Shown: positions 1 through 64,000 of the stretch, piece by piece
How positions within the stretch are numbered: the stretch's first letter is position 1
How the letters are laid out: the number at the start of each line of letters is the position of its first letter
Source of the DNA: Oscillospiraceae bacterium
GTDB taxonomy: Bacteria; Bacillota; Clostridia; Oscillospirales; Oscillospiraceae
NCBI GenBank assembly: GCA_017622995.1
Contig: JAGAQA010000009.1
Coordinates: forward strand, 1-64,000
Direction: 5' to 3'
Length of the DNA stretch: 64,000 bases
The notes under the pieces: generated by a model
The model's database searches: none
Seen by the model: the letters and a program-made list of their open reading frames with translations, nothing else
What the model was told of the DNA's origin: nothing
Translations under genes and position numbers: made by a program

Positions 1-18
1 ATGGATTTAGCTGCATAA

Positions 19-73
19 CAAAACCCACCAAATCCGTGTGCTTGCCGCAGCAAGTGCATGGGTTTGGTGGGTG
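19..73 (-). terminator. intrinsic terminator of the NSS transporter gene
   Basis: On the minus strand ACCCACCAAA and TTTGGTGGGT form a 10-bp stem around a loop with its own small hairpin, followed by TTTTGTT. It lies about 90 bases after the transporter stop codon. A perfect 20-base palindrome (CACAGCGCTG and its complement, 75-94) sits between gene and stem; its role is unknown. Confidence 0.6.
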
Positions 74-163
74 CCACAGCGCTGCAGCGCTGTGAACTTT
101 TCGTTAATTATTTCACTGTCTACTTGACGGGACGCAGGTCAAACTCGCGGCAGCTTTTGGTTT

Positions 164-1519
164 TTACAGCAGACCCTGAATGAGGATCACCAGAATCAGA
201 ATGGGCAGTACAAACTGAAAGAAGGGCTTCATCCACCCGGCGATTTTCAGGCCCTTGCCGGTGTTGGCTTCTTTCTGGTAGTTTTCAAAGCCCCAGCCCC
301 ATTTGGTCACACAGAACAACAGGTAAATCAGGGAGCCCAGAGGCAGCAGCAGATTGCTGACCAGAAAATCCTCGCTGTCCAGCACATCCCGGGCGCCAAT
401 CAGGTGGAGATTGCTCCAGACGTTGTAGCCCAGCACACAGGGCATACTGGCAATCAGAATGAACACACAGTTAATGGTGGCGGCTTTTTTCCGGTTCCAG
501 CCCAGGGTATCCATACAGAAGGACATCAGATTCTCAAAGACGGCGATGACCGTGGAGAAGCTGGCAAAGGTCATAAAAAGGAAGAAAAGACTGCCCCAGA
601 TCCGGCCCCCGGGCATATTCACAAAGACATTGGGCAGGGTGATGAAAATCAATTTGGGGCCGGCGTTTACGTCCACGCCGTAGCTGAAGCAGGCAGGGAA
701 GATGATGAGGCCCGCCATCAGGGCAACGAAGGTGTCCAGGGCGCAGATCCGGGCGCCCTCACCGGCCAGGGTATTGTCCTTGCTCATGTAGCTGCCGAAA
801 ATCTCCATGGCGGCCACCCCCAGGCTCAGGGTGAAGAACGCCTGATTCATGGCAGCCGAAACCACATTGCCCACACCGGCGGAGCGGACATTCTCCCAGT
901 TGGGCACCAGGTAGAAGCGCAAGCCCTCTCCCGCGCCGGAAAGGGTCAGGCTGTGAACGGCCAGCACCACAATGAGGATCAGAAGACCGGTCATCATGAA
1001 CTTGCTGATCTTTTCCAGACCGGCCTGCAGGCCCCGGCTGCAAATGAAAAAGCCCAGCAGGACGGTTACCGCCATCCAAAAGGTCATTTCTTTGGGGGAA
1101 GCCAGCATTTGGGCAAAGGCCTCTGCGCAGAATGCGGCGTCGGCATCCGCGGGGAACCGGCCGGCGGCAAACTGATAGAAGTAGCTCACCATCCAGCCGG
1201 AAACGGTGGTGTAGTACATCATCAGCAGATAGCAGCCCAGAATGGCAAACCAGCCGTGGATATGCCAGTGGCTGCCTTCCTTTTCCAGAGCCCTGTAGCC
1301 CTGGACGGCGCTCTTGCGGCTGGCACGTCCCACCGCCAGCTCCATGGTCAGCACCGGCAGACCCATAATCACGAGAAACAGCAAATACAGGGCCACAAAC
1401 CAGCCGCCGCCGTTCTGCCCCACAACATAGGGGAATTTCCACACATTGCCGATGCCGACGGCACAGCCCGCGCTGACCAGCAAAAAGCCAAGGCGGGACC
1501 GAAAGGATTCTCTTTCCAT
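164..1519 (-). CDS. sodium-dependent transporter, NSS (SNF) family
   Basis: Sodium-coupled symporter of the neurotransmitter:sodium symporter family, expected to import an amino acid or related compound across the cytoplasmic membrane. The signature GIGNVWKFPY is at residues 22-31 (unwound part of TM1), followed by NGGGWF and further hydrophobic segments through the C-terminal FVLPILILVILIQGLL. Length (451 aa) fits bacterial NSS proteins such as LeuT or MhsT. I chose the ATG at 1519 because GGAG lies 7 bases upstream; the ATG at 1525 is too close to it. It is divergent from the LysR gene at 1785, a possible regulator. Substrate cannot be read from the sequence. Confidence 0.9.
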   Translation of the reverse strand: MERESFRSRLGFLLVSAGCAVGIGNVWKFPYVVGQNGGGWFVALYLLFLVIMGLPVLTMELAVGRASRKSAVQGYRALEKEGSHWHIHGWFAILGCYLLMMYYTTVSGWMVSYFYQFAAGRFPADADAAFCAEAFAQMLASPKEMTFWMAVTVLLGFFICSRGLQAGLEKISKFMMTGLLILIVVLAVHSLTLSGAGEGLRFYLVPNWENVRSAGVGNVVSAAMNQAFFTLSLGVAAMEIFGSYMSKDNTLAGEGARICALDTFVALMAGLIIFPACFSYGVDVNAGPKLIFITLPNVFVNMPGGRIWGSLFFLFMTFASFSTVIAVFENLMSFCMDTLGWNRKKAATINCVFILIASMPCVLGYNVWSNLHLIGARDVLDSEDFLVSNLLLPLGSLIYLLFCVTKWGWGFENYQKEANTGKGLKIAGWMKPFFQFVLPILILVILIQGLL

Positions 1520-1553
1520 TTCCATGCTCCTCTTTTCGTATCTATTCAGTCGC

Positions 1554-1626
1554 CAGTGTCATTGCGAACCAGTGCGCACTACTTCCGTGGTGACCGAAGG
1601 GAATGCTCTTGAGTGCAATCCCCCGG
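1554..1626. repeat. REP-like intergenic repeat (probable)
   Basis: The segment containing GTCATTGCGAACCAGTGCGC and, further on, TGAGTGCAATCCCC resembles a dispersed intergenic repeat I associate with Oscillospirales genomes. It lies between the divergent transporter and LysR genes. Only one copy is visible here, so the assignment rests on memory. Confidence 0.3.
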
Positions 1627-1726
1627 TTTTTCCAGCTATTTCCCGAACTTTTCACAGAAGGAAATCCTGGCTGCTGAATAGCTACCTCTTTTCAAAGTAT
1701 TCTTATTTTATACCCCAAAAACCGGA

Positions 1727-1756
1727 TTGACAACGGGGGATATGGGATAATATAAT
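1727..1756 (+). promoter_or_regulatory. sigma-A-type promoter of the LysR gene
   Basis: TTGACA at 1727-1732 and TATAAT at 1751-1756, 18-base spacer, about 30 bases before the LysR start. Confidence 0.7.
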
Positions 1757-1784
1757 AAGAGAAACTTATGATGTGGGGTACAAT

Positions 1785-2675
1785 ATGAATCAGAATCAGC
1801 TTCGATATTTTGTGGCGGCGGCCGAAACCGGCAGCTTTACCCGGGCGGCGGAGCGCTACTTTATTTCCCAGACAGCCATCACCCAGCAGATTCGGCTGCT
1901 GGAGGAGACCCTGGGCTGCCAGCTCTTCGACCGGAGTACCCGCCCGGTCTGCCTGACCAGCGCCGGAAAGGCTTTTTTGCTGGAAGCCAGAGCCATTCTG
2001 GACCGCATGACCCGGGCGGTGGACCTGGTACACGATGCCTCCATCGGAATGTCCGGCAGCCTGAAGGTGGGCTATGTCTGCGGCTACGAGCGCAGCGATC
2101 TGTCCGTGTGGATCCAGCGGTTTCACCGTGACAATCCCAATATTCTCATCAGCTTCTACCGGGGCACTACGGATGTTCTGGCAGCGGGCCTTCTGGGCGG
2201 CGAATACGATCTTGTGTTCACCTGGGACAGCACGAACCTGAAGCAGAATCCGGAGGTGGCATACCGGATGGTGGAACGGGTGCGGCTGGTGGTGGCGCTG
2301 TACAACCGGCATCCTCTGGCAGAGCGCCGGAGTCTCAGCCGGAAGGACCTGGTGGGCGAAAATATTCTCTATATGTCCCCTTCGGCATCCACCGATTCCT
2401 ATGGGGACAGCTTCTATATGGACCTGTACCGGGAGGCCGGGTTCCAGCCCAATATTCTGTTCCGCTCCTCGGATACGGAAAGCATTCTTTTGATGGTGGC
2501 CTCGGAACAGGGTATTTCCATTCTGCCGGATTACGCGACCAGCAAGCTGTATCATGCGGATAATCTGGTTTTTGTTCCGCTGACGGGACCCAATGAGGTG
2601 GAGGAAATCATTGCGGCGTGGCGGAGGGACAACCAGAATCCGGCCCTTGGCAGATATTTGGGAAATGTTAAATAA
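1785..2675 (+). CDS. LysR-family transcriptional regulator
   Basis: DNA-binding regulator with an N-terminal winged HTH (about residues 1-60; FTRAAERYFISQTAITQQIR then LEETLGCQLFDR, the classic LTTR pattern) and a periplasmic-binding-protein-like effector domain from about residue 90 (GSLKVGYVCGY, LLGGEYDLVFT). The 296-aa length is normal for LTTRs. The start is the ATG at 1785, with GGGG 6 bases upstream; an in-frame GTG at 1773 is less likely. It is divergent from the NSS transporter, so it may control that gene in response to the transported compound, but no operator could be identified with certainty. Confidence 0.9.
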   Translation: MNQNQLRYFVAAAETGSFTRAAERYFISQTAITQQIRLLEETLGCQLFDRSTRPVCLTSAGKAFLLEARAILDRMTRAVDLVHDASIGMSGSLKVGYVCGYERSDLSVWIQRFHRDNPNILISFYRGTTDVLAAGLLGGEYDLVFTWDSTNLKQNPEVAYRMVERVRLVVALYNRHPLAERRSLSRKDLVGENILYMSPSASTDSYGDSFYMDLYREAGFQPNILFRSSDTESILLMVASEQGISILPDYATSKLYHADNLVFVPLTGPNEVEEIIAAWRRDNQNPALGRYLGNVK

Positions 2676-2698
2676 TCATGAAAACTTTCGAAAGCCCC

Positions 2699-2726
2699 TT
2701 GATTTTGACAGTCAAAACAGTATAAT
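2699..2726 (+). promoter_or_regulatory. promoter of the lipoprotein gene
   Basis: TTGATT at 2699-2704 and TATAAT at 2721-2726 with a 16-base spacer. A better -35 (TTGACA, 2705-2710) is too close to the -10 to be used with it. Confidence 0.5.
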
Positions 2727-2807
2727 GCAGAGGTGTGTATCGGCGTTATGTAACCGAAGGGATTTGCTTCCAAGGCCCAGGCCTTGTGACGATATGGAGG
2801 AAAAAGA

Positions 2808-3320
2808 ATGAAAAACACCCTGAAAAAGGCGGCAGTGGGCGTCCTGTGCTGCGCCATGCTTTTCGGCATGACCGCCTGCGGGCAAAAGCCCAAAACCACC
2901 CAGACCACGGTGCCCACCCTGCCCCAGCAGACCCAGAGCAGTCTGGCTGCCGTTCAGTTGCAGGGCAGCGAGGAGCTCAAAAGCATTCTGGACGGCATTG
3001 AAGACAATGTGTTCCCCGGCACCGCGGGCTGTACGCTGACAGCCGTACCCTATACCGTTCAGCTTCTGGACTGGTGCAAGACCGCCGGAGTCAGCGAGAG
3101 TGAGCTGCGCACCGCGATGACGGCTTGGCTTCAGGGGAAGGATCCGGAGGAAACCCTCCGGAAACTGGAGCTCATCATGGATACCTACGACCGGCTGATG
3201 GGGGATACCGCCCGGGAGCTTCTGGATACCGCCGGATGCCAGACCGACAGCTACCCCTGGCCGGAATCCTGCCGCCAGGTCATGCAAACGCTGATGGAAG
3301 CCGCCGGGGTGACGCAGTAG
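2808..3320 (+). CDS. small putative lipoprotein, function unknown
   Basis: 170 aa with a lipoprotein signal: KK near the N-terminus, a hydrophobic stretch, then a lipobox-like GMTACG with the Cys at about residue 25, followed by a Thr/Pro/Gln-rich linker. This predicts anchoring to the outer face of the membrane. The rest is a mostly helical, acidic domain with four further Cys residues (GCTLTAV, DWCK, GCQTD, ESCRQ) that might form disulfides. GGAGG lies 7 bases before the ATG. It has its own promoter, so it is probably not co-transcribed with lysR. I do not recognise the family. Confidence 0.75.
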   Translation: MKNTLKKAAVGVLCCAMLFGMTACGQKPKTTQTTVPTLPQQTQSSLAAVQLQGSEELKSILDGIEDNVFPGTAGCTLTAVPYTVQLLDWCKTAGVSESELRTAMTAWLQGKDPEETLRKLELIMDTYDRLMGDTARELLDTAGCQTDSYPWPESCRQVMQTLMEAAGVTQ

Positions 3321-3377
3321 CTGTTCTCTCCCCAGGAACCGGGGAATGAAAAAACAGGGAAAAAGGAAAAATAGTGC

Positions 3378-3406
3378 TTGACATTTCTCCTTCCATCCTG
3401 TATAAT
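3378..3406 (+). promoter_or_regulatory. consensus promoter of tRNA-Val
   Basis: Perfect TTGACA (3378-3383) and TATAAT (3401-3406) with a 17-base spacer, 15 bases before the tRNA 5' end. Confidence 0.92.
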
Positions 3407-3421
3407 CCTAACTGTTCCGAC

Positions 3422-3498
3422 GGACGATTAGCTCAGCTGGCTAGAGCATCCGCTTGACGTGCGGAAGGTCATAGGTTCGAGTCCTATATCGTCCACCA
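3422..3498 (+). tRNA. tRNA-Val (anticodon GAC), CCA encoded
   Basis: All four arms can be drawn: acceptor GGACGAT/ATCGTCC, D-stem GCTC/GAGC, anticodon stem TCCGC/GCGGA with loop TTGACGT (anticodon GAC at 3456-3458), and T-stem ATAGG/CCTAT with loop TTCGAGT. The 3' end is ACCA, so CCA is encoded. Its last 22 nt (3477-3498) recur exactly at 3633-3654 and 12192-12213, marking the gene as an integration site. Confidence 0.95.
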
Positions 3499-3501
3499 AA
3501 A

Positions 3502-3534
3502 AAGAAGCACACCTATTGGGTGTGCTTCTTTTTT
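3502..3534 (+). terminator. terminator of tRNA-Val
   Basis: AAGAAGCACACC and GGTGTGCTTCTT form a 12-bp stem with a 5-base loop, followed by TTTT. Confidence 0.85.
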
Positions 3535-3549
3535 GGTATGGCATTAGAG

Positions 3550-3563
3550 ATAGGACTCGAACC
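3550..3563 (-). repeat. inverted tRNA-Val T-arm fragment
   Basis: The reverse complement of these 14 bases, GGTTCGAGTCCTAT, equals the T-arm of the tRNA-Val gene (3474-3487). It sits between the tRNA and the first 60-bp repeat in opposite orientation and could pair with either. It is probably a relic of an earlier insertion. Confidence 0.5.
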
Positions 3564-3594
3564 CACTTAAATGTGACAGTCCTGTGGACTGTCA

Positions 3595-3654
3595 CCATTC
3601 GGCGGCTGGACGCCGAATGCTCCATAATGCAATCGAGTCCTATATCGTCCACCA
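3595..3654 (+). repeat. 60-bp direct repeat, left copy (att-like, tRNA-Val 3' end)
   Basis: Identical over 60 bases to 12154-12213. It starts with a hairpin (ATTCGGCG, 6-base loop, CGCCGAAT) and ends with the 22-base tRNA-Val 3' end including CCA. The pair brackets about 8.5 kb of decayed mobile genes and cargo, as expected for attL/attR of an element integrated at tRNA-Val. Confidence 0.85.
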
Positions 3655-3660
3655 TACATG

Positions 3661-3705
3661 AAAAATCCGAACTTATTCCCTATCGGGAATGCGTTCGGAT
3701 TTTTT
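3661..3705. terminator. strong hairpin/terminator
   Basis: AAAAATCCGAAC pairs with GTTCGGATTTTT, enclosing a second stem ATTCCC/GGGAAT, and a T-run follows. It is usable in both directions just inside the island. Confidence 0.7.
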
Positions 3706-3773
3706 GTTTCAATCAAAGATATTACATACTGAGTTCATGACCCCCGGTTTTGCCTTGCGCAGAACCGGGGGCT

Positions 3774-4112
3774 TTGTACATTCGCGTTGGGGATTACTAC
3801 ATTCCAAACCTAACGCTGCCGGAAGAACCCCGCTCCATCGGCAAATGGGGACGGATGCACCGGGAGTATCTGAGAGAATACAAGTCGATTCAGTACAACT
3901 GTCTGCTCCAGTCCGGCAAGCTGTGGACATTCCTGGCTGATCTGAATGAACAGGCACAGGACAGGCTGGAGCGGATGATCGATCAGATGAAAATTGCCGA
4001 GGGAGTGGCAGAAGAATTGAAAGCTGCTGATCCGATGGCATGGGTGCAGCATATGAACAATATCCACGCCAGAGCTGAGGAGATTATCCGAGAGGAGCTG
4101 ATCTATGTATGA
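3774..4112 (+). CDS. tnpV: TnpV-like transposon-encoded protein
   Basis: Matches the TnpV family carried by Clostridial transposons and conjugative elements, role not well defined. Recognisable signatures are YIRVGDYYIPNLTLPEE, IGKWGRMHREYL and SGKLWTFLADLNEQA, with a C-terminal half rich in charged helices ending RAEEIIREELIY. No ATG is available near the expected start; TTG at 3774, just after GGGGG, is the best candidate, so the 5' end may have been lost (TnpV usually begins a few residues earlier). A strong GC hairpin (CCCCCGGTT/AACCGGGGG) lies immediately upstream. The stop overlaps the next fragment as ATGA. It is likely debris of the element that brought the island. Confidence 0.65.
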   Translation: MYIRVGDYYIPNLTLPEEPRSIGKWGRMHREYLREYKSIQYNCLLQSGKLWTFLADLNEQAQDRLERMIDQMKIAEGVAEELKAADPMAWVQHMNNIHARAEEIIREELIYV

Positions 4113-4255
4113 ACATGGAAGAATATATCCAGACACTTGAAACCTATGTGGCTTCTCGCAAGATGAATCTGGGAGATGGCGAATCTGTCCTGTCGTTGCT
4201 CTATGAAGCATACGGAGATATCAATCCTCCGTACCGATGTGTTTACCCAGTATGA
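4109..4255 (+). pseudogene. truncated transposon-associated small protein
   Basis: A 48-codon frame begins with an ATG overlapping the TnpV stop (ATGA). The start, MNMEEYIQTLETYVASRKM, and the following SVLSLLYEAYGDINP resemble the N-terminus of a small family often found after tnpV (DUF6809-like, from memory). It stops early after PPYRCVYPV. The normal protein would be about twice as long, so I read it as truncated by a deletion near 4235. Confidence 0.45.
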
Positions 4256-4529
4256 GATGCCCTTCACCGTTCTGAAGCCGCATGTAGTGCACCCGCTGTC
4301 TTCCGACTTCCGTGAAAACCTGCGGGATTCAACCGCCATCTGCCGGGGTGTTAACGGACTGAAGTGGTTTAACCTTGGCTGTATAGGTACCCGTACTACT
4401 GCTTTCAAAACTGTCCGCTTTGACGAAATTGCCATGCAGAAAATGGGCACCAATGTGGAGCCCTTCGATTTAGCGAGCTGTTTGCCAAGGTGTGATCGGA
4501 TAGAGGAGTACCACATTAAACAGCCATGA
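4176..4529 (+). pseudogene. unrecognised coding remnant
   Basis: From about 4240 this frame reads like a genuine protein segment (VFTQYEMPFTVLKPHVVHPL, then NGLKWFNLGCIGTRTT and VEPFDLASC) without a proper start. It directly follows the truncated fragment at 4109 and appears fused to it by a deletion with a frame change. I cannot name the family. It lies among tnpV debris and is most likely dead mobile-element DNA. Confidence 0.3.
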
Positions 4530-4659
4530 GAGGTCAGAATTTCTCGGGGCTTTCTTGCTTTTTGAGGATATATTGACTTCAATTTATACTTTTCGGCAAA
4601 ATCGACATTCCAATCATTCTCCGATACAATGGCAGCACCAAAGTCAATGAGGACTGAGT

Positions 4660-4800
4660 ATGAACATCCAATACATTCGCGTAGGAGACTATCTCACTCC
4701 AGACTTTGAGTCGCAGAAAGAACCATGCCCAATTGGCAGGTGGGGCTTTGCAGCCCCACCTGAGCAGGAGGATAATTTGGCCCTTCGGAGCGATCTCTAG
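4660..4800 (+). pseudogene. second, truncated tnpV copy
   Basis: ATG at 4660 opens MNIQYIRVGDYLTPDF...IGRWG, clearly the N-terminus of another TnpV. The frame then breaks into unrelated residues after a small GC hairpin (GGGGCTTTGCAGCCCC) and ends at TAG 4798. Only about 31 family-like residues remain. The stretch 4801-4981 holds no gene that I can support. Confidence 0.6.
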
Positions 4801-4981
4801 CTACAGATATCTTTCTGAACGGGCAAATAAAGGCGGAATCTGCTGACCTTACATATCTCCATCATTGTCCGGAAGCTGGATGCATCCGGGCAATGCAGAG
4901 ATATCGTGGAAACGTTGATTACGGTCCATTTACATACAGATTTCAGGGAATGCCAATGGATCTCTTTTCTTAATGTGATGG

Positions 4982-5839
4982 CTATTCTAGTTCGCTGAAT
5001 TCCCAGACACTGCTCATACCATAATCCAAATAGATTATCTGACCGCTCATGTAGCTAAAGATTTGGCTGCCTATGGCAACAAGGGGATATCCCATTTCCT
5101 CAGGAGTTGCCCAGTGGCCATTCCAACTATCCAAAAACAGAGCCTCGATTACAGCTTTTCCTTCCTCCGCGTTGCCGGTGGGAGAAGTGCCTCTGTTAAA
5201 GTCTTCGGTTAAGCCGGTTGTTGTGTTTCCTGGATTGATGGCGTTTAGGCGGATCTTTCGGTCAATATATTCCGGCTCGTGAACTTTGGCTTTCACATAG
5301 GTACACAAACACTGCTTGGAAAAAACATAACCGCTGGCGATCGTATCGGGATGTGTTTCATACCATCGGATCGCATCTTCATAGGTTTCCGTATTGATTA
5401 CTTCCATACACTCGGGCACATGACTTTGCCAGTCGTAACCGCCGGTGGAGGAAATAATATTTATCGAACCTCGATCGCATACCTTATGCAGACTCTTTTC
5501 CAACAGATATTTGTGCCCCAGGAAATTGACCCTTTGTACCTCCAGCGTATTGGAACCGTCATTTTTCAGGGCAATGCCGTGGCAAAGAAACATGGCATAA
5601 ATATTATCAGGCAGCGCCTCTGCCAGAAGATCCAGATCCTCTTTGCACCCGAAATCTGCATACAGGATCTTCTTTACAGGAAAATCCAATGTATTATGCC
5701 TGCCGTTGCGGCGGCAAATGGCATATACATCCGCACCCAGTTGGGAAAGCAGGCGGGCAGCCGCCAATCCCATACCGGAGAAAGCGCCGCTGATTACCAC
5801 AGTTTTTCCCTCGTAACCAAATAAATGTTGCAAATCCAT
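4982..5839 (-). CDS. SDR oxidoreductase, 3-alpha-HSDH/carbonyl-reductase-like
   Basis: Short-chain dehydrogenase/reductase, NAD(P)-dependent alcohol/ketone oxidoreductase, 285 aa. The nucleotide-binding loop is ISGAFSGMG (about residues 16-24); the NNAG position is LCHGIA; catalytic Ser is in IISSTGG; Tyr/Lys are in SGYVFSKQ. About 35-40 residues separate Ser and Tyr instead of the usual dozen, an insertion also seen in Comamonas 3-alpha-hydroxysteroid dehydrogenase and related carbonyl reductases, so the substrate is probably bulky. It is the last gene of the minus-strand operon starting at 8877, 54 bases after the other SDR. Substrate unknown; steroid, lignan-like or other aromatic carbinols are possibilities. 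Confidence 0.8.
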   Translation of the reverse strand: MDLQHLFGYEGKTVVISGAFSGMGLAAARLLSQLGADVYAICRRNGRHNTLDFPVKKILYADFGCKEDLDLLAEALPDNIYAMFLCHGIALKNDGSNTLEVQRVNFLGHKYLLEKSLHKVCDRGSINIISSTGGYDWQSHVPECMEVINTETYEDAIRWYETHPDTIASGYVFSKQCLCTYVKAKVHEPEYIDRKIRLNAINPGNTTTGLTEDFNRGTSPTGNAEEGKAVIEALFLDSWNGHWATPEEMGYPLVAIGSQIFSYMSGQIIYLDYGMSSVWEFSELE

Positions 5840-5893
5840 TTTCCATTCCTCCTCTGGTAGAAAAGGGGCACAGAATATCTGTGCCCCGGTTGA

Positions 5894-6655
5894 TTAGAAG
5901 CAGGTCCAGCCGCCGTCGCAGGTGATAATGGTGCCGTTGATGAAATGGGATTCATCACTGGCAAGGAACAGCGCCGCGTTGGCGATATCCTCGGGCATAC
6001 CCATTTCCGGAGAATGCGCCAGCAGAGAACTGGTGCGTTCAAATCCGAATTCGTTTGCCTTAGGCATGACCAGCGGGATATCGGTAAGAATGCCGCCGGG
6101 TGAAATACCATTGCAGCGGATACCTTTGTCAATGTACATGAACGCGGTGTTCTTGATGGCGGAGGCAATCGCCGCCTTGGAGGCACAATAGGCGACACCT
6201 GCGGTCTGGTGGAACGCACCTACGGAAGCGACATTGATAATATTGCCCTGGTCCTCATCCTGCTCCAGGAACACTTTGACTGCCTTTCGCATGGCGTACA
6301 GAGGGCCATAGGTGTTGACCCGGAACAGACGGTCGATCATCTCATCGGACACGTCACCGATGGCGGTATTGTCATCCATAATACCGGCATTGTTCACCAG
6401 CACATCCAGTCGGCCAAATTCCTTAACTGCCGCATCGATCATACCTTCACACACGGCAGGATCGGATACATCACCGGCATAGGGCACTACCTTGCCGGGG
6501 GCATCCTTTAATTCTTCAGCCAGTGCTTCCAGACGTTCTTTTCTGCGTGCAACTGCAATGATATTAGCACCCTCCTGGGCAAACAGTGTCACAATTGCCT
6601 GTCCCATACCAGCAGAGGCGCCGGTGACGACGATAGATTTTCCTTCCAGTTTCAT
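5894..6655 (-). CDS. classical SDR-family oxidoreductase
   Basis: 253-aa classical SDR. TGASAGMG (residues 11-18) binds the dinucleotide; ARRKER after beta-2 is compatible with NADP; NNAG is at about 88-91; catalytic Ser is in NVASVGAF and Tyr/Lys in VAYCASK; the C-terminal FINGTIITCDGGW closes the fold. Such proteins interconvert alcohols and ketones in the cytoplasm. It starts 2 bases after the GcvT-like gene stops, so the two are translationally linked. The FabG-like pattern does not define the substrate; context suggests a catabolic role together with the 4982 SDR. Confidence 0.85.
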   Translation of the reverse strand: MKLEGKSIVVTGASAGMGQAIVTLFAQEGANIIAVARRKERLEALAEELKDAPGKVVPYAGDVSDPAVCEGMIDAAVKEFGRLDVLVNNAGIMDDNTAIGDVSDEMIDRLFRVNTYGPLYAMRKAVKVFLEQDEDQGNIINVASVGAFHQTAGVAYCASKAAIASAIKNTAFMYIDKGIRCNGISPGGILTDIPLVMPKANEFGFERTSSLLAHSPEMGMPEDIANAALFLASDESHFINGTIITCDGGWTCF

Positions 6656-6657
6656 AG

Positions 6658-7653
6658 TTAAATCCAGCCTTTCTTCACAATGATGGCGGGAGAATCGTTG
6701 CAGCCCACCGTTACCCGATTGCCTTCCATCGCTTTGCGGGCGTCGATTACCGCGTAACCGATATTCTTATCGACGGTATAGCCGTAAATTGCCGTTTTTA
6801 CCCTGCCGCAGGGAACGCCTTTATAGTAGACGATCTCCATCTGGGCAATGTCCTCATAGGATTCTGCCAGATACTCAAGACCTACCAGCAGCTTTTTGGG
6901 GCCATCCTCCTTTGCTTTTACAAGGGCATCACGACCAATGAAGTCCTTGTTCAGATCTACGGACCAGTCAAGCCCACACTCGTAGGGGGTCAGCAGGTAC
7001 ATATCCTGACGCAGGGCAAATCCCTTTTCCGTCGGGAGGCTGCGGACATAGACCTCCAGCGTGGTAACCTCTGGGGCGTTGTGGGCATCGCAGGCGGCGC
7101 GGATGGCAGCCTTCACTGCGGCGGTATCTGCCATGTCGCAGTAGACCTCGAAGCCGTTTTCGCCGGTGAAGCCGCTGCGGTGGATGATGACGGGAATGTC
7201 ACCGATTTTGTTGTCGGCAACCTGAAAACGCTTCAGGTTGTCCACAGGAACGGACAGCAGGGTGTTCATCACGGCAGGGGAATTGGGACCCTGGATGGCG
7301 TACATATCCATCTCACCGGTCATATCCCGGTAGTCAACATCGCTGTCGCCCTTATGCGCATCCATCCAGCTCACCATCTGGGGCGCATACAGGGTGGAAA
7401 CCCAGTACAGATTTTCGCCCATGTGCATGACAATGGTATCGTCGATGATCTTCCCATCTTCATTGAGCATGGTGGTATACTTGGTGCGTCCAATATCGGC
7501 TTTGGCGATGTTGTTCACAAATAGGCGATCCAGAAAGGTCAAAGCATCCTTTCCTTTGACCTCCACCAGATCGTGAGTCCAGCGGTACCAACCGGCGTTC
7601 TCCCGGACAGCCTGATGCTGGGCGCGTGCAACGGAATCTTCGCGGAATAACAT
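6658..7653 (-). CDS. GcvT-like tetrahydrofolate-dependent (O-)demethylase/aminomethyltransferase
   Basis: 331 aa, aminomethyltransferase fold. The GcvT-type N-terminal region (DALTFLDRLFVNNI, YTTMLNEDGKIIDDTIV), middle domain (YAIQGPNSPAVM, HRSGFTGENGFEVYC) and C-terminal barrel (LTPYECGLDWSVDLNKDFIG) are all visible. No gcvH, gcvP or lpd lies nearby, so a role in glycine cleavage is unlikely. The neighbours fit the LigM/DesA/DmdA-type branch, which moves a methyl group from an ether, amine or sulfonium to tetrahydrofolate. It lies 18 bases after the 7672 gene and is followed by two SDRs. Which methylated compound is used cannot be told from the sequence. Confidence 0.7.
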   Translation of the reverse strand: MLFREDSVARAQHQAVRENAGWYRWTHDLVEVKGKDALTFLDRLFVNNIAKADIGRTKYTTMLNEDGKIIDDTIVMHMGENLYWVSTLYAPQMVSWMDAHKGDSDVDYRDMTGEMDMYAIQGPNSPAVMNTLLSVPVDNLKRFQVADNKIGDIPVIIHRSGFTGENGFEVYCDMADTAAVKAAIRAACDAHNAPEVTTLEVYVRSLPTEKGFALRQDMYLLTPYECGLDWSVDLNKDFIGRDALVKAKEDGPKKLLVGLEYLAESYEDIAQMEIVYYKGVPCGRVKTAIYGYTVDKNIGYAVIDARKAMEGNRVTVGCNDSPAIIVKKGWI

Positions 7654-7671
7654 TTGGGTCAGCCTCCTTCC

Positions 7672-8877
7672 TTATACCATGCGCTTGTCGATCTTTCTGC
7701 CGACAACGATGGTCATTTCTTCTTCATCCTTATCCTCAAACCAGCAGGACCATTCCGGCGAAACCAGAGTTTTGACCATGTTGTGCCACAGCGTCTCATA
7801 GCCCAGAATCAGCTCGTCGATGGGCGCCATCTCAAAACGACCGGTGAAGGTTTCCACATTTACCTTGATTCGCACTTCGTCCTTGGTGAACGCCTCCAGC
7901 TCGCTGGGCACAAACTGGGTATCCAGAATGTTCTTGATGTATCCGCCCATCAGACGGGGATCGTTCCAGCCGATTTCGTGGGGCACACCCAGCCAGCTGC
8001 GCAGTCCTTCCTTGGCGAAAGGTTCGATAAACTCGTTTTTACCGGCAGTCGCAAAGACGATTTTGAAGATACGCTCAAATTCTTCTTCCGAGTCTGCCAT
8101 TTCGCGGATGGCAATCAACGGGAAGGCAACACACCAGACCCAGCCCTTCTCCATGCTCCAGCGGTAAGCCCATTCCAGGGACTTCTCTTCGCCGAAGGCC
8201 TGAGAGTAACAGCCGTTCCGAATGAACTGACCGTCCCGTACTGTCCGCTCCTCCGGCGTATCGTGGATGGGCATAACGGGGGTGCCCATGTGATCCAGCC
8301 AGCCCTGCTTGGGCAGGTTGAAGGTATCCCGGCGCTCTGCCACCACGCGGCACTTCCGATCACCGCAGCCTCTGGCTTCGCACATATTCAGCGAAACCTC
8401 GTTTTCACCGGGCACGGCGGATTCAATGTCAAAGTTCGCGGTGAACATGGCGGTGGTCATGTTACACAGCTCCGCACCGACGATGTCCCAAGGGCAGGCA
8501 TCCAGCTCTTTTTCCACCCGATCCCGGGTGAACTGAATTACACGTCCTGCCATGTTCTGGTATTCATCGCCGGAGTCGCCCACGATACCGCCCAGCCAGG
8601 CGCACCGGTCGCAGAACTCCGGGATATTCCACTCGCCGTAAAACGCGGCCTTGTAGTCGTCGCTGCAGGCAGACATGTTGAACATATAAGATGTTTCGCA
8701 AATTGCCTCAGTCCGCTTGTTAAAGTCGGGTTCCAGAATTCGCATGACCTGGAAGATATTTGCGGTGAAAGCAGCAATGTGCCGAAGCGCATAGCTGTAG
8801 GCTTCCCGTTCCGGGATCAGCTTTCCCCATACAGTGGTGACGCATTTTGTTTGATTGAGTTTGTCGTTCAGCGGCAT
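7672..8877 (-). CDS. uncharacterised protein with V4R/XylR_N-like Cys motif
   Basis: 401 aa, soluble, first gene of the operon. Around residues 180-200 the pattern NMCEARGCGDRKCRVVAE resembles the CxxxGxxxC motif of V4R/XylR_N small-molecule (often aromatic) binding domains. About 20 further residues in the protein are Trp or Cys, including CPWDIVGAELC and WVWCVAFPL. No DNA-binding domain, signal peptide or membrane segment is evident. It could be a substrate-binding partner of the GcvT-like protein or an enzyme of an unnamed family (I also considered the ATC hydrolase family). It is divergent from the PucR regulator at 9131. Function unknown. Confidence 0.6.
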   Translation of the reverse strand: MPLNDKLNQTKCVTTVWGKLIPEREAYSYALRHIAAFTANIFQVMRILEPDFNKRTEAICETSYMFNMSACSDDYKAAFYGEWNIPEFCDRCAWLGGIVGDSGDEYQNMAGRVIQFTRDRVEKELDACPWDIVGAELCNMTTAMFTANFDIESAVPGENEVSLNMCEARGCGDRKCRVVAERRDTFNLPKQGWLDHMGTPVMPIHDTPEERTVRDGQFIRNGCYSQAFGEEKSLEWAYRWSMEKGWVWCVAFPLIAIREMADSEEEFERIFKIVFATAGKNEFIEPFAKEGLRSWLGVPHEIGWNDPRLMGGYIKNILDTQFVPSELEAFTKDEVRIKVNVETFTGRFEMAPIDELILGYETLWHNMVKTLVSPEWSCWFEDKDEEEMTIVVGRKIDKRMV

Positions 8878-8952
8878 AGTTTAACCTCCCTTAGCCGGCA
8901 GCCGGGCCGGACTTCATATCCAAACTCATTGTAACGGGGCGGATGTTGCTTG

Positions 8953-8990
8953 GACAGACAGCAATCTGTCGGTTTTTCTGAGAAAAAACC
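8953..8990. promoter_or_regulatory. twin inverted repeats between operon and PucR gene
   Basis: Two adjacent dyads lie in the divergent intergenic region: GACAGA/TCTGTC (8953-8970) and GGTTTTT/AAAAAACC (8971-8990). They are candidate operators for the regulator encoded at 9131, or part of the operon leader. No experimental support. Confidence 0.4.
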
Positions 8991-9057
8991 ATACATTTTG
9001 TTGGGTGGTAAAAGAAAGGGAAGATAGTAATTTTCTGAGGAAAAGTATTGAATACTG

Positions 9058-9066
9058 TGTTATAAT
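9058..9066 (+). promoter_or_regulatory. extended -10 promoter of the PucR gene
   Basis: TG-T-TATAAT at 9058-9066 is an extended -10 element without a good -35, about 65 bases before the ATG at 9131. A weak -35 fits promoters that need an activator. Confidence 0.45.
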
Positions 9067-9130
9067 AAAAAATATTGAGAGGAACTGCGAAAGATATCTA
9101 TTTTCCATCCGACAAAACAGGGGTGTGTGT

Positions 9131-10681
9131 ATGAAGCTGAGTGCCAATCTGATTTTTGACAATCTCCCGGCGGAATTGGATGTCGTTTACCATGGTCAGA
9201 GGGAATCCACCCTGCATCTTCTCCGTCCGGAATTCCTTGAAAAGGGACAGGAGCGTTTTCGTGCGGATCACGTTTATTTGGTGAAGGCACAGGATCTGCC
9301 GTTGCGTCCCCGGATTGAACCGGGCGCGCTGATTCTTCTGCTGGGTGACAGCGTGTACCTGCCCCGCTATGAGGGAAAGTGCAATGTGATTCAGCTCCGG
9401 GGGGATGTCCGAAGCAGCCATGCGTTTAATCTTGTGAGCCGTATCTATAACCGCTTTGACCGATGGGAAGAATCCCTGCGGAAGATACTTGACACCACCG
9501 CTAGTCTGAGTGAAATGATTCAGTGCAGCCGGGAGATATTCGACAATCCCATTGTGGTGCTCAATTCCAATTTTCACTATCTGGCGCATACGGATTTCAG
9601 CTTTGTGGAATTGGGAAAGATGGACAGAATCAGCTGGGGCAGCAGGGAAAGCACAGGCCTTCCGCTGGAGTCCCTGAACGAATTTATGGAGCTGCATGAG
9701 ATGTCCACCAATGTCAGAGAACCGCTGCTCCTGAACCTTCCTGGCAGCACAACATTGAACGTGAATCTTTTTGAGAATGGGGAATATTCCGGCTGCCTGT
9801 CCGTGGATTATCGGAACAGAAAGTACCGGGAAAGTGATAAGCAGCTGGCAATTTATCTTGCGGAAATGATTCAGCTTGCGCTTCGCCGCTACTCCTCGGT
9901 GTCCGGGAGTGACCAGAGCAGACTGCGGCAGGCACTGATGGACATCGTAGATGGCGTTCAGGTAACCCTGAATCAGCGCAGAACCATCGATACGTCCTAT
10001 CTGGAGCAGGAGCATATCTGCGTAAAGATCAAGTTCCGAAGTCCTCTGGTTCAGCTTCCGGTCAAGTACCTTTGCAATGCCATAGAGGATGAATTTCGCA
10101 GAAGCGTCGCGTTTGAATACGACGAGGCACTGATTTGCTTTATCGAAATATCCAGGCAGCAGGCTGAGGAGGAAAGCTATCTAACACTCCTTCAAAAGCA
10201 TCTGACGCCGTTGCTGCGGGCTTTTGACAGCAGCGTAGGAATCAGCGACCCGTTCCATGACATCTATCAGGCCAGACCCTATTATTATCAGGCCTGCGCC
10301 GCAGTGGAAAATGGCCAGTTGTTTGATTCTGAGAAGATGTTCTACCCATTCCAGGACTACGCGCTCCGGGAGCTTTTGATCAATGCCATCGGGAATCTAC
10401 CGATGGAAATGTATTACACACAGGGGTTGCAGAACCTTATGCGCCATGATCTGGATTCTCAGGTCAGCTATATGGAAACGCTGCGCACTTTTCTGGACTG
10501 CAACATGAGCGTAACGAAAACCACGGCAAAGCTGTATCTGAACCGAAGCACACTGATCGAACGCCTTGCGCGGATCAAGCGAGAGCTGAACTGTGATCTG
10601 GAGGACCCGGAACAGCGGCTCCTGCTTCAGATCCTTCTGAAGGCTCAGCAAATTCACGGAGAAATTGGACACAAAGTATAA
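9131..10681 (+). CDS. PucR-type transcriptional regulator
   Basis: 516 aa. The C-terminus (about 450-516: LRTFLDCNMSVTKTTAKLYL, NRSTLIERLARIKRELNCDL) is the HTH_30 domain typical of PucR/CdaR regulators. The middle has GAF-like and GGDEF-derived features, and the N-terminus is an unrecognised sensor region. PucR proteins usually activate catabolic genes in response to their substrate. The start is the ATG at 9131 preceded by AGGGG; the frame is open further upstream, but no better start exists. Divergent from the demethylase/SDR operon, so that operon is its likely target. It is read against a bidirectional terminator at 10683. Confidence 0.85.
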   Translation: MKLSANLIFDNLPAELDVVYHGQRESTLHLLRPEFLEKGQERFRADHVYLVKAQDLPLRPRIEPGALILLLGDSVYLPRYEGKCNVIQLRGDVRSSHAFNLVSRIYNRFDRWEESLRKILDTTASLSEMIQCSREIFDNPIVVLNSNFHYLAHTDFSFVELGKMDRISWGSRESTGLPLESLNEFMELHEMSTNVREPLLLNLPGSTTLNVNLFENGEYSGCLSVDYRNRKYRESDKQLAIYLAEMIQLALRRYSSVSGSDQSRLRQALMDIVDGVQVTLNQRRTIDTSYLEQEHICVKIKFRSPLVQLPVKYLCNAIEDEFRRSVAFEYDEALICFIEISRQQAEEESYLTLLQKHLTPLLRAFDSSVGISDPFHDIYQARPYYYQACAAVENGQLFDSEKMFYPFQDYALRELLINAIGNLPMEMYYTQGLQNLMRHDLDSQVSYMETLRTFLDCNMSVTKTTAKLYLNRSTLIERLARIKRELNCDLEDPEQRLLLQILLKAQQIHGEIGHKV

Positions 10682-10682
10682 C

Positions 10683-10720
10683 AAAACACCGCTGCTTTTT
10701 CATGGAAGCAGCGGTGTTTT
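10683..10720. terminator. bidirectional terminator between convergent genes
   Basis: AAAACACCGCTGCTT and AAGCAGCGGTGTTTT form a 15-bp stem with A and T runs on both sides, serving the pucR-type gene (+) and the small gene at 10727 (-). Confidence 0.85.
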
Positions 10721-10726
10721 CCATCA

Positions 10727-10939
10727 TTAGCCGAGTGCCTTCAGCTTTTCATCGATTTCTGCCAGCTGTTCTGCGCTCAGACCGGCTTGGGGGAAGGAGC
10801 AGAGCTTGCGGAAGGTCAGTGCGCCCACCAGCTTCATCTGGGGATCCGTCTTAAAGCCGGGGGAGTACTGCGCGATAATGTCGCTGGCGGCCTCGCTCTT
10901 TCTTAAGTCCTTCACCTTGGTATCAATTGAAAATGCCAT
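10727..10939 (-). CDS. small DUF1858-like stand-alone domain protein
   Basis: 70 aa: MAFSIDTKVKDLRKSEAASD, then IIAQYSPGFKTDPQMKLV and a Leu/Glu-rich C-terminal helix. The length and helix pattern resemble the DUF1858-like domain that occurs alone or at one end of some flavin-dependent reductases and hydrolases (recognition from memory, weak). AGAGGAGG lies 8 bases before the ATG at 10939, deciding this start over an upstream one. It is inside the tRNA-Val island and convergent with the PucR gene. No catalytic residues are evident; it may be a partner of one of the island enzymes. Confidence 0.6.
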   Translation of the reverse strand: MAFSIDTKVKDLRKSEAASDIIAQYSPGFKTDPQMKLVGALTFRKLCSFPQAGLSAEQLAEIDEKLKALG

Positions 10940-11268
10940 GATCCGTTTCCTCCTCTGAAATGTTTGGTTCCGATCGGTTTTCTGATCGACAACCATATTT
11001 TAGCGGAAAAGCACACTCCCTGATAGCCAACAAAGTGTCTGGTTAATTGGTGGATTTCCATACAAATTGCCGTGCGGAAAAGGCAGGAGTTGTGGAACTT
11101 GTTGTGCTCAGCGGAGGGGAACGGATTGCACTTGACCTCCATATATACGATGCCCTGGCTCACACAAAGGAGCCGGGGCATATTTCTCAAATCAGCATAT
11201 CCTTCGTGACTTTTGCTGCTGGGCAATCGCGGCACAATTCTCTTAATCATATCCATCCGTATGAATTC

Positions 11269-11318
11269 AAAATCTCCAGAACTTCATCTCCTACTCGGAT
11301 GAAGCTCTGGGGATTTTT
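11269..11318. terminator. long hairpin with T-run
   Basis: AAAATCTCCAGAACTTCATC pairs almost fully with GATGAAGCTCTGGGGATTTTT around a 9-base loop. It is terminator-like on the + strand and nearly so on the minus strand. Confidence 0.55.
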
Positions 11319-11794
11319 GCGTTTTGGAATGGATGCCCACAAACCATTTTCCCATTGTGGGCATTCCTTTCAAAACGAACTGGGATTCCAAAGGGATGGC
11401 AATTCCTTTGGCTCTGGGTTTCCAATAGGGGCGAGAGCGCCCTGTTGGCTTATGGATCCAAAGGGGACAGCGGTCTCGCCTGCCGGCTCGGTCGGTGCTT
11501 CAAAGTGTCACAGACACTTTGAGGTCGCCACTGGCGACCCGCACCCCTTGGCAGTGGTTTCCAAAGGCGGCGGCGCTGCCTTGGCGGGAGGCATCCAATG
11601 GAGGGCAGCGCCCTTAAGTGGCAGGAAGAATCCAATGAAACCGGCGGTTTCGTGGCACACGACTTTGCTGTCGGGGTCCCCACAAAGCCTGCTTTGTGGG
11701 GTGATCGCTAAGTCTAGTGTGTTATACCTTTGGCGACCGTGGGTGGCGGAAAGGGGTTGTTCGGGGCAGTAACGAACGCTTTCAGCCGGCCACA

Positions 11795-11931
11795 GAACAG
11801 GCGGGTTCTGCGTCCTCCCGGACGAGAAGCCCAGGAGTTTGCGCAAGCAGAATCCGCCTGTTCGGGTGTAGGTGGTGCTGTGAAATGGAGAGGAGAAGCG
11901 CAGCGGAGCCTCGCAATGGAGCGGCACCACC
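11795..11931 (+). ncRNA. candidate structured element with two long stems
   Basis: GAACAGGCGGGTTCTGC (11795-11811) pairs along 17 positions, one of them G-U, with GCAGAATCCGCCTGTTC (11847-11863). Next to it GGTGGTGC (11871-11878) pairs with GCACCACC (11924-11931). Both enclose further short hairpins. The density of pairing in a stretch without genes suggests a structured RNA or a mobile palindromic repeat. No known RNA family was recognised and transcription is not shown. Confidence 0.35.
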
Positions 11932-12084
11932 GGGGGAGCAAAAGGGATATCAAACCCGCCGCAGCGTCGCTACTCCTCAAATGAAATCACCGTTTCTTTC
12001 GGCAGCTTCTCATTCTGACAATTCAGAAGATAGGAGATACTCTACTTGCGTGGAGTTTTGTCTCACACCTTAATGATACGCCAA

Positions 12085-12111
12085 CGCCCGGCTCTTTTCA
12101 AGAGCCGGGCG
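12085..12111. terminator. GC-rich hairpin
   Basis: CGCCCGGCTCTT and AAGAGCCGGGCG form a perfect 12-bp stem with a 3-base loop. No U-run follows, so it may be a repeat or protein site rather than a true terminator. Confidence 0.45.
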
Positions 12112-12120
12112 CTGTATTCT

Positions 12121-12155
12121 GGGGGCTGCCTCACTGCGTTAGTGAGACAGCCCCC
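12121..12155. repeat. inverted repeat abutting the right 60-bp copy
   Basis: GGGGGCTG-C-CTCACT and AGTGAG-A-CAGCCCCC form a long stem ending at the first bases of the right att-like repeat. A different hairpin (GACAGTCC/GGACTGTC, 3574-3592) holds the matching position at the left copy, so both ends carry a stem-loop there but with unrelated sequence. Confidence 0.55.
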
Positions 12156-12213
12156 ATTCGGCGGCTGGACGCCGAATGCTCCATAATGCAATCGAGTCCT
12201 ATATCGTCCACCA
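12154..12213 (+). repeat. 60-bp direct repeat, right copy (att-like)
   Basis: Identical to 3595-3654, ending in the 22-base tRNA-Val 3' end with CCA. It marks the right limit of the island. Beyond it the sequence has no relation to that following the left copy. Confidence 0.85.
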
Positions 12214-12279
12214 GAAATCTACAGTTGTCCTTAAACAGGATGACGGGTCTATTTTGCCATATGAGCGAAACAATATTCA

Positions 12280-12345
12280 TGAAATAAAACAAATATACCT
12301 TCGGGAGCAATCTGCTGCTCGCCCCGGAGGTATATTTTTTATTTC
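12280..12345. terminator. bidirectional terminator outside the island
   Basis: TGAAATAAAA...AAATATACCT pairs with AGGTATATTTTTTATTTCA, enclosing CGGGAGC/GCCCCG. T-runs are present on both strands. The stretch 12346-12605 after it holds no gene that I can support. Confidence 0.65.
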
Positions 12346-12605
12346 AGTGGATCGTTGATCACATGGGCAATGCCGCTTTGAAAGCTCCTCCATGATCCTA
12401 AACTCCATCTATCCTTCCCTAGTAGCAGTAGCCTATAAAATGGCTTCTAATACCTTCTTAGAGGAAGTATTTCAGGAATTCGTATTTTCATCATATGCCT
12501 CATCTCTTATCATTCTTTCCGAATACAACTGCCCTTTGGGAAAAGCAGGCTGTTTTCGCATAGCCGGAGCCGTTGGCGCATAGAATGGTTCCGGAGGCGA
12601 TGGCG

Positions 12606-13043
12606 ATGGAATACAGCAAGTGGCATCATGGGGAAATGCCCATGTCGGATCTGGGACCGGATCCCGCGGTGGTGAACATCGACCGGGGGACCCGGTGCAA
12701 CAGCGCCTTCCGCAGAGCGCTCTGGACCGGGGAGCATTTGCAGCTGACGCTGATGTGCATTCCGGTAGGCGGTGAGATCGGGCTGGAACGGCACGAGGAT
12801 ACGGACCAGTTCCTGCGGATTGAAAGCGGCTGCGCTCTGGTGAAGATGGGCTGCGCCCCCAATGAGCTGACAAAGCAGCAGCGTGCGGACGGGAGCTTTG
12901 CAATCCTGGTTCCGGCGGGAACCTGGCACAACATTCTCAATGTGGGGAGTGTCCCTCTGAAGCTCTATTCCGTTTACGCGCCGCCCAAGCATCCTGTCGG
13001 TACGGTGGACCTGACCAAACGGGATGCGGAAAAGAGAGAATGA
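12606..13043 (+). CDS. cupin-domain protein
   Basis: 145 aa, single-domain cupin. Motif 1 is GGEIGLERHEDTDQFLRIESG and motif 2 VPAGTWHNILNVG, giving His/Glu/His metal ligands on a small beta-barrel; the protein is cytoplasmic. The start is the ATG at 12606, with GGAGG 8 bases upstream; the ATG at 12600 is too close and earlier TTG/ATG codons lack a site. Cupins of this length are often annotated as mannose-6-phosphate isomerase-like, but the substrate is unknown. It is read toward the minus-strand PAS gene with a shared terminator between them. Confidence 0.85.
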   Translation: MEYSKWHHGEMPMSDLGPDPAVVNIDRGTRCNSAFRRALWTGEHLQLTLMCIPVGGEIGLERHEDTDQFLRIESGCALVKMGCAPNELTKQQRADGSFAILVPAGTWHNILNVGSVPLKLYSVYAPPKHPVGTVDLTKRDAEKRE

Positions 13044-13046
13044 CAG

Positions 13047-13080
13047 AACGTGGCTGTCCTTCGCGGGACAGCCACGTTTT
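13047..13080. terminator. bidirectional terminator
   Basis: AACGTGGCTGTCC pairs with GGACAGCCACGTT, with T/A runs on both sides, between the cupin (+) and PAS (-) genes. Confidence 0.85.
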
Positions 13081-13082
13081 GG

Positions 13083-13466
13083 TTACTGGTCTTTTTTCAG
13101 GGTATAGGGCGCGCAGGTTTCCGGCGTCCAGGAAGCGTGCTTCTCATAATAGCCGATGAGGCTCCCGGTTCCGTCACGCAGGGCGACCATGTAGACATCC
13201 TTGCATTCCCTGTCATTGCGGAAGGTAAATACCCGGTTGTTGCGGGGATCCGCCTCAAACCAGTGAAGGATTTCCGTAATGGCAGCCCGGGATGCTTCGT
13301 TGTGGCAGTCCAGAAGGCTTTTGCCCACCAGACTGTACCCGCCCCGCTTGGCATACCGCCGGGCAGCTTCCGGGTTCATGTAGACGATGGTGTGGTTCCG
13401 GTCGCACAGCACAATAGGGGCCGTGTCCAGTTCCAGCACACTTTGAAAATAGGGGGTCAGATCCAT
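13083..13466 (-). CDS. stand-alone PAS-domain protein
   Basis: 127 aa consisting almost entirely of one PAS fold: LELDTAPIVLCDRNHTIVYM, then NPEAARRYAKRGGYSLVGKS with LLDCHN, and a final beta-sheet ending DGTGSLIGYYE. No output domain such as a kinase or GGDEF is attached. It probably binds a small molecule or partner protein in the cytoplasm. It is the last gene of a minus-strand set alr-capA-capA-PAS, 10 bases after the CapA stop, so it may sense something linked to envelope synthesis, but this is only context. Confidence 0.8.
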   Translation of the reverse strand: MDLTPYFQSVLELDTAPIVLCDRNHTIVYMNPEAARRYAKRGGYSLVGKSLLDCHNEASRAAITEILHWFEADPRNNRVFTFRNDRECKDVYMVALRDGTGSLIGYYEKHASWTPETCAPYTLKKDQ

Positions 13467-13476
13467 AGCGTTCTCC

Positions 13477-14895
13477 TTACGCGGCGGCGTTTTGCGCCTG
13501 GGCCAGGTAGAATTCCTCCCGCTCCTGCTTCTGCTGGTCCAGGTAATCCTGAACCTTCACAAGACCGTCCTGGACCAGGGCCATTGTCCGGTCGTAGGAA
13601 CGCTGGGCGGCGTTGAATTCATTTTCGGTCATGTTGTAGGTTTCCTTCCACTGATCCCGGGTGCTGTCGTTGAGGGCAACGATGTTATATTGCCGGGAGC
13701 CGTTGTTGGTGTTCAGGTTCACCCAGGTGGGGACCACCTCCACACGGTCCAGGTATACGGTGCCGTCGGAATACTTGGAGAAGGTGACCTTAAAGAACAC
13801 ACCGTCTTCTGTATGGGGGGTGTTGATGGTGCTGATGTTTCCGGCACGCTGATTGGATACGGCGTTGCCCATGGAGTAGAGAATGGCGGTTTTGTGGTTG
13901 GGGTCTACGGTGCTTTCAATCAGATCCACAGGCTGGACCACATGGGGATGGCCGCCCACGATGACGTCCACGCCCAGGTCGCAGAGCTGCTGGGCCATAT
14001 TGGCCTGATCCTGGTTGGCGGAGAGCTGGTATTCCACACCCCAGTGGATGTAGAGCATGGTTGCCTCCGCTCCGGCATCCTTCATTTCCTGAAGGTAGGT
14101 TTCCACCTCAGAATAGAAGGCAGGCAGGTTGCTGTAGGTGAAGTAGTTGCACAGACCCGGTTCGCTGATGGCGGCGTTTCCGTTGAGCTGGGGGCTGCCG
14201 TTGGAGCCCACACCGGTGGCGTAGGTGTAGCACAAAAGACCGATTTTGATGCCGTTCACATCCTGAATGGTCCATTTCTGCTCGTCCGCGGACAGATAGG
14301 TGCCCAGGGTTTCCAGCCCCGCCTCCCGGACCACCTCCAGTGTGCGCTTGAAGCCCACAAGGGTGGTATCGTAGCTGTGGTTGTTGGCGGTGAGCAGCAT
14401 ATCAAAGCCCGCGTTCTTCAGGGCATCCACAATGGCATCGGGGCAGTTAAAGTTGGGGAAACCGGAATAGTTGTAGCCGTTGTCGGTACCGGCCAGGGTG
14501 GTTTCCAGGTTGGCAACCGCAAGATCCGCGGCGGAAATCTCGTCGGTTACGAAGCGGAAGATGGAATCAAAGTTGTAGCCGTCGGGGCCGGAACCGGACC
14601 CGATTACCGGCATATGCATCAGAACGTCGCCGGTGGAGAGAATGGTGGCGGTGGACACCTCATGCTCCGGCTCCGGCATGGTTGTGGGGGGCTCTGTTTC
14701 CGGCTCTGTGGTGGGAGGCTCCGTGGCTTCCTCCGTGGCAATGGTGGGAGGCTCTGTGGGGGCGGGCGCCTGGGCGGTGGGAATGGAAACGCACAGCCAG
14801 ATGGCGCCGGCATTGAGAATCAGCAGCACAATGATCAGCGCGATCAGCACACCGACAATGGCAGAGCCTTGTTTTTTACGATTGAAAAAGGGCAT
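13477..14895 (-). CDS. CapA-family (PGA_cap) metallophosphatase-like protein
   Basis: 472 aa. One N-terminal membrane segment (about residues 10-32), a Pro/Thr/Glu-rich linker to about residue 75, then the PGA_cap domain outside the cell. Metal-site motifs are TGDVLMH, NLETTLAG, LTANNHSYDT and VGGHPHVVQPVD. CapA/PgsA proteins take part in poly-gamma-glutamate or other capsule handling, though most relatives lack a capBC partner, as here. AAGGAGG lies 6 bases before ATG. It is a tandem paralogue of the next gene upstream (14907), 11 bases apart. The C-terminus is extended by a charged coiled region. Confidence 0.85.
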   Translation of the reverse strand: MPFFNRKKQGSAIVGVLIALIIVLLILNAGAIWLCVSIPTAQAPAPTEPPTIATEEATEPPTTEPETEPPTTMPEPEHEVSTATILSTGDVLMHMPVIGSGSGPDGYNFDSIFRFVTDEISAADLAVANLETTLAGTDNGYNYSGFPNFNCPDAIVDALKNAGFDMLLTANNHSYDTTLVGFKRTLEVVREAGLETLGTYLSADEQKWTIQDVNGIKIGLLCYTYATGVGSNGSPQLNGNAAISEPGLCNYFTYSNLPAFYSEVETYLQEMKDAGAEATMLYIHWGVEYQLSANQDQANMAQQLCDLGVDVIVGGHPHVVQPVDLIESTVDPNHKTAILYSMGNAVSNQRAGNISTINTPHTEDGVFFKVTFSKYSDGTVYLDRVEVVPTWVNLNTNNGSRQYNIVALNDSTRDQWKETYNMTENEFNAAQRSYDRTMALVQDGLVKVQDYLDQQKQEREEFYLAQAQNAAA

Positions 14896-14906
14896 GAATT
14901 TCCTCC

Positions 14907-16289
14907 TTAGGCGGCGTCATCCGTGGACGCGGGGGCTTCTCTGGCTTCCTTCTGACCGGAAAGGTAGCTCTGTACTTTTTCCAGGCCCTGGGAAACAATC
15001 TGGTTGGTGCGGTTCAGGGATGCTTTGGCGTTCAGGATCTGAACATCGGTCAGGCCGAAGCGCTCCTGCCACTGGGTGGCAATGGACACATCCAGGGGGA
15101 TGATGTTGTACTCGGTTTTTCCGCTGTTGGCGTGCATATTCACCCAGGTGGGGATCAGCTCAACGGCGTCCAGGCAAACGGTTCCGTCCGGGTATTTGGC
15201 AAAGGTAACGCTGAAAAGGGCGCCGTCCTCGGTTTCACCGGTGGTCAGGGTGGTCATTTCTTCCTTGCGCTGATTGGATACGGCGTTGCCCAGAGAGTAG
15301 AGCACCACGGTGGCGTGGCCCGGATCGGTGGTGCTTTGCAGCAAATCCACAGGCTCCAGCACATGGGGGTGGCTGCCCACGATGGCGTCAATGCCCATGT
15401 CGCAGAGCTTCTGGGCCATGGCCTGCTGGTCCTTGTTGGCGGAAAGCTTGTATTCCTCGCCCCAGTGCATGTACACCAGCGTGGCCTCCACACCGGCGGC
15501 CTTCATTTCATCCAGATAGGTCTGCACCTGGGCGTAGAATTCCGGCAGCTTGTCATAGGTGAAGTAGCTGAGTAAGCCCGGCTCCGGCACCTCGTTGTAG
15601 TTGAGCACCGGGTTGCCGTTTGGAGCGAAGCCATCGGAATAGCAAAAACACATCACGCCGATTTTGATTCCGTTGATGTCCAGCATGGTCCACTTCTGCT
15701 CGTCCGCTGTGAGATAGGTGCCCAGGGTTGCCAGGCCCTTTTCCCGCACCACCTCCAGTGTGCGCTTGTAGCCCACAATGGTGGTGTCCATGCTGTGGTT
15801 GTTGGCGGTGAGCAGCATATCAAAGCCCGCGTCCCGGGCGCTGTCCACCAGGGCATCGGGGCAGTTAAACTTGGGATTGCCGGAATAGGCAAAGCCCTTG
15901 TCCGTACCGCACAGGGTAGTTTCCAGATTGGCGACGGCGTAGTCCGCCTTGCCGGTGTAGGGGGCGATGTAGCGGAAGATGCTCTCAAAATCGTAGCTGC
16001 CGTCCTCCTGCTTGCCGCTGTTGATGACCTTCTTGTGCATCAGCAAATCACCGGTGGAGAGAATGGTGGCGGTGGAAACGGGCGCCGGGGGAGCCTCTGT
16101 TTCGGTGGGATCACCGATGGTCTCTATGGGACTGGCCGTGGGCTTTTGGGTGTCCTCTTTTTTCCCGGTGCGCAGGCACAGAGAGATGACGGCAATGTCC
16201 GCGATAGCCAAAACCGCAATCAGGATACTCAGAATGACCACAATGGGGGGGCGTGGGGGCGTGGGACGGCCCTTATATGTATTGGGCAT
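14907..16289 (-). CDS. CapA-family (PGA_cap) protein, tandem paralogue
   Basis: 460 aa with the same plan as the 13477 gene: N-terminal anchor (about residues 16-37), short acidic/Thr/Pro linker, then PGA_cap with TGDLLMH, NLETTLCG, LTANNHSMDT and VGSHPHVLEPVD. The two share long stretches and clearly arose by duplication. GGAGG precedes the ATG. It lies 37 bases downstream of alr. Since alanine racemase supplies D-alanine for peptidoglycan, the pair may act on cell-wall or capsule peptides, but substrate and activity are inferred only from the family. Confidence 0.85.
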   Translation of the reverse strand: MPNTYKGRPTPPRPPIVVILSILIAVLAIADIAVISLCLRTGKKEDTQKPTASPIETIGDPTETEAPPAPVSTATILSTGDLLMHKKVINSGKQEDGSYDFESIFRYIAPYTGKADYAVANLETTLCGTDKGFAYSGNPKFNCPDALVDSARDAGFDMLLTANNHSMDTTIVGYKRTLEVVREKGLATLGTYLTADEQKWTMLDINGIKIGVMCFCYSDGFAPNGNPVLNYNEVPEPGLLSYFTYDKLPEFYAQVQTYLDEMKAAGVEATLVYMHWGEEYKLSANKDQQAMAQKLCDMGIDAIVGSHPHVLEPVDLLQSTTDPGHATVVLYSLGNAVSNQRKEEMTTLTTGETEDGALFSVTFAKYPDGTVCLDAVELIPTWVNMHANSGKTEYNIIPLDVSIATQWQERFGLTDVQILNAKASLNRTNQIVSQGLEKVQSYLSGQKEAREAPASTDDAA

Positions 16290-16326
16290 GGGAAACCTCC
16301 GGTTTGTTTGTTATGGAATCAGAGGC

Positions 16327-17493
16327 TTAGCTATCCAGCAGATAGCGGACCTCATTGACAATTTTGCCTCCGCTGACGTAAATTCTGGGCACACGCCTGC
16401 TGATGCCGCAGACCAGCTCGTAATTGAAGCTGTCTGCCGCCGCAGCGAGCTGCTCAACGGTAATCTGGGCGTCCCCGCTTTTCCCGATGAGAATGACGGT
16501 GTCTTCCAGCCTGGTTTCGGGGATGTGGGTTACATCCACCATCAGCTGGTCCATGCAGACTCTGCCGAGAATCGGGGCTTCTTTCCCGTGGATCAGCACA
16601 TGGAACTTCCCGGAAAGGCTCCGGCGATAGCCGTCCGCATAGCCTACGGGGATGGTGGCCACCATGGTGGGCCTGGTTGTTACAAAGGTGCCGCCGTAGC
16701 TGATTTCCCGGCCGGCCTCCAGCAGCTTCAGGTGGGTGATGCGGCACTGCCAGGAAAGGGCGGGGGTCAGATCAAGACGGGACCTGTCTACCTCGTCACT
16801 GGGATAGAGGCCATAGGTGATGATTCCGCTGCGGACCATTTCGCAGGGATGGCTGAAATTCAGAATGCCCGCGGAATTGTCCAGGTGGCGGATGGGAATT
16901 TCAATGCCCCGGTCCCGGAGCATGGAATCGAACCGGTAGAAAAGCTCTGCCTGCTTTTGACTGCGGGACAGGTCGGCGCTGTCGGCAGTGGCAAAGTGGG
17001 TGAAAAGGCCCTCGGCGAAGATTCCGGGCAGCCGGGCAATCCGGGCGCACTGGTCAGCGGCCGCGGCAGTGGCCTGAAAGCCGATCCGGCTCATGCCGGT
17101 GTCCAGGGCGAAGTGGAAGGGCGCATTGCTGACCCCCAGCTCCACGGCGGTCCGGGAAAGGGCCAGGGCGTCCTCATAATGGAAGATGGAGGGCCGGATG
17201 CCGTTGCGGATGGCTGTGGGAAAGGCGGATACCGGGGTATAGCCCAGAATCAGAATGGGATTGTCCAGTCCGGCCCGCCGCAGCTCCATGGCTTCCAGCA
17301 TGGAGCTGACGCCGAAGAACGCGCATTTGTCCTTGAGCAGCCGGGCAACCTGAATGGCACCGTGACCGTAGGCATCGGCTTTGACAATGGCCATCACCGG
17401 AAGACCTGCTTTTTCCCTGACGGCATCGATGTTTTTTTCAATGGCATCCAGGTCGATAATCACCTGGGTATTGTCATAATTCAAGCAAATCAA
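16327..17493 (-). CDS. alr: alanine racemase
   Basis: PLP enzyme converting L-alanine to D-alanine for peptidoglycan. The PLP-binding Lys is K38 in AIVKADAYGHG. The catalytic Tyr region is REISYGGTF in the C-terminal beta domain, and other family blocks are HFALDTGMSRIGF, HLDNSAGIL and RVCMDQLMVDVT. 388 aa is a normal length. The start is uncertain: only TTG codons (17493, 17484) are in frame before IIDLDAI, and no strong ribosome binding site is seen. First gene of the set leading into the capA pair. Confidence 0.93.
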   Translation of the reverse strand: MICLNYDNTQVIIDLDAIEKNIDAVREKAGLPVMAIVKADAYGHGAIQVARLLKDKCAFFGVSSMLEAMELRRAGLDNPILILGYTPVSAFPTAIRNGIRPSIFHYEDALALSRTAVELGVSNAPFHFALDTGMSRIGFQATAAAADQCARIARLPGIFAEGLFTHFATADSADLSRSQKQAELFYRFDSMLRDRGIEIPIRHLDNSAGILNFSHPCEMVRSGIITYGLYPSDEVDRSRLDLTPALSWQCRITHLKLLEAGREISYGGTFVTTRPTMVATIPVGYADGYRRSLSGKFHVLIHGKEAPILGRVCMDQLMVDVTHIPETRLEDTVILIGKSGDAQITVEQLAAAADSFNYELVCGISRRVPRIYVSGGKIVNEVRYLLDS

Positions 17494-17548
17494 CTCATTT
17501 CGCGAAACTCTGTTCTATTCTACCACTGATTTGTCAAAAAGTAAACCG

Positions 17549-17595
17549 ATTCAAGGAATATTTAAGATTTGTATTCAAGGAATATTTAAGATTTG
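17549..17595. repeat. 23-bp tandem repeat, two copies
   Basis: A 23-base unit starting ATTCAAGGAATATTTAAG occurs at 17549-17571 and 17573-17595 with a single T between, a period of 24. It lies between the divergent alr and DUF3786 genes, just upstream of the latter's promoter. It could be a double protein-binding site or simple slippage. Confidence 0.75.
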
Positions 17596-17609
17596 CCAAT
17601 CCAAACCCG

Positions 17610-17637
17610 TTGCTTATTTGGCGTTGTGTGCTATACT
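17610..17637 (+). promoter_or_regulatory. promoter of the DUF3786 gene
   Basis: TTGCTT (17610-17615) and TATACT (17632-17637), 16-base spacer, 35 bases before the ATG. Confidence 0.55.
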
Positions 17638-17672
17638 GCAAATAAACCTGAGAAACGGAAAGGGGAACACCA

Positions 17673-18290
17673 ATGGAGAGAAAGGACAATTACGCGGTTC
17701 AGTCCGCCATTGCCAGACAGCTGTTTCTGAATTATGATCAGGACGCGCTGATCCGCAAGCTGAACCTGCAAGCGGACGACACCTGGCTCTATACCAAATT
17801 TTTCGACAGCGATTACCGTGTCAACAGAAAAAACGGCGACCTGGAGCGGGCAGGGGAGGCGGGCTGGCAGGAGGCCAATTCCTTCCATGAGGTGCTGACG
17901 CTGCTGGACCTGCTCTGCGACAGCCGGGAAAACCGGTTCCTGACAGGGAAGTGGAAGAATATGACGGATTTTGGGCACCAGTTCCACAGGAGCCTGGCAG
18001 AGCGCCGGGATCCCTTCGCGGAAGAGATTCAGAACCACCCGGATTGTTTCTGCGCTGCCTGCGCTTCCATGGGCGGAAAACGGCTGAAGGGGGCGGACCT
18101 TGCCTGGGAGATTCCGGTTTTTCAGGAGCTGTCCATTGCCCTTTTCTTCTGGGAGGGGGACGAGGAATTTGCCCCCAGGCTCCGGTTTCTGTGGGATGAA
18201 AACGCGCTGATGTACATCAAATATGAAACCATGTATTACGCGGTTGCCTTCCTGGAAGAGGAGCTTCTGAGAAGAATGGGGAAACAATAG
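17673..18290 (+). CDS. DUF3786-family protein
   Basis: 205 aa, cytoplasmic, no membrane segment. The order of features fits DUF3786: an N-terminal region with YRVNRKNGDLERA, a middle FHEVLTLLDLLCDSRENRFL, a segment like the family's FREL...F block (TDFGHQFHRS), and a C-terminal FFWEGDEEFAPRLRFLWDENALMYIKYE. The family is common in Clostridia and its role is unknown. AAAGGGG precedes the ATG. Single gene; the terminator-like hairpin at 18362 follows. Confidence 0.7.
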   Translation: MERKDNYAVQSAIARQLFLNYDQDALIRKLNLQADDTWLYTKFFDSDYRVNRKNGDLERAGEAGWQEANSFHEVLTLLDLLCDSRENRFLTGKWKNMTDFGHQFHRSLAERRDPFAEEIQNHPDCFCAACASMGGKRLKGADLAWEIPVFQELSIALFFWEGDEEFAPRLRFLWDENALMYIKYETMYYAVAFLEEELLRRMGKQ

Positions 18291-18337
18291 GGGCGCGGGC
18301 CCCATTTTCCCGGCTGACCGGCAAAAGATCCTTGGCT

Positions 18338-18390
18338 CCCTCTTTGAGAGGGCCGGGGCCCAGCTCACCTTTTTAGGGTGAGCTTTTCCT
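18338..18390. terminator. hairpins after the DUF3786 gene
   Basis: CCTCT/AGAGG (18341-18352 region, part of a GGCTCCCTCT-type dispersed repeat) is followed by AGCTCACC/GGTGAGCT (18362-18384) and TTTTCCTTTT, which looks like an intrinsic terminator. The rest of 18391-18547 holds nothing that I can identify. Confidence 0.55.
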
Positions 18391-18547
18391 TTTCCAACCT
18401 CGCTTTGGAACCGAAGCCGGATCAGGGGAAGGAAAATAGCGGCAAATAAAAGCAGGAAAAGCAGACAATCAGCCTCCATTATGTAAAACCTTACAAAAAT
18501 TTCAGTATAGATAAAGGACGTTTTTCCATGGCTTTTGCGCATTTGTC

Positions 18548-18575
18548 TTGCAAGTCAGAGAAAAATGTGTATAAT
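18548..18575 (+). promoter_or_regulatory. promoter of the polysaccharide locus
   Basis: TTGCAA (18548-18553) and TATAAT (18570-18575), 16-base spacer. It is the only good promoter found before the long run of same-strand genes 18738-36514. Confidence 0.7.
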
Positions 18576-18581
18576 GTAAAA

Positions 18582-18737
18582 GGAGAAATCAGGTCCATTT
18601 GATGGTTCCCCTGGGGCCCGCCCGGAACAAAAGCGGTTGGCTCCATAAAGCCCCGCCGGAAATCCGGCTATGGGGGCGAAACCCGTCTGCCCGCCGGTCG
18701 CGTTCGGACAAACGGGAGAGAAAAGGAAGAAGACGAA
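18582..18737 (+). promoter_or_regulatory. structured 5' leader of the polysaccharide locus
   Basis: About 155 bases between the expected transcription start and the first ATG, rich in pairing: GCCCC-GCCGGA/TCCGGC-tat-GGGGC makes a long hairpin (about 18650-18680), and CCCGT/ACGGG closes a second. I compared it with cyclic-di-GMP, cobalamin, THF and other riboswitch patterns by eye and could not match any. It may regulate by attenuation or by ligand or protein binding. Confidence 0.4.
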
Positions 18738-20693
18738 ATGACAAAAGGAAAAGTCAGGTGGCCTCTGGTCATCTACGACATCGGAATTCTGCTGTTCCTG
18801 GATATGATGCTGCTGGTGTTCTACCGAAGCAATAACGGGTTATCCTGGAACGGTGTGCTGCTGCACAGCTGCATTACCTTTGTAGGCATCTTTTCCGTTC
18901 GCTATTTTGGCAGCATTTACAGACAGATCTGGCGTTACGGCGGCATTCAGTGCTATATCCGGCTACTGATTGTGGACGGAATCGCGTTCCTGATCAACCT
19001 GGCCGTTGAAATGATTCTGCCGCTCTTTGTACGGATTGAGCAGATCACCTTTGCCCGGCTGCTGTCCCTTTCCTGCATGAATCTGCTGGGGGCCCTGGCA
19101 ATCCGGATGTTTTACCGGTACGCCTTCAAATGCGGAACGGAGGACACGCTGGAGGGCCGGATTCTGCGGCTGCTGCTGCGGATTTTCGGCGGAGAGGATA
19201 TGGTTCACAGAAGCGGCGACACCGGGCAGAAGATCAAGGTGGCCATCATCGGTGCCGGCCGGGTGGGCGTCAACCTGGCGGAGGAGCTGCTGGGCAACGG
19301 AAATTCTGCCTATTCTCCCCGGTGCTTTGTGGACAAGAGCCCGGAAAAGGCGGGAAGAGAAATCCACGGAATCCCTGTGCTGATAGAAGACGAAACCACC
19401 ATGGAGCAGCTTCGCAGGCATGAAATCCAGGAGATTGTCCTCTCCATACCCGATCTGAGCGATGAAAAGAAGCGGGAGCTGTACGAGCGCTACGTTCAGG
19501 CAGGCTATAAGGTCAAGGTATACGACTACCCGGTGATGCAGACCGCGGGCAGCAAGCGCTATCTGCGTGAATTCGATATTGAAGAGCTGCTGTTCCGCAA
19601 GCCGGTGATTATCTCCGATGAAAAGACCAGTGTTTACTACCGGGACAAGGTGATTCTCATTACCGGCGGCGGTGGGTCCATCGGCTCGGAGCTGTGCCGC
19701 CAGCTGGCGAAAATGGCCCCCAGCCAGATCATTATTCTGGACGTTTATGAAAACGGCGCCTACGACGTGCAGCAGGAGCTGCGGATCGCCTATGGCTCCG
19801 CTCTGAATCTGCAAATCGAAATCTGCTCCATTACCGATATGCAGGCCCTGCGCCGGGTGTTTGACCGGTATCGGCCCCAGATTGTGATTCACGCGGCGGC
19901 CCACAAGCATGTGCCGCTGATGGAGAAGAACTGCGTGGAAGCGGTGCACAACAATGTGTTTGGCACCCGCAATGTGGTGGAGCTGTGTGAGGAGTACCGG
20001 GTGGAGCGGTTTATGATGGTTTCCACCGACAAAGCGGTGAATCCCACCAATGTAATGGGTGCCACCAAGCGGATGTGCGAGATGATCGTGGGCAGCGCCA
20101 GCACCTGGGGAAATACGGTATACAGCGCCACCCGGTTCGGAAATGTTTTGGGCTCGGCGGGCTCCGTGATCCCGCTGTTTAAGCGGCAGATCGCCAGCGG
20201 CGGTCCGGTGACCCTGACGGACAAACGGATTATCCGTTACTTTATGACCATTCCGGAAGCCTCCCAGCTGGTGCTGGAATCCGGCGCCATGGCGAAAAAC
20301 GGCGAGCTGTTCGTGCTGGACATGGGCCAGCCGGTGAAGATCCTGGATCTGGCTGAGAATATGATCCGCCTGTCCGGCGCGGAAGGAATCAAAATTGTGG
20401 AAACCGGACTGCGGCCCGGAGAAAAGCTCTACGAGGAGCTGCTGGTAAAAACCGAGGAGCTGGACAAAACGGAAAACAGCCTGATCTTTATTGAGCGGGA
20501 TACCCCCCTGGATCGGGAAGAACTGAACCGGCGGCTTGGGCTTCTGGAAGAAGCCGTTGCCAGCGGGGATGACGACCGGGTGCGGTCTGTGCTCAGGCAG
20601 GTGGTTCCCACCTTCCGTTCGCCGGAAGAGGTAAACGCCACAGCGGAAGAGGCTGAGGAAATGAATGCATCCAGGCAAATGGCAAGAGCCTGA
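18738..20693 (+). CDS. PglF/FlaA1-like UDP-GlcNAc 4,6-dehydratase, membrane form
   Basis: 651 aa. Four N-terminal membrane segments (to about residue 130), a first Rossmann domain (IIGAGRVGVNLAEELL, about residue 172), then an extended-SDR catalytic domain starting ITGGGGSIGSELC (about 310). The catalytic region STDKAVNPTNVMGATK has Met in place of the usual Tyr, as in PglF, WbpM and CapD. The reaction is UDP-GlcNAc to UDP-4-keto-6-deoxy-sugar at the inner membrane face. It starts the polysaccharide operon and is followed 20 bases later by the aminotransferase fusion, the expected next enzyme of bacillosamine-type pathways. Confidence 0.88.
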   Translation: MTKGKVRWPLVIYDIGILLFLDMMLLVFYRSNNGLSWNGVLLHSCITFVGIFSVRYFGSIYRQIWRYGGIQCYIRLLIVDGIAFLINLAVEMILPLFVRIEQITFARLLSLSCMNLLGALAIRMFYRYAFKCGTEDTLEGRILRLLLRIFGGEDMVHRSGDTGQKIKVAIIGAGRVGVNLAEELLGNGNSAYSPRCFVDKSPEKAGREIHGIPVLIEDETTMEQLRRHEIQEIVLSIPDLSDEKKRELYERYVQAGYKVKVYDYPVMQTAGSKRYLREFDIEELLFRKPVIISDEKTSVYYRDKVILITGGGGSIGSELCRQLAKMAPSQIIILDVYENGAYDVQQELRIAYGSALNLQIEICSITDMQALRRVFDRYRPQIVIHAAAHKHVPLMEKNCVEAVHNNVFGTRNVVELCEEYRVERFMMVSTDKAVNPTNVMGATKRMCEMIVGSASTWGNTVYSATRFGNVLGSAGSVIPLFKRQIASGGPVTLTDKRIIRYFMTIPEASQLVLESGAMAKNGELFVLDMGQPVKILDLAENMIRLSGAEGIKIVETGLRPGEKLYEELLVKTEELDKTENSLIFIERDTPLDREELNRRLGLLEEAVASGDDDRVRSVLRQVVPTFRSPEEVNATAEEAEEMNASRQMARA

Positions 20694-20713
20694 AAATAGC
20701 AGGAGGAGAGCGT

Positions 20714-22762
20714 ATGGAAAAACGAAATGAAGAAAAGGCATATTCCGGCGGGCGGCAGCTTCTGCTGCGGCTCCTGCTGATGGTCTATGATATTTTCGCC
20801 GTCAATATATCCTATTTTATGGCGCTTCTGATCCGCCTTTATGTGGGTTTCCGGTTTATTGAGCTGCAAACCGGCTATGCCGCGGCCTTCCGGACCTTTG
20901 CGCCCTGGTATACGGTTTGCTGCCTGCTGATTTTTTCCGGGTTTAAGCTCTATAACAGCCGTTGGGAATTTGCGGGCATTCGGGATATGAACCGGATTGT
21001 GACGGCAAATGCCCTGACCTTCCTGGTTCAGGTGGTGGGTACGCTGGTATTTGTCATGCGGATGCCGGTAACCTACTATATCCTCGGCGCTGCCATCCAG
21101 CTGTTTTTGATCGTTGCGAGCCGGTTTGCCTACCGGCTGTTTCTGCTGGAGCGCAACCGGATTGAGAGCCAGCGCAACGCGAGAACCAATGCCATGGTCA
21201 TCGGAATCGGGAAAATCGGCCAGTTCGCCAGAAGACAGCTGGAGCAGGATACAACCCTGCGGGTGGTGTGCGTCGTGGGCGGAAAGGCCGACGGGGGGAA
21301 CCAGTATCTGAATGGACTTCCCATCATCCCCGGACTGGACAAGCTGGAATCGGTACTGGAAAAGAACAAGATCGGCTATGTTGTCATCGCCAATGAAACC
21401 CTGCCGGAGGAAGAAAAGAAGAGAGTCAAGACCCTGTGTGAAGCACGGGGCGTGGAAGTCCAGGATTTTATTGAGTATCTGCAAAACAACAATGATGTGG
21501 AAACCCCTGTGACGCTGAAGACCAATTCCAATGGTGCCCGGGTGATTCCCTTCAGTCCTCCGGACATTACGGATCTGGAGATCGAAGAGGTCCGCAGAGC
21601 CCTGAAATCCGGCTGGATTACCACCGGCCCCCGGACAAAGGAACTGGAAAAAAAGCTGGCGGGATACTGCCATACCTCCAGGGTGGTCTGCCTGAGCTCC
21701 GCAACCGCGGCGGAGGAGCTGAACTTCCGGATCTGCGGCATCGGGGAGGGCGATGAAGTCATCGTCCCTGCCTATACCTATACCGCCTCCGCTTCCGCGG
21801 CCATTCACTGCGGCGCGCAGGTAATCTTCGTAGACAGCCAGAAGGACAACTGCGAAATGGACTATGACAAGGTGGCCGACGCCATTACCGAGCGGACAAA
21901 GGCGGTGGTTGCCGTGGACCTGGGCGGCATTATCTGCGACTACGACAAGCTTTTCGCCGCCGTGGAGCGCAAGCGCGGCCTGTTCCGGCCCCGGCAGGGT
22001 GAGGATCTGGGTGCCAGAATCCAGCAGGCCATTGGAAGAGTGCTGGTATTTGCGGACTGCGCCCATGGGCTGGGCGCCACCAGAAATGGCAAAATGGCGG
22101 GGGAAATCGCGGACTTTACGGATTTCTCCTTCCACGCCGTGAAAAATTTCACCACCGCCGAGGGCGGCGCGGCCACCTGGCGGGACATTCCCGGAATCGA
22201 CAATGAGGAAATGTACCACCAGTATCAGCTCTACAGCCTCCACGGCCAGAGCAAGGATGCCCTGGCCAAGACCAAGGTGGGGGCCTGGGAATACGACATT
22301 GTGGGCCCCTGGTACAAGTGCAATATGACGGATATTATGGCGGCCATCGGCCTCAAGCAGTTTGAGCGCTATCCCGGCCTGTTGGAAAGACGCCACCAGA
22401 TCATCCGGAAGTATGATGCCATGTGTGACGAGCTGGGCGTGAAGCATCTGATCCATGAGGGGCCGGATTTCTGCTCCTCCGGCCACCTGTACCTGACCCG
22501 GATTCCCGGAATCACAACGGATCAGCGGCAGGAGATCATCGTAAAGCTGGCGGAAATGGGTGTTTCCACCAATGTGCACTATAAGCCCCTGCCCATGATG
22601 ACGGCTTACAAAGCCTATGGCTGGGACATCCAGGATTTCCCCAATGCTTTTGATTACTATCACAACCTCATCACCCTGCCGCTGCACACCTGCCTGACGG
22701 ACGAGGATGTGGATTATGTGATAAAGTGCTACAGGGAAGTGGTAGCAAACTATGTGAAATAA
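20714..22762 (+). CDS. fusion: PglF-type membrane/Rossmann half plus DegT/DnrJ aminotransferase
   Basis: 682 aa in one uninterrupted frame. Residues 1-150 hold four membrane helices and about 155-265 a Rossmann domain (VIGIGKIGQFARRQLE), the same N-terminal architecture as the preceding PglF-like protein. The SDR catalytic domain is absent; instead about 290-682 is a complete PLP aminotransferase of the DegT/DnrJ/EryC1/StrS family (GWITTGPRTKELEKKL, VPAYTYTASASA, ADCAHGLGA). The PLP Lys is in FSFHAVKNFTTAEGG. It should convert the 4-keto sugar made next door to a 4-amino sugar while held at the membrane. Stand-alone PglE-type enzymes are soluble, so this fusion is unusual. Confidence 0.85.
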   Translation: MEKRNEEKAYSGGRQLLLRLLLMVYDIFAVNISYFMALLIRLYVGFRFIELQTGYAAAFRTFAPWYTVCCLLIFSGFKLYNSRWEFAGIRDMNRIVTANALTFLVQVVGTLVFVMRMPVTYYILGAAIQLFLIVASRFAYRLFLLERNRIESQRNARTNAMVIGIGKIGQFARRQLEQDTTLRVVCVVGGKADGGNQYLNGLPIIPGLDKLESVLEKNKIGYVVIANETLPEEEKKRVKTLCEARGVEVQDFIEYLQNNNDVETPVTLKTNSNGARVIPFSPPDITDLEIEEVRRALKSGWITTGPRTKELEKKLAGYCHTSRVVCLSSATAAEELNFRICGIGEGDEVIVPAYTYTASASAAIHCGAQVIFVDSQKDNCEMDYDKVADAITERTKAVVAVDLGGIICDYDKLFAAVERKRGLFRPRQGEDLGARIQQAIGRVLVFADCAHGLGATRNGKMAGEIADFTDFSFHAVKNFTTAEGGAATWRDIPGIDNEEMYHQYQLYSLHGQSKDALAKTKVGAWEYDIVGPWYKCNMTDIMAAIGLKQFERYPGLLERRHQIIRKYDAMCDELGVKHLIHEGPDFCSSGHLYLTRIPGITTDQRQEIIVKLAEMGVSTNVHYKPLPMMTAYKAYGWDIQDFPNAFDYYHNLITLPLHTCLTDEDVDYVIKCYREVVANYVK

Positions 22763-22792
22763 GCCACCGGCTTGTGAGGAGCGTATGCGGCA

Positions 22793-23485
22793 ATGCTGAA
22801 AAAATGGGAAGAATTGCCGGATTTCATGCAATGCGAAGAAATCCGGGCGTACTACGATGTGTTATCAAAAAAGCGTGCCGCGCTGCTCTGCAAGCGGGTG
22901 TTTGATGTGCTTGCGGCAGCGGTGCTGCTGGTTCTGCTGGCAATTCCCATGGGTGTGATCGCCCTGCTGATCAAGCTGGATTCGCCGGGACCGGTGTTTT
23001 TCCGGCAGGAACGGGTGACCACCTACGGGAAAACATTCCGGATCCATAAATTCCGCACCATGGTCAACCACGCGGACAAAATGGGCACCGCGGTTACCGT
23101 GGGCGGCGACAGCCGGATCACCAAAATTGGCGGGAAGCTGCGGTCCTGCCGCCTGGATGAGCTGCCCCAGCTGCTGGATGTCCTTGCCGGAGATATGAGC
23201 TTCGTGGGGACCCGGCCGGAGGCCACAAAATATGTGGCTGCCTATAAACCGGAATACTACGCCACCCTGCTGCTTCCCGCGGGCATTACCAGTGAGGCAA
23301 GCATTCGCTATAAGGATGAAGCAAGGCTTCTGGATGCTGCGGAGGACGTGGACCGGGTTTATATGGAAAAGGTTCTGCCCGGAAAGATGAAGTACAATCT
23401 GGATGCCATTCGCAATTTCAGCCTTCGGACGGAGCTCGGCACCATGTTCCGCACGGTGGCGGCGGTTCTGGACAGAGGAGAATAG
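22793..23485 (+). CDS. PglC/WcaJ-type sugar-phosphate transferase (initiating PGT)
   Basis: 230 aa. One hydrophobic re-entrant helix (about residues 37-60) followed by the catalytic domain of monotopic phosphoglycosyl transferases: FRQERVTTYGKTFRIHKFRTM, catalytic Asp-Glu in CRLDELPQLLDVL, and GDMSFVGTRPE. It transfers a sugar 1-phosphate from a UDP-sugar to undecaprenyl phosphate, starting the repeat unit. Its place right after the dehydratase and aminotransferase suggests that it loads a 4-amino/4-acetamido-6-deoxy sugar. It has an extra 35-residue N-terminal extension before the membrane helix. GGAG precedes the start. Confidence 0.88.
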   Translation: MLKKWEELPDFMQCEEIRAYYDVLSKKRAALLCKRVFDVLAAAVLLVLLAIPMGVIALLIKLDSPGPVFFRQERVTTYGKTFRIHKFRTMVNHADKMGTAVTVGGDSRITKIGGKLRSCRLDELPQLLDVLAGDMSFVGTRPEATKYVAAYKPEYYATLLLPAGITSEASIRYKDEARLLDAAEDVDRVYMEKVLPGKMKYNLDAIRNFSLRTELGTMFRTVAAVLDRGE

Positions 23486-23527
23486 AATTGCCCATGGCCG
23501 GTACAGGAGAAGGAGTGTAGACAGCAG

Positions 23528-24739
23528 ATGAAAGAGAAACAGTGTCGTTTCCCCAAATGGATGAGGCCCTGGATCCCGGAGAGCCCGCTCTATCTGGGGA
23601 TCCTGTTTATGACCCTCAACGCGCAGTTGGGGATGTGCGATCTCGTGCAGTTTCGGCTGCTGGAAAACCTGCTCACCGCCTCCGGAATGCTGATTCTTCT
23701 GTACTACGCGTTACAGGGATGGCCGGATGTGAAAAGTATGCTCCTGTGCGGAATCGGTTACGGCATCATCGGCCTGGCGGCCCTGCGGATTCGGAATTTT
23801 CATTTGCTGATCACCGCCACCACCGTGCTGGCGATGCGCAATGGGGATCTAAAAAAAGCACTGCGCCTGATTTTTTACTGGAACGCGCTGTTTTTACTTG
23901 GGAACATTCTCTTTTCTCTTCCCATGCATTTTTCCGGAATACGCAGTATTTATTACAATGATAACCGGAAATACTGGGCGCTGATCACCCGCACATCCCG
24001 TTTCCGGTTCGGCTACAGGAGCTCTTCCGCTCCGGGTCCCGCCCTGTTTCAGATGATCTGCATTTGGTGCTATCTGAACTTCGGAAGCATTCGGAAAAGA
24101 GACGCGGCGGTGATGGTATTGCTGTCCTGCATCCTTTATTTTCTTAGCGCAAACAGAATGTCCCTGCTGCTCACGTTTGCGATGATCCTCCTGGTGCTGA
24201 TCTATCAAAGACGGCAGGACTGCGGCAATCCGCTGCTGCATACGGCGGCAATGTGGACTCCGCTGGTGCTGTCGGTACTCCTCATCGGCGTCATGGTGCT
24301 CTACCCCAACTGGCCGCCTGTGATCTGGAAATTAGACAGCCTTCTGACATACCGGCTGATCAAATCCACCGCCTGGTATGTATACCGGGGTTTGACACTG
24401 TTCGGAAAATCCAGAGCCGGTATTCAGCCGCCTTCCCTCTTGGAGGGGGTTTTGGATACTTCAGCCCTGGACTGCCTTTATGAGAATATGGGGGTCTGGA
24501 TGGGAATTGCCCCGCTGTGCGTCATTCTCATCTGCCTCTGGCTGCTGGCAAAACGGAAGCGGACAGCGGACAGCGTGATGGTACTGATTTGGGCGCTTTA
24601 CAGCGTTGCGGAATGCGACGGAATCAACTGCTATATTTTCTTCCCCCTGCTGCTTACAGCGGGGGCGCTGCCCCATGTGCAGCCGGAAAAACCGGATTTC
24701 CGAATTTGGAGGAAGCTGTGGCAAAAGCTCAATCCGTAA
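23528..24739 (+). CDS. multi-pass membrane protein, possible polysaccharide polymerase
   Basis: 403 aa with about ten hydrophobic segments separated by short loops and one larger outer region (about residues 285-325), the layout of Wzy/O-antigen polymerase-like proteins. No clear family motif was recognised. A second, more typical polymerase lies at 29327. The gene is GC-rich like those before it and is the last of the GC-rich block; the next 184 bases are transitional and the following gene is AT-rich. It may therefore be the polymerase of the ancestral locus. Confidence 0.55.
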   Translation: MKEKQCRFPKWMRPWIPESPLYLGILFMTLNAQLGMCDLVQFRLLENLLTASGMLILLYYALQGWPDVKSMLLCGIGYGIIGLAALRIRNFHLLITATTVLAMRNGDLKKALRLIFYWNALFLLGNILFSLPMHFSGIRSIYYNDNRKYWALITRTSRFRFGYRSSSAPGPALFQMICIWCYLNFGSIRKRDAAVMVLLSCILYFLSANRMSLLLTFAMILLVLIYQRRQDCGNPLLHTAAMWTPLVLSVLLIGVMVLYPNWPPVIWKLDSLLTYRLIKSTAWYVYRGLTLFGKSRAGIQPPSLLEGVLDTSALDCLYENMGVWMGIAPLCVILICLWLLAKRKRTADSVMVLIWALYSVAECDGINCYIFFPLLLTAGALPHVQPEKPDFRIWRKLWQKLNP

Positions 24740-24923
24740 TCAAGCTGGTGATGGCCCAGGAAGTGGAACGGAAGTACATCGGGAGCGTGCTGTCGGGAAA
24801 GATAAGACACAAATGGAAGAGCATAAAGAGTTTTCTTTGTTCCGGGGAGATGTGCAACCATGTTCAGAACCGTTTTTGCTGTGACGGGTAAGGAATACAA
24901 GTAAAAGGAGAGAAGAAAACAGA

Positions 24924-25907
24924 ATGTGCAAAAGATTATCAATTGGAATAGTTGCATATAATGAAGAAGTTTTTCTCCCGAATCTTTTAGATAATATGAA
25001 AGCCCAAAAGTATCCGCATGAGCTGATAGAGATCGTATTGATAGACAGCTGTTCTACTGATGGAACAAAAGCTGTAATGGAAAAGTTTCAAATAGAAAAC
25101 AAAGATTTCTATAGTATTCAGGTGTTAGATAACCCGAAGAAAAATCAAGCGGCAGGATGGAATGTTGCAATTCAGAATTTTACTGGGGACGTGCTTGCTC
25201 GTATCGATGCCCACACAAAAGTAACCCCTGAATACTCATTAAATGTCATGAAGGACATTAATGAAGGAGAGATGGTTGTTGGTGGTGTTCGCCCAGCGAT
25301 TATTGAAAAAGATACTTCATGGGCGAATGTGCTGCTGCAGGTTGAAAACTCTTTGTTTGGCAGTAGCATTAACTCAAGTAGACGAAGCGAAGAAAAAGCA
25401 TATGTGAAAACAATGTTTCATGCGGCATATCGAAGAGAGGTACTTGAGAAAGTTGGCTTATTCAATGAAAAGCTTTTACGAACTGAGGATAATGAATTTC
25501 ACTACAGAATAAGAGAAGCAGGATATAAACTGTGCTATGACCCGAGCATTGTTTCCTATCAGTATGCAAGAAGTGATTTTAGGAGAATGATCAAGCAAAA
25601 GTACGGGAATGGGTACTGGATAGGCTTGACACTTAAAGTGTGTCCGGGCTGTATTAGTCTATACCACTTAGTCCCTTTTGCGTTTGTTTTGGCTATTGTG
25701 TTCACATCAATATTATCATTTTTGGGGATTTGGCAGTTAAGCGCGTTGATGTGGGGGCTATACGGGTTATTTGCTGTAATGAATACGATTCTTTCAGGAA
25801 TTCAAAATGGTTTTTATTTGCAGCATCTAATTATGCCGGTACTATTCTTAATTCTGCATGTTTCATACGGAATTGGAACGAGTGCTGGTATTATTAAAAG
25901 TATGTAG
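24924..25907 (+). CDS. family 2 glycosyltransferase with C-terminal membrane segments
   Basis: 327 aa. GT-A fold of GT2: SIGIVAYNEEVFLPNLLDNM, VLIDSCSTDGT (nucleotide binding), and the metal-binding RIDAHTKVTP at the DXD position; LLRTEDNEFHYRIREAGY gives the ED acceptor-side motif. Two or three hydrophobic helices from about residue 240 to the end anchor it to the membrane. It resembles the ExoA/succinoglycan-type transferases. AAAGGAGAG precedes the ATG. First gene of the AT-rich central block. Donor and acceptor unknown. Confidence 0.85.
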   Translation: MCKRLSIGIVAYNEEVFLPNLLDNMKAQKYPHELIEIVLIDSCSTDGTKAVMEKFQIENKDFYSIQVLDNPKKNQAAGWNVAIQNFTGDVLARIDAHTKVTPEYSLNVMKDINEGEMVVGGVRPAIIEKDTSWANVLLQVENSLFGSSINSSRRSEEKAYVKTMFHAAYRREVLEKVGLFNEKLLRTEDNEFHYRIREAGYKLCYDPSIVSYQYARSDFRRMIKQKYGNGYWIGLTLKVCPGCISLYHLVPFAFVLAIVFTSILSFLGIWQLSALMWGLYGLFAVMNTILSGIQNGFYLQHLIMPVLFLILHVSYGIGTSAGIIKSM

Positions 25908-25919
25908 GGAAATGAGAAA

Positions 25920-26993
25920 ATGATTGGAATTGTCTTTATTGGCGACTTGTATGTTTGCCCATATTTGAATATTTACACAAAACAACTTGATGATAAAAAA
26001 ATAGACTATGAGGTTTTGTTTTGGAATAGAGCAAACGAAGAATTAGATTTACCGAATAACTATAAATTTTGTGATGTTGCATCTGAAGAAGAACAGTGGG
26101 TTGTTACAAAACTTCTTGATTTTGTAAAATTTCGTTTTTGGATTAAGCGTCAGATAAAAAGTGGAAAATATGAAAAACTAATTGTTTTATCAACTCTAAG
26201 TGGATTCATCCTCTTTGATATATTAACGAAGTACAAAGGAAGATATTTTTTTGATATACGCGATTATAGCTATGAGTCAATAAAGCCATTTTATAGCATA
26301 GAAAGATCAATAATTCAGAATAGTTTTGCGACTTCTATATCCTCCCCGGGATTCAGAAATTTTTTACCAAAACATGAGTATATAATTGCTCACAATATTC
26401 AGAAACATGAGTTATCGTTAACTGATAAGTCTTTTAAGAAAAAGAAAAAAGGGAAAGTACTGAACCTTGTGTGGAATGGTACTATGCGTTATTTCAACCA
26501 CCAGAAACTGATTATAGAGAGATTGGCTAATGATACCCGTTTTAATTTATTCTTTCACGGAGCTGGTCCCGAGCTTGATCAGTATAAAGCTTTCTGTGAG
26601 AGAATAAATGCCAGGAACGTGTTCTTTACAGGAAGATATAACAATTCAGATAAAGCTAGCCTTCTTGAAAATGCTGATATCATAAACAATAGCTATTGGA
26701 TTGAAAAGGAAGCTGAAATTAGATTTGCTATATCTAATAGGTTTTATGATGGATTAATATATAGGATTCCACAATTGGTAGAGGCCGAGACATATAAAAC
26801 TGATATCTGCGATAAATACGGAGTGGGAATTGGATTGCATCCGAAAATGGACGATTTCGCAGATACTCTATATGATTGGTATTATAATATTAATGAGGAA
26901 GAGTTTAATGCTAATTGCGAAAAGCTGATGGAAGTTGTGCGTTCTGATAATGAACGATATGAAAAAGCTATAAGCGCATTTTTAGACGCATAA
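25920..26993 (+). CDS. GT-B glycosyltransferase (GT4-like)
   Basis: 357 aa, soluble. N-terminal region MIGIVFIGDLYVCPYLNIYT, middle FDIRDYSYESIKPFYSIE, and a GT-B C-terminal domain with LVWNGTMRYFNHQKLI, FFHGAGPELDQYKAF and VFFTGRYNNSDKASLLENAD, followed by YRIPQLVEAE at the nucleotide-binding position. It fits group 1/GT4-like transferases of capsule loci, though with low similarity to the standard EX7E motif. It follows the GT2 gene by 12 bases. Strongly AT-rich codon use. Sugar specificity unknown. Confidence 0.7.
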   Translation: MIGIVFIGDLYVCPYLNIYTKQLDDKKIDYEVLFWNRANEELDLPNNYKFCDVASEEEQWVVTKLLDFVKFRFWIKRQIKSGKYEKLIVLSTLSGFILFDILTKYKGRYFFDIRDYSYESIKPFYSIERSIIQNSFATSISSPGFRNFLPKHEYIIAHNIQKHELSLTDKSFKKKKKGKVLNLVWNGTMRYFNHQKLIIERLANDTRFNLFFHGAGPELDQYKAFCERINARNVFFTGRYNNSDKASLLENADIINNSYWIEKEAEIRFAISNRFYDGLIYRIPQLVEAETYKTDICDKYGVGIGLHPKMDDFADTLYDWYYNINEEEFNANCEKLMEVVRSDNERYEKAISAFLDA

Positions 26994-27021
26994 AAAATTT
27001 GAGAGGGAAAGAAGTAGCGCT

Positions 27022-27516
27022 ATGGAAGAGAGCAATATCGTTGTTACAACTGTAATGCATCTTGTTCAGCATTATAACCCTAAAAAATATTGGAAGATGA
27101 GATCTATCGTAATAGATCCGAATAATAAAACTCCTAGAATAATCAAGTTGTGGTACTTTTTCAGGATAAAGAGAATGGATGCTTACAACAATGCCTCCAT
27201 GGGCACTTCAATAGGAAGCGGTGCACACTTTGATTCCCCCCCAATTTTGTATCATGGGCTCAATGGCATTATTGTATCTCATTTTGCAACGATTGGTAAG
27301 AATTGTATTATTAATCAGCAAGTGACAATAGCTGGAGGAAAGCAGGCCGAGAGTGTAACTATCGGAGACAATTGTATGATTGGGGCTGGAGCTAAAATTA
27401 TTGGCCCTTGTAAGATTGGAAATAACGTTAAAATTGGGGCCAATGCAGTTGTTGCAAAGGATGTTCCAGATAATTGCACAGTTGTTGGAACAATGAGAAT
27501 AATACAGTATGATTAA
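27022..27516 (+). CDS. left-handed beta-helix acetyltransferase
   Basis: 164 aa. C-terminal hexapeptide repeats form a left-handed beta-helix (IGKNCIINQQVTIAGG, IGDNCMIGAGAKIIG, IGNNVKIGANAVVAKDVP), as in CysE-type O-acetyltransferases and sugar N-acetyltransferases. It probably uses acetyl-CoA to acetylate a polysaccharide sugar or its nucleotide precursor. It could supply the acetylation missing from the dehydratase/aminotransferase/PGT set, but that enzyme (PglD) normally has an extra N-terminal domain absent here. The next gene starts at once after its stop. Confidence 0.75.
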   Translation: MEESNIVVTTVMHLVQHYNPKKYWKMRSIVIDPNNKTPRIIKLWYFFRIKRMDAYNNASMGTSIGSGAHFDSPPILYHGLNGIIVSHFATIGKNCIINQQVTIAGGKQAESVTIGDNCMIGAGAKIIGPCKIGNNVKIGANAVVAKDVPDNCTVVGTMRIIQYD

Positions 27517-27530
27517 TGGAGATTAACGAA

Positions 27531-28694
27531 ATGAAACATGTTTTGTTTATTGGTTGGTATCCAAATTCCATAGACAAATATAGAAATGTATTTTTCCAGA
27601 ATTTGATATACGAAATGGCAAGACAAGGAGTAGACTGTACTGTTATCTCGCCCGTTTCTATTATGAAATATAGAGAAAATATTTGGAAAATACCGTACCA
27701 TATTGAAGAAGATATAGGTGAAGGTGTGTTTGTTCACACATATTATCCCAAGACTTTTTCTGCATCTTCAAAAGCAATAGGTAAATTTAATACCGAAGTG
27801 ATCAGTGAGTATTTTTTTGAGAAAGCAGCATTAAATACCGCAAAAAAAATGAACCAGACATTCGATTGTGTTTATGGACATTTCATATTATACGGTGGAC
27901 TCGCAGCCATACAGATTGGGAATTATTTCAATATTCCTTCTTTTTTCGCTTATGGAGAATGCTCTTTTGACACAGAGATTGGAAACACTTATGGAATACC
28001 CAAAGCAGAAAAGATTAAGGGCCTTACGGGAATCATTTCAGTATCGACAAAAAATACGAACGAACTAACTGCATTAGGATTCGTAGATCGAATACCAATT
28101 ATCACAGTACCTAATGCAACAGATTTATCTCTGTTTTTTAAAAGAGACAGAAACGTATGCCGCAAGAAACTTGGTATGCCGGAAGATAAATTCATAGTAG
28201 GTTTTGTTGGGGGCTTTATCGAGAGAAAAGGTGATAAAAGACTCCTTGAGGCGGTGAATCGGCTAGATGATACATTTGTAGCCTTCGCTGGAAGGGGTGA
28301 GGATAAGCCCTCAGGAGATAGGGTTGTCTTCTGCCAGGCAATGGAACATAATGACATACCAGTTTTTTTAAATGCCGTAGATGTGTTCGTGTTGCCTACA
28401 TTGGCAGAAGGCTCTTGCAATGCAATCATTGAAGCTATGGCATGTGGTTTGCCTATTATCTCATCAGACCTACCGTTTAATGACGACGTGTTAAATAATG
28501 AAAATTCTATTAGAATCGATCCAATGTCGATTGATGATATTCGAGAGGCTATCAGTACACTAAGAGATGAAAATGCACGAGAAATGATGGGCAAAAAGGC
28601 ACTGCTGACGGCACAAAATCTTAGCATCGCAAGAAGAGCAACAAGAATCCTTGATTTTATTGAAAGATGCAGTGAAAAACATGATACAAAATAG
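27531..28694 (+). CDS. glycosyltransferase family 4
   Basis: 387 aa, GT-B fold. N-terminus MKHVLFIGWYPNSIDKYRNV, then CVYGHFILYGG, and a C-terminal domain with GFVGGFIERKGDKRLLEAV and the GT4 signature VFVLPTLAEGSCNAIIEAMACGLP, containing the EX7E catalytic motif. I placed the start at ATG 27531, with TGGAG 9 bases upstream; an ATG at 27516 overlapping the previous stop is the alternative and would add 5 residues. Sugar donor unknown. Confidence 0.85.
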   Translation: MKHVLFIGWYPNSIDKYRNVFFQNLIYEMARQGVDCTVISPVSIMKYRENIWKIPYHIEEDIGEGVFVHTYYPKTFSASSKAIGKFNTEVISEYFFEKAALNTAKKMNQTFDCVYGHFILYGGLAAIQIGNYFNIPSFFAYGECSFDTEIGNTYGIPKAEKIKGLTGIISVSTKNTNELTALGFVDRIPIITVPNATDLSLFFKRDRNVCRKKLGMPEDKFIVGFVGGFIERKGDKRLLEAVNRLDDTFVAFAGRGEDKPSGDRVVFCQAMEHNDIPVFLNAVDVFVLPTLAEGSCNAIIEAMACGLPIISSDLPFNDDVLNNENSIRIDPMSIDDIREAISTLRDENAREMMGKKALLTAQNLSIARRATRILDFIERCSEKHDTK

Positions 28695-29256
28695 AAATGA
28701 TCTTAACTATTATCTAGAGTGTGATAGGATTGCGATGGGAATGACAAAACTAGCGCGTCCATGGAATAACACATATTGGTTTCTGCATTGTCTCAGGCAC
28801 TATGAATATTGGCACAATCAGAAATCTCTACATGGCAAATTGATGTCGATAATTTGGCATATTCGATTTAAACGTATTTCTGAAAAATGCGGTTTTACCA
28901 TCTCAATTAACACTATAGGCCCTGGATTGTGCATTCCACATTATGGGACTATTGTTATTTCTGGAAATGCTGTTATTGGAGAGAACTGCAAGATTCATGC
29001 TGGTGTTAATATAGGAGCAACCAATGGTAATACTGATGCAAAACACATAGGAAACAATGTATACATAGGACCTGGTGCAAAAATCATCGGGGGGGGGTAT
29101 ATTGCGGATAATGTCGTTATTGGAGCAAATGCAGTTGTAATTGGTAATATTGAAGAAGCGGGAATCACTGTTGGTGGTATACCTGCAAAGAAAATAAGCA
29201 ATAACGATTCTTTTGTTCATTTGATTCAGGCTACAAAAATTGTGGCAAAAGAATAG
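28681..29256 (+). CDS. serine acetyltransferase-like O-acetyltransferase
   Basis: 191 aa. A helical N-terminal part (YYLECDRIAMG, WLHCLRHYEY-like) precedes a left-handed beta-helix with IGPGLCIPHYGTIVISGNAV, IGENCKIHAGVNIGATNG and VYIGPGAKIIGGGY. This two-part plan is that of CysE relatives found in polysaccharide loci, where they O-acetylate sugars. Its start overlaps the preceding GT4 gene by 14 bases (ATG 28681); an in-frame TTG at 28651 is possible. A run of seven G (29091-29097) within the gene is a potential phase-variation site. Confidence 0.78.
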   Translation: MIQNRNDLNYYLECDRIAMGMTKLARPWNNTYWFLHCLRHYEYWHNQKSLHGKLMSIIWHIRFKRISEKCGFTISINTIGPGLCIPHYGTIVISGNAVIGENCKIHAGVNIGATNGNTDAKHIGNNVYIGPGAKIIGGGYIADNVVIGANAVVIGNIEEAGITVGGIPAKKISNNDSFVHLIQATKIVAKE

Positions 29257-29326
29257 CATCTAGAGTGTAAGTGCCATCCGGCCTTATTTTCGCTGAAGCG
29301 GATGTCACCATAGAAGGGATGAAATA

Positions 29327-30520
29327 ATGTCTGGAAGACTGGTTATTAAGAAAGATACGATAATCCTATTGATCATAAGTATCTTTCTGTTGTATATGTT
29401 GTGGTTTCAATATGCGGTTACCGAAAATAGTGTGGTTATGCCATTGTGCGCCGTTCTTTTGGGCGCGTATGTCGTAACACGGAGAAATAGATTATATTTT
29501 TATAGATATCTGACACCAGTCTTTTTGTTTTTTTTCTGCGGTTTCTTATCATCTGTAGTATATGATGACACCTCCACAGGAATATCATTGTTAGTGAATA
29601 TGTTGAAATATTCGATTCCGATGATTGCAATTTATACGTATGTGGGTCAAGACGGGAAAAGACTGGAAAGGATTCTTTGGGTTACTTCGTTTACATGTGC
29701 GCTTGTTGCGCTTTCCACATTGATTAATGGTACTGTGACAGTCACAGGAGCTGTTACACTTGGGGCGTTAAATTCAAATGTATTGTCAACGTATTTGATG
29801 CTCGGGCTGATTTCTAATTTGCAGCTTTTGATGCGCAATACAACACAATGGGGAAAGCGACTGCTAACGTTTTTTGTGATTGTTGAAGCAGCAGCGCAAA
29901 TTGTGGCTGCATCTCGCAGGGGTATTCTTGTATTTGCCTTCCTGTGTGGGATGTATGTTTTTTTGAAAGTGACGACTCAGCCCCTAACGAAAAATACATT
30001 TCTAAAGTATATCTTGATAGCGTTTCTTCTAATGGTGGTTGGTCTTCTTTTTGCGGATATGTTTCTTGCAAAGGTGAGCAATGCGGTTTTCTTCCGGAGA
30101 TTTCTTGGCCGTCCCGAAACCCTAGCTGGTGATAGGCTTCGGGCATCTTATCAGCAAGTTGCCAAAGACCTGTTTTTTAGCAGCCCTTTTTTGGGGAAAG
30201 GACTAGGCGCTGTAGCTAGGTACGCGGGCACCTACTCACATTCCTTATACTACGAAACACTTGCTTGCACTGGATTAGCGGGGATGACATGCATTTTTAG
30301 TTTTTTTTATCGCAATTGCTATATTTGTTTGAAGTTACGTAAAATATGTGTAAATCCTCAGTTAAAATCATCGATTTTGATGTCTCTTTGTATCGCTGCC
30401 GCGATATTGATAACAGGAATTGCTGTTGTGTTTATATATGATTCTATTTTTTATGTTTTATTGGCTATTTTGAGTATAAGCGTAAATGTTGAAGAGAAAG
30501 AAGCATTTGAAGGTGTGTAA
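29327..30520 (+). CDS. O-antigen polymerase/ligase-like membrane protein (Wzy)
   Basis: 397 aa, about eleven hydrophobic segments. A large loop near residues 240-310 carries the Wzy_C/O-antigen ligase pattern RPETLAGDRLRASY, then PFLGKGLGAVARYAGT and YSHSLYYETLACTGLAG. It is expected to link lipid-bound repeat units on the outer face of the membrane. It sits before the flippase gene as in many Wzx/Wzy loci. AT-rich. It may replace or complement the polymerase-like protein at 23528. Confidence 0.78.
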   Translation: MSGRLVIKKDTIILLIISIFLLYMLWFQYAVTENSVVMPLCAVLLGAYVVTRRNRLYFYRYLTPVFLFFFCGFLSSVVYDDTSTGISLLVNMLKYSIPMIAIYTYVGQDGKRLERILWVTSFTCALVALSTLINGTVTVTGAVTLGALNSNVLSTYLMLGLISNLQLLMRNTTQWGKRLLTFFVIVEAAAQIVAASRRGILVFAFLCGMYVFLKVTTQPLTKNTFLKYILIAFLLMVVGLLFADMFLAKVSNAVFFRRFLGRPETLAGDRLRASYQQVAKDLFFSSPFLGKGLGAVARYAGTYSHSLYYETLACTGLAGMTCIFSFFYRNCYICLKLRKICVNPQLKSSILMSLCIAAAILITGIAVVFIYDSIFYVLLAILSISVNVEEKEAFEGV

Positions 30521-30607
30521 TAATAAAATCCCTAAACTATTCAATGCTTGAAATTATGATACTTATAACTAGGTATCGATGTTCATTCTTTTCTGTGAGG
30601 TGTAAAA

Positions 30608-32110
30608 ATGGGAAAAAACAATGTAAAACTTAACTACATATACAATTTAATGTTTCAAATTTTTTCTATGATTACACCTTTAATTACTACGCCATATGTA
30701 TCTAGAGTTTTATCACCTGTAGGAATTGGCCAGTATTCTTTTTCGGCTTCAATTAATACTTATTTTTGTTTGCTAGCGGCTTTGGGCTTTTCTTTTTACG
30801 CTCAAAGAGAGGTGGCGAAAACACAGGGTGATTCAAAGAAGCAAAGCGTGATTTTTTGGGAAATAGTCATCTGTAAAATTGGTTTAGGTTTTTTGGTATT
30901 CATAATTAGTTGGATTCTAATTTTTTCTGGACAGTTTGGTGAATACACGGTATTGATTAAAATAATGTCCCTCGAAATAATAGGAACCGCTCTAAACATT
31001 TCCTTTTTTTTTCAGGGTAATGAAAACTTTGGCCTAATTGTGCTTCGGGATTTTATTATTCGAGTTACAGGCATTGTATTTATATTTGTATTTGTTAAAC
31101 AACAATCGGACTTATGGTTATATGCTTTTTGTAATTCTGCAACAGCATTAATTTCTGCCATCTCATTATGGTTTTGTTTAAGAAAAAAAATCCGAAGGAT
31201 TAAACTTAATGAGTTAAACCCTTTGAGACATTTAATTCCAAGCATTAAACTGTTTATCCCTACTATAGCTATTTCCATTTATACGATTCTAGATAAAACA
31301 TTGATAGGAATCCTTATTCCTGGAACTGTTGAAATTCAAGGTGTGGATGGTTTGATTGTTTCCGAGCGACTAGCAGATATTGAAAATGGTATGTATGCTC
31401 AGTCAGAAAAAATTATTAAAATATGCATGACTGTAATAGCTTCATTGGGAACTGTCATGATGCCACGAAACGCTAAGGAACTATCGAACGGTAATGAAGA
31501 CAACTTTAGACGAAATATAAATAAAGCTATAGAATTTGTTTTATTTATTGGGGCGCCAATGTGGGCGGGAATCACAGCAATTTCGTTTAATTTGTCACCT
31601 TGGTTTTTTGGTGATGGGTATGATAAGGTTCCGTATTTGCTGTGGGTATTTGCAATTATGATCATTCCGGCTGGGCTTGGTAATGTACTTGGTCAACAGT
31701 ATTTGATTCCTAAGGGTGAAGATTCAAAGTATGCCATTGTGTACGTTGCTTGCGCCGTACTTAATTTTGTGCTGAATGTTTTGCTGATCCCCAGCTTCTT
31801 ATCTTTGGGAGCTGCCGTTGCATCTGTGATAGCAGAAATGTTAGCGCCTGCAATAATGCTGTGTTTTGCAAGGAAGAATGTTCATATAGCTGACATTGTT
31901 AAAAATAATTGGAAGCCTGTCTTGTCATCAGTTGTAATGTTTTGTGTAGTATTTTTTACAAGTAAGTTTCTAAATCCATCAATTAGCAACACAATTCTTT
32001 TGATACTCGAAGGAGTTTTAATATACATCATAATGGTTTTGCTTTTTCATTGTAACATAGCTAAAGAAGTACTTAATGCTGTAAAAAATAAGTGCCTTAA
32101 CAAAAAATAG
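30608..32110 (+). CDS. polysaccharide flippase (Wzx, MATE/MOP superfamily)
   Basis: 500 aa with 12-14 predicted membrane helices. N-terminal YIYNLMFQIFSMITPLITTP followed by YVSRVLSPVGIGQYSF is the standard start of PST/Wzx flippases; ADIENGMYAQSEKIIKI and GLGNVLGQQYLIPKG are further family blocks. It moves undecaprenyl-linked repeat units across the membrane. 87 bases separate it from the polymerase; GTGAGGTG precedes the ATG. AT-rich. Confidence 0.9.
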   Translation: MGKNNVKLNYIYNLMFQIFSMITPLITTPYVSRVLSPVGIGQYSFSASINTYFCLLAALGFSFYAQREVAKTQGDSKKQSVIFWEIVICKIGLGFLVFIISWILIFSGQFGEYTVLIKIMSLEIIGTALNISFFFQGNENFGLIVLRDFIIRVTGIVFIFVFVKQQSDLWLYAFCNSATALISAISLWFCLRKKIRRIKLNELNPLRHLIPSIKLFIPTIAISIYTILDKTLIGILIPGTVEIQGVDGLIVSERLADIENGMYAQSEKIIKICMTVIASLGTVMMPRNAKELSNGNEDNFRRNINKAIEFVLFIGAPMWAGITAISFNLSPWFFGDGYDKVPYLLWVFAIMIIPAGLGNVLGQQYLIPKGEDSKYAIVYVACAVLNFVLNVLLIPSFLSLGAAVASVIAEMLAPAIMLCFARKNVHIADIVKNNWKPVLSSVVMFCVVFFTSKFLNPSISNTILLILEGVLIYIIMVLLFHCNIAKEVLNAVKNKCLNKK

Positions 32111-32144
32111 ACAATTGATAGATAGGTAGGGAAGAGGGCAACTA

Positions 32145-33209
32145 ATGAAAGTACTATTTATTAATGAAACAGATATCTTTCGGAATAACAGTTCTGGCAT
32201 TACAATAAGAGATTTGTTTGGAGAACAATACTGTTCTAATTCGTATATTTTAGGAATTTATGATGGGGAGTTTCATTTTCAGAAAGGTAAAACCCTAATT
32301 TGGAAAAAGAAATTTAAGTATATAACATTTATCAATGTATTACTTAAAATGCGAAAGATAGATTTTGACATTGCGTATACAACTGGAAGTTCCGTGAAAA
32401 TGTTAGTATTTCTTTCAATGCTTCGGATAATTACAAAAAAACCTATTTTGGTGCACTATTTTGATAATTGGCGAGAGATAGGGAAAAAACGAATAAAAAA
32501 TATACTTCTATCAGTAATTGAAAAAAACAATAGTACATCGCTTGTTATTAGTGAAGAAATGAAAAAACATTATTCTTTAACTTACGGTGGAAAGTATGAA
32601 GTATTGATGGTCGGAACAATGAATTCTGATACAGTAAGCACAGTATTTAAAGACGGCAAAAAAACACTAATGTATGCCGGGGGCCTACATTTAGGGAGAG
32701 AGAAAGCTTTATTAGAAATAGAAAATACAATCAAAAAAAATGGATTGCAAATGAGTATTGAATTATATACTTTTGAATCGGATTATAAGAAATATGCAAA
32801 TTTATTCGACAATAGCATAACGAAAATACATGTTGATATTTTACATAATGATATTATAGCAAAATATAAAGAAGCTGATGCCCTTCTTTTTGTTGAGATG
32901 GGTTATGGTTCAGATATCAATTTTTTGCAATATTCAATGAGTACAAAAGTTCCTGAGTATTTATCTATTGGAGTACCTATAGTTTGCTATGCTCGAGAAG
33001 ATATTGCAGTAACACAATACTTTTTACGAAATAATGCTGCATTAGTTGCAACAAGAAAGGAACAACTGTTAGACACATTAATTACATTAGATAACAAGGA
33101 ATACGTGCTATCAATCGTATCAAATGCAGTTGTAGCAAGTAATCGGGATTTTAACAGAACAAGACAACGAAAAATTCTTTTTGAAACCATGAATAGGATA
33201 ATTAACTAG
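32145..33209 (+). CDS. GT-B glycosyltransferase (GT4-like)
   Basis: 354 aa. N-terminus MKVLFINETDIFRNNSSGIT, central KPILVHYFDNWREIGKKR, and C-terminal GT-B features MYAGGLHLGREKALLEIEN, IIAKYKEADALLFVEMGYG and VPEYLSIGVPIVCYAREDIA (nucleotide-binding end). It is strongly AT-rich and rich in Lys/Asn/Ile, the most foreign-looking gene of the locus. Sugar specificity unknown. The next gene begins immediately after its stop. Confidence 0.72.
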   Translation: MKVLFINETDIFRNNSSGITIRDLFGEQYCSNSYILGIYDGEFHFQKGKTLIWKKKFKYITFINVLLKMRKIDFDIAYTTGSSVKMLVFLSMLRIITKKPILVHYFDNWREIGKKRIKNILLSVIEKNNSTSLVISEEMKKHYSLTYGGKYEVLMVGTMNSDTVSTVFKDGKKTLMYAGGLHLGREKALLEIENTIKKNGLQMSIELYTFESDYKKYANLFDNSITKIHVDILHNDIIAKYKEADALLFVEMGYGSDINFLQYSMSTKVPEYLSIGVPIVCYAREDIAVTQYFLRNNAALVATRKEQLLDTLITLDNKEYVLSIVSNAVVASNRDFNRTRQRKILFETMNRIIN

Positions 33210-33229
33210 TGATCAATGGAAAACTTTTT

Positions 33230-34357
33230 ATGAAGAAAAAAGTAATGTTAGTCTTTGGCACGAGACCTGAAGCGATCAAGATGTGCCCATTAGTAAACGA
33301 ACTTAAGACCAGAGAGTCTTTACAGACTATCGTGTGTGTAACAGGTCAGCACAGGCAGATGCTGGATCAGGTATTGAACACATTTAATGTCGCACCCGAC
33401 TATGACCTTTCCATCATGAAACAGGGGCAGACTCTGTTTGACATCACGACAGGAATCCTTGAGAAGATTAAGGCTGTGCTAGAGGAAGTGAAGCCAGATG
33501 TGGTTCTGGTTCATGGCGATACTTCTACAACCTTCGTCACAGCACTGGCATGTTTCTATCTGCAGATTCCAGTAGGACATGTTGAAGCGGGGTTGAGAAC
33601 CTACAACATCTACTCTCCATATCCTGAAGAGTTTAACCGTCAGGCTGTGGGTATTATCTCACAGTACAACTTCGCTCCAACACAGATGGCAGCAGACAAC
33701 CTCATCAGAGAGGGAAAGGATCCTTCTAAAATCTACATCACCGGAAATACTGTCATTGACGCTATGCAGCATACGGTGAGAGAAGATTATACACATCCGG
33801 AGCTCGATTGGGTTGGTGATGGTAAGCTCATCTTCATCACTGCTCATAGACGAGAAAACCTTGGTGAGCCAATGCACCATATGTTCAGGGCTATTCGCCG
33901 TGTACTTGATGAACATCCTGAGTGCAAGGCTGTATATCCAATCCATATGAATCCTGTGGTGAGAAAAGCTGCAGATGAAGAACTTGGCGGATGTGATCGC
34001 ATCCATATCATTGAACCGATTGAAGTATTTGATTGCCACAACTTTGAGGCAAGATGTCATCTCTGTTTGACCGATTCTGGTGGAATCCAGGAAGAGGTAC
34101 CTTCTTACGGTAGACCTGTTCTCGTCATGAGAGATACAACCGAAAGACCGGAAGGTGTAAAGGCAGGTACTCTGCGTTTAGTCGGCACAGATGAGGAAGT
34201 TATCTACAAGAACTTCAAGGAGCTGCTTGAAAACCAAGAAGCATACGATGCAATGGCTAAGGCTTGCAATCCATACGGCGATGGTCATGCATGTGCAAGA
34301 ATAGCAGATATTCTGGAAGGAAAAGCATACCAGCCTTGGATTGGTGGCGAACGATAA
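33230..34357 (+). CDS. UDP-GlcNAc 2-epimerase (non-hydrolysing; WecB or CapG type)
   Basis: 375 aa. Clear family motifs: FGTRPEAIKM at the N-terminus, HGDTSTTF, GHVEAGLRTYN, PEEFNRQ, TGNTVIDA, and TDSGGIQEE near the C-terminus. It converts UDP-GlcNAc to UDP-ManNAc, or in the CapG branch acts in UDP-FucNAc synthesis. With the dehydrogenase at 37931 it could make UDP-ManNAcA; with capE at 35480 and the capF relic at 36597 it fits a CapEFG set. The start is ATG 33230 (GTG 33209 also in frame). Base use is more balanced than in the AT-rich neighbours. Confidence 0.9.
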   Translation: MKKKVMLVFGTRPEAIKMCPLVNELKTRESLQTIVCVTGQHRQMLDQVLNTFNVAPDYDLSIMKQGQTLFDITTGILEKIKAVLEEVKPDVVLVHGDTSTTFVTALACFYLQIPVGHVEAGLRTYNIYSPYPEEFNRQAVGIISQYNFAPTQMAADNLIREGKDPSKIYITGNTVIDAMQHTVREDYTHPELDWVGDGKLIFITAHRRENLGEPMHHMFRAIRRVLDEHPECKAVYPIHMNPVVRKAADEELGGCDRIHIIEPIEVFDCHNFEARCHLCLTDSGGIQEEVPSYGRPVLVMRDTTERPEGVKAGTLRLVGTDEEVIYKNFKELLENQEAYDAMAKACNPYGDGHACARIADILEGKAYQPWIGGER

Positions 34358-35454
34358 TGAGGATTCTATACTTATTTGCCAATCATAGCAGCATGATGTA
34401 TCAATGGCAGAAATATCATATTTTTGATGAAATGGCTCAGCATAACTGCATCTTTGATATTATCTCGCCATCGAATTTTGAGAATATTGAGCAACTTAAC
34501 GATGCCATTATCAAAAGAATAAGAAGCAATCATTATGATATCTTTTTAACTAGTTATAATGAAAATGTGATCGATATATCTACCATTGAATTAATTAAAA
34601 AATGTGGTGTAGCAACAGTATTGTTTTGCCCTGATAATCTTGTTGATCCATTTAGACATAAAAGAATCGCTTCGAAGTTTGACTTAGTATGGTTAACCTC
34701 CAAAGAAACCGAATACCTGTTTAAAAGGTGGGGGGCTAATACTATCTTTCTTCCATATGCCGCTAACCCAAATTTCTTAAAAGGAGATATTCCTAGAAAT
34801 GATATTCCTCGAGTTGGCTTTATTGGAACACCTCATGGGAGTCGGGTGGCTAATATCAATACATTGATTGAAAGAGGGATTCCGTTAACAGTCCATTCGA
34901 AGAAGGCTGATACAAATAATGCGGTTTTTAGAGCTAGTGGCCAAGAATATATAAAAGTTATTAAAGACTATATAAAATATCCAATAGGTAGGAAGCTATT
35001 ATGCGGGGCAGTTCTGGATAAATTAGGAAATAACGAAGTAGATTTGGACAACCCAAATCTTGTTTTAAAAGATCCAGTACCACTTAGAGAGCTTGCAAAT
35101 GCCAATTCGTCTTTTGCGTTAACTCTTTCATTTACAGCGGCAAATAGTACAGGAGTATTAAAACATCCTGTTGACATTGTAAATTTGAGAAATTTTGAAA
35201 TACCAATGTCGGGTGGATTGCAGTTTTGTAGATATTCTGATGAAATCGCTTCATATTTCGAACCAGATAAGGAAATCGTGTTATTCCACAATGATGATGA
35301 AATGATAGAGAAAGCACGATTTTATTTAGCGGATGAAAATCGCAAGTTACGAATGAACATGAAAATAGCAGCAAGGAAAAGGGCTGAAAGAGATCACACA
35401 TGGTATAATCGATTTTCTGTAATATTTGATAAATTGAATCTGCCACATGAATAA
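34357..35454 (+). CDS. CgeB-like glycosyltransferase
   Basis: 365 aa. Resembles the CgeB/YkvP glycosyltransferase family (GT-B): MRILYLFANHSSMMYQWQKY, LVWLTSKETEYLFKRWG, RVGFIGTPHGSRVANINTLI and the C-terminal LRNFEIPMSGGLQFCRYSDE with FEPDKEIVLF. Its ATG overlaps the stop of the 2-epimerase gene (TAATG), so the two are coupled. AT-rich. Donor and acceptor unknown. Confidence 0.78.
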   Translation: MRILYLFANHSSMMYQWQKYHIFDEMAQHNCIFDIISPSNFENIEQLNDAIIKRIRSNHYDIFLTSYNENVIDISTIELIKKCGVATVLFCPDNLVDPFRHKRIASKFDLVWLTSKETEYLFKRWGANTIFLPYAANPNFLKGDIPRNDIPRVGFIGTPHGSRVANINTLIERGIPLTVHSKKADTNNAVFRASGQEYIKVIKDYIKYPIGRKLLCGAVLDKLGNNEVDLDNPNLVLKDPVPLRELANANSSFALTLSFTAANSTGVLKHPVDIVNLRNFEIPMSGGLQFCRYSDEIASYFEPDKEIVLFHNDDEMIEKARFYLADENRKLRMNMKIAARKRAERDHTWYNRFSVIFDKLNLPHE

Positions 35455-35479
35455 GTAAACAAATAAGGAGATAAAAACA

Positions 35480-36514
35480 ATGAGTCTATTTAGGGATAAA
35501 ACATTAATGATTACCGGTGGAACTGGTTCTTTTGGAAATGCCGTTCTGAACAGGTTTTTACAGACAGACATCGGTGAGATTCGTGTATTTTCCCGCGATG
35601 AGAAGAAACAGGATGATATGAGACATGACTTCCAGGTAAGAATGCCTGAAGTTGCGGACAAGATTAAATTTTATATCGGAGATGTAAGAGACCTTCAGTC
35701 CTGCAAGAACGCAATGCATGGTGTGGATTACATCTTTCACGCAGCTGCATTGAAGCAAGTGCCGAGCTGCGAATTCTTCCCAATGGAAGCGGTGAAAACA
35801 AACATCATCGGTACTGACAATGTGCTAACTGCAGCTATCGAAGAAGGTGTGGAGGCTGTCATCTGTCTTTCTACTGACAAGGCAGCTTATCCTATTAACG
35901 CGATGGGCAAGTCAAAGTCTCTCGAAGAGTCTGTGGCGATTGCAAAGAGCAGATATAGTGGAAAAACAAAGATTTGCTGCACAAGATACGGCAATGTTAT
36001 GTGCTCCAGAGGTTCTGTCATTCCTCTGTGGATTGACCAGATTAAGGCTGGTAATCCTATTACTGTTACCGAGCCAAACATGACAAGATTCATCATGTCT
36101 CTGGAAGAAGCAGTTGACTTAGTTCTTTATGCTTTTGAGCATGGCGAGAATGGCGATCTTCTCATCATGAAAGCTCCTGCTTGCAAGATTGGGCTCCAGG
36201 CAGAAGCAGTCTGTGAAACGTTTGGTGGCAATCCAGACGATATTAGAGTAATTGGTATTCGTCATGGCGAGAAGATGTATGAAACGCTGTTGACGAATGA
36301 AGAATGCGCTAAAGCCATCGACCTCGGTGTATTCTATCGTGTCCCAGCTGATAACCGTGGCTTGAACTATGACAAGTACTTCAAGGATGGGGATGCAGAA
36401 AGAAATACACTTACCGAGTTTAACAGCAACAATACAAAACTTCTCAACAAAGAAGAAATTAAAGCTAAGATGATGGAGCTTACATATATTCAGGAAAGAC
36501 TTGCTGAGGATTAA
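35480..36514 (+). CDS. capE: CapE-like UDP-GlcNAc 4,6-dehydratase (5-inverting)
   Basis: 344 aa soluble extended SDR: ITGGTGSFGNAVLNRFL (about residues 11-27), VFSRDEKKQDDMR, HAAALKQVPSCEFFPMEAV, and the catalytic STDKAAYPINAMGKSK, with Met at the Tyr position as in CapE/FlaA1. It starts UDP-L-FucNAc synthesis, normally with CapF and CapG. AAGGAG precedes the ATG. The epimerase at 33230 could be CapG. Immediately downstream is a deletion scar with a CapF-like tail, so the pathway appears broken unless capF lies elsewhere. Confidence 0.85.
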   Translation: MSLFRDKTLMITGGTGSFGNAVLNRFLQTDIGEIRVFSRDEKKQDDMRHDFQVRMPEVADKIKFYIGDVRDLQSCKNAMHGVDYIFHAAALKQVPSCEFFPMEAVKTNIIGTDNVLTAAIEEGVEAVICLSTDKAAYPINAMGKSKSLEESVAIAKSRYSGKTKICCTRYGNVMCSRGSVIPLWIDQIKAGNPITVTEPNMTRFIMSLEEAVDLVLYAFEHGENGDLLIMKAPACKIGLQAEAVCETFGGNPDDIRVIGIRHGEKMYETLLTNEECAKAIDLGVFYRVPADNRGLNYDKYFKDGDAERNTLTEFNSNNTKLLNKEEIKAKMMELTYIQERLAED

Positions 36515-36531
36515 AAATAGAAGGGGATGGA

Positions 36532-36677
36532 ATGATGAAAAGACTAGTAATCCTTGGTGCAGGCGGATACGGAAGAACTGTAGCTGATGTTCTGACACCG
36601 AAGATCTTGTCACAGTGATGACCTGTAATGAGGTATTTAATCCAAACCATCCGGATACATTCTTTGAGAAGGTTTGA
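36532..36677 (+). pseudogene. deletion scar: pglD-like start joined to capF-like tail
   Basis: After AAGGGG, an ATG at 36532 opens MMKRLVILGAGGYGRTVADV, the nucleotide-binding start of PglD-type sugar acyltransferases, but the frame ends at 36618. In another frame 36597-36677 reads TEDLVTVMTCNEVFNPNHPD and TFFEKV, then stop, which resembles the end of the cupin-like C-terminal domain of CapF. I read this as one deletion that removed most of a pglD-like gene and of capF and joined the rest near 36597. The order of loss is inferred; the CapF match is from memory. Confidence 0.55.
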
Positions 36678-36809
36678 TTAAATGTCTCGCTTTGAAACAT
36701 CGACCAAATTATTTTTTGAAGTATATAGCATAAAATTATTAATTTTCTAAATTGCCATATAAGCTGATGGTATATAACTAATATCGTCATTGTTACATGA
36801 AGGAGAGGC

Positions 36810-37832
36810 ATGAAAGAACTAGATAACTGTAAATTTGTTAAAACAATTTTAATGATTTTTATAGTAGCCTATCACAGCTGTATCTTTTGGGCAGGCGGAT
36901 GGATTCCTGGAATTGTTTTGCATACCAAAGCTCCATTGCTAGTAAACTTTGCAGGTTGGTTAAGTACATTTCATATATATGGGTTTACTTTGATTTCGGG
37001 ATACTTATTTTATTTTTTGAGATGTGAAAAAGGGAAATACACTAATTTTATACCATTTGTCATAAACAAAGCCAAACGTCTCCTGGTTCCTTACGCTTTT
37101 GTATCAGCAATCTGGGCGATACCGTCTGCAGTGTATTATCTACAGTACAATTGTTATGATGTTGTCAAAAGATTTGTGCTGGGTGCGTCACCTAGTCAGT
37201 TGTGGTTCTTACTGATGCTGTTCTTTGTGTTCATGATTTTCTATCCACTGTCTGACTTCCTTGAGAAGCACAATGTCGGAGGAGCATTAACAGTATTAGC
37301 GATTTACGGTATTGGTTTGGCAGGATCGATGGTTCTTCCTAATGTGTTCCAGATTTTCACAGCTTGCCAATATCTCGTTTTTTTCTGGCTCGGCTTCAAG
37401 ATTCGACAGTTTGGAAGCGAGGCCTTGATGCGGATTCCATCTCTTGTTTGGATTACTGTGGATGTGTTGCTTTTCATCCTTATCCAGTACCTTTCCGTTT
37501 TTGATGCAACCATCATCAAACTGCTAAACCCCGGCTTTTCATTCCTGCTCCATATCATCGGAGCCTTGATGGCCTTTGTGGTTTTGCAGAAGCTAGCAAA
37601 CCGAGTAAATTGGAAAGAAAGCAAAGTGTTCTCTCTTCTCAGCAAGAACTCAATGCCAGTTTATCTGTTTCATCAACAGGTTATTTATGTGTTCATATCA
37701 CTACTGAACGGTGCTATCAATCCATACCTTCATGCTGTAATTAATTTCATCGGTGCCATGGGGATTTCACTTCTTCTTTCCACACTGCTGATGAAGTTCG
37801 AGTGGACCAGGTTTTTGATAGGGGAGAAGTAA
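36810..37832 (+). CDS. acyltransferase family 3 membrane protein
   Basis: 340 aa with about ten membrane helices. N-terminus KTILMIFIVAYHSCIFWAGG has the His-containing first helix of Acyltransferase_3 proteins (usually RxxxxxxVxxxH), followed by LISGYLFYFLR, AKRLLVPYAF and SQLWFLLMLFF. Such proteins O-acetylate or otherwise acylate surface sugars using cytoplasmic donors. A ribosome site (GAAGGAGAGG) precedes the ATG. It lies after the scar and remains intact. Mixed base composition. Confidence 0.82.
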   Translation: MKELDNCKFVKTILMIFIVAYHSCIFWAGGWIPGIVLHTKAPLLVNFAGWLSTFHIYGFTLISGYLFYFLRCEKGKYTNFIPFVINKAKRLLVPYAFVSAIWAIPSAVYYLQYNCYDVVKRFVLGASPSQLWFLLMLFFVFMIFYPLSDFLEKHNVGGALTVLAIYGIGLAGSMVLPNVFQIFTACQYLVFFWLGFKIRQFGSEALMRIPSLVWITVDVLLFILIQYLSVFDATIIKLLNPGFSFLLHIIGALMAFVVLQKLANRVNWKESKVFSLLSKNSMPVYLFHQQVIYVFISLLNGAINPYLHAVINFIGAMGISLLLSTLLMKFEWTRFLIGEK

Positions 37833-37856
37833 TCGCGATTCCGCCCAAAAACGTCT

Positions 37857-37885
37857 TTGACATTTGATATACTTCTAATTATCTG
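37857..37885 (+). promoter_or_regulatory. possible internal promoter before the UDP-HexNAc dehydrogenase gene
   Basis: TTGACA (37857-37862), 17-base spacer, TATCTG (37880-37885). Good -35 but poor -10. The 98-base gap before the next gene allows a promoter. Confidence 0.35.
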
Positions 37886-37930
37886 GGGTTCGCAGTTTGA
37901 ACTGAATAACCATTTAAGGAGAAGTGGAAA

Positions 37931-39250
37931 ATGTCACTTTACGAACAAATTCTGATTGGAGAAGAGAAAATCGCCCTCATTGGCCTTGGATATGTTGGTA
38001 TGCCTATCGCGGTTGCCTTTGCCAAAAAGGTAAAGGTGATCGGCTTTGACCTGAACAGGGCAAAGATCAACTTGTACAAGTCCGGTATCGACCCCACCAG
38101 GGAAGTGGGGAATGAAACCATTCGGAATACCACTGTGGAGTTCACCGATGATGAAGCCAAACTTCGGGAGGCAAAGTTCCACATTGTTGCAGTGCCGACA
38201 CCGGTAAATACGGACCACACACCCGATCTGACACCCGTTATCGGTGCCAGTGAAATTGTGGGTCGCAATCTGACAAAGGGATCCATTGTAGTGTATGAAT
38301 CTACCGTTTATCCTGGTGTAACAGAGGATGTCTGTATACCGATTCTGGAGCGGAAATCCGGCCTGAAATGCGGAGCAGACTTCAAGGTTGGTTATTCCCC
38401 GGAGCGGATCAACCCGGGAGATAAGGTCCATCGCCTTGAGAATATCCATAAGATTGTCTCCGGCATGGATGCAGAGTCTCTGGAAGAAATCAAGAATGTG
38501 TATGATCTGGTCATTGAAGCTGGCACACATCCTGTATCCAACATTAAGACAGCAGAGGCCGTTAAGGTTGTCGAAAACAGCCAGCGGGACATCAACATTG
38601 CCTTTATGAACGAATTGGCAATGGTTTTTGACCGCATGGGCATTGACACCAACGAGGTTGTGGACGGCATGAATACCAAGTGGAATGCGCTGGGCTTCCG
38701 TCCCGGTCTGGTTGGCGGACACTGCATCGGGGTTGATCCCTATTACTTTACCTATGAAGCAGAAAAGCTGGGCTATCACAGCCAGATTATCCTCAATGGC
38801 CGTATTGTCAATGACAGCATGGGCGCATATGTTGCAGATGCAGCCATTCGGAAAATGATTGAAGCGGGCCAGGCGCCGAAGAATTCCAAGGTTGTGATTC
38901 TTGGTCTTACCTTCAAGGAGAACTGCCCGGATACCAGAAACAGCAAGGTGGATGACATCATCAGACGGCTGAATGAATACGGCATCCAGCCGGTTGTGGT
39001 GGATCCCTGGGCCAGTGAACGTGATGCCATGCACGAATACGGCGTGACCCTGACGAAGCTGGAGGACGTGAAGGATGTCGACTGCCTGATTGTCGCTGTG
39101 GGGCACAATGAATTCCGCAGCATGTCCACCATGCAGCTGAAGAAGCTGTTTAAGGATGTGCCGGATGAAGAAAAGGTCCTCGTCGATGTGAAGAGCCTGT
39201 ACCGTCTGGACGAACTGAAGGCCTCCGGAATGCGTTTCTGGAGACTGTAA
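37931..39250 (+). CDS. nucleotide sugar (UDP-HexNAc) 6-dehydrogenase
   Basis: 439 aa. Three-domain UDP-glucose/UDP-ManNAc dehydrogenase fold: NAD site IALIGLGYVGMPIAVAFAKK (residues 14-33), GYSPERINPGD, central VKVVENSQRDINIAFMNELA, catalytic Cys in GLVGGHCIGVDPYYF, C-terminal domain LGLTFKENCPDTRNSK. It oxidises C6 of a UDP-HexNAc to the uronic acid with 2 NAD (WecC/TviB/WbpO type). With the 2-epimerase at 33230 it may give UDP-ManNAcA. GC-rich like the first genes of the locus and unlike the middle. AAGGAG precedes the ATG. Confidence 0.9.
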   Translation: MSLYEQILIGEEKIALIGLGYVGMPIAVAFAKKVKVIGFDLNRAKINLYKSGIDPTREVGNETIRNTTVEFTDDEAKLREAKFHIVAVPTPVNTDHTPDLTPVIGASEIVGRNLTKGSIVVYESTVYPGVTEDVCIPILERKSGLKCGADFKVGYSPERINPGDKVHRLENIHKIVSGMDAESLEEIKNVYDLVIEAGTHPVSNIKTAEAVKVVENSQRDINIAFMNELAMVFDRMGIDTNEVVDGMNTKWNALGFRPGLVGGHCIGVDPYYFTYEAEKLGYHSQIILNGRIVNDSMGAYVADAAIRKMIEAGQAPKNSKVVILGLTFKENCPDTRNSKVDDIIRRLNEYGIQPVVVDPWASERDAMHEYGVTLTKLEDVKDVDCLIVAVGHNEFRSMSTMQLKKLFKDVPDEEKVLVDVKSLYRLDELKASGMRFWRL

Positions 39251-39266
39251 TTTTCAGATACAAAGG

Positions 39267-39294
39267 AACGTGCCGCGCAAGCGGCACGTTTTTT
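39267..39294 (+). terminator. terminator ending the polysaccharide locus
   Basis: AACGTGCCGC and GCGGCACGTT form a perfect 10-bp stem with a 4-base loop followed by TTTT. Confidence 0.9.
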
Positions 39295-39317
39295 GCCGGG
39301 GGCGCTCACTTTTTGGG

Positions 39318-39635
39318 ATGGTATTTTTGAACATTGCAGCGGAAGAAGCCAAAAAGCTCATGGACAGTGAGGAAGGCTGCATCATCCTGGATGTGCGGAC
39401 CCGGGAGGAATACGATCAGGGGCACATCCCCGGCGCGGTTCTGATTCCCAATACCGAGATTGAAGCGAAAGCGGCGGACCTGCTGCCGGACAAGGAACAG
39501 CTGATTCTCGTCTACTGCCGCAGCGGCCGGCGCAGCAAACTGGCGGCGCAAAGCCTGGCTGACCTGGGGTATACAAATATCCGGGAGTTTGGCGGCATCC
39601 TGGACTGGCCCTATGAAGTGGTACAGGACAACTGA
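39318..39635 (+). CDS. rhodanese-domain protein
   Basis: 105 aa, single rhodanese domain, cytoplasmic. CIILDVRTREEYDQGHIPGA is the N-terminal signature and VYCRSGRRS the active-site loop with the catalytic Cys that carries persulfide sulfur. Ends with IREFGGILDWP, usual for these small forms. ATG at 39318 is the chosen start; the upstream site is weak and TTG at 39327 would give NIAAEEAKKLM directly. It follows the terminator of the polysaccharide locus and is not part of it. Confidence 0.85.
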   Translation: MVFLNIAAEEAKKLMDSEEGCIILDVRTREEYDQGHIPGAVLIPNTEIEAKAADLLPDKEQLILVYCRSGRRSKLAAQSLADLGYTNIREFGGILDWPYEVVQDN

Positions 39636-39638
39636 AAT

Positions 39639-39775
39639 GCACCCCCCGGCTACGCCAGGGGGTGCTGTGTATCAACAAGGTCCCTTGCCCCCGAAAAGAG
39701 GGGAGCAGGGCTTGGCTCCCCCTCTGGGGGAGCTGCCGCAGGCTGAGGGGGGTGTCGCCCGAACGAATGGCAACC
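39639..39775. repeat. terminator hairpin and dispersed-type repeat
   Basis: GCACCCCC/GGGGGTGC (39639-39665) directly follows the rhodanese gene. Then comes a stretch with GGCTCCCCCTCTGGGGGAGC (39714-39733) and CTGAGGGGGGTGTC, a pattern that recurs in part at 18332-18352 and that I know as a dispersed repeat in Oscillospirales. No gene between 39636 and 39817. Confidence 0.5.
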
Positions 39776-39817
39776 CCTCCGGGATCCCTTGCCAAAAAGA
39801 ATTTGAGAAGAACAAAT

Positions 39818-40852
39818 TCACCCAATCATCTTTCTGCACAGTTTTTCGGAAAAAGGCATAAACACCTGGGCAACGGGGCCAACCACTGCCAGGCAGACGA
39901 TGGTTCCGATCCCCAGGGTGCCGCCCAGCAGGAATCCGATTCCCGCGAAGCAGAGGTCCACGGCGATTCGAACCGGACCGAATTTCCACCGGCGTTTCTC
40001 ACTGATCACCACCGCGACCAGATCATTGGGCCCGGTTCCGGCTTCCGACTTGATCACAATGGTCATGCCAAAGGCCAGAATCGCGCACCCGAGAACAACG
40101 GCAATCAATCGAACTGCCATTGCGGAGCTCTGATTGACCAATGCCTGGAGCAGCACCGTAAATACATCGATGATGGGGCCGCCCAGAATCATACAGAGAA
40201 ATGTGCCGATCCGGACATAGCTTCTGTCCACTGCCAGCAGCACCAGAATAATCAACAGAGACACAAGAATATGTACGGTTCCGTGGGTCACAGCAACCCC
40301 GAAGGTACTGGACACCATACGGAAAAGACCCTGAATCATCACATTGAAGGGATCGGAGCCCAAATCCGCCAGCAGGAACAGGGTCACACCCAGATGGGCA
40401 ATGGCCAGCCCCAGGAGCAGCACGGCAACCCGTTTCCCCCACAGCAGGGTTTTCTTTTTCGGGCCGCTTTCTGCCGGATGCAAAGCCGCCGCATCGGAAA
40501 GCTCTTTTTGAATGTGCTCCTGAAGGGGTGTCCGGTCCGCTTTTGGGTAATCCCCGACAAATTCCGTTAAAATCCGGGCGGCCGCTTCCGGAGCCAGGAA
40601 GGGGATCAGGCCCTCGGCCTGTTTCTGGGCGGCACAGGAATACCGGAATGTTTTTTCCTCCCGGTGATGACGGGGGTATTTCAAAATCCAGTTTACAGCG
40701 TCGGCGGCTTCCGCGGGACCAGGCTGTGACGCGGAAAAGGCAGCCGTCCATTCCTCCACAGCGTCAAGAAATGCCTGATTGCAGGCATCCGTGCCGGGTT
40801 CGGTTTGCTCGAATTTTTCATAGATTTCATACAGTGCTTCCAGCGTGGGCAT
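39818..40852 (-). CDS. YczE/YitT-like membrane protein with soluble N-terminal domain
   Basis: 344 aa. Residues 1 to about 140 are soluble, acidic and helical with no recognised family. From about 145 come five to six membrane helices of the YczE/YyaS/YitT type: GKRVAVLLLGLAIAHLGVTL, FLLADLGSDPFNVMIQGLF, GTFLCMILGGPIIDVF and EAGTGPNDLVAV. The GSDP and GTGPND loops are typical of YczE-like proteins. Function unknown. The start at 40852 is fixed by AGGAGG 7 bases upstream. The soluble extension makes it longer than usual YczE (about 215 aa). Confidence 0.75.
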   Translation of the reverse strand: MPTLEALYEIYEKFEQTEPGTDACNQAFLDAVEEWTAAFSASQPGPAEAADAVNWILKYPRHHREEKTFRYSCAAQKQAEGLIPFLAPEAAARILTEFVGDYPKADRTPLQEHIQKELSDAAALHPAESGPKKKTLLWGKRVAVLLLGLAIAHLGVTLFLLADLGSDPFNVMIQGLFRMVSSTFGVAVTHGTVHILVSLLIILVLLAVDRSYVRIGTFLCMILGGPIIDVFTVLLQALVNQSSAMAVRLIAVVLGCAILAFGMTIVIKSEAGTGPNDLVAVVISEKRRWKFGPVRIAVDLCFAGIGFLLGGTLGIGTIVCLAVVGPVAQVFMPFSEKLCRKMIG

Positions 40853-41059
40853 AGAACCGCCTCCTGTTTTTCTTTTCATTCAGTATAGCATATGGATTGG
40901 GGAAAGGCAACTGTTCCCATTTTTTTGGAATGCAATTCCCAATTCGAGGGCAAAACCGCGCCGCGTTTCAAGTTTGGGTGGAGCCGGAGCAGGGGAATCC
41001 CCGTCCCGGTGGCGGCCCTCCGGATGTGTGCTGCTGGCGTTCCTTCCCAAAGTGCCTCT

Positions 41060-41088
41060 TGACTAACGAACGATAGGAAGCTATACTA
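41060..41088 (+). promoter_or_regulatory. promoter of the TetR gene with operator-like motif in the spacer
   Basis: TTGACT (41060-41065), 17-base spacer, TATACT (41083-41088). The spacer contains TAACGAACGATAGGAAG, the motif repeated before the CPBP gene. A repressor bound here would block RNA polymerase. Confidence 0.65.
41068..41085. promoter_or_regulatory. operator-like motif, copy 1
   Basis: CGAACGATAGGAAGCTAT. It shares 14 consecutive bases with 41881-41894 and, allowing one extra base, the next three. Likely site of the TetR protein encoded at 41180 (autoregulation). Confidence 0.6.
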
Positions 41089-41179
41089 TAGCCAGAACAG
41101 GGGGAACGCTCAACCAGCAGTCCAGCCGCGGAGGCTTTGCTCAGAGGTTCCCGGGATCACGGAAAAAGGAGAAAGGCTT

Positions 41180-41797
41180 ATGGATCGGGGAAATACAAAA
41201 CAGGAGATTCTGGAAGCATCGCTGGAGCTGTTCTCCGTGCAGGGGTTTGAGGCTACCTCCATTTCTCAAATCGCGGAGGCGGTGGGCATCCGTAAAGCTT
41301 CGCTTTACAGCCATTTTGAGAGCAAGCAGGCGATTCTGGATACGCTGGTGAAAGAGGTTTTGCAGCAGTATGCGGCACATTCCATATTTGCCAGAGCGGA
41401 TTGGGAAAAGGACGCCGGTAATCTGCCCTTGACTTCTGACGCTGCCGTGCAAATGATTCAGGGGCAGATACGCTACATCCTCCACGATTCCGTTATCCGC
41501 AGAGCACGGAAAATGCTGGTCATTGAGCAGTTCCAGAATCCGGAATTGGCAAAGCTGCAAACCAAGCAGAATTACACCGATGTGCTGACCTATTTCACCG
41601 GCATGATCAGGCGCCTGATCCGGAAAGGGATTCTTTTGGAGGATGACCCGGAAATGATGGCGGCGCAGCTCTGCCTGCCCATTTCCGTGTGGATTACCCT
41701 CTGCGACCGGGAACCGGACCGGGAGCAGGAGGTCATGGAGCTGGTAGACAGGCACATCCGGCAGTTTTTCAGGGCCTATCAGCCGGGGAAGGAATGA
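41180..41797 (+). CDS. TetR-family transcriptional regulator
   Basis: 205 aa. N-terminal HTH: ILEASLELFSVQGFEATSIS, then QIAEAVGIRKASLYSHFESK (recognition helix region, about residues 29-50). The C-terminal helical ligand-binding domain is divergent. Probably represses its own gene and the CPBP protease gene downstream, since both upstream regions carry the same motif. AAAGGAGAAAGG precedes the ATG. The ligand is unknown. Confidence 0.9.
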   Translation: MDRGNTKQEILEASLELFSVQGFEATSISQIAEAVGIRKASLYSHFESKQAILDTLVKEVLQQYAAHSIFARADWEKDAGNLPLTSDAAVQMIQGQIRYILHDSVIRRARKMLVIEQFQNPELAKLQTKQNYTDVLTYFTGMIRRLIRKGILLEDDPEMMAAQLCLPISVWITLCDREPDREQEVMELVDRHIRQFFRAYQPGKE

Positions 41798-41880
41798 AAG
41801 AATCTTCACATGAAACAGGAATTAGAGCAACGCGGCTGTGTCCCCCGGCAGGGCCGTCTTGTTTTGAACAATAATCCTAC

Positions 41881-41897
41881 CGAACGATAGGAAGTAT
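41881..41897. promoter_or_regulatory. operator-like motif, copy 2, before the CPBP gene
   Basis: CGAACGATAGGAAGTAT, 43 bases before the CPBP start. Same core as 41068-41085. The promoter for this gene is not clear; TTGAAC lies upstream at 41865. Confidence 0.6.
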
Positions 41898-41939
41898 CTG
41901 ATCATCAAGCATATGATATTGTCGAAAAGGAGATTTTCT

Positions 41940-42773
41940 ATGAAAAGCCAAAGCATTGGTAAGAAAGCCTTGATCGTATTTTTTGCAATTGTGATTCTTC
42001 TTTCCGCGGTGGTGGAAACCCTGATTTGCCGGGGCGGCCCGGAGTGGCTCTATCTGATTTTGATGTGGATACCTGCCCTGGCGGCCACCGTGGCAAACTG
42101 TATTTCCTTCCGGGAAAACGGGGAGCCCTTCTCGTTGAAGAAGCTGTTTGCAAAAGGCGGCTTCCGGAAATGCAGGCTGCGCTATGTGCTGCTGGGCTGC
42201 CTGCTGCCCCTTGTTTATCTGCTGGTTCCCTACATGGTGTACTGGCGGCTGTACCCGGAGAATTTCGCCTATCACGGCGACCCATTGGTGCTGGTGCTGA
42301 AGGATATTCTGCCCGTGCTGGTGATTGGCATTCTGATTTCCCTGATGTCCGCTCTGGGGGAGGAAATCGGCTGGCGGGGCTTCATGGTGCCTGCGCTGTA
42401 TGAAAGACTGGGTCTCAACAAAACCCTGCTGATTTCCAGCCTGTTCTGGTGCTGCTGGCACCTGCCCCTGCTGATCGGCGGCGACTATATGCCAGGAACC
42501 CCGCTGTGGTATCAGCTGCCCGCTTTTGTACTGTGCATCTTCCCGGTGGGCGTGATGGCGGGGCTGCTGTCGCTGGAAAGCGGCAGCGTGTGGCCTGCGG
42601 CCTTTCTCCATGCGGCCCACAACAACTACGATCAGGCAGTGTTCGGCCTTATAACCCGGGGGGATAACAGAATGTTCTTTGTCAGCGAAACCGGCATTCT
42701 GACCATCCTCTGCGCCTGGGTATTGGCAGCTGTTATGTACACACGCGTAAGGAAACAAGGAAAGTATCTGTAA
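41940..42773 (+). CDS. CPBP-family intramembrane metalloprotease
   Basis: 277 aa with about eight membrane helices. The CPBP (CAAX protease/bacteriocin-processing) motifs are present: EEIGWRGFMVPAL (EExxxR), SSLFWCCWHLPLL (FxxxH) and AAFLHAAHNN (HxxxN-type third motif). Bacterial members are linked to peptide processing, bacteriocin immunity or membrane protein turnover. AAGGAG lies 7 bases before the ATG at 41940. Under probable control of the adjacent TetR protein. Substrate unknown. Confidence 0.88.
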   Translation: MKSQSIGKKALIVFFAIVILLSAVVETLICRGGPEWLYLILMWIPALAATVANCISFRENGEPFSLKKLFAKGGFRKCRLRYVLLGCLLPLVYLLVPYMVYWRLYPENFAYHGDPLVLVLKDILPVLVIGILISLMSALGEEIGWRGFMVPALYERLGLNKTLLISSLFWCCWHLPLLIGGDYMPGTPLWYQLPAFVLCIFPVGVMAGLLSLESGSVWPAAFLHAAHNNYDQAVFGLITRGDNRMFFVSETGILTILCAWVLAAVMYTRVRKQGKYL

Positions 42774-42887
42774 AACGGCCACATACCCATACAAAAAGTG
42801 CCTATATAAATCCGGAATATTCTTGTAAAATATGGGTTGTAAGCTTAGAATAACTCAAATATTCAATGATTTAAGGAGAAAAAAGCT

Positions 42888-43064
42888 ATGGAAAACAATT
42901 CAATTCGTCAGATCGTTTCTGTCATTTTCAAGGCCGTGACCCTGGCCATGGGTGTTGCCGTTGTGGTTCTGTCCTGCCTGGGCAGTCTGGAACCGCAAAC
43001 CGGTGTCACGCTGCTTGGCATCGGCCTTGCCTGCGCGGGTGCGGCTATGCGGGCGAAACAGTGA
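42888..43064 (+). CDS. small two-helix membrane protein (DUF6903-like)
   Basis: 58 aa: MENNSIRQIVSVIFKAVTLA, followed by MGVAVVVLSCLG, then a short turn with EPQTG and a second hydrophobic helix VTLLGIGLACAGAAM. The layout fits small Clostridial membrane proteins of the DUF6903 kind. AAGGAG lies 7 bases before the ATG. First of four very small genes read in tight succession (42888-43911); its stop overlaps the GTG of the next gene (GTGA). Function unknown. Confidence 0.65.
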   Translation: MENNSIRQIVSVIFKAVTLAMGVAVVVLSCLGSLEPQTGVTLLGIGLACAGAAMRAKQ

Positions 43065-43264
43065 CGAATACTGTTGTCGGGCGGGAATCCTGCCCATGCA
43101 GGCGTATGAACTGTCCCAGACATGGTGACTGCGCAGCCTGCCGGGAACACCACCATGTTTCCGGCAGGAAACCGCTGACCCGATGCGAAAAGCTGGCACG
43201 GAAGGAGCAGCGAAAACAAGGTAAGCTGAAAAGGAGATCGCTTGATGATGGAAGATGTATTTGA
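43061..43264 (+). CDS. small Cys/His-rich protein, probable metal binding
   Basis: 67 aa. CPCRRMNCPRHGDCAACREH is the key motif (four closely spaced Cys plus RHG and a following HHH), then a Lys/Arg-rich tail. Short Clostridial proteins with the pattern CxRHGxCxxCxxHH form a recurrent uncharacterised family, likely a zinc-knuckle type. The start is taken as GTG at 43061 overlapping the previous stop; an internal ATG (43106) would cut the motif. Its end overlaps the start of the next gene by 20 bases. Basic character suggests nucleic acid binding, unproven. Confidence 0.6.
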   Translation: MTNTVVGRESCPCRRMNCPRHGDCAACREHHHVSGRKPLTRCEKLARKEQRKQGKLKRRSLDDGRCI

Positions 43265-43529
43265 TTTCCTTCGGGCGGCGCTGCCGTGGATTGTGATGGG
43301 GCTGCTGTTGGCGGTGTTTTTTGCCAGTAGTGCGGGAAAGGAAAAGAAGGAAGAAACGCCTGACAATTATGGAACCACGGGAATGTGCCTTGGTATGTGC
43401 TTTGGAACTGCCATCGGCACTGCCCTTGGCAATCATATCGGTCTCGGAATCTCCCTGGGTATGCTGATCGGTCTTGTTGTCGGCAGTAGCATCAAAAAAG
43501 AGGGACAGGGCGATGACCAAAAGGAGTAA
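43245..43529 (+). CDS. small glycine-zipper membrane protein
   Basis: 94 aa. One hydrophobic helix near the N-terminus (LPWIVMGLLLAVFFASS), a charged turn KEKKEETPDNYG, then a Gly-rich hydrophobic C-terminal part (GTAIGTALGNHIGLGISLG, MLIGLVVGSS) with repeated GxxxG spacing. AAGGAG lies 8 to 9 bases before the ATG at 43245. Proteins like this are widespread next to small Cys-rich genes in Clostridia (from memory). Function unknown. Confidence 0.65.
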   Translation: MMEDVFDFLRAALPWIVMGLLLAVFFASSAGKEKKEETPDNYGTTGMCLGMCFGTAIGTALGNHIGLGISLGMLIGLVVGSSIKKEGQGDDQKE

Positions 43530-43911
43530 AGCTGTTTTCATCGCGCTCCCCCTGCTGGTTCTTGCGGGGATTGCCGCGTTTCTGTCCTGTTCCAATCGGG
43601 AGGAGTTTACAGGCAGCCGCGTGAAAAACCCGGATGCCTATTTGCTGGACATCGAGAGAATGAACGGGACCGATCTGCACACGCTTGAGCTGCGCCAGGG
43701 GGATGTCCTTCAAATCCAGTTTGAAACAAAGAAAGGTTCTATGTATGCGCAGATCAAAGCCCCGGACGGGACGAGCCTATACCGCGGAAACGGGAAAGAG
43801 ACCACGTCTTTCACGGTGAACATCCGGGAAACCGGCGTCTACACGGTTGTTGTGGAAGCCCGTCACGCAAAAGGGACCCTTCATATTCACCTTGCAGAAG
43901 GCAACCAGTGA
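43513..43911 (+). CDS. small secreted or membrane-anchored protein
   Basis: 132 aa. One N-terminal hydrophobic segment (AVFIALPLLVLAGIAAFLSC) after a basic TKRSK start; the Cys could be a lipoprotein site, though Phe at -3 is not standard. The remainder reads as a beta-sandwich (LELRQGDVLQIQFETKKG, YAQIKAPDGTSLYRGNGKE, ETGVYTVVVEARHAKG), similar to small domains that bind outer-surface ligands. Its start overlaps the preceding gene by 17 bases. Family not recognised. Confidence 0.6.
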   Translation: MTKRSKAVFIALPLLVLAGIAAFLSCSNREEFTGSRVKNPDAYLLDIERMNGTDLHTLELRQGDVLQIQFETKKGSMYAQIKAPDGTSLYRGNGKETTSFTVNIRETGVYTVVVEARHAKGTLHIHLAEGNQ

Positions 43912-43951
43912 AGATAATAGATCAATCAAAACCTGTATCGGAGGATATAGA

Positions 43952-44560
43952 ATGAAACGTTTGGTCATATATGTACATGGCAAAGGCGGCAGCGCGGAGG
44001 AAGCGAAGCATTACCGGCCGCTCTTTGCCGAAAGTGATGTGATCGGCTTTGACTATCACGCACAAACTCCCTGGGAAGCGAAAGACGAATTCCCGCGGTT
44101 CTTTGATTTGCACAGCAAGGGATACGATTCCGTTATCCTGATTGCAAACAGCATCGGGGCTTACTTTTCGATGAATGCCTTGGCTGGGAAGAAGATTTCC
44201 CAGGCCATGTTTGTCTCGCCCATCGTAGACATGGAACGGCTCATTACAGATATGATGATGTGGGCCAAGGTAACAGAGGCGGAGCTGGAAAGCAAAAAAG
44301 AGATTTCCACGGAGTTTGGAGAAACCTTATCCTGGGAGTATCTGTGCTATGTGCGAAAGTATCCCATCCGGTGGAGCATCCCCACCCGCATTTTGTATGG
44401 GGGAAAGGATCACCTGACTTCCAGAGAAACCATTTCCGGATTCGCGGATCGAATTGGCGCAGGCCTCACCGTAATGGAGGACGGAGAACACTGGTTCCAT
44501 ACAGAGGAGCAGATGAACGTCCTTGATCATTGGATCAGCAACTCCATTCGACCACTTTAG
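43952..44560 (+). CDS. alpha/beta hydrolase
   Basis: 202 aa. LVIYVHGKGGSAEEAKHY provides the oxyanion-hole HGxG region; the nucleophile elbow is ILIANSIGAYF (Ser in NSIGA); Asp is likely in ILYGGKDHL and His in VMEDGEHWFH. A compact cytoplasmic hydrolase without a lid domain. GGAGG lies 9 bases before the ATG at 43952. It is close to the preceding small gene (40 bases) and may share its transcript. Substrate unknown. Confidence 0.82.
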   Translation: MKRLVIYVHGKGGSAEEAKHYRPLFAESDVIGFDYHAQTPWEAKDEFPRFFDLHSKGYDSVILIANSIGAYFSMNALAGKKISQAMFVSPIVDMERLITDMMMWAKVTEAELESKKEISTEFGETLSWEYLCYVRKYPIRWSIPTRILYGGKDHLTSRETISGFADRIGAGLTVMEDGEHWFHTEEQMNVLDHWISNSIRPL

Positions 44561-44577
44561 GAAAAGGAGATACACAA

Positions 44578-44685
44578 ATGAACGTTACATATGAACACAA
44601 GCCCGCCATGACCTTTATCGGCTATTCCACCTCCATTCGCCCGGAGGAGGGGGGCAACGTGATCAAGCGATGCCGTTTCAATTGA
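44578..44685 (+). pseudogene. truncated GyrI-like/effector-binding protein
   Basis: 35 codons after AAAAGGAG: MNVTYEHKPAMTFIGYSTSI RPEEGG, the standard beginning of small GyrI-like (AraC effector-binding) proteins, which run to about 150-160 residues. It stops at TGA 44683 and no continuation is visible, so all but the first strand has been deleted. The scar lies near 44655, within a run of purines. Confidence 0.65.
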
Positions 44686-44775
44686 AGCATAGTATCAGAC
44701 CGCTGCAACGGTATGCAGCGGGGGAATGACACAAAAGGTGGGGTGAACTGCGGATGGAATCCACCGCCCCAAAAG

Positions 44776-44826
44776 AAACACCCTTGATCATCGATGGGAT
44801 CCGGCGATGGTGTCAAGGGTGTTTTT
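44776..44826. terminator. bidirectional terminator
   Basis: AAACACCCTTGA pairs with TCAAGGGTGTTT around a loop with a small inner stem; T-runs both ways. The stem resembles that of the 53474 terminator (CCCTTGATCAT in both). Confidence 0.75.
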
Positions 44827-44844
44827 GTAGTTTGTTCCGGCTGC

Positions 44845-45219
44845 TTATTGGGCGTTCAGCTTTTGCTCGATCTCCCGATCGGGCCAATAGCCCCAGGATT
44901 CCACAATCCTGGCGTTTTCCACTTTGAAGTTCTCCAGAGCCTCAAACCGAATGTGCCTGCCGGTTTCCCTGTGGAGACCGTCGTAAAGGACACGGGTTGC
45001 TACCATGCCGCCCTCCGCAAAAATATCAATCATTTTCGCATTCAAATAAATGTATTGTTCCGCTACGATTTTCAGGATGCCCACGGCGTCGGCATTGCTC
45101 CTTGCCCCGGCAGGGCTGTGGTCAATGTAATTCTCGGACATACAGTCCATGACGAACGCATAATTTCGGTTGGTGTAGCCCTCCTGAAAAAAGCGGCTCA
45201 CGATTTCCTTGGGTGTCAT
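44845..45219 (-). CDS. SnoaL-like (NTF2-fold) protein
   Basis: 124 aa. NTF2-like cone fold of the SnoaL/ester-cyclase type: IVSRFFQEGYTNRNYAFVMD, then YIDHSP, VATRVLYDGLHRETGRHIRF and a last strand NARIVESWGYWP. The buried His/Asp pair expected for polyketide-cyclase-like proteins is compatible with NYIDH and ESWGYWPD. Such proteins are often stand-alone small-molecule binders or isomerases in bacteria. GGAGG precedes the ATG. Single gene. An imperfect dyad GGAAGCT/AAGCTTCC lies in its upstream region. Confidence 0.78.
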   Translation of the reverse strand: MTPKEIVSRFFQEGYTNRNYAFVMDCMSENYIDHSPAGARSNADAVGILKIVAEQYIYLNAKMIDIFAEGGMVATRVLYDGLHRETGRHIRFEALENFKVENARIVESWGYWPDREIEQKLNAQ

Positions 45220-45395
45220 AACAGGTTCCTCCTTTTTCGGAAGCTCTGCTTCAATCGGCAGAAGCTTCCTTTGTTTGCTCTCATTGTAATTGTTGGAACA
45301 GAATATTTCAAAGGTTAATCGCGTAACCTATGACAAAAAAGGAAGCTGTGATTTGTGAATGTTTTCCGAAATGCGATTCCTATAAAATGTCTGCT

Positions 45396-45552
45396 GAATA
45401 AGCCGCCAATGCGGCTTATTCACACACCGAAGGTGTGTAATTTCAAAAAATGGCTCTTTTTAACCTTTTTTTGAAATTCAGACGGCAATCAATGCCCGAA
45501 TAACGCAAAGATTGCCGGAAAGCCTTGGCTTTCAAGGCTTTTTGCGTTATTC
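45396..45552. repeat. MITE-like element built of nested inverted repeats
   Basis: Four hairpins in a row: GAATAAGCCGC/GCGGCTTATTC (45396-45421), ACACACC/GGTGTGT (45422-45438), AATTTCAAAAA/TTTTTTGAAATT (45439-45478) and GAATAACGCAAA/TTTGCGTTATTC (45498-45552) enclosing AAGCCTT/AAGGCTT. The outer ends both begin or finish with GAATAA/TTATTC. Noncoding; probably a small non-autonomous mobile element or a dispersed repeat. Confidence 0.6.
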
Positions 45553-45578
45553 AGTACGCATTATCATAGCAAAAACGA

Positions 45579-45607
45579 TTGAAAAATGATAGGGGAAATC
45601 GTATAAT
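45579..45607 (+). promoter_or_regulatory. promoter of the hydrolase gene at 45648
   Basis: TTGAAA (45579-45584), 17-base spacer, TATAAT (45602-45607), starting 26 bases after the MITE-like element. Confidence 0.75.
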
Positions 45608-45647
45608 AATAACAACTGCTTTTTATGATTCGGTGGAGGTGTCTGCA

Positions 45648-46463
45648 TTGACGGAAAAGATTTTTGAAACGCCCTTGGGGCCCATTCACTATTGGCAGAA
45701 TCTGGTTTTTCCCGATGATGTTACGCTTGTGTTTCTTCCCGGTCTGACGGCGGATCACCGGTTGTTTGACAAACAGATCGGGTATTTTGAAGGGAAATAC
45801 AATGTTTTCGTCTGGGACGCGCCGGGTCATGGGGCCTCCTGGCCCTTTGAATTCCGGTTCAGCCTGGCGGATAAGGCAGCCTGGCTGGACCAGATTCTGA
45901 GTCGGGAGGGGATTACAAAGCCCGTCATTGTGGGCCAGTCCATGGGCGGCTATGTGGGACAGGCCTATGCGGAAAGCTTTCCTCAAAAGCTGCGGGGCTT
46001 TGTTTCCATCGATTCGGCGCCCCTGCAGCGGAAATACGTCACCGGGGCAGAGCTTTGGCTGCTCAAAAGAATGGAGCCGGTCTATGCCCTGTATCCCTGG
46101 AAATCCCTGCTGAAGACCGGTTCCAATGGGGTTGCAGTCTCTCCGTACGGCAGAAATCTGATGCGGGAAATGATGATGGTCTATGACGGAGACCAGAGCC
46201 GGTACGCCCGGCTGTCCGGCCACGGCTTCCGGATTCTTGCGGAAGCAATGGAAAAGGATCTTCCCTATGAGCTGAAATGCCCCGCACTGCTGATCTGCGG
46301 AAAAAAGGATCATGCCGGCTCCTGCATCCGGTACAACAAGGCATGGCACAAGCATACCGGAATCCCTCTGGAGTGGATCGAGGATGCGGGACATAATTCC
46401 AATACGGACAAGCCGGAATACATCAACGCCCTCATTGCGGAATTTGTAAAAAAGCTGGCATAA
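45648..46463 (+). CDS. alpha/beta hydrolase
   Basis: 271 aa. LVFLPGLTADHRLFDKQ (oxyanion region), FVWDAPGHGAS, nucleophile Ser in VIVGQSMGGYVGQ, acid in LLICGKKDHAGS and His in IEDAGHNSNTD. It belongs to the broad alpha/beta hydrolase group (esterase, lipase or thioesterase-like). The start is a TTG at 45648 because GGAGG lies 8 bases upstream and the frame before it overlaps the promoter. Ends at a terminator shared with the MerR gene. Substrate unknown. Confidence 0.85.
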   Translation: MTEKIFETPLGPIHYWQNLVFPDDVTLVFLPGLTADHRLFDKQIGYFEGKYNVFVWDAPGHGASWPFEFRFSLADKAAWLDQILSREGITKPVIVGQSMGGYVGQAYAESFPQKLRGFVSIDSAPLQRKYVTGAELWLLKRMEPVYALYPWKSLLKTGSNGVAVSPYGRNLMREMMMVYDGDQSRYARLSGHGFRILAEAMEKDLPYELKCPALLICGKKDHAGSCIRYNKAWHKHTGIPLEWIEDAGHNSNTDKPEYINALIAEFVKKLA

Positions 46464-46469
46464 ATATAA

Positions 46470-46496
46470 TTGGGGCTGCCCGTTGGGCAGCCCCAA
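46470..46496. terminator. hairpin between convergent genes
   Basis: TTGGGGCTGCCC and GGGCAGCCCCAA form a perfect 12-bp stem with a 3-base loop between the hydrolase (+) and MerR (-) genes. Confidence 0.65.
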
Positions 46497-46499
46497 TGC

Positions 46500-47219
46500 T
46501 TATTTGCAGTAAACTTCAATTGCCTCATGGGCAAACTGCGCTGTGCCGGGTCCGCCGGCTTTGTCGATGTTCTCCGTCATGCTGTCACCGGCAATATACA
46601 TCTGACCCAGGCTCCGCAGGATCTCCTTGGTGCAGGTATAGTAGTGGTCGGTGATGAAGGCCTGCAGCTTGGCAACCAGCGCCTGGGCGGCCCCGGAGGC
46701 GGGAGAGGCATCCCGGAGGGAACCCAGCTGGGCGAAAATGTCCATGATTCCCTCGGCATTCTCCCGGGTCTGCTGGGGCGTGGCCTTTTTCTGCTCAAAT
46801 TCACGCCATGCGTTGGTGCTGCCCCACTTCTGCTTGGCTTCTTCGGTATAGCGGTCAATCTCGGTGGTATCAAATTTGGAAAAGTCCATGGTATATACTC
46901 CTGTTCTTTGAATTTCCCGGGCATGGGAAATGAGCTGTTCCAGGTGATCCCTCTGCATTTCCAGCAGGTGCACCTGCTGAGAAAGGGCCTCCATGGGATC
47001 AAAGACCGGAGAATCCAGGATTTTCTTGATTTCCTTCAGGGGAAACTGCAGCTGGCGAAACAGCAATATGGACTGCATTCTGGCCAGGGCCGAATCGTCA
47101 TAGAGCCGGTAGCCCGCCTCGGTTACCTGGGTCGGCTTCAGCAGTCCGATGGCATCGTAGTGGTGGAGTGTGCGCACACTCACACCGGTGATGCGGCTGA
47201 CTTCCTTGACGGTTTTCAT
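46500..47219 (-). CDS. MerR-family regulator with TipAS domain
   Basis: 239 aa. MerR HTH at the N-terminus (VKEVSRITGVSVRTLHHYDA, IGLLKPTQVTEAGYRLYDD), a coiled dimerisation helix (about 75-115), then a TipAS-type antibiotic-recognition domain (YTEEAKQKWGSTNAWREFEQ, and the final YTCTKEILRSLGQMYIAGDS). TipA-like regulators bind thiopeptides or other amphipathic drugs and activate resistance genes. GGGAGGG favours ATG 47219 over 47225. Its own promoter has the 19-base spacer typical of MerR control, so autoregulation is likely. No resistance gene is obvious next to it. Confidence 0.9.
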   Translation of the reverse strand: MKTVKEVSRITGVSVRTLHHYDAIGLLKPTQVTEAGYRLYDDSALARMQSILLFRQLQFPLKEIKKILDSPVFDPMEALSQQVHLLEMQRDHLEQLISHAREIQRTGVYTMDFSKFDTTEIDRYTEEAKQKWGSTNAWREFEQKKATPQQTRENAEGIMDIFAQLGSLRDASPASGAAQALVAKLQAFITDHYYTCTKEILRSLGQMYIAGDSMTENIDKAGGPGTAQFAHEAIEVYCK

Positions 47220-47305
47220 TTCCATCCCTCCCGGGGGAAGTCCGATCCTGCCGGCCACGGCGGAGAAAATCGCCTGCCGCCGGTGTCGAGCTTCCCGATG
47301 AACAC

Positions 47306-47336
47306 AGTATAAACTATGACGTTAGGTGAGAGTCAA
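47306..47336 (-). promoter_or_regulatory. MerR-type promoter with 19-base spacer
   Basis: On the minus strand TTGACT (47331-47336) and TATACT (47306-47311) are 19 bases apart, the overlong spacing that MerR proteins correct by twisting DNA. The spacer contains CTCACCTAACGT. Confidence 0.75.
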
Positions 47337-47354
47337 TAGGGAAATGGAAAAAAT

Positions 47355-47579
47355 TTATTTTTCTTTCTCTGCCGCGATGCGCAGCAGCTTAGACATCAGG
47401 GGCACATAGGTTCCGGCAAACACCAGCACGGAGAGAACCGTGATGGTTTTCTGATGCTTTTTCGGCGCGTTTACGCCAACAAGCAGCCCCATGGAAAACA
47501 GACAGAACTTTACCAGGGCAAAATCCTTCCAGTCGCTTTTGCTGGCATACAGGTTTCCCAACTCAATCAGCTTTTTCAT
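47355..47579 (-). CDS. small membrane protein (permease-of-phosphate-ABC-transporter-like label)
   Basis: 74 aa. One long hydrophobic part (VKFCLFSMGLLVGVNA) and a second (TITVLSVLVFAGTYVPLM) separated by a basic turn PKKHQKT, with charged ends. Proteins of this kind are common in Clostridia under the weakly supported name 'permease of phosphate ABC transporter'; no real permease features are present. It begins 10 bases after the dehydrogenase gene and is probably co-transcribed with it. Confidence 0.65.
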   Translation of the reverse strand: MKKLIELGNLYASKSDWKDFALVKFCLFSMGLLVGVNAPKKHQKTITVLSVLVFAGTYVPLMSKLLRIAAEKEK

Positions 47580-47589
47580 ACAGTCCTCC

Positions 47590-48549
47590 TTATAGATTGA
47601 CCACGTTCTGGGGGGTGCCTGCCAGGAAGGCGCGGATATTCTCCACCACCGTGTCCAGAAGCCTTTGGCGGCTTTCTACAGGCGCCCAGGCGATGTGCGG
47701 AGTGATGAGGCAGTTTTTGCAGGAAAGCAGGGGATTGTCTGCTTCCGGAGGCTCCTGACAGATCACATCCAGGGCGGCGCCCCGGAGTTTTCCGGTGTTC
47801 AGGGCCTGGACCAGGGCCCCTTCGTCCACAAGGGCGCCCCGGGCGGTGTTGATCAGCATGGCCTCGTCCTTCATTTTGGCAATGGCGGAGGCGTTGATGA
47901 TCCCTTCCGTTTCCGGAAACAGGGGACAGTGGAGGGAGACAATATCGGATTTTTGGAGCAGCGTATCCAGATCCACATAGGTGCCGATGCTTCGGCCCTC
48001 CGCACTTTGGCTCCGGTTGTAGGCCAGAACCTCCATGCCAAAGGCCCGGGCCAGTCTGCCCACGGCTTTTCCGATGCTGCCGAAGCCGATGATGCCCAGG
48101 GTTTTTCCGGCCAGCTCGGTCTGAGGGGTCAGCCAGTAGCAGAAGCAGCCTGCTTTTTCCCATCCGCCGGCGTGGACATCCCGGTCGTGGAGGCCAATCC
48201 GGTGGCACAGCTCCAGAATCATGGCCATGGTAAACTGGGCAACCGCGGCGGTTCCATAGCTGGGAACGTTGGTGACGGGGATGCCCCGTTTGGCGCAGGC
48301 GGCGCAATCCACCACATTGTATCCCGTAGCCTGAACGCAGATCAGGCGGATGTTTGGGCAGGCGGCCAGGAGAGACTCGGTAATGGGAACCTTGTTGACA
48401 AGCACGATTTCGGCCTCTCCGATTCTTGAGATTGCTTCCGCTTCCGAATCCGTTCGGTCGTAGATGGTTACATCCCCAAACTGGTTGAGGCATTCATAGG
48501 ACAGGTCACCGGGATTCAGCGCGTAACCGTCCAGTACAATGAGTTTCAT
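47590..48549 (-). CDS. D-isomer-specific 2-hydroxyacid dehydrogenase
   Basis: 319 aa. NAD-binding Rossmann domain with LGIIGFGSIGKAVGRLARAF, and the catalytic triad Arg in NTARGALVDE, Glu in CQEPPEADN and His in ITPHIAWAP. It reversibly reduces a 2-keto acid to a D-2-hydroxy acid (glycerate/hydroxypyruvate or similar). I start at ATG 48549 (GGAGG 7 bases upstream) rather than 48555. A promoter TTTACA/TATAAT precedes it. The closest functional label is glycerate dehydrogenase, but residues do not settle substrate. Confidence 0.88.
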   Translation of the reverse strand: MKLIVLDGYALNPGDLSYECLNQFGDVTIYDRTDSEAEAISRIGEAEIVLVNKVPITESLLAACPNIRLICVQATGYNVVDCAACAKRGIPVTNVPSYGTAAVAQFTMAMILELCHRIGLHDRDVHAGGWEKAGCFCYWLTPQTELAGKTLGIIGFGSIGKAVGRLARAFGMEVLAYNRSQSAEGRSIGTYVDLDTLLQKSDIVSLHCPLFPETEGIINASAIAKMKDEAMLINTARGALVDEGALVQALNTGKLRGAALDVICQEPPEADNPLLSCKNCLITPHIAWAPVESRQRLLDTVVENIRAFLAGTPQNVVNL

Positions 48550-48569
48550 GGTCATTCCTCCTTTTCCAT

Positions 48570-48598
48570 ATTATAACGGAAAACCCGGGGCTTGTAAA
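48570..48598 (-). promoter_or_regulatory. promoter of the dehydrogenase gene
   Basis: Minus strand TTTACA (48593-48598), 17-base spacer, TATAAT (48570-48575). Confidence 0.7.
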
Positions 48599-48623
48599 TC
48601 GGAAAAGAACGCCGGAAAACGAG

Positions 48624-48677
48624 AAAAAAGATGGGCCGGGCTTTGGAGAAGCTCCAAGTCAGGGCACATCTTTTTTT
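48624..48677 (-). terminator. terminator of the cbiMNQO operon
   Basis: AAAAAAGATG...GCC and GGGCACATCTTTTTTT flank an inner TTTGGA/TCCAA stem right at the cbiO stop codon. Usable on both strands, with the T-run longer on the + strand. Confidence 0.65.
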
Positions 48678-49509
48678 AGCGGGAGACCACGGATTGCTTC
48701 AGCCACTGCCGGTACTGATCCATGGTCAGGGGATAGGCGCTTTCGCCGGGGCGGGCGGCTTCCGCGGCCTGCCAGAGCCAGGGCTTCCGCAGGCTTGCCT
48801 GCTCCAAAAGGGCGGAATCGGAGAAAATATGGGCCAAGGAGTCGTCGGCAATCAGGCGGCCATGGGAGAACACCAGACCCCGCGCAGCGAATCTTGCCGC
48901 GAAATCCACATCGTGGGTGCTGACCACCAGAGCAATGCCCGCCTCCGACAGCTGGTCCAGGGTCTCCTCCAGCCGGGTCACGTTCTCCGGGTCCAGAGAG
49001 GAGGTGGGCTCGTCCAGCAGGATAAGCTCCGGCTCCATGGCAAGAATATCCGCGATGGTAACCCGTTTCTTTTCCCCGCCGGACAGGAACTGGGGGGACC
49101 GTTGGGCGTAGTCATGCAGGCCCATGGAGGAAAGGGCCTCGCCGGTGCGTTTTTCAACCTCCTGCAAAGGCAGACCCAGGTTCATGGGGCCGAAGGATAC
49201 TTCGCCCTCTACGGTTACGGCCAGGATCTGGTTTTCCGCCTCCTGAAAAACAATGCCGACCCGGCGGCGGAGCTCCAGAAGGTCCTTTTTCTTGCGGGTG
49301 ACCGGCTGGCCCCCACAGAACAGCGTTCCTTCCCCGGGCTCCAGAATGCCGTTGCACAGCAGAAAAAAGGTGGATTTGCCGGCACCGTTGCGGCCCAGCA
49401 CCGCAACCCGTTCCCCTTTCCCAATGGAAACGGACAGGTTTTTCACAGCCATGGGGCCGTCCGGATAGGCATAGCTTACGTTTTCAAGCTGAATAATGGG
49501 CGCGTCCAT
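48676..49509 (-). CDS. cbiO: ECF cobalt transporter ATPase
   Basis: 277 aa ABC ATPase. Walker A GRNGAGKST, Q-loop VGIVFQEAENQ, signature LSGGEKKR, Walker B LILLDEPTSSLD, switch His in STHDVDF. Energises the CbiMNQ cobalt importer from the cytoplasmic side. Starts at ATG 49509, overlapping the cbiQ stop as TGATG. The C-terminal 40 residues extend beyond the ABC core. Last gene of the operon. Confidence 0.95.
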   Translation of the reverse strand: MDAPIIQLENVSYAYPDGPMAVKNLSVSIGKGERVAVLGRNGAGKSTFFLLCNGILEPGEGTLFCGGQPVTRKKKDLLELRRRVGIVFQEAENQILAVTVEGEVSFGPMNLGLPLQEVEKRTGEALSSMGLHDYAQRSPQFLSGGEKKRVTIADILAMEPELILLDEPTSSLDPENVTRLEETLDQLSEAGIALVVSTHDVDFAARFAARGLVFSHGRLIADDSLAHIFSDSALLEQASLRKPWLWQAAEAARPGESAYPLTMDQYRQWLKQSVVSR

Positions 49510-50318
49510 CACAGCCACCCCTTTCGAACAACAATAAATCCAACAAGCACCAGCACATAGACGCCTGCCGCCAGCGCATGAACGGTCTGAACCGGGGGCA
49601 TATGGGACAGGAAGCGGAGCTTTCCGTCATAGCACCGGGATTCCATGGCATCGTAGCACTGACTGCTTCTTCGGAAGGAGGAGGCAAGCAGGGTGCCGCT
49701 GATCCGTCCGGCCGTGGTGGCAGACCGCTTTAGACCGGAATACCCCAGTCTTGCGGAGGCCGCGATGGTCAGCTTCTGCTGCACATCCAGCAGGAGGAAC
49801 AGATAACGGTAAATCAGGTACATGAGCTCGATGACCAATTCCGGCACATGGCAGCGCCGGAAAACATCAATGAGCTGGGGAACCGGGGTGCTGCTGCTCA
49901 GGGCATACAGGCAGAAGACCGCCCCCATGGCCTGAAAGAACAGGGTGACGGCGTGGCGGAGGCTTTCCTTTGTGATGCAAAGATTGCGGCTCCCAAAGGG
50001 GATATGCCAAAGCCCCATGGGCTCTGGGGTCAGCTCCAGCAGAATGACCGCACAGCTGACAATCAAAAATGCCAGGGGGATCCGCAGAAGATGGAGGAGC
50101 TTGTGCAGGCTGATTTTCCCCAGCAGCCACATGATGAGCACCATGGAAACCGCTACGAAAATTCCCACCGCCAGATCCGCCGCGCTGACGCAGAGCACCA
50201 GGCAAACAACACAGAAGGCCGTTTTCACCATGGGGCTGACATTGAGCAGCCCATTGTGGGCGGCCAGGGTATCCAGCATCAAGGTGCTGCCGGAAGGATG
50301 GTTATGGCCCCGTGCCAT
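49509..50318 (-). CDS. cbiQ: ECF cobalt transporter transmembrane protein
   Basis: 269 aa, five to six membrane helices. Family features include the coupling-helix region SARLGYSGLKRSATTAGRIS near SGTLLASSFRRSSQCYDAME, with Ala-Arg-Gly-like motifs that dock on CbiO. It joins the substrate-binding CbiMN module to the ATPase. The start overlaps the cbiN stop (ATGA). Confidence 0.92.
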   Translation of the reverse strand: MARGHNHPSGSTLMLDTLAAHNGLLNVSPMVKTAFCVVCLVLCVSAADLAVGIFVAVSMVLIMWLLGKISLHKLLHLLRIPLAFLIVSCAVILLELTPEPMGLWHIPFGSRNLCITKESLRHAVTLFFQAMGAVFCLYALSSSTPVPQLIDVFRRCHVPELVIELMYLIYRYLFLLLDVQQKLTIAASARLGYSGLKRSATTAGRISGTLLASSFRRSSQCYDAMESRCYDGKLRFLSHMPPVQTVHALAAGVYVLVLVGFIVVRKGWL

Positions 50319-50620
50319 CAGTCCGCGTCCTTGGGGCTGTACTTTTTCCGGGCCACCAGGTAGCCAAAGCCATAGCCGATGACGATGGCGCCCAGAGCGG
50401 TCTGGAGGCAGAACAGCAGCGATTCGGTCTCTCCTCCGGGAAGCTCTACAATGGGATCTGCCCAGGGCTCATAATCGGGATCTACAGAGGCAATGGCTTC
50501 TTCCGCCGCTCCGTCGGCACCGCCGAATTCGCTGTCAGGAATGGTCATCAGGGGGTAAACCAGGATGGCGGCGCAGAGAGCAACCAACACCAGAATGATC
50601 AAAACCTGCTTCTTTTGCAT
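50318..50620 (-). CDS. cbiN: cobalt transport accessory protein
   Basis: 100 aa with an N-terminal helix (VLIILVLVALCAAILVYPLM), an acidic outer segment (EFGGADGAAEEAIASVDPDY then EPWADPIVELPGGE) and a C-terminal helix ending in VARKKYSPKDAD. This two-helix form with a short extracellular loop is CbiN, which loads cobalt onto CbiM. It lies between cbiM and cbiQ with overlapping or 2-base junctions. Confidence 0.92.
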   Translation of the reverse strand: MQKKQVLIILVLVALCAAILVYPLMTIPDSEFGGADGAAEEAIASVDPDYEPWADPIVELPGGETESLLFCLQTALGAIVIGYGFGYLVARKKYSPKDAD

Positions 50621-50622
50621 GG

Positions 50623-51384
50623 TTACTTGCCCTCCTTTTCCAGATAGCCAATCTCCCGCAGTTCGGGCTTGGCAAAGGATTCCAGCATCATCATCACAAC
50701 GGCGCCCAGAATGCCTTCCACAATGGCCAGGGGGATCTGGGTCAGGGCGAAAATGCTCATAAACGCGCCCATGGAGGCCAGGACACCTGCCTGACCGGGG
50801 TGGGCCAGGGCCAGCTGAATGGAGGTGACGCAGTAGGTGAACAGATCCCCCAGGCCGCAGGCCAGACCCACGGCAACCAGACGGTTGACCTTTCCCTTCC
50901 TGCACAGCTTGTACACGCCGTAGCTGACCATGGGACCGGCAATTGCCATGGAGAAGGTATTGGCGCCCAGGGTGGTGAGGCCGCCGTGGGCCAGCAGAAT
51001 GGCCTGAAACAGCAGCACCAGCAGCCCCAGCAGAGCCATGGGAGCGGGTCCAAACAGGACAGCCCCCAGACCGGTGCCGGTGGGATGGCTGGAGGAGCCG
51101 GTGACGGAGGGCATCTTCAGTGCGGACAGGACAAAGGCGTAAGCGCCCATCATGGCCAGCAGCAGAATGGCCTTCCGGTGGTTGGCCACAATTTTCTTGA
51201 TTGTGAGAAAGCCCCATACCAGAAAGGGCAGGCAGACAACGCCCCAGGCAATGGCGTGGCCCTGGGGAAGGAAGCCCTCCATAATGTGCATGGCGCTGGT
51301 ATTCACCGCCAGCACCGCCAGCAGCGCGGGAATACAGGAGGTCAGCAGAATTCTGCGTTCCCCATTGGTGAATCCGGTTTTCAT
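50623..51384 (-). CDS. cbiM: ECF cobalt transporter substrate-binding membrane protein
   Basis: 253 aa, seven membrane helices. The N-terminal metal site is [19 protein letters not shown] (His residues within the first extracellular residues after a leader-like helix), followed by [20 protein letters not shown], the CbiM signature. It binds Co(II) for cobalamin synthesis. The start is ATG 51384, with AAGGGGG 8 bases upstream. Expression is expected to fall when cobalamin is ample because of the riboswitch upstream. The N-terminal helix ([20 protein letters not shown]) is a cleaved or uncleaved leader. Confidence 0.95.
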
Positions 51385-51492
51385 TCCCAAACCCCCTTAG
51401 AAATAAAAAATGGGCAGCCCTGCGGCAGCCCGACAAAGGGGCGGCAAAGCCACCCAATTATCCACAGATTGAACACCGCAATCCTGGTTAGG

Positions 51493-51676
51493 AAAAACGT
51501 AAGCAGGTCTCCTGGCTCCAGTTCACAGCTCCGCGTGTCTTCTCAGGCAAATGCCCAATGACATCCCTACGCATCGCTCCCTGTTACAGTGACGGGTTCG
51601 CTTCGGACTTACACCGAATTCCCTTTTCACCCTTGATGGGACTTACGCCTTGTTAACGTCCTATTCACCTGTTTTC
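51493..51676 (-). ncRNA. cobalamin riboswitch
   Basis: On the minus strand the B12-box elements appear in order: AACAGGTG, AAAAGGGAATTCGGTG with AAGTCCGAAGCG, CCCGTCACTGTAACAGGG, GCATTTGCCTGAGAAG-like core, and GGAGCCAGGAGACCTGC. This is the class I cobalamin aptamer in the leader of cbiM. Ligand binding should reduce expression of cbiMNQO. Confidence 0.93.
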
Positions 51677-51705
51677 AATATAGCATATGCCAGGGGGCCT
51701 GTCAA
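51677..51705 (-). promoter_or_regulatory. promoter of the riboswitch/cbi operon
   Basis: Minus strand TTGACA (51700-51705), 17-base spacer, TATATT (51677-51682), directly before the aptamer. Confidence 0.85.
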
Positions 51706-51850
51706 TATTTCGCGGAAAAGAAAGCTTCCGAACCCAAAACCCAGACCGTAAATTCCTTCGGATTGTTCAGAAAGACAGTAGACTTTTTTATTGATTTCTG
51801 CTACTGTGTAGGGGAACCGGGAAAAAGGGCTGCTCGATGGGGGTATGGCT

Positions 51851-52918
51851 ATGAAAAAGGACAGCAGAGTATCCGCAATCGCCTTTGCGCTGCTTGCGGC
51901 GGTGCTTTACGCGCTGAACACACCCCTTTCCAAGGCTTTTATGGAGCATGTGCCGCCCACCTTCATGGCGGCGTTCCTGTATCTGGGCGCGGGAGTTGGC
52001 GTTGGGATTCTGTATCTGTTCCGCTGGCGGGAAGAAAAACCGTCGGAAAGGCTTACCAAACCGGATCTGCCCTACGTCATCGGCATGATTCTTCTGGATA
52101 TTGGGGCGCCGGTTTTCCTGATGATCGGGATCAACCTGGGCACCGCTTCCAATGCTTCCCTGCTGGGCAATTTTGAGATCGTCACCACAACCCTGATTGC
52201 GCTGCTGCTGTTCAAAGAAAAGGTGTCCGGCAGGCTCTGGATTGCCATTGGCCTCATGACCCTGTCCAGCCTTCTCCTTACCTTTGAAGGGGCGGGAAGC
52301 TTCCGGTTTTCCCTGGGCTCCCTGTTTGTGCTGCTGGCTACCTGCTGCTGGGGGCTTGAAAACAACTGCACAAGAAGGATTTCCCACAAAAGCACCTATC
52401 AGATCGTGGTGCTGAAGGGCCTTTTCTCCGGCAGCGGTTCCTTCCTCATCGCGTTGTCGCTGGGGGAGCCCATCCCCGCCGGGGCTTACGCTGCCGGAGC
52501 CATGGTGCTTGGCTTTGTGGCATACGGCCTGAGCATCTTTTTCTATGTCCGGGCGCAGAGAACCCTGGGCGCCGCGAAGACAAGCGCTTACTATGCCGCC
52601 GCACCCTTCATCGGGGTGCTTCTGGCTTTTGCCATCAATGGAGAACGTCCCGCCCCGGCATACTTTTTCGCCCTGGCCCTGATGCTGGCCGGTACGGTAT
52701 TTGTGGTGTACGACACCATGGTCAAGCACCATATTCACGGGCACACCCATGTGATCGTGCATACCCACAACGGCACAACCCACACCCATGTGCTTACCCA
52801 TGCCCACGGCCATGATCATTTCGCCTCGGAAGAAAAGCACGGGCATCACCATGAGGTGTATCTGAACAGCGCGGAGCATTGGGCGGCCCACGCAAAGGAC
52901 GCGCAGTGTGACTTGTGA
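51851..52918 (+). CDS. EamA/DMT transporter with His-rich C-terminal tail
   Basis: 355 aa. Ten membrane helices in two EamA halves (AIAFALLAAVLYALNTPLSK; VLLATCCWGLENN in the second). From about residue 297 a cytoplasmic or outer tail is packed with His: HHIHGHTHVIVHTHNGTTHT, HVLTHAHGHDH and KHGHHHE, more than 20 His in about 60 residues. DMT proteins with such tails are linked to metal export or nickel/cobalt handling. It is divergent from the cobalt importer, with which it shares the 51706-51850 region. ATG 51851 is preferred (GGGGG 6-7 bases upstream). Substrate unproven. Confidence 0.8.
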   Translation: MKKDSRVSAIAFALLAAVLYALNTPLSKAFMEHVPPTFMAAFLYLGAGVGVGILYLFRWREEKPSERLTKPDLPYVIGMILLDIGAPVFLMIGINLGTASNASLLGNFEIVTTTLIALLLFKEKVSGRLWIAIGLMTLSSLLLTFEGAGSFRFSLGSLFVLLATCCWGLENNCTRRISHKSTYQIVVLKGLFSGSGSFLIALSLGEPIPAGAYAAGAMVLGFVAYGLSIFFYVRAQRTLGAAKTSAYYAAAPFIGVLLAFAINGERPAPAYFFALALMLAGTVFVVYDTMVKHHIHGHTHVIVHTHNGTTHTHVLTHAHGHDHFASEEKHGHHHEVYLNSAEHWAAHAKDAQCDL

Positions 52919-52981
52919 CGGGGAGGACCACCACGGCGGAGGGCTTGATTTTCTAAAAATACATGAAAAGAGGAGAAAGAG

Positions 52982-53233
52982 ATGGAAAACAGAAAGAAAC
53001 AGCCGGAGCTTCGAATCCAGAACAGCGTGCCGGAGGAGGAACCGGACATCCTGGGAATGGACCCGGCGGAACTGAAGGACTACCTGGCCCGGCTTTATGC
53101 CCTGCGGAAGGATTTGGACAGCCGGGAACCCGGGAATGAGGAAAGCGAAGAATACGATGATTGGGCAGATGCCCACGAGGAGCTGGAAGACCGGATTGAT
53201 GAGGTGCTGGACCGGCTGGACGAACTGAATTAA
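52982..53233 (+). CDS. small acidic helical protein
   Basis: 83 aa, very acidic, with a first part rich in Pro/Glu and a heptad-like helix ending HEELEDRIDEVLDRLDELN. AGAGGAGA precedes the ATG. It follows the His-rich transporter by 63 bases, possibly on the same transcript. No family recognised; a coiled-coil dimer is plausible. Confidence 0.65.
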   Translation: MENRKKQPELRIQNSVPEEEPDILGMDPAELKDYLARLYALRKDLDSREPGNEESEEYDDWADAHEELEDRIDEVLDRLDELN

Positions 53234-53238
53234 AAGCG

Positions 53239-53259
53239 GGCAGCCCCCGGGCTGCCCAA
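53239..53259 (+). terminator. GC hairpin after the small acidic gene
   Basis: GGGCAGCCC and GGGCTGCCC with a 3-base loop. No U-run, so a weak terminator at best. Confidence 0.5.
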
Positions 53260-53344
53260 CATATTTACTATACCACGTTTTTCTGTCCGCGCCCAGTGGC
53301 GGATCCCACGAATTTTCGCGTGTTTTCTTATGGAATATCCCATC

Positions 53345-53408
53345 TTGAAAAAATGAAAAATGTGCTGTAATATGAAGGTACAAAAAAGGAGTGAGTCCAA
53401 TGTACTAA
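53345..53408 (+). promoter_or_regulatory. promoter and ribosome site reading into a two-codon ORF
   Basis: TTGAAA (53345-53350), 17-base spacer, TAATAT (53368-53373), then AAGGAG (53386-53391), 8 bases, ATG-TAC-TAA (53400-53408). The expression signals are intact but the gene is gone. A strong terminator follows at 53474. It may be a deletion remnant or a start-stop regulatory element. The remaining 53409-53473 shows nothing else. Confidence 0.5.
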
Positions 53409-53473
53409 GGAAAGCCCCTTACAAACTGTAGAAAGTCGAGGTTAAGCAAATGACGGAACCCAAGAATTGTGAG

Positions 53474-53523
53474 AAATAACCCTTGATCATCGGAAGAGTC
53501 AGCCGAATGATCAAGGGTTATTT
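53474..53523. terminator. bidirectional terminator
   Basis: AAATAACCCTTGATCAT pairs with ATGATCAAGGGTTATTT (17 bp) around a 16-base loop containing a short inner stem. Confidence 0.85.
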
Positions 53524-53526
53524 CTT

Positions 53527-53988
53527 TTATAGCGGATGTCCCTGCTCCAGGTCCAGCAGGGCTTTTTTGCGTTCCAGCCCCCAGGCATAGCCGGTGAGCC
53601 TGCCGCCGGAACCGACAACCCGGTGGCAGGGGACCATCAGACTGATGGGGTTGCTGCCCACGGCGCCGCCGACGGCCTGGGGACATTTTCCAAAGCCCCG
53701 GGCTGCCATTTTGTCCGCCAGCTCCCCATAGGTCACCGTCTGGCCATAGGGAATTTCCAGAAGCAGCTCCCAAACGTTTCGCCGGAAGGCCGAAACCTCC
53801 GGAAAGCGGAAAGGGGGAATTTCTCCGGGATCCAAACCAGCAAAATAGCGGTCCAGCCACCGTTTGGCGTCCTCCGGAATGGGCCCGGTGCCCTGCTCCC
53901 GGCAGAAGTCCAGGGTGAACAGAACGCTTCCCTCGTAGGTAATGCGCAGCATCCCCAGGGGGGAAGGGTAATAGCCCACAGATTTCAT
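53527..53988 (-). CDS. ogt: methylated-DNA-protein-cysteine methyltransferase
   Basis: 153 aa. C-terminal DNA-binding and active site domain with GQTVTYGELADKMAARGF (recognition helix) and the acceptor Cys in LMVPCHRVVGSGG; the N-terminal domain is short. Removes alkyl groups from O6-alkylguanine in a suicide reaction. GGAGG 9 bases before the ATG at 53988. The end of the gene is just beside the terminator at 53474. Conserved Asn-hinge and Arg finger positions are present (FGKCPQAVGGAVGSNP). Confidence 0.92.
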   Translation of the reverse strand: MKSVGYYPSPLGMLRITYEGSVLFTLDFCREQGTGPIPEDAKRWLDRYFAGLDPGEIPPFRFPEVSAFRRNVWELLLEIPYGQTVTYGELADKMAARGFGKCPQAVGGAVGSNPISLMVPCHRVVGSGGRLTGYAWGLERKKALLDLEQGHPL

Positions 53989-54094
53989 GCCATATCGCCT
54001 CCTTTTTTCCAGTATACCACCTTTGCGGCCCGGTTGCAATCGCGGGAACAATGTGCTAAAATGAAGAAAACTTTATTACAGGGAAGAAAACTTG

Positions 54095-55432
54095 ATGAAA
54101 AAACAGACAAAAATCCTGCTTTCCACCTTTTTGATCCTGGTGGGCATGGGACTGCTGGGGACCGCCGGATGGCTGTGGTTCGATGCCAATGTGGACCGGA
54201 GCGGCTGGGTGCAGACGGAAGACGGCGGTTATACATACCGGGATTTTCACGGCAGGGAAGTGACCGGCTGGCTGCGGCTGGAGGACCGGATCTGTTATTT
54301 TGACGAAAACTTCCGGATGGTCACCGGCTGGCAGACCATTGACGGACTGCGCTACTATTTCGGCAACGATGGTGTTATGGCAACCTCCTGGAAGGAACTG
54401 GAGGGGCTAAACTACTATTTCGGGGATGACGGCGTTCTGACCACCGGCTGGAAGGAGCTGCCCCAGGGGAAATTCTACTTTGATGCCGATGGGGCCATGG
54501 TTACCCAATGGCACGAAATCGACGGACAGGAATACTATTTCCTGCCCAACGGCCCCATGGCCACCGGCTGGCAGGAACTGGAAAAGGGACATTACTTTTT
54601 TGATGACCAGGGCATCTATGTTACCGGCGTTCAGATCATGGAGGACGGTGAGCGGTTTTTCCTGGAGGACGGCACCATGGCAACCGACTGGGTGGAGCGG
54701 GACGGCCATACCTATTATTACAGCCTGGAGGGGCTCAAGTGCACCGGCTGGCAGGAAATCGAAGGGGCGCTGTACTTCTTTGACCAGGAAGGCATCATGC
54801 AGACCGGCTGGCACCAGGAGGACGAATACCGCTACTACCTGTTTGAAGACGGCAAGGCCGCCGTGGGCCGGACAGAGCTGGAGGGCCAGGTTTATTACTT
54901 CACCCCCAAGGGCATCCAGGTGGTGCTGGTCAACCGGGACAATCCGATCCCGGACTACTATGAGATCGATGTGGTTCCGGTGGAGGGTTACAACAGAATC
55001 CAGAGAATCGCTCTGGAGCCGCTGAAGCAGATGCTGGCCGACTGCCGGGCGGCAGTGGATTCCTGCATTTTCAACAGCTCCTTCCGGACCCAGAAGGAAC
55101 AGACCACCATTCTGGAAACCAGAACGGAGGAGTATATGGAAAAAGGCATGACCTATGAGGAAGCCTACAGGGAAACGCTGAAAACCGTATCCCTCCCCGG
55201 AAGGAGCGAACACCAGCTGGGGCTTTCCGTAGACCTGGTGGGAAAAGAGGCCAATGAATGGCTGGCCCAGCACTGCTGGGAGTATGGCTTTATTCTCCGC
55301 TACCCGGAGGGGAAGGAGGAGATAACGGGCATCAGCAATGAGCCCTGGCACTTCCGCTATGTGGGCACCCGGGTATCCCTGGATATGAAGGATACAGGCC
55401 TATGCCTGGAAGAATACCTGGGAGCGGCATAA
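54095..55432 (+). CDS. cell-wall D,D-carboxypeptidase (VanY type) with choline-binding-like repeats
   Basis: 445 aa. Signal-anchor helix (ILLSTFLILVGMGLLGTAGW), then about eleven cell wall-binding repeats of about 20 residues (pattern GW...DG..YYF, for example TGWQTIDGLRYYFGNDGVMA, about residues 35-290), then a VanY domain with SSFRTQKEQ, zinc ligands in PGRSEHQLGLSVDLV (SxHxxGxxxD) and NEPWHFRY (ExWH). It should trim the terminal D-Ala from peptidoglycan stems outside the cell while held to wall teichoic acids or glycan by the repeats. Single gene followed by a strong terminator. Confidence 0.88.
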   Translation: MKKQTKILLSTFLILVGMGLLGTAGWLWFDANVDRSGWVQTEDGGYTYRDFHGREVTGWLRLEDRICYFDENFRMVTGWQTIDGLRYYFGNDGVMATSWKELEGLNYYFGDDGVLTTGWKELPQGKFYFDADGAMVTQWHEIDGQEYYFLPNGPMATGWQELEKGHYFFDDQGIYVTGVQIMEDGERFFLEDGTMATDWVERDGHTYYYSLEGLKCTGWQEIEGALYFFDQEGIMQTGWHQEDEYRYYLFEDGKAAVGRTELEGQVYYFTPKGIQVVLVNRDNPIPDYYEIDVVPVEGYNRIQRIALEPLKQMLADCRAAVDSCIFNSSFRTQKEQTTILETRTEEYMEKGMTYEEAYRETLKTVSLPGRSEHQLGLSVDLVGKEANEWLAQHCWEYGFILRYPEGKEEITGISNEPWHFRYVGTRVSLDMKDTGLCLEEYLGAA

Positions 55433-55433
55433 C

Positions 55434-55467
55434 AAACCCCACCGGCTTTGAAGCCGGTGGGGTTTTT
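55434..55467. terminator. strong terminator
   Basis: AAACCCCACCGGCTT and AAGCCGGTGGGGTTTTT form a 15-bp stem with a 2-base loop; serves the VanY gene and, on the other strand, the amidohydrolase gene. Confidence 0.92.
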
Positions 55468-55468
55468 C

Positions 55469-56749
55469 TCACAGGTAATTGTCCAGCTCCTGATCCACTT
55501 CCCGAATACGGCTTTGCCGGGGAGCAATCTTTTTGCCCCGGAAGAAGACTATGGAGGGCTCCCGCAGAGTGGTGAGGTCGTTCAGGGGATTGTCCCTGCA
55601 AACCACAAAATCCGCGGATTTTCCCGCTTCAATGGAGCCGGTTTCTTTTTCGATTCCGGCAATTTTCGCGTTGCCCAGGGTGGCGGTATACAGGGCCTGG
55701 GTGGCGGTAACGCCGCAGAAGCGCCGGAAATACACCAGCTCCCGCCAGGTGTCGTACTGGGTTACATAGGGGCAGGCGGTATCGGTGCCCAGACCAACGG
55801 GAATCCCCGCGGACAGGCAGGCCTTGGCGCAGCCCACAATGCCGTCCATCACGATTTTTCCGTTGTATTTCTGCATGGGGGTGGCGTGGCTCACGCTGGT
55901 GTCAAAAAGGGCGTAGGACAGGGCGGGGGAGATGGTGGTCACCAGGCTGGCCCCGGTTTCCCGGAAAAGGGCCAGGGTGGATTCGTCAGGCATGGCGCCG
56001 TGTTCAATGGTGTCCACGCCGTTTTCCAGGGCGGCCCGGACGCCTTCCGGGCTTTCCACATGGGCGGCCACCTTCAGTCCCAGGGCATGGGCCCGGTCAC
56101 AGGCGGCTTTGATCAGGGCAGGCTCCATCTTGAGAACACCGGGTTCTCCCTGCCGGACCGCATCCAGCACGCCGCCGGTGACCATCAGTTTTATGAGGTC
56201 CGCGCCGGTGGAAGCAATCTGGGATACAAAGTCCGCGGCCTCCTCCGGGGTGTGGGCCACATGGGCAAGGGAACCGGCCATATGGCCACCGGGAACAGAA
56301 ACGGCCATGTTGCCTGCCAGAATCCGGGGCCCAACAGCCTTTCCGGCGTTGATGGCATCCCGGAGCCGGGAATCAAAATCCAGAATGCCGCCCACGGTCC
56401 GGATGGTGGTTACGCCGGAGCGCAGCTGCTGCCGGGCGTAGCCCGCAACCAAGGCCATGCCCAGCTTTTTGGTCCAGGCATTGGCGGTTACCAACTTGAC
56501 GGCCTTGATGGGGTCGGTCTGCTTTTTCTTAGGTTTTCCGCTTCCGGCAAGGTGAACATGGAGGTTGATGAGACCCGGAAGCAGATACTGCCCCTCCAGA
56601 TCGATTTTCGGGAACCCTTTGGGGATGGCGGTGTCGGCCACCACACTGCGAATCTTCCCGTTTTCCACCAGTACGGCCAGCCCCTTCTGGGGGGTCATAT
56701 TCTGGGTGCCGTCCAGCAGATAGCCGTTATAAAGCGCGAATTTTGACAT
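55469..56749 (-). CDS. amidohydrolase-family metal-dependent hydrolase
   Basis: 426 aa. Imidazolonepropionase/Xaa-Pro-dipeptidase-like branch of the amidohydrolase superfamily: metal ligands HVHLAG (HxH), a probable carbamylated Lys in LIKLMVTGGV, His in KVAAHVES and TIEHGAM, Asp in GLGTDTA. An N-terminal and C-terminal beta-sandwich (ALYNGYLLDGT; KSADFVVCRDNPLNDLTTLR) frames the barrel. AGGAGG lies 6 bases before the ATG at 56749. Followed by two more minus genes upstream. Natural substrate unknown; relatives hydrolyse dipeptides or amide-containing compounds. Confidence 0.85.
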   Translation of the reverse strand: MSKFALYNGYLLDGTQNMTPQKGLAVLVENGKIRSVVADTAIPKGFPKIDLEGQYLLPGLINLHVHLAGSGKPKKKQTDPIKAVKLVTANAWTKKLGMALVAGYARQQLRSGVTTIRTVGGILDFDSRLRDAINAGKAVGPRILAGNMAVSVPGGHMAGSLAHVAHTPEEAADFVSQIASTGADLIKLMVTGGVLDAVRQGEPGVLKMEPALIKAACDRAHALGLKVAAHVESPEGVRAALENGVDTIEHGAMPDESTLALFRETGASLVTTISPALSYALFDTSVSHATPMQKYNGKIVMDGIVGCAKACLSAGIPVGLGTDTACPYVTQYDTWRELVYFRRFCGVTATQALYTATLGNAKIAGIEKETGSIEAGKSADFVVCRDNPLNDLTTLREPSIVFFRGKKIAPRQSRIREVDQELDNYL

Positions 56750-56759
56750 AGGAGCCTCC

Positions 56760-57674
56760 TTATCTTTTTCCGTGGAGGGCCTCCTGCTCCCGAAGGAGCC
56801 GGCTGCCCGGGTGGTAGTAGGGACACAGCAGCATGGAATAGAGTCTGTTTTCCGGGCCAAACTGCATGTCCGCCCGGAGGGCGGCCCGATACCAGTACCG
56901 TTTTCCCATATAGGGAATCCGGGCCTCCCATTTTACCAGGGCATCGGCATGAAACTTGATTTCCGCCGCGAAGGAATTGAGACTCAGGTTTCCCGTATGG
57001 AAGGCAAGCACCGCCTGCAGCTCCTCCTGGGTGGGGTGGAGCGGGTCGGCAAGAAAGATTCCCCGGCGCTGAAAATCCACGATGGTCCTGCCGGAACGGC
57101 GGTTGAGCTCCGCCAGTCCCTGCAGAAGCCTGGCAGAAGCCAGCCGGTGCCGGTCCGGGAAGGGAATGCTGCCGTTTGGGAAGAGGGAGAGAAGCTTTTG
57201 CAGGTAAGTCTGGCCGATCAGGTAGCTGCCCCGGTTGGCGGGATTGCTGAAATACTGCTGCAAACGGGGGTCATGCTTCCGGGTAAAACGTTCGGTTACA
57301 TCCCGAAAGGCGTTTACAAAGCGTTCCATTTCCGGCTGGCCCGGTTGGCAGCCCTGGGGAAGCGTTTCAAAAGCCTCCAGGGGAAAGGCCACAAAGGACA
57401 CGCTCACCGAGGGCTCGTCCCGGTCGGAAAAGCCCGGCACATAGTCGTGCTCCTGCTCCCGCAGCTTCAGGAGGCCGTAAACCGGCGATTCACCGGCGAC
57501 CCGGTACAGGTGCCAGTCGTCATAATAGCTTTCCACATCCGAAGAATTGGAAAGGGAAATGCCCGTGTCCCGAATGCCCTTTTCTTCCAGGAGCGTGCTC
57601 AGGGGCCGGGTGCAGAGCCCAAACCCATCCTCTGTTTCCAGCCATTGGGCGGAGGCTGTTTTGAGTCCGGTCAT
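56760..57674 (-). CDS. conserved protein of unknown function (possibly DUF3878)
   Basis: 304 aa, soluble, no signal. Blocks such as GNLSLNSFAAEIKFHADALV followed by KWEARIPYMGKRYWYRAALRAD suggest a conserved C-terminal domain; the N-terminal half has LYRVAGESPVYGLLKLREQ. I suspect the Clostridial DUF3878 family but am not sure. It lies between amidohydrolase (10 bases) and proX (4-base overlap ATGA), so all three are likely one operon. Confidence 0.55.
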   Translation of the reverse strand: MTGLKTASAQWLETEDGFGLCTRPLSTLLEEKGIRDTGISLSNSSDVESYYDDWHLYRVAGESPVYGLLKLREQEHDYVPGFSDRDEPSVSVSFVAFPLEAFETLPQGCQPGQPEMERFVNAFRDVTERFTRKHDPRLQQYFSNPANRGSYLIGQTYLQKLLSLFPNGSIPFPDRHRLASARLLQGLAELNRRSGRTIVDFQRRGIFLADPLHPTQEELQAVLAFHTGNLSLNSFAAEIKFHADALVKWEARIPYMGKRYWYRAALRADMQFGPENRLYSMLLCPYYHPGSRLLREQEALHGKR

Positions 57675-58195
57675 GGTTCGTCCCCCGGCAGGTCCACGAT
57701 CCGGTAGTCATGCCCCACTGCCTCCAGAAATTTGCCAAACAGGTCCTCCCGGGCAATGCGCATGCTGGAGGTGTTGACACAGGGATGGCAGCCGATGAAG
57801 GCATCCTTGAGAAGCTCCCTGTCCACCAACAGCTGCACGGCATGGGTCTTGTCATTCATCAGGCCCATGATGCTGACGGAGCCGGGATGGATGTCCAGAT
57901 ATTCCAGCAGAAAGCGCTCGTCGGCAAAAGACAGCCGGGCGCAGCCCAGCTGGGAGGACAGATCCTTGGTGCGGAACTTTTTGTCACCGGGCATCATCAG
58001 CAGGTAAAAAACGGTTTGCTGCCGGTTGCACAGGAACAGATTCTTGCACATTTTCACGTCCAGGGCCTGATCGACCGCCAGACAGTCCTCCATGGTCATG
58101 GCGGGGGCATGGTCGATGCGGGTGTAGGGGATGTTCAGCTGATCCAGCAGCCTGTAGGTGCGGACCTCCCGATCCTGGCGGGGTGTTTCTTCCAT
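57671..58195 (-). CDS. proX: prolyl-tRNA editing protein (ProX)
   Basis: 174 aa, YbaK/ProRS-editing-domain fold. Features are YRLLDQLNIPYTRIDHAPAM, the catalytic Lys in KMCKNLFLCNRQQ, and SIMGLMNDKTHAVQLLVDRE with FIGCHPCVNTSSM at the C-terminus. It deacylates Ala-tRNA-Pro, protecting translation accuracy. The start is ATG 58195 with AAAGGA upstream. First gene of the minus-strand set proX-hypothetical-amidohydrolase. Confidence 0.88.
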   Translation of the reverse strand: MEETPRQDREVRTYRLLDQLNIPYTRIDHAPAMTMEDCLAVDQALDVKMCKNLFLCNRQQTVFYLLMMPGDKKFRTKDLSSQLGCARLSFADERFLLEYLDIHPGSVSIMGLMNDKTHAVQLLVDRELLKDAFIGCHPCVNTSSMRIAREDLFGKFLEAVGHDYRIVDLPGDEP

Positions 58196-58366
58196 GGAGC
58201 ATCGTCCTTTCTCTATAGGGTGGAGCAAATCCACTTCCATGATAGCTCCATTATAGTCCCGGGGACGGTTGGACGCAATCCCTTTTCACAATTTTTTCGG
58301 GAAGTCCGCAAGGAGAAAAAAGAACAAACCTACAAAACCTGTTGAATAAAAAACAAAAATGAACAG

Positions 58367-58395
58367 TTGATTTTTTTGAAATATCATGCTATTAT
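58367..58395 (+). promoter_or_regulatory. promoter of the TetR gene at 58430
   Basis: TTGATT (58367-58372), 17-base spacer, TATTAT (58390-58395), 34 bases before the ATG. Confidence 0.65.
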
Positions 58396-58429
58396 ATGCA
58401 CAGAATGACAAAGCAAAGGGAGCGGTCAT

Positions 58430-58987
58430 ATGGCAGAGGATGCACGCGTCAGAAAAACAAAACAGAAATTATCGGCAGCCCTGGTTGAGCTGCTCCAGGA
58501 AAAGGCGTTCAGCGATATTACTCCGGCGCAGATCTGTGAGAGAGCCGGTGTGAACCGTTCTACCTTCTACCGGAACTATCGGAACCTTTCCCAGCTCAAA
58601 ACAGAAATGGAGAATAAAATTCTCTCCGGCATCCGCTGGAAAGGAGAAAGCTCCGAATCCAGCGATATTCGGGAGAATATTGAATCACAGCTGGCCTTTC
58701 TTCGGGAGAATCAGGATCTGTTTCTTGCACTTTCCGCTTCCGGTTCCCGGGAGGGCATCTTTGAGAAGGCCAGAAACAGAGCCATTCAGGTGGCCCGGGA
58801 TGCCTATGACCGGATCCCCAATGCCCCCAGCCGGGAGGAGTATAATAACCTCTGCGTTTTCTACATCAGCGCGGTCTTCGGGGTCGTGACCGACTGGTTC
58901 ATGGGAGGAATGGTCCAGTCCAATGAGAGCCTGGCTGCCTTCCTGACCACCTGGATGGTGGAAGCCGCCGACCACATCGGCATTTGA
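58430..58987 (+). CDS. TetR-family transcriptional regulator
   Basis: 185 aa. N-terminal HTH with KQKLSAALVELLQEKAFSDI, TPAQICERAGVNRSTFYRNY (residues 31-50) and a C-terminal helical domain with YISAVFGVVTDWFMGGM, as in the TetR_C_8/DhaS-like group. AAAGGGAG precedes the ATG. Single gene between proX and the spm operon; target unknown. No palindromic operator was identified upstream. Confidence 0.88.
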   Translation: MAEDARVRKTKQKLSAALVELLQEKAFSDITPAQICERAGVNRSTFYRNYRNLSQLKTEMENKILSGIRWKGESSESSDIRENIESQLAFLRENQDLFLALSASGSREGIFEKARNRAIQVARDAYDRIPNAPSREEYNNLCVFYISAVFGVVTDWFMGGMVQSNESLAAFLTTWMVEAADHIGI

Positions 58988-59001
58988 CAGCCTGAATTTT
59001 T

Positions 59002-59034
59002 GAGCACCGGACAGCCTGCCCGGTGCTCTTTTTT
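59002..59034 (+). terminator. terminator of the TetR gene
   Basis: GAGCACCGG and CCGGTGCTC with a 9-base loop, followed by TTTTTT. Confidence 0.9.
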
Positions 59035-59177
59035 GTGTTCACAATGGTTTACTTTATGCAACGATTTTGAAAACCCTTTCGGAAAGAGTCCCTTTTCCCG
59101 GGGCACGGCTCCTATGGATTTTTTGAAACCTTCCATAAATGCGAAAAAAACTTACCGTTTTGGTGTATTTTAGGCGT

Positions 59178-59696
59178 TCACCCCGCCGGAAAGAACAGAC
59201 GCACACTGGCGGCGGCAGCGGTAAAGCCCACCAGGTCGGCAAACAGGGCGCAGGGCAGGGTGTAGCGGGTCTTCCGGATTCCGGCGGCGCCAAAGTAGAC
59301 GCTGATGGTGTAGAAGGTGGTTTCCGTGGAGCCCAGCATCACGGCGGCGGTGCGGCCAATGGTGGAATCCACCCCGTAGGTCCGCATCAGGTCCGTTCCA
59401 ACGGCCAGGGCGGCGCTGCCGCTGATGGGACGGATCAGCACCAGCAGGGCGCATTCTTTTGGAATTCCCAGCCGGAGAAACAGAGGCGCCAACAGATTTT
59501 CCAGCAGCGCCATGGCACCGGAGGACCGGAGCATGGAAACGGCGCTCAGCAGAACGATCAGAGCGGGGACGATGGTTTTCAGCAGCTTTAACCCCTCTGC
59601 CGCGCCCTCCAGCAGCAGACCGTAGCTGTCCTCCTTCCGCCCCAGGGCAAGGGCCGAACTCAGCAGCAGGAGAACGGGCACCAGATAGTCCGTCAT
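59178..59696 (-). CDS. spmB: spore maturation protein B
   Basis: 172 aa, five or so membrane helices. The SpmB pattern is clear: LKTIVPALIVLLSAVSMLRS, RLGIPKECALLVLIRPISGS, TYGVDSTIGRTAAVMLGSTE and TTFYTISVYFGAAGIRKTR. SpmA/SpmB promote spore core dehydration in Bacillus and Clostridium; homologues also occur as nucleoside-recognition (Gate) domain membrane proteins. Overlaps spmA by 4 bases (ATGA). I chose ATG 59696. Confidence 0.9.
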   Translation of the reverse strand: MTDYLVPVLLLLSSALALGRKEDSYGLLLEGAAEGLKLLKTIVPALIVLLSAVSMLRSSGAMALLENLLAPLFLRLGIPKECALLVLIRPISGSAALAVGTDLMRTYGVDSTIGRTAAVMLGSTETTFYTISVYFGAAGIRKTRYTLPCALFADLVGFTAAAASVRLFFPAG

Positions 59697-60271
59697 CGCT
59701 TCCACACCCTTCCCAGGGCCACGGCGGCGGTAACCCCCAGTCCGGCGGACAAAAGGCTTGTGATCCACACCGGGCCCAGAATGTCAAAGGGCGCGGCGCA
59801 GCCCAGGGCACTGCGGACGGCGGCCACATTGGTGGGCAAAAACTGGATGGAGGCGGTATTCAGCACAATCAGCCGGCACAGCTGATGGGAAGCCCTGTCG
59901 GAATTTCCCTCTTTCAGCCGCTTTGCCGCCTGAATGCCCATTGGGGTGGCGGCATTGCCAAGCCCCAGGAAATTGGCGGTGATGTTGGCGCTGAGGGCTC
60001 CGGCCAGGATTGGGTCCCGGCGGGAGTCGGGAAAGACCGTATAGAGCAGGGGCCGGAGCAGAAAGGACAATGCCTTTGTGATTCCGCTTTTCTCCATCAG
60101 CTTCCCCACGCCGGACCAGAGACACAGACTGCCGCCAATGGCGATGGCCAGGGTGATGCCCTCCTGGGCGCCATGCATGGCCGCGGCAGCCAGAGTGCTG
60201 CCCTGACCCAATACCAGGGCGGAGACGATGCTCAGAAGAATCATCCCGGTCCAGATGTACCCCATGATCAT
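59693..60271 (-). CDS. spmA: spore maturation protein A
   Basis: 192 aa, Gate-domain membrane protein. Typical pieces: HGAQEGITLAIAIGGSLCLW, GALSANITANFLGLGNAATP and IVLNTASIQFLPTNVAAVRS. Works with SpmB. AGGAGG lies 7 bases before ATG 60271. The pair suggests that the organism or its recent ancestors sporulate; the proteins alone do not prove it. Confidence 0.92.
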   Translation of the reverse strand: MIMGYIWTGMILLSIVSALVLGQGSTLAAAAMHGAQEGITLAIAIGGSLCLWSGVGKLMEKSGITKALSFLLRPLLYTVFPDSRRDPILAGALSANITANFLGLGNAATPMGIQAAKRLKEGNSDRASHQLCRLIVLNTASIQFLPTNVAAVRSALGCAAPFDILGPVWITSLLSAGLGVTAAVALGRVWKR

Positions 60272-60321
60272 AGCCCGGCCTCCTTTCGGGAAAGCCTATG
60301 CGGCCCAGCCGCGTTGGATGC

Positions 60322-60351
60322 AAAAAATACCCGGCCTTGCGGTCGGGTATC
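60322..60351 (-). terminator. terminator of rsmI
   Basis: Minus strand GATACCCGACC and GGCCGGGTATTTTTT with a 4-base loop (one G-U-like mismatch), right after the rsmI stop. Confidence 0.85.
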
Positions 60352-60353
60352 TC

Positions 60354-61187
60354 TTATTCTTCTTCCAGGGCGGCGCTGTAGACGGCGTTTTTGGGCAGCC
60401 CCAGCTCCGCGGCGGTCTGCTTGACGGCATCCTTCCGGGAAAGCCCCTGGCCCATCAGCTGGCTTACCCGGGCGGCGGCATCGTCGGCGGTGGGCGCCGC
60501 CTTCGTCTTCTCCGGCGCACCGGCAACAATCAGCACAAATTCCCCCTTGGGGGGCGCCTGGGTGTAGCGCTCCAGGGCTTCTCCCAGGGTGGTGCGGATC
60601 ACCTCTTCGTGGAGCTTGGTCAGCTCCCGGCACAGACTGATGGGGCGCTGGCTCCCGAAAGTCTCGGAAAGATCCGTCAGGGTGTTCAGCAGCTTGTGGG
60701 GGGCTTCATAGAAAATCATGGTGCGTGTTTCGTTCTTCAGGCTGTCCAGGTGCTCCCGGCGGCTTTTTTTCGCCGTGGACAGGAAGCCCTCAAAACAGAA
60801 TCTGCCGGTGGCCTGGCCGGAAATGCTCAGGGCGGTAATGGCGGCGCAGGGGCCGGGAATGGCGCATACGGGAATGCCCGCCGCGGCGCACTGCTTCACC
60901 AGGTCCTCGCCGGGGTCGGAAATGGCGGGAGACCCCGCGTCGGATACCAGGGCGCAGGTTTCTCCAGCCAGGATCCGGTCCAGTATTTTTTCGCCCTTGA
61001 AGGACTTGTTGTGCTCGTAGTAGCTCACCAGGGGCTTTTTCAGCTCCAGGTGGTTCAAAAGCTTCAGGGTAACTCTGGTATCCTCCGCGGCAATAAAGTC
61101 CGCGTTTTCCAGGGTTTCCCGGGCGCGTTTGGAAATATCCCCCAGATTGCCGATGGGGGTGGGAACCAGATACAGCATTCCAGCCAT
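60354..61187 (-). CDS. rsmI: 16S rRNA (cytidine1402-2'-O)-methyltransferase
   Basis: 277 aa tetrapyrrole-methylase fold. LYLVPTPIGNLGDISKRARE is the N-terminal signature; AEDTRVTLKLLNHL, LVSDAGSPAISDPG, IPGPCAAITALSISG and FEGFLSTAKKSRREHL are family blocks. Uses SAM to methylate C1402 of 16S rRNA. AGGAG precedes the ATG. It starts 10 bases after the TrmN6-like gene ends, a common pairing (yabB-yabC like) in Firmicutes. Confidence 0.95.
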   Translation of the reverse strand: MAGMLYLVPTPIGNLGDISKRARETLENADFIAAEDTRVTLKLLNHLELKKPLVSYYEHNKSFKGEKILDRILAGETCALVSDAGSPAISDPGEDLVKQCAAAGIPVCAIPGPCAAITALSISGQATGRFCFEGFLSTAKKSRREHLDSLKNETRTMIFYEAPHKLLNTLTDLSETFGSQRPISLCRELTKLHEEVIRTTLGEALERYTQAPPKGEFVLIVAGAPEKTKAAPTADDAAARVSQLMGQGLSRKDAVKQTAAELGLPKNAVYSAALEEE

Positions 61188-61197
61188 GGGTATTCTC

Positions 61198-61884
61198 CTA
61201 TATATGATAAACTTCCCGGTAGACCGCAGTGGGGTTTCCGGTTTCGTCGGTTAAATTCCATTCTTCCCAGGTTAACCCCGGTTTTCCGCCCTTGCGCAGC
61301 TGCAAAAGAATCAGGTTGGGCGCCGTTCCGGGCCGGTGGCGGACCAGACACAGCCGCTTTGCCTCCAGCTGATAGGGGCCTGCCCGGCGCAGAAGCTCCC
61401 CCAGCCGTTCCGGCCGGTGCACGAGGAACAGATCCCCGCCGTATTTGAGAGCCCAGGCGGCGCTTTTCAGAAGGTCCTCCAGGGTGCAGCCGTCCTCCCG
61501 CCGGGCAAGCAGGAGCTTGGACCCGGGCCCGCCGGAAAAATAGGGCGGATTGCTGACGCAGCAGGAAAAACTGCCGGCGGGAATCCGCTCAGGTATCTGC
61601 CGCAGATCGGCACATATACTTTCCAGACGGGAGCCAAGGCCGTTGCGGCGGATGTTTTCCAGAGCCGCCAGGTGGGCGCTTTCCGAAAGCTCTATGCCGG
61701 TGACGCGGCAGCTGTCCTCCCTGGCGCACAGAAGGGTGCCCAGGGTGCCGCAGCCGGAGCCCAGGTCCAGTACCCGGGCGTTTTTCGGCAGCCGCGCAAA
61801 GTGGGCCAGCACCATGGAGTCTGTGCTCAGAGGGAAAGCGCCTTCGGGAATTTCCAGGGTAAAGCCGTTATAAAGTGTCTCCAT
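61198..61884 (-). CDS. tRNA1(Val) adenine-N6 methyltransferase-like protein
   Basis: 228 aa class I SAM methyltransferase of the TrmN6/YabB type. FTLEIPEGAFPLSTDSMVLA is the N-terminal signature; the SAM site is VLDLGSGCGTLGTLL, and the catalytic NPPY is in CVSNPPYFSG. Probably methylates tRNA. I start at ATG 61884 with AGGAGG. Its position directly before rsmI matches other Firmicutes. About 15 residues shorter than typical TrmN6. Confidence 0.85.
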   Translation of the reverse strand: METLYNGFTLEIPEGAFPLSTDSMVLAHFARLPKNARVLDLGSGCGTLGTLLCAREDSCRVTGIELSESAHLAALENIRRNGLGSRLESICADLRQIPERIPAGSFSCCVSNPPYFSGGPGSKLLLARREDGCTLEDLLKSAAWALKYGGDLFLVHRPERLGELLRRAGPYQLEAKRLCLVRHRPGTAPNLILLQLRKGGKPGLTWEEWNLTDETGNPTAVYREVYHI

Positions 61885-61901
61885 TTGGCCTCCTCTTTCA
61901 G

Positions 61902-61935
61902 AAAAATCGGCCTGCGCGATAGGCGCAGGCCGATC
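61902..61935 (-). terminator. terminator of the ferredoxin gene
   Basis: Minus strand GATCGGCCTGCGCC and GCGCAGGCCGATTTTT with a short loop, 15 bases after the ferredoxin stop. Confidence 0.85.
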
Positions 61936-61949
61936 GTGATTCCGGAGAA

Positions 61950-62120
61950 TCAGCCTTCCTCGATAGCTTCGGCGGGGCACTGATCGGCGCAGGAGCCGCA
62001 GCTGACGCAGACATCGGGGTTGATTACGTACTTGTCCTCACCCTCGGAGATAGCTTCGACGGGGCACTGCTCCGCGCAGGAACCGCACTTGACGCAAGCG
62101 TCGGTAATATTGTAAGCCAT
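61950..62120 (-). CDS. 2x[4Fe-4S] ferredoxin
   Basis: 56 aa clostridial-type ferredoxin: CVKCGSCAEQCPVEAI and CVSCGSCADQCPAEAI each bind a [4Fe-4S] cluster with CxxCxxCxxxCP. The start is MAYNITDAC at 62120 (AGGAGG 9 bases upstream). It is a low-potential electron carrier of anaerobic metabolism, cytoplasmic. Single gene with its own terminator. Confidence 0.95.
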   Translation of the reverse strand: MAYNITDACVKCGSCAEQCPVEAISEGEDKYVINPDVCVSCGSCADQCPAEAIEEG

Positions 62121-62291
62121 TGGAAAACACCTCCTATTGTCGTTTCGAGTGTGCATTTTAACGAATGCACTTTTATTCTAGCATGGATTTGGAAAAAAGC
62201 AATTCTTTTTTATGAATTTTTTGGACTTTTGAAATCAGGTATATTTTCCCCCGGGACTGTCCACACTTCCAGCTGAAAAGGGGGAATTGCC

Positions 62292-64000
62292 GTGCACTAC
62301 AGTATGCGCACGCTGGAGCTGATCCGGGCAAGCGCCGCTCTGGCAAAGAGAATGGGCCACAGCTATGTAGGGTCTGTGCATCTGCTGCTGGCGCTGGGAG
62401 AGGCCCCCGGGGAAACGGGGCAGCTGCTGCGGTGCTTGGGGCTGGAGAGCGAAAGCGCCCAGGCCCTCACCATCCTTTTGTATGGCTGCGGGGACCAATC
62501 CCTGCCCCTGCCCCAGGGGTTTACCCGGGCAGCCAGAAGGATTCTGCGGCTTTCCGCCCGGGAGGCCAGGCATCAGGGGAATCGGGAGGTGGAGCCGGGG
62601 CACGTTCTGCTGGCTCTGGCCCGGGAGCCGGACTGCGCTGCCGGGGAAATGCTGAAAACCTATGGCGTCAGCACCGATGTGCTGTTTACCCATACGCTGG
62701 ACTATTTGCAGTGGGGTTCCGGAGAGAACCGAAAGAAGGAGGCGGCCAATTTGAAACTGTTGGAGCAATTCAGTGAGGACCTGGTTCAGAAAGCGGTGTC
62801 CATGGATCCGGTCATCGGCAGGGACAGGGAGATCGACATGGTCATCGGTATTCTGTGCCGGAAGAATAAGAACAATCCCGCCCTGGTGGGGGAGCCGGGG
62901 GTTGGGAAAACGGCCATTGCCGAGGGCCTTGCCCAGCGGATGGCGCTGGGAAACGTGCCGCCCCAGCTGAAGGACAAGCGGCTGTACAGTCTGAATATGG
63001 CCAGCTTGGTGGCCGGAACCAAATACCGGGGCGAGTTTGAAGAGCGGCTCCGGGATGTGCTGGCGGAAATCCGCCGCAGCGGAGATGTGATCCTCTTTGT
63101 GGATGAGATGCACACCATTGTGGGCGCGGGGGCGGCCGAGGGGGCCATCGACGCGGCCAATATCCTGAAGCCTGCCCTGGGCAGGGGAGAGCTGCAAATG
63201 GTGGGGGCAACCACCCGGGAGGAATACCGGAAATATATTGAAAAGGACGCGGCTCTGGAGCGGCGGTTCCGGCCGGTGAATGTGGAGGAGCCGGACCCGG
63301 AAACAGCCCTGGGGATTCTGCGTGCCCTGAAGCCGGGGCTGGAAAAGCACCATCACCTGCGGATTACGGACGAAGCCATGAAGGAGGCGGTGCGGCTGTC
63401 CGTCCGCTACCTGCCGGAGCTCAACCTGCCGGATAAGGCCATCGATCTGCTGGACGAGGGGGCTGCCCGGGCAAAAATGGAGGAGACCTGCTGTGCCCGG
63501 GGCTCCACCGCCCGGAAGGCTCTGGAGGAGGAGCTCCACGAGGCGGTGCGGGAGCGGCGGTTTGAAAAGGCGGCGGAGCTGCGGGATCGGGTCCAGAACC
63601 TGATGGAGCACGCCCCGGACGGAAAGCGGGCCAGGGCCGTCACCGCCTCCGACATTGCCTGGGTGGTGTCTGCCCGGACGGGGATTCCCGTAGGGCGGCT
63701 GACCTCCGGGGAGCGGGAGCGGCTGCTGAGTCTGGAAGGGCTGCTGTCCAGCCATGTCTGCGGCCAGCCCAAGGCGGTGAAAGCCGTTGCCTCGGCGGTG
63801 CGCCGGGGCTACAGCGGCATTCATGACCCCAGCCGCCCCAGAGCCTGCCTGCTGTTTGCCGGGCCCACCGGTGTGGGAAAAACCGAGCTGTGCAGAGCCC
63901 TGGCCGCGGAGGTGTACGGAAGCCGGGATGCCATGATCCGGCTGGATATGACGGAATACATGGAAAAGCATTCCGTATCCCGGCTCATCGGCGCCCCTCC
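62292..64000 (+). CDS. clpC: ClpC-type AAA+ ATPase (partial, runs off window)
   Basis: 569 codons without a stop up to the window end. A Clp_N double repeat (about 1-145), AAA-1 with Walker [14 protein letters not shown], Walker [12 protein letters not shown] and [20 protein letters not shown], a short middle region ([23 protein letters not shown]-like), then AAA-2 Walker [14 protein letters not shown]. This is the Hsp100 unfoldase that feeds ClpP. It starts with GTG 62292 after AAGGGGG. The Clp_N region is divergent, and no ctsR, mcsA or mcsB lies directly upstream, unlike in Bacillus. Confidence 0.9.

Follow-up and report, generated by a model that had tools for sequence, protein, structure and literature searches.

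A conserved operon of Clostridia and Coriobacteriia couples a GcvT-like protein to one without known family and probably encodes a corrinoid-free one-carbon-removing enzyme

We analysed a stretch of 64,000 nucleotides from an Oscillospiraceae bacterium (contig JAGAQA010000009.1, hereafter the window) in which an earlier note, made from the sequence, had placed five genes at one locus. All five were confirmed at their positions within the window. Homologues of the PucR-type regulator start with the same MKL- segment, which makes the ATG at 9131 its most likely start codon in place of the 9005 given previously, and the gene inventory had missed the small gene c4. The locus comprises the following features:

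7672..8877, minus strand: X, 401 amino acids, without known family
6658..7653, minus strand: GcvT-like protein, 331 amino acids; GCV_T 156.5 bits, GCV_T_C 37.3 bits
5894..6655, minus strand: SDR2, a classical short-chain dehydrogenase and core third gene; adh_short_C2 186.6 bits
5865..5887, minus strand: terminator-like hairpin between SDR2 and SDR1, with a 10-pair stem and T-rich tail
4982..5839, minus strand: SDR1, a divergent, apparently accessory SDR; NF009092 137.1 bits
9131..10681, plus strand: PucR-type regulator, divergent from X; HTH_30 62.2 bits, GGDEF_2 26.3 bits
10727..10939, minus strand: c4, a small protein of 70 amino acids and possible fifth component
8878..9130, no strand: X/PucR divergent promoter region, aligned with its relatives; RBS-like GGGAGG ahead of X

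The gaps measure 18 bp from X to the GcvT-like gene and 2 bp from there to SDR2. Comparison with the locus L013 gave dN and dS values of 0.001 and 0.168 for X, 0.009 and 0.267 for the GcvT-like gene and 0.023 and 0.484 for SDR2. These three genes are under strong purifying selection and the operon is both real and conserved. The minus-strand operon had been described as four genes including SDR1; X, the GcvT-like gene and SDR2 indeed form a tight unit, but SDR1 looks like a variable accessory outside the conserved core, because the hairpin separates it from SDR2 and because SDR1-like genes were found in 7 of 85 loci, a sample in which many contigs are short. The nearest NCBIfam model to SDR1 is NF009092 (coniferyl-alcohol dehydrogenase), whose cut-off of 242 bits it does not reach. 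A weak, consensus-only hairpin scan found 4 sites in the region against 6.9 expected from shuffles. On the other strand the HTH_30 score of the PucR-type regulator exceeds the cut-off of 27, in keeping with the earlier description of an accessory locus beside such a regulator. The c4 family, which has no Pfam match above cut-off, is present in 41 of 85 loci, either tail-to-tail with PucR or right behind the SDR of the X operon, and none of these lies in the distant group of X loci (from L070 onwards). An inverted-repeat operator pattern spotted visually between X and PucR showed no convincing enrichment and was rejected: among 50 clade-A and 12 clade-B regions its strict form matched one region of each clade and its loose form 3 and 1, with shuffle maxima of 2 to 4.

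The locus sample holds 80 of the 100 confirmed relatives among the matches listed, and three contig pairs among the 85 loci are likely duplicates (L008/L073, L009/L090 and L010/L015). Clostridia and Coriobacteriia supply most of the loci, in many cases from gut genomes, and the set is present in 3 of 391 genomes of the class, the window's own genome counted. A search of plasmids found no match to X, and 30 pattern matches in viral contigs yielded no confirmed case. The GcvT-like gene lies immediately downstream of X in 78 of the 79 loci with a readable downstream gene (75 of 76 once three likely duplicate contigs are dropped), which is not chance; the lack of co-occurrence in other genomes that would have told against the earlier note's reading is therefore not seen. 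PucR is divergent upstream of X in 65 of 77 loci and co-directional in 4, and in 59 of 72 the second gene behind X encodes an SDR (match >60 bits). Mirror-tree comparison gave distance-matrix correlations of 0.946 between X and the GcvT-like protein, 0.863 between X and the SDR and 0.747 between X and PucR, values that shared history inflates; it used 48 of the 85 loci, those of full length with SDR and PucR present and some near-copies removed. Removal of near-identical or cut loci likewise left 52 rows in the X alignment and 47 in the GcvT-like alignment, fewer than the 78 adjacent genes, and L066 was excluded from the former since its coordinates run into stops.

The GCV_T domain of the GcvT-like protein scores far above the Pfam gathering cut-off of 25.6 bits, but the protein falls below both GcvT equivalog cut-offs (TIGR00528, 150.1 vs 235.85; NF001567, 177.4 vs 300). 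The best score after both GcvT models was that of TMAO demethylase (Tdm; 130.8 bits, equivalog cut-off 1100); SoxA scored 119 and DmdA 110, and DesA (81.8, cut-off 800) and LigM (68.3, cut-off 580) gave the lowest of eight GcvT-superfamily scores, which speaks against the parallel with LigM/DesA-type lignin catabolism drawn previously. In a tree rooted on a LigM-like protein, with the fused ORF of L117 excluded, the 47 relatives formed their own clade (support 1.0) and 22 true GcvTs another (0.971), the latter counted without L118 and without L119-L122, which are fragments or belong to the own family. Nearest to the GcvT-like clade, with weak support (0.78), were the SOX/DMGO/TDM domains, among them the T domains of sarcosine oxidase alpha and dimethylglycine dehydrogenase. 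These two enzymes work through a flavin domain and in many cases with oxygen, whereas the operon genes include no flavoprotein. Judged by sequence, the protein belongs with neither the true GcvTs nor LigM.

With glycine-cleavage GcvT the protein shares the GCV_T and GCV_T_C domains and the residues D72, at the position of T. maritima Asp96, and E169, each invariant in 47/47 relatives. It differs in its separate clade, in having X as apparent partner in place of GcvH and in its shorter N-terminus, with 16-32 residues ahead of R17 across the 47 relatives (the protein of the window has 16; the choice of start is uncertain for the longest) against at least 38 in 23 true GcvTs. A relict or housekeeping GcvT or YgfZ that came to lie beside an unrelated operon by accident would account for the GCV_T domain. 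We regard this as highly improbable given the separate clade, the score under the GcvT cut-offs, the absence of GcvH and the adjacency to X; the YgfZ motif KGC(Y/F)xGQE is absent from all 47 relatives, so that the grouping with true GcvT or YgfZ that would have told against the earlier note's reading is not seen either, and Cuneatibacter (L088) has a separate GcvT-domain gene, with gcvH- and gcvP-looking genes (our labels, from sequence) beside its X locus.

The N-terminal region of T-protein is reportedly essential for acting on the H protein (PMC7733448). At the column of E. coli Y101 all 47 relatives have M, F, T or W, and at that of R223 only 15/47 have R, both by our own mapping. Tdm is reported to have F and L at the corresponding positions, in agreement with this mapping, and with both residues replaced its folate use is thought to be vestigial (PMC12560246). 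The replaced tyrosine is common to Tdm and the GcvT-like protein, but in Tdm the metal-binding domain, DUF1989, is fused to the GcvT domain (PMC12560246), whereas X is separate and unrelated; DUF1989 matched none of the five proteins of the window locus. The conserved residues suggest that the GcvT-like protein is presumably a tetrahydrofolate (THF)-dependent one-carbon (C1) transferase.

X has no Pfam or NCBIfam match above curated cut-offs and no significant PDB sequence match, the best profile match having an E of 0.18. Its alignment is marked by the cysteines C128 (52/52), C138 (51/52) and C176 (52/52). The V4R-like cysteine motif attributed to X in the earlier note is weakly supported: X 133-185 aligns with the GDxxC region of V4R, known from the DmpR/XylR sensors and 4-vinyl reductase, with a score of 27.7 against 25.9 for the best of 60 column shuffles, but HHalign gave a P of 0.0042 and a probability of 8.1%, and none of the 52 members matched the Pfam family V4R (PF02830) at E up to 1. 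X also lacks the complete zinc-ligand set (DmpR C151, E172, C177 and C185), since by spacing C185 corresponds to C176 in 52/52 members and C177 to Ala168, eight residues before it, likewise in 52/52. Relationships of X to ATC hydrolase (P 0.16) and to its GcvT-like neighbour (P 0.23) were rejected for want of profile similarity. We propose X as the substrate-binding or substrate-activating partner of the GcvT-like enzyme.

The best clue to the role of the gene set is its linkage to Fhs, FchA and FolD. Such C1 genes lie nearby in 8 of 84 loci (Fhs in 5, FchA in 7, FolD in 7), where about 0.5 would be expected by chance per single-copy gene (1.16 Mb of loci, ~2.5 Mb per genome). On the X tree 6 changes are needed for 7 C1-linked rows, a number that can be inflated by the scoring of short-flank loci as unlinked; L032, which has C1 genes, is absent from that tree. 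Two MetF query sequences found no MetF near X in any of the 84 loci, and with FolD found in 7 the 5-methyl-THF product suggested earlier is not favoured. The window's own genome, listed as 100% complete, has Fhs and one MetF elsewhere and a single GCV_T-domain gene. It has no match to GcvH (PF01597), for which 13 of 14 control genomes gave one (10 of these over cut-off), nor to the corrinoid cap domain PF02607, found in 9 of 14, which agrees with the earlier view that the GcvT-like enzyme lacks the rest of the glycine cleavage system and occurs without corrinoid methyltransferase genes. On plasmids, two long GcvT-domain genes adjoin FolD-type genes, an Agrobacterium plasmid has one LigM-like gene beside a MetF-type gene and purU, and a sarcosine oxidase stretch has no FolD-type neighbour; as 3 of 6 plasmid GcvT-domain stretches inspected have no adjoining C1 gene, the link between FolD and a methylene product rests on few cases.

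The Fhs-FchA-FolD reactions are reversible, and the direction of C1 flow can be questioned because they could also run towards methylene-THF for C1 donation. Formate would then reach methylene-THF through Fhs and FchA/FolD, and X with the GcvT-like protein would hydroxymethylate or methylate a substrate made by the SDR. A divergent ketopantoate-hydroxymethyltransferase-like gene, of a family that uses methylene-THF, is found in 6 of 84 loci and would suit such a pathway, but the patchy accessory spread, the dedicated regulator and the MFS and dehydrogenase genes beside some loci look catabolic, and we consider biosynthesis quite improbable.

LigM, DesA and DmdA are demethylases of the same superfamily (PMC5547118) and share corrinoid-free C1 transfer to THF. 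An enzyme of their type would transfer an intact methyl group, from aryl-O-CH3 or similar, to 5-methyl-THF for a MetF encoded elsewhere, with X as a helper; the one MetF of the genome and the coniferyl-alcohol dehydrogenase model nearest to SDR1 would fit. It is nonetheless unlikely, given bit scores of 68, 82 and 110 far under the cut-offs, an X that looks like an obligate partner, an SDR1 that lacks conservation and a MetF linkage found in none of 84 loci, when the LigM-like gene of Agrobacterium does adjoin a MetF-type gene.

FolD, FchA and Fhs without MetF would also fit a demethylenase, in which the pair would open a methylenedioxy ring like that of sesamin or berberine and produce 5,10-methylene-THF with no change in redox state. 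The GcvT superfamily includes two such enzymes, BrdA and SesA, which depend on THF and transfer C1 without oxidation (PMC5547118), and they provide a precedent for THF-dependent C1 removal. By their published description they differ from the operon in that the portions of PMC5547118 available describe no partner protein; purified BrdA (457 aa; 429-476 aa with its tabulated homologues) worked with THF alone. Work cited there reported no anaerobic breakdown of berberine by bacteria of the intestine, and according to a review it is liver P450 enzymes that open the methylenedioxy groups of lignans (PMC7914952), so that we hold demethylenation to be very unlikely.

On balance we lean towards X and the GcvT-like protein forming a two-part enzyme that takes a C1 unit off a small organic molecule and hands it to THF, without oxygen or corrinoid, most likely as 5,10-methylene-THF. 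This reading draws on the adjacency of the two genes, the 0.946 correlation, the invariant D72 and E169, the short N-terminus, the absence of GcvH and the C1 linkage; it is weakened by the replacement of the Y101- and R223-type residues and by the C1 genes being linked in only 8 of 84 loci. X would bind and/or activate the substrate, taking the place of the P and H proteins, flavin domains or DUF1989 domain of other GcvT-domain systems, and the GcvT-like protein would be the folate half of the complex. Either ahead of C1 removal or following it, the SDR may oxidise or reduce a hydroxyl or carbonyl on that compound. The C1 unit would most likely exit at the formaldehyde level as 5,10-methylene-THF, which FolD, FchA and Fhs could oxidise towards formate with a gain of ATP, and PucR would switch the operon in answer to the substrate.

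Corrinoid methyltransferases are generally held responsible for anaerobic demethylation in the gut, and those GcvT-like demethylases known to us that depend on THF are from aerobes. A corrinoid-free C1 module common to two phyla of anaerobes would widen both pictures. It would also give a function to an unannotated family of 400-aa proteins, help to identify the dietary or host compounds that these bacteria demethylate and explain an as yet unassigned demethylation, demethylenation or dehydroxymethylation reaction of the gut. The limited open-access collection consulted contained, in the parts available, no description of such a gene set or its function. We tentatively suggest, as a possibility short of an even chance, that X is a new family and that with the GcvT-like protein it makes up an undescribed corrinoid-free, O2-independent C1-removing enzyme of gut Clostridia and Coriobacteriia, passing methylene-THF to an adjacent FolD-FchA-Fhs in some of them. 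The loci include those of four named and presumably cultivated strains, Cuneatibacter sp. NSJ-177, Lachnoclostridium sp. An131, Olsenella sp. Marseille-P4559 and Fusibacter paucivorans DSM 12116, which make the proposal testable.

None of the neighbouring genes outside the core points to a substrate. MFS and Zn-dehydrogenase genes adjoin a few loci, an amidohydrolase lies near X in L086, and a sodium-dependent transporter gene lies near the locus both in L022 and in the window.

The four minus-strand genes and the divergent PucR-type regulator proposed in the earlier note are all present in the window, with the start of the regulator shifted to 9131 and a 70-aa gene added that was missing from the original gene list.

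7672-8877 (-): X, a 401-aa protein of no known family, gene read in the window
6658-7653 (-): GcvT-like, 331 aa, gene read in the window
5894-6655 (-): SDR2, a classical SDR, core third gene of the X operon
4982-5839 (-): SDR1, a divergent accessory SDR
start 9131, divergent from the X operon: PucR-type regulator, start placed by N-terminal homology
10727-10939 (-): 70-aa gene, tail-to-tail with PucR

SDR2 and SDR1 are separated by a terminator-like hairpin, a weak indication as the scan gave fewer such sites than shuffles. The nearest NCBIfam model to SDR1 is coniferyl-alcohol dehydrogenase, with a score well under cut-off, and SDR1-like genes occur at 7 of 85 X loci (stretches of DNA carrying X), in three of which (L077, L091, L092) they lie on the strand opposite X.

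The gene set is real and conserved. Scanning of a species-genome collection with an X alignment confirmed 100 relatives, of which 80 were kept, mainly in Clostridia and Coriobacteriia, many with record titles naming rumen, rectum or other gut sites; strains carrying X include Cuneatibacter sp. NSJ-177, Olsenella sp. Marseille-P4559, Lachnoclostridium sp. An131, Fusibacter paucivorans and Alkalibacter mobilis. X is rare in sampled genomes, being found in 3/60 relatives, 3/391 in the class and 3/398 in the phylum (own genome counted each time). The 85 loci comprise the 80 relatives, four fetched stretches and the window, with three likely duplicates among them. GcvT-like directly follows X in 78 of 79 readable loci, the lone exception (L085) having a 112-aa reading frame that, at 31 % identity, had first been labelled GcvT-like too. 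An SDR comes second downstream of X in 59/72 loci; a divergent PucR lies upstream of X in 65/77 and a co-directional one in 4. Pairwise distances over 48 loci correlated at 0.946 for X and GcvT-like, 0.863 for X and SDR and 0.747 for X and PucR, values to which shared ancestry contributes. The group of the X tree that contains the window includes members from both Bacillota and Actinomycetota; relatives at 34-37 % identity fall in a second deep group. We found no account of this gene set in the open-access literature searched.

The GcvT-like protein matches GCV_T from model position 30 as well as GCV_T_C, and reaches none of the NCBIfam cut-offs (GcvT 177 and 150 bits, TMAO demethylase (Tdm) 131, SoxA 119, DmdA 110, DesA 82, LigM 68). 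A tree rooted on a LigM-like protein and built from 47 relatives, 22 true GcvTs and six reference domains places all the relatives in a single clade (support 1.0), separate from that of true GcvT (0.971) and closer to SOX/DMGO/TDM domains (0.78). The genome of the window (2.55 Mb, 66 contigs, completeness listed as 100 %) contains this single GCV_T-domain gene and gave no match to GcvH, which, within the limits of the assembly, rules out a role in glycine cleavage. The YgfZ motif KGC(Y/F)xGQE is absent from all 47 relatives. That the protein is a stray GcvT or YgfZ is thus effectively excluded by the sub-threshold scores, the lack of GcvH, the separate clade, the adjacency to X and the missing motif. 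The segment N-terminal to R17 spans 16-32 residues in the relatives versus at least 38 in 23 GcvTs; in T protein this region is reported as essential for action on H protein (PMC7733448).

D72 and E169 are invariant (47/47), D72 aligning with the catalytic T. maritima D96. The column that we mapped to E. coli Y101 is Y in 22/23 GcvTs versus M, F, T or W in all 47 relatives, and that taken for R223 is R in 23/23 versus 15/47. Tdm is reported to lack both residues and its folate use is called probably vestigial (PMC12560246), so that folate use by the GcvT-like protein is no more than likely.

Neither Pfam nor NCBIfam gave X a match above curated cut-offs, and PDB gave nothing significant, whether for X alone or for a 52-member profile. 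It is under very strong purifying selection, with C128 and C176 kept in 52/52 aligned sequences and C138 in 51/52; position 175, adjoining the invariant C176, is His in 50/52 and Lys in the X of the window and one other. The resemblance to V4R suggested in the earlier note is weakly supported by an alignment of residues 133-185 to the end of that domain (P 0.0042, probability 8 %, score above 60/60 column shuffles). The V4R zinc site, described for DmpR as C151, E172, C177 and C185 (PMC7264223), is not kept, the C177 position, mapped by spacing, being Ala in 52/52. One possibility is that X is a pocket protein of V4R-like build from which the zinc has been lost.

One-carbon (C1) genes lie near X at eight loci (L027, L031, L032, L033, L049, L068, L074, L083), with Fhs at 5/84, FchA at 7/84 and FolD at 7/84 (window not counted), where chance would give about 0.5 copy per single-copy gene in the 1.16 Mb searched (our arithmetic). 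Two queries for MetF and one for PurU found neither gene at any of the 84 loci; the window's genome has one Fhs over cut-off and one MetF. With loci with short flanks scored as unlinked, this linkage requires 6 changes for 7 labelled rows on the X tree and has been gained or retained in several lineages. Six plasmid stretches with a GcvT domain served as a small comparison set: one LigM-like gene adjoins a MetF-type gene and purU, one long GcvT-domain gene adjoins folD and purU, one FAD-dependent oxidoreductase adjoins a FolD-type gene, and three stretches have no adjoining C1 gene. FolD, FchA and Fhs near X without MetF, together with this comparison, therefore favour 5,10-methylene-tetrahydrofolate (THF) over 5-methyl-THF as the shared intermediate; the linkage does not give the direction of the reaction.

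The best reading is that X and the GcvT-like protein would form a two-part C1-transfer enzyme with methylene-THF as carrier, and that the compound it acts on is also the substrate of the SDR. The superfamily offers precedents in BrdA and SesA, which use THF to open methylenedioxy rings, and in the demethylases LigM, DesA and DmdA (PMC5547118). A demethylase forming methyl-THF is unlikely given the intermediate favoured by linkage. C1 donation in the biosynthetic direction would fit the same carrier and is rather less probable still. Least probable of these, by a little, is a demethylenase. The kind of enzyme is already known; what would be new is X as its partner and a gut setting without corrinoid, the proposed lack of corrinoid methyltransferases holding for the cap domain PF02607, the sole domain searched, which had no match in the window's genome.

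The family of the 70-aa gene has members in 41/85 X loci and none in the distant X group, and lies directly behind an SDR or SDR-cluster gene of the X operon in five (L042, L046, L055, L062, L063). A 518-aa protein (L164) from another genome of this order (G041), where a search gave no X, has a similar domain (36 %) at its end. Divergent ketopantoate-hydroxymethyltransferase-like genes (PF02548 115.6 bits; panB 83.5 bits against a cut-off of 207.55) occur within the fetched flanks of 6/84 X loci: L007 (11201-12187), L024, L036, L037, L068 and L086. At 2/85 loci the X operon has a sodium-dependent transporter of the SNF family nearby, possibly by chance; the two, window 164-1525 (-) and L022:16005-17351, are related. 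Adjacent similar proteins of 472 and 460 aa in one blast cluster (window 13477-14895 and 14907-16289, both -) distantly resemble the lasso-peptide epimerase MslH model (34.1 and 39.5 bits, cut-off 700). In Cuneatibacter sp. NSJ-177 (L088:3-6578) genes resembling gcvH, the halves of gcvP and a lipoate-protein ligase lie directly beside the PucR-X-GcvT-like operon, as does a separate GcvT-domain gene of 403 aa (our labels from sequence, except the GcvT match).
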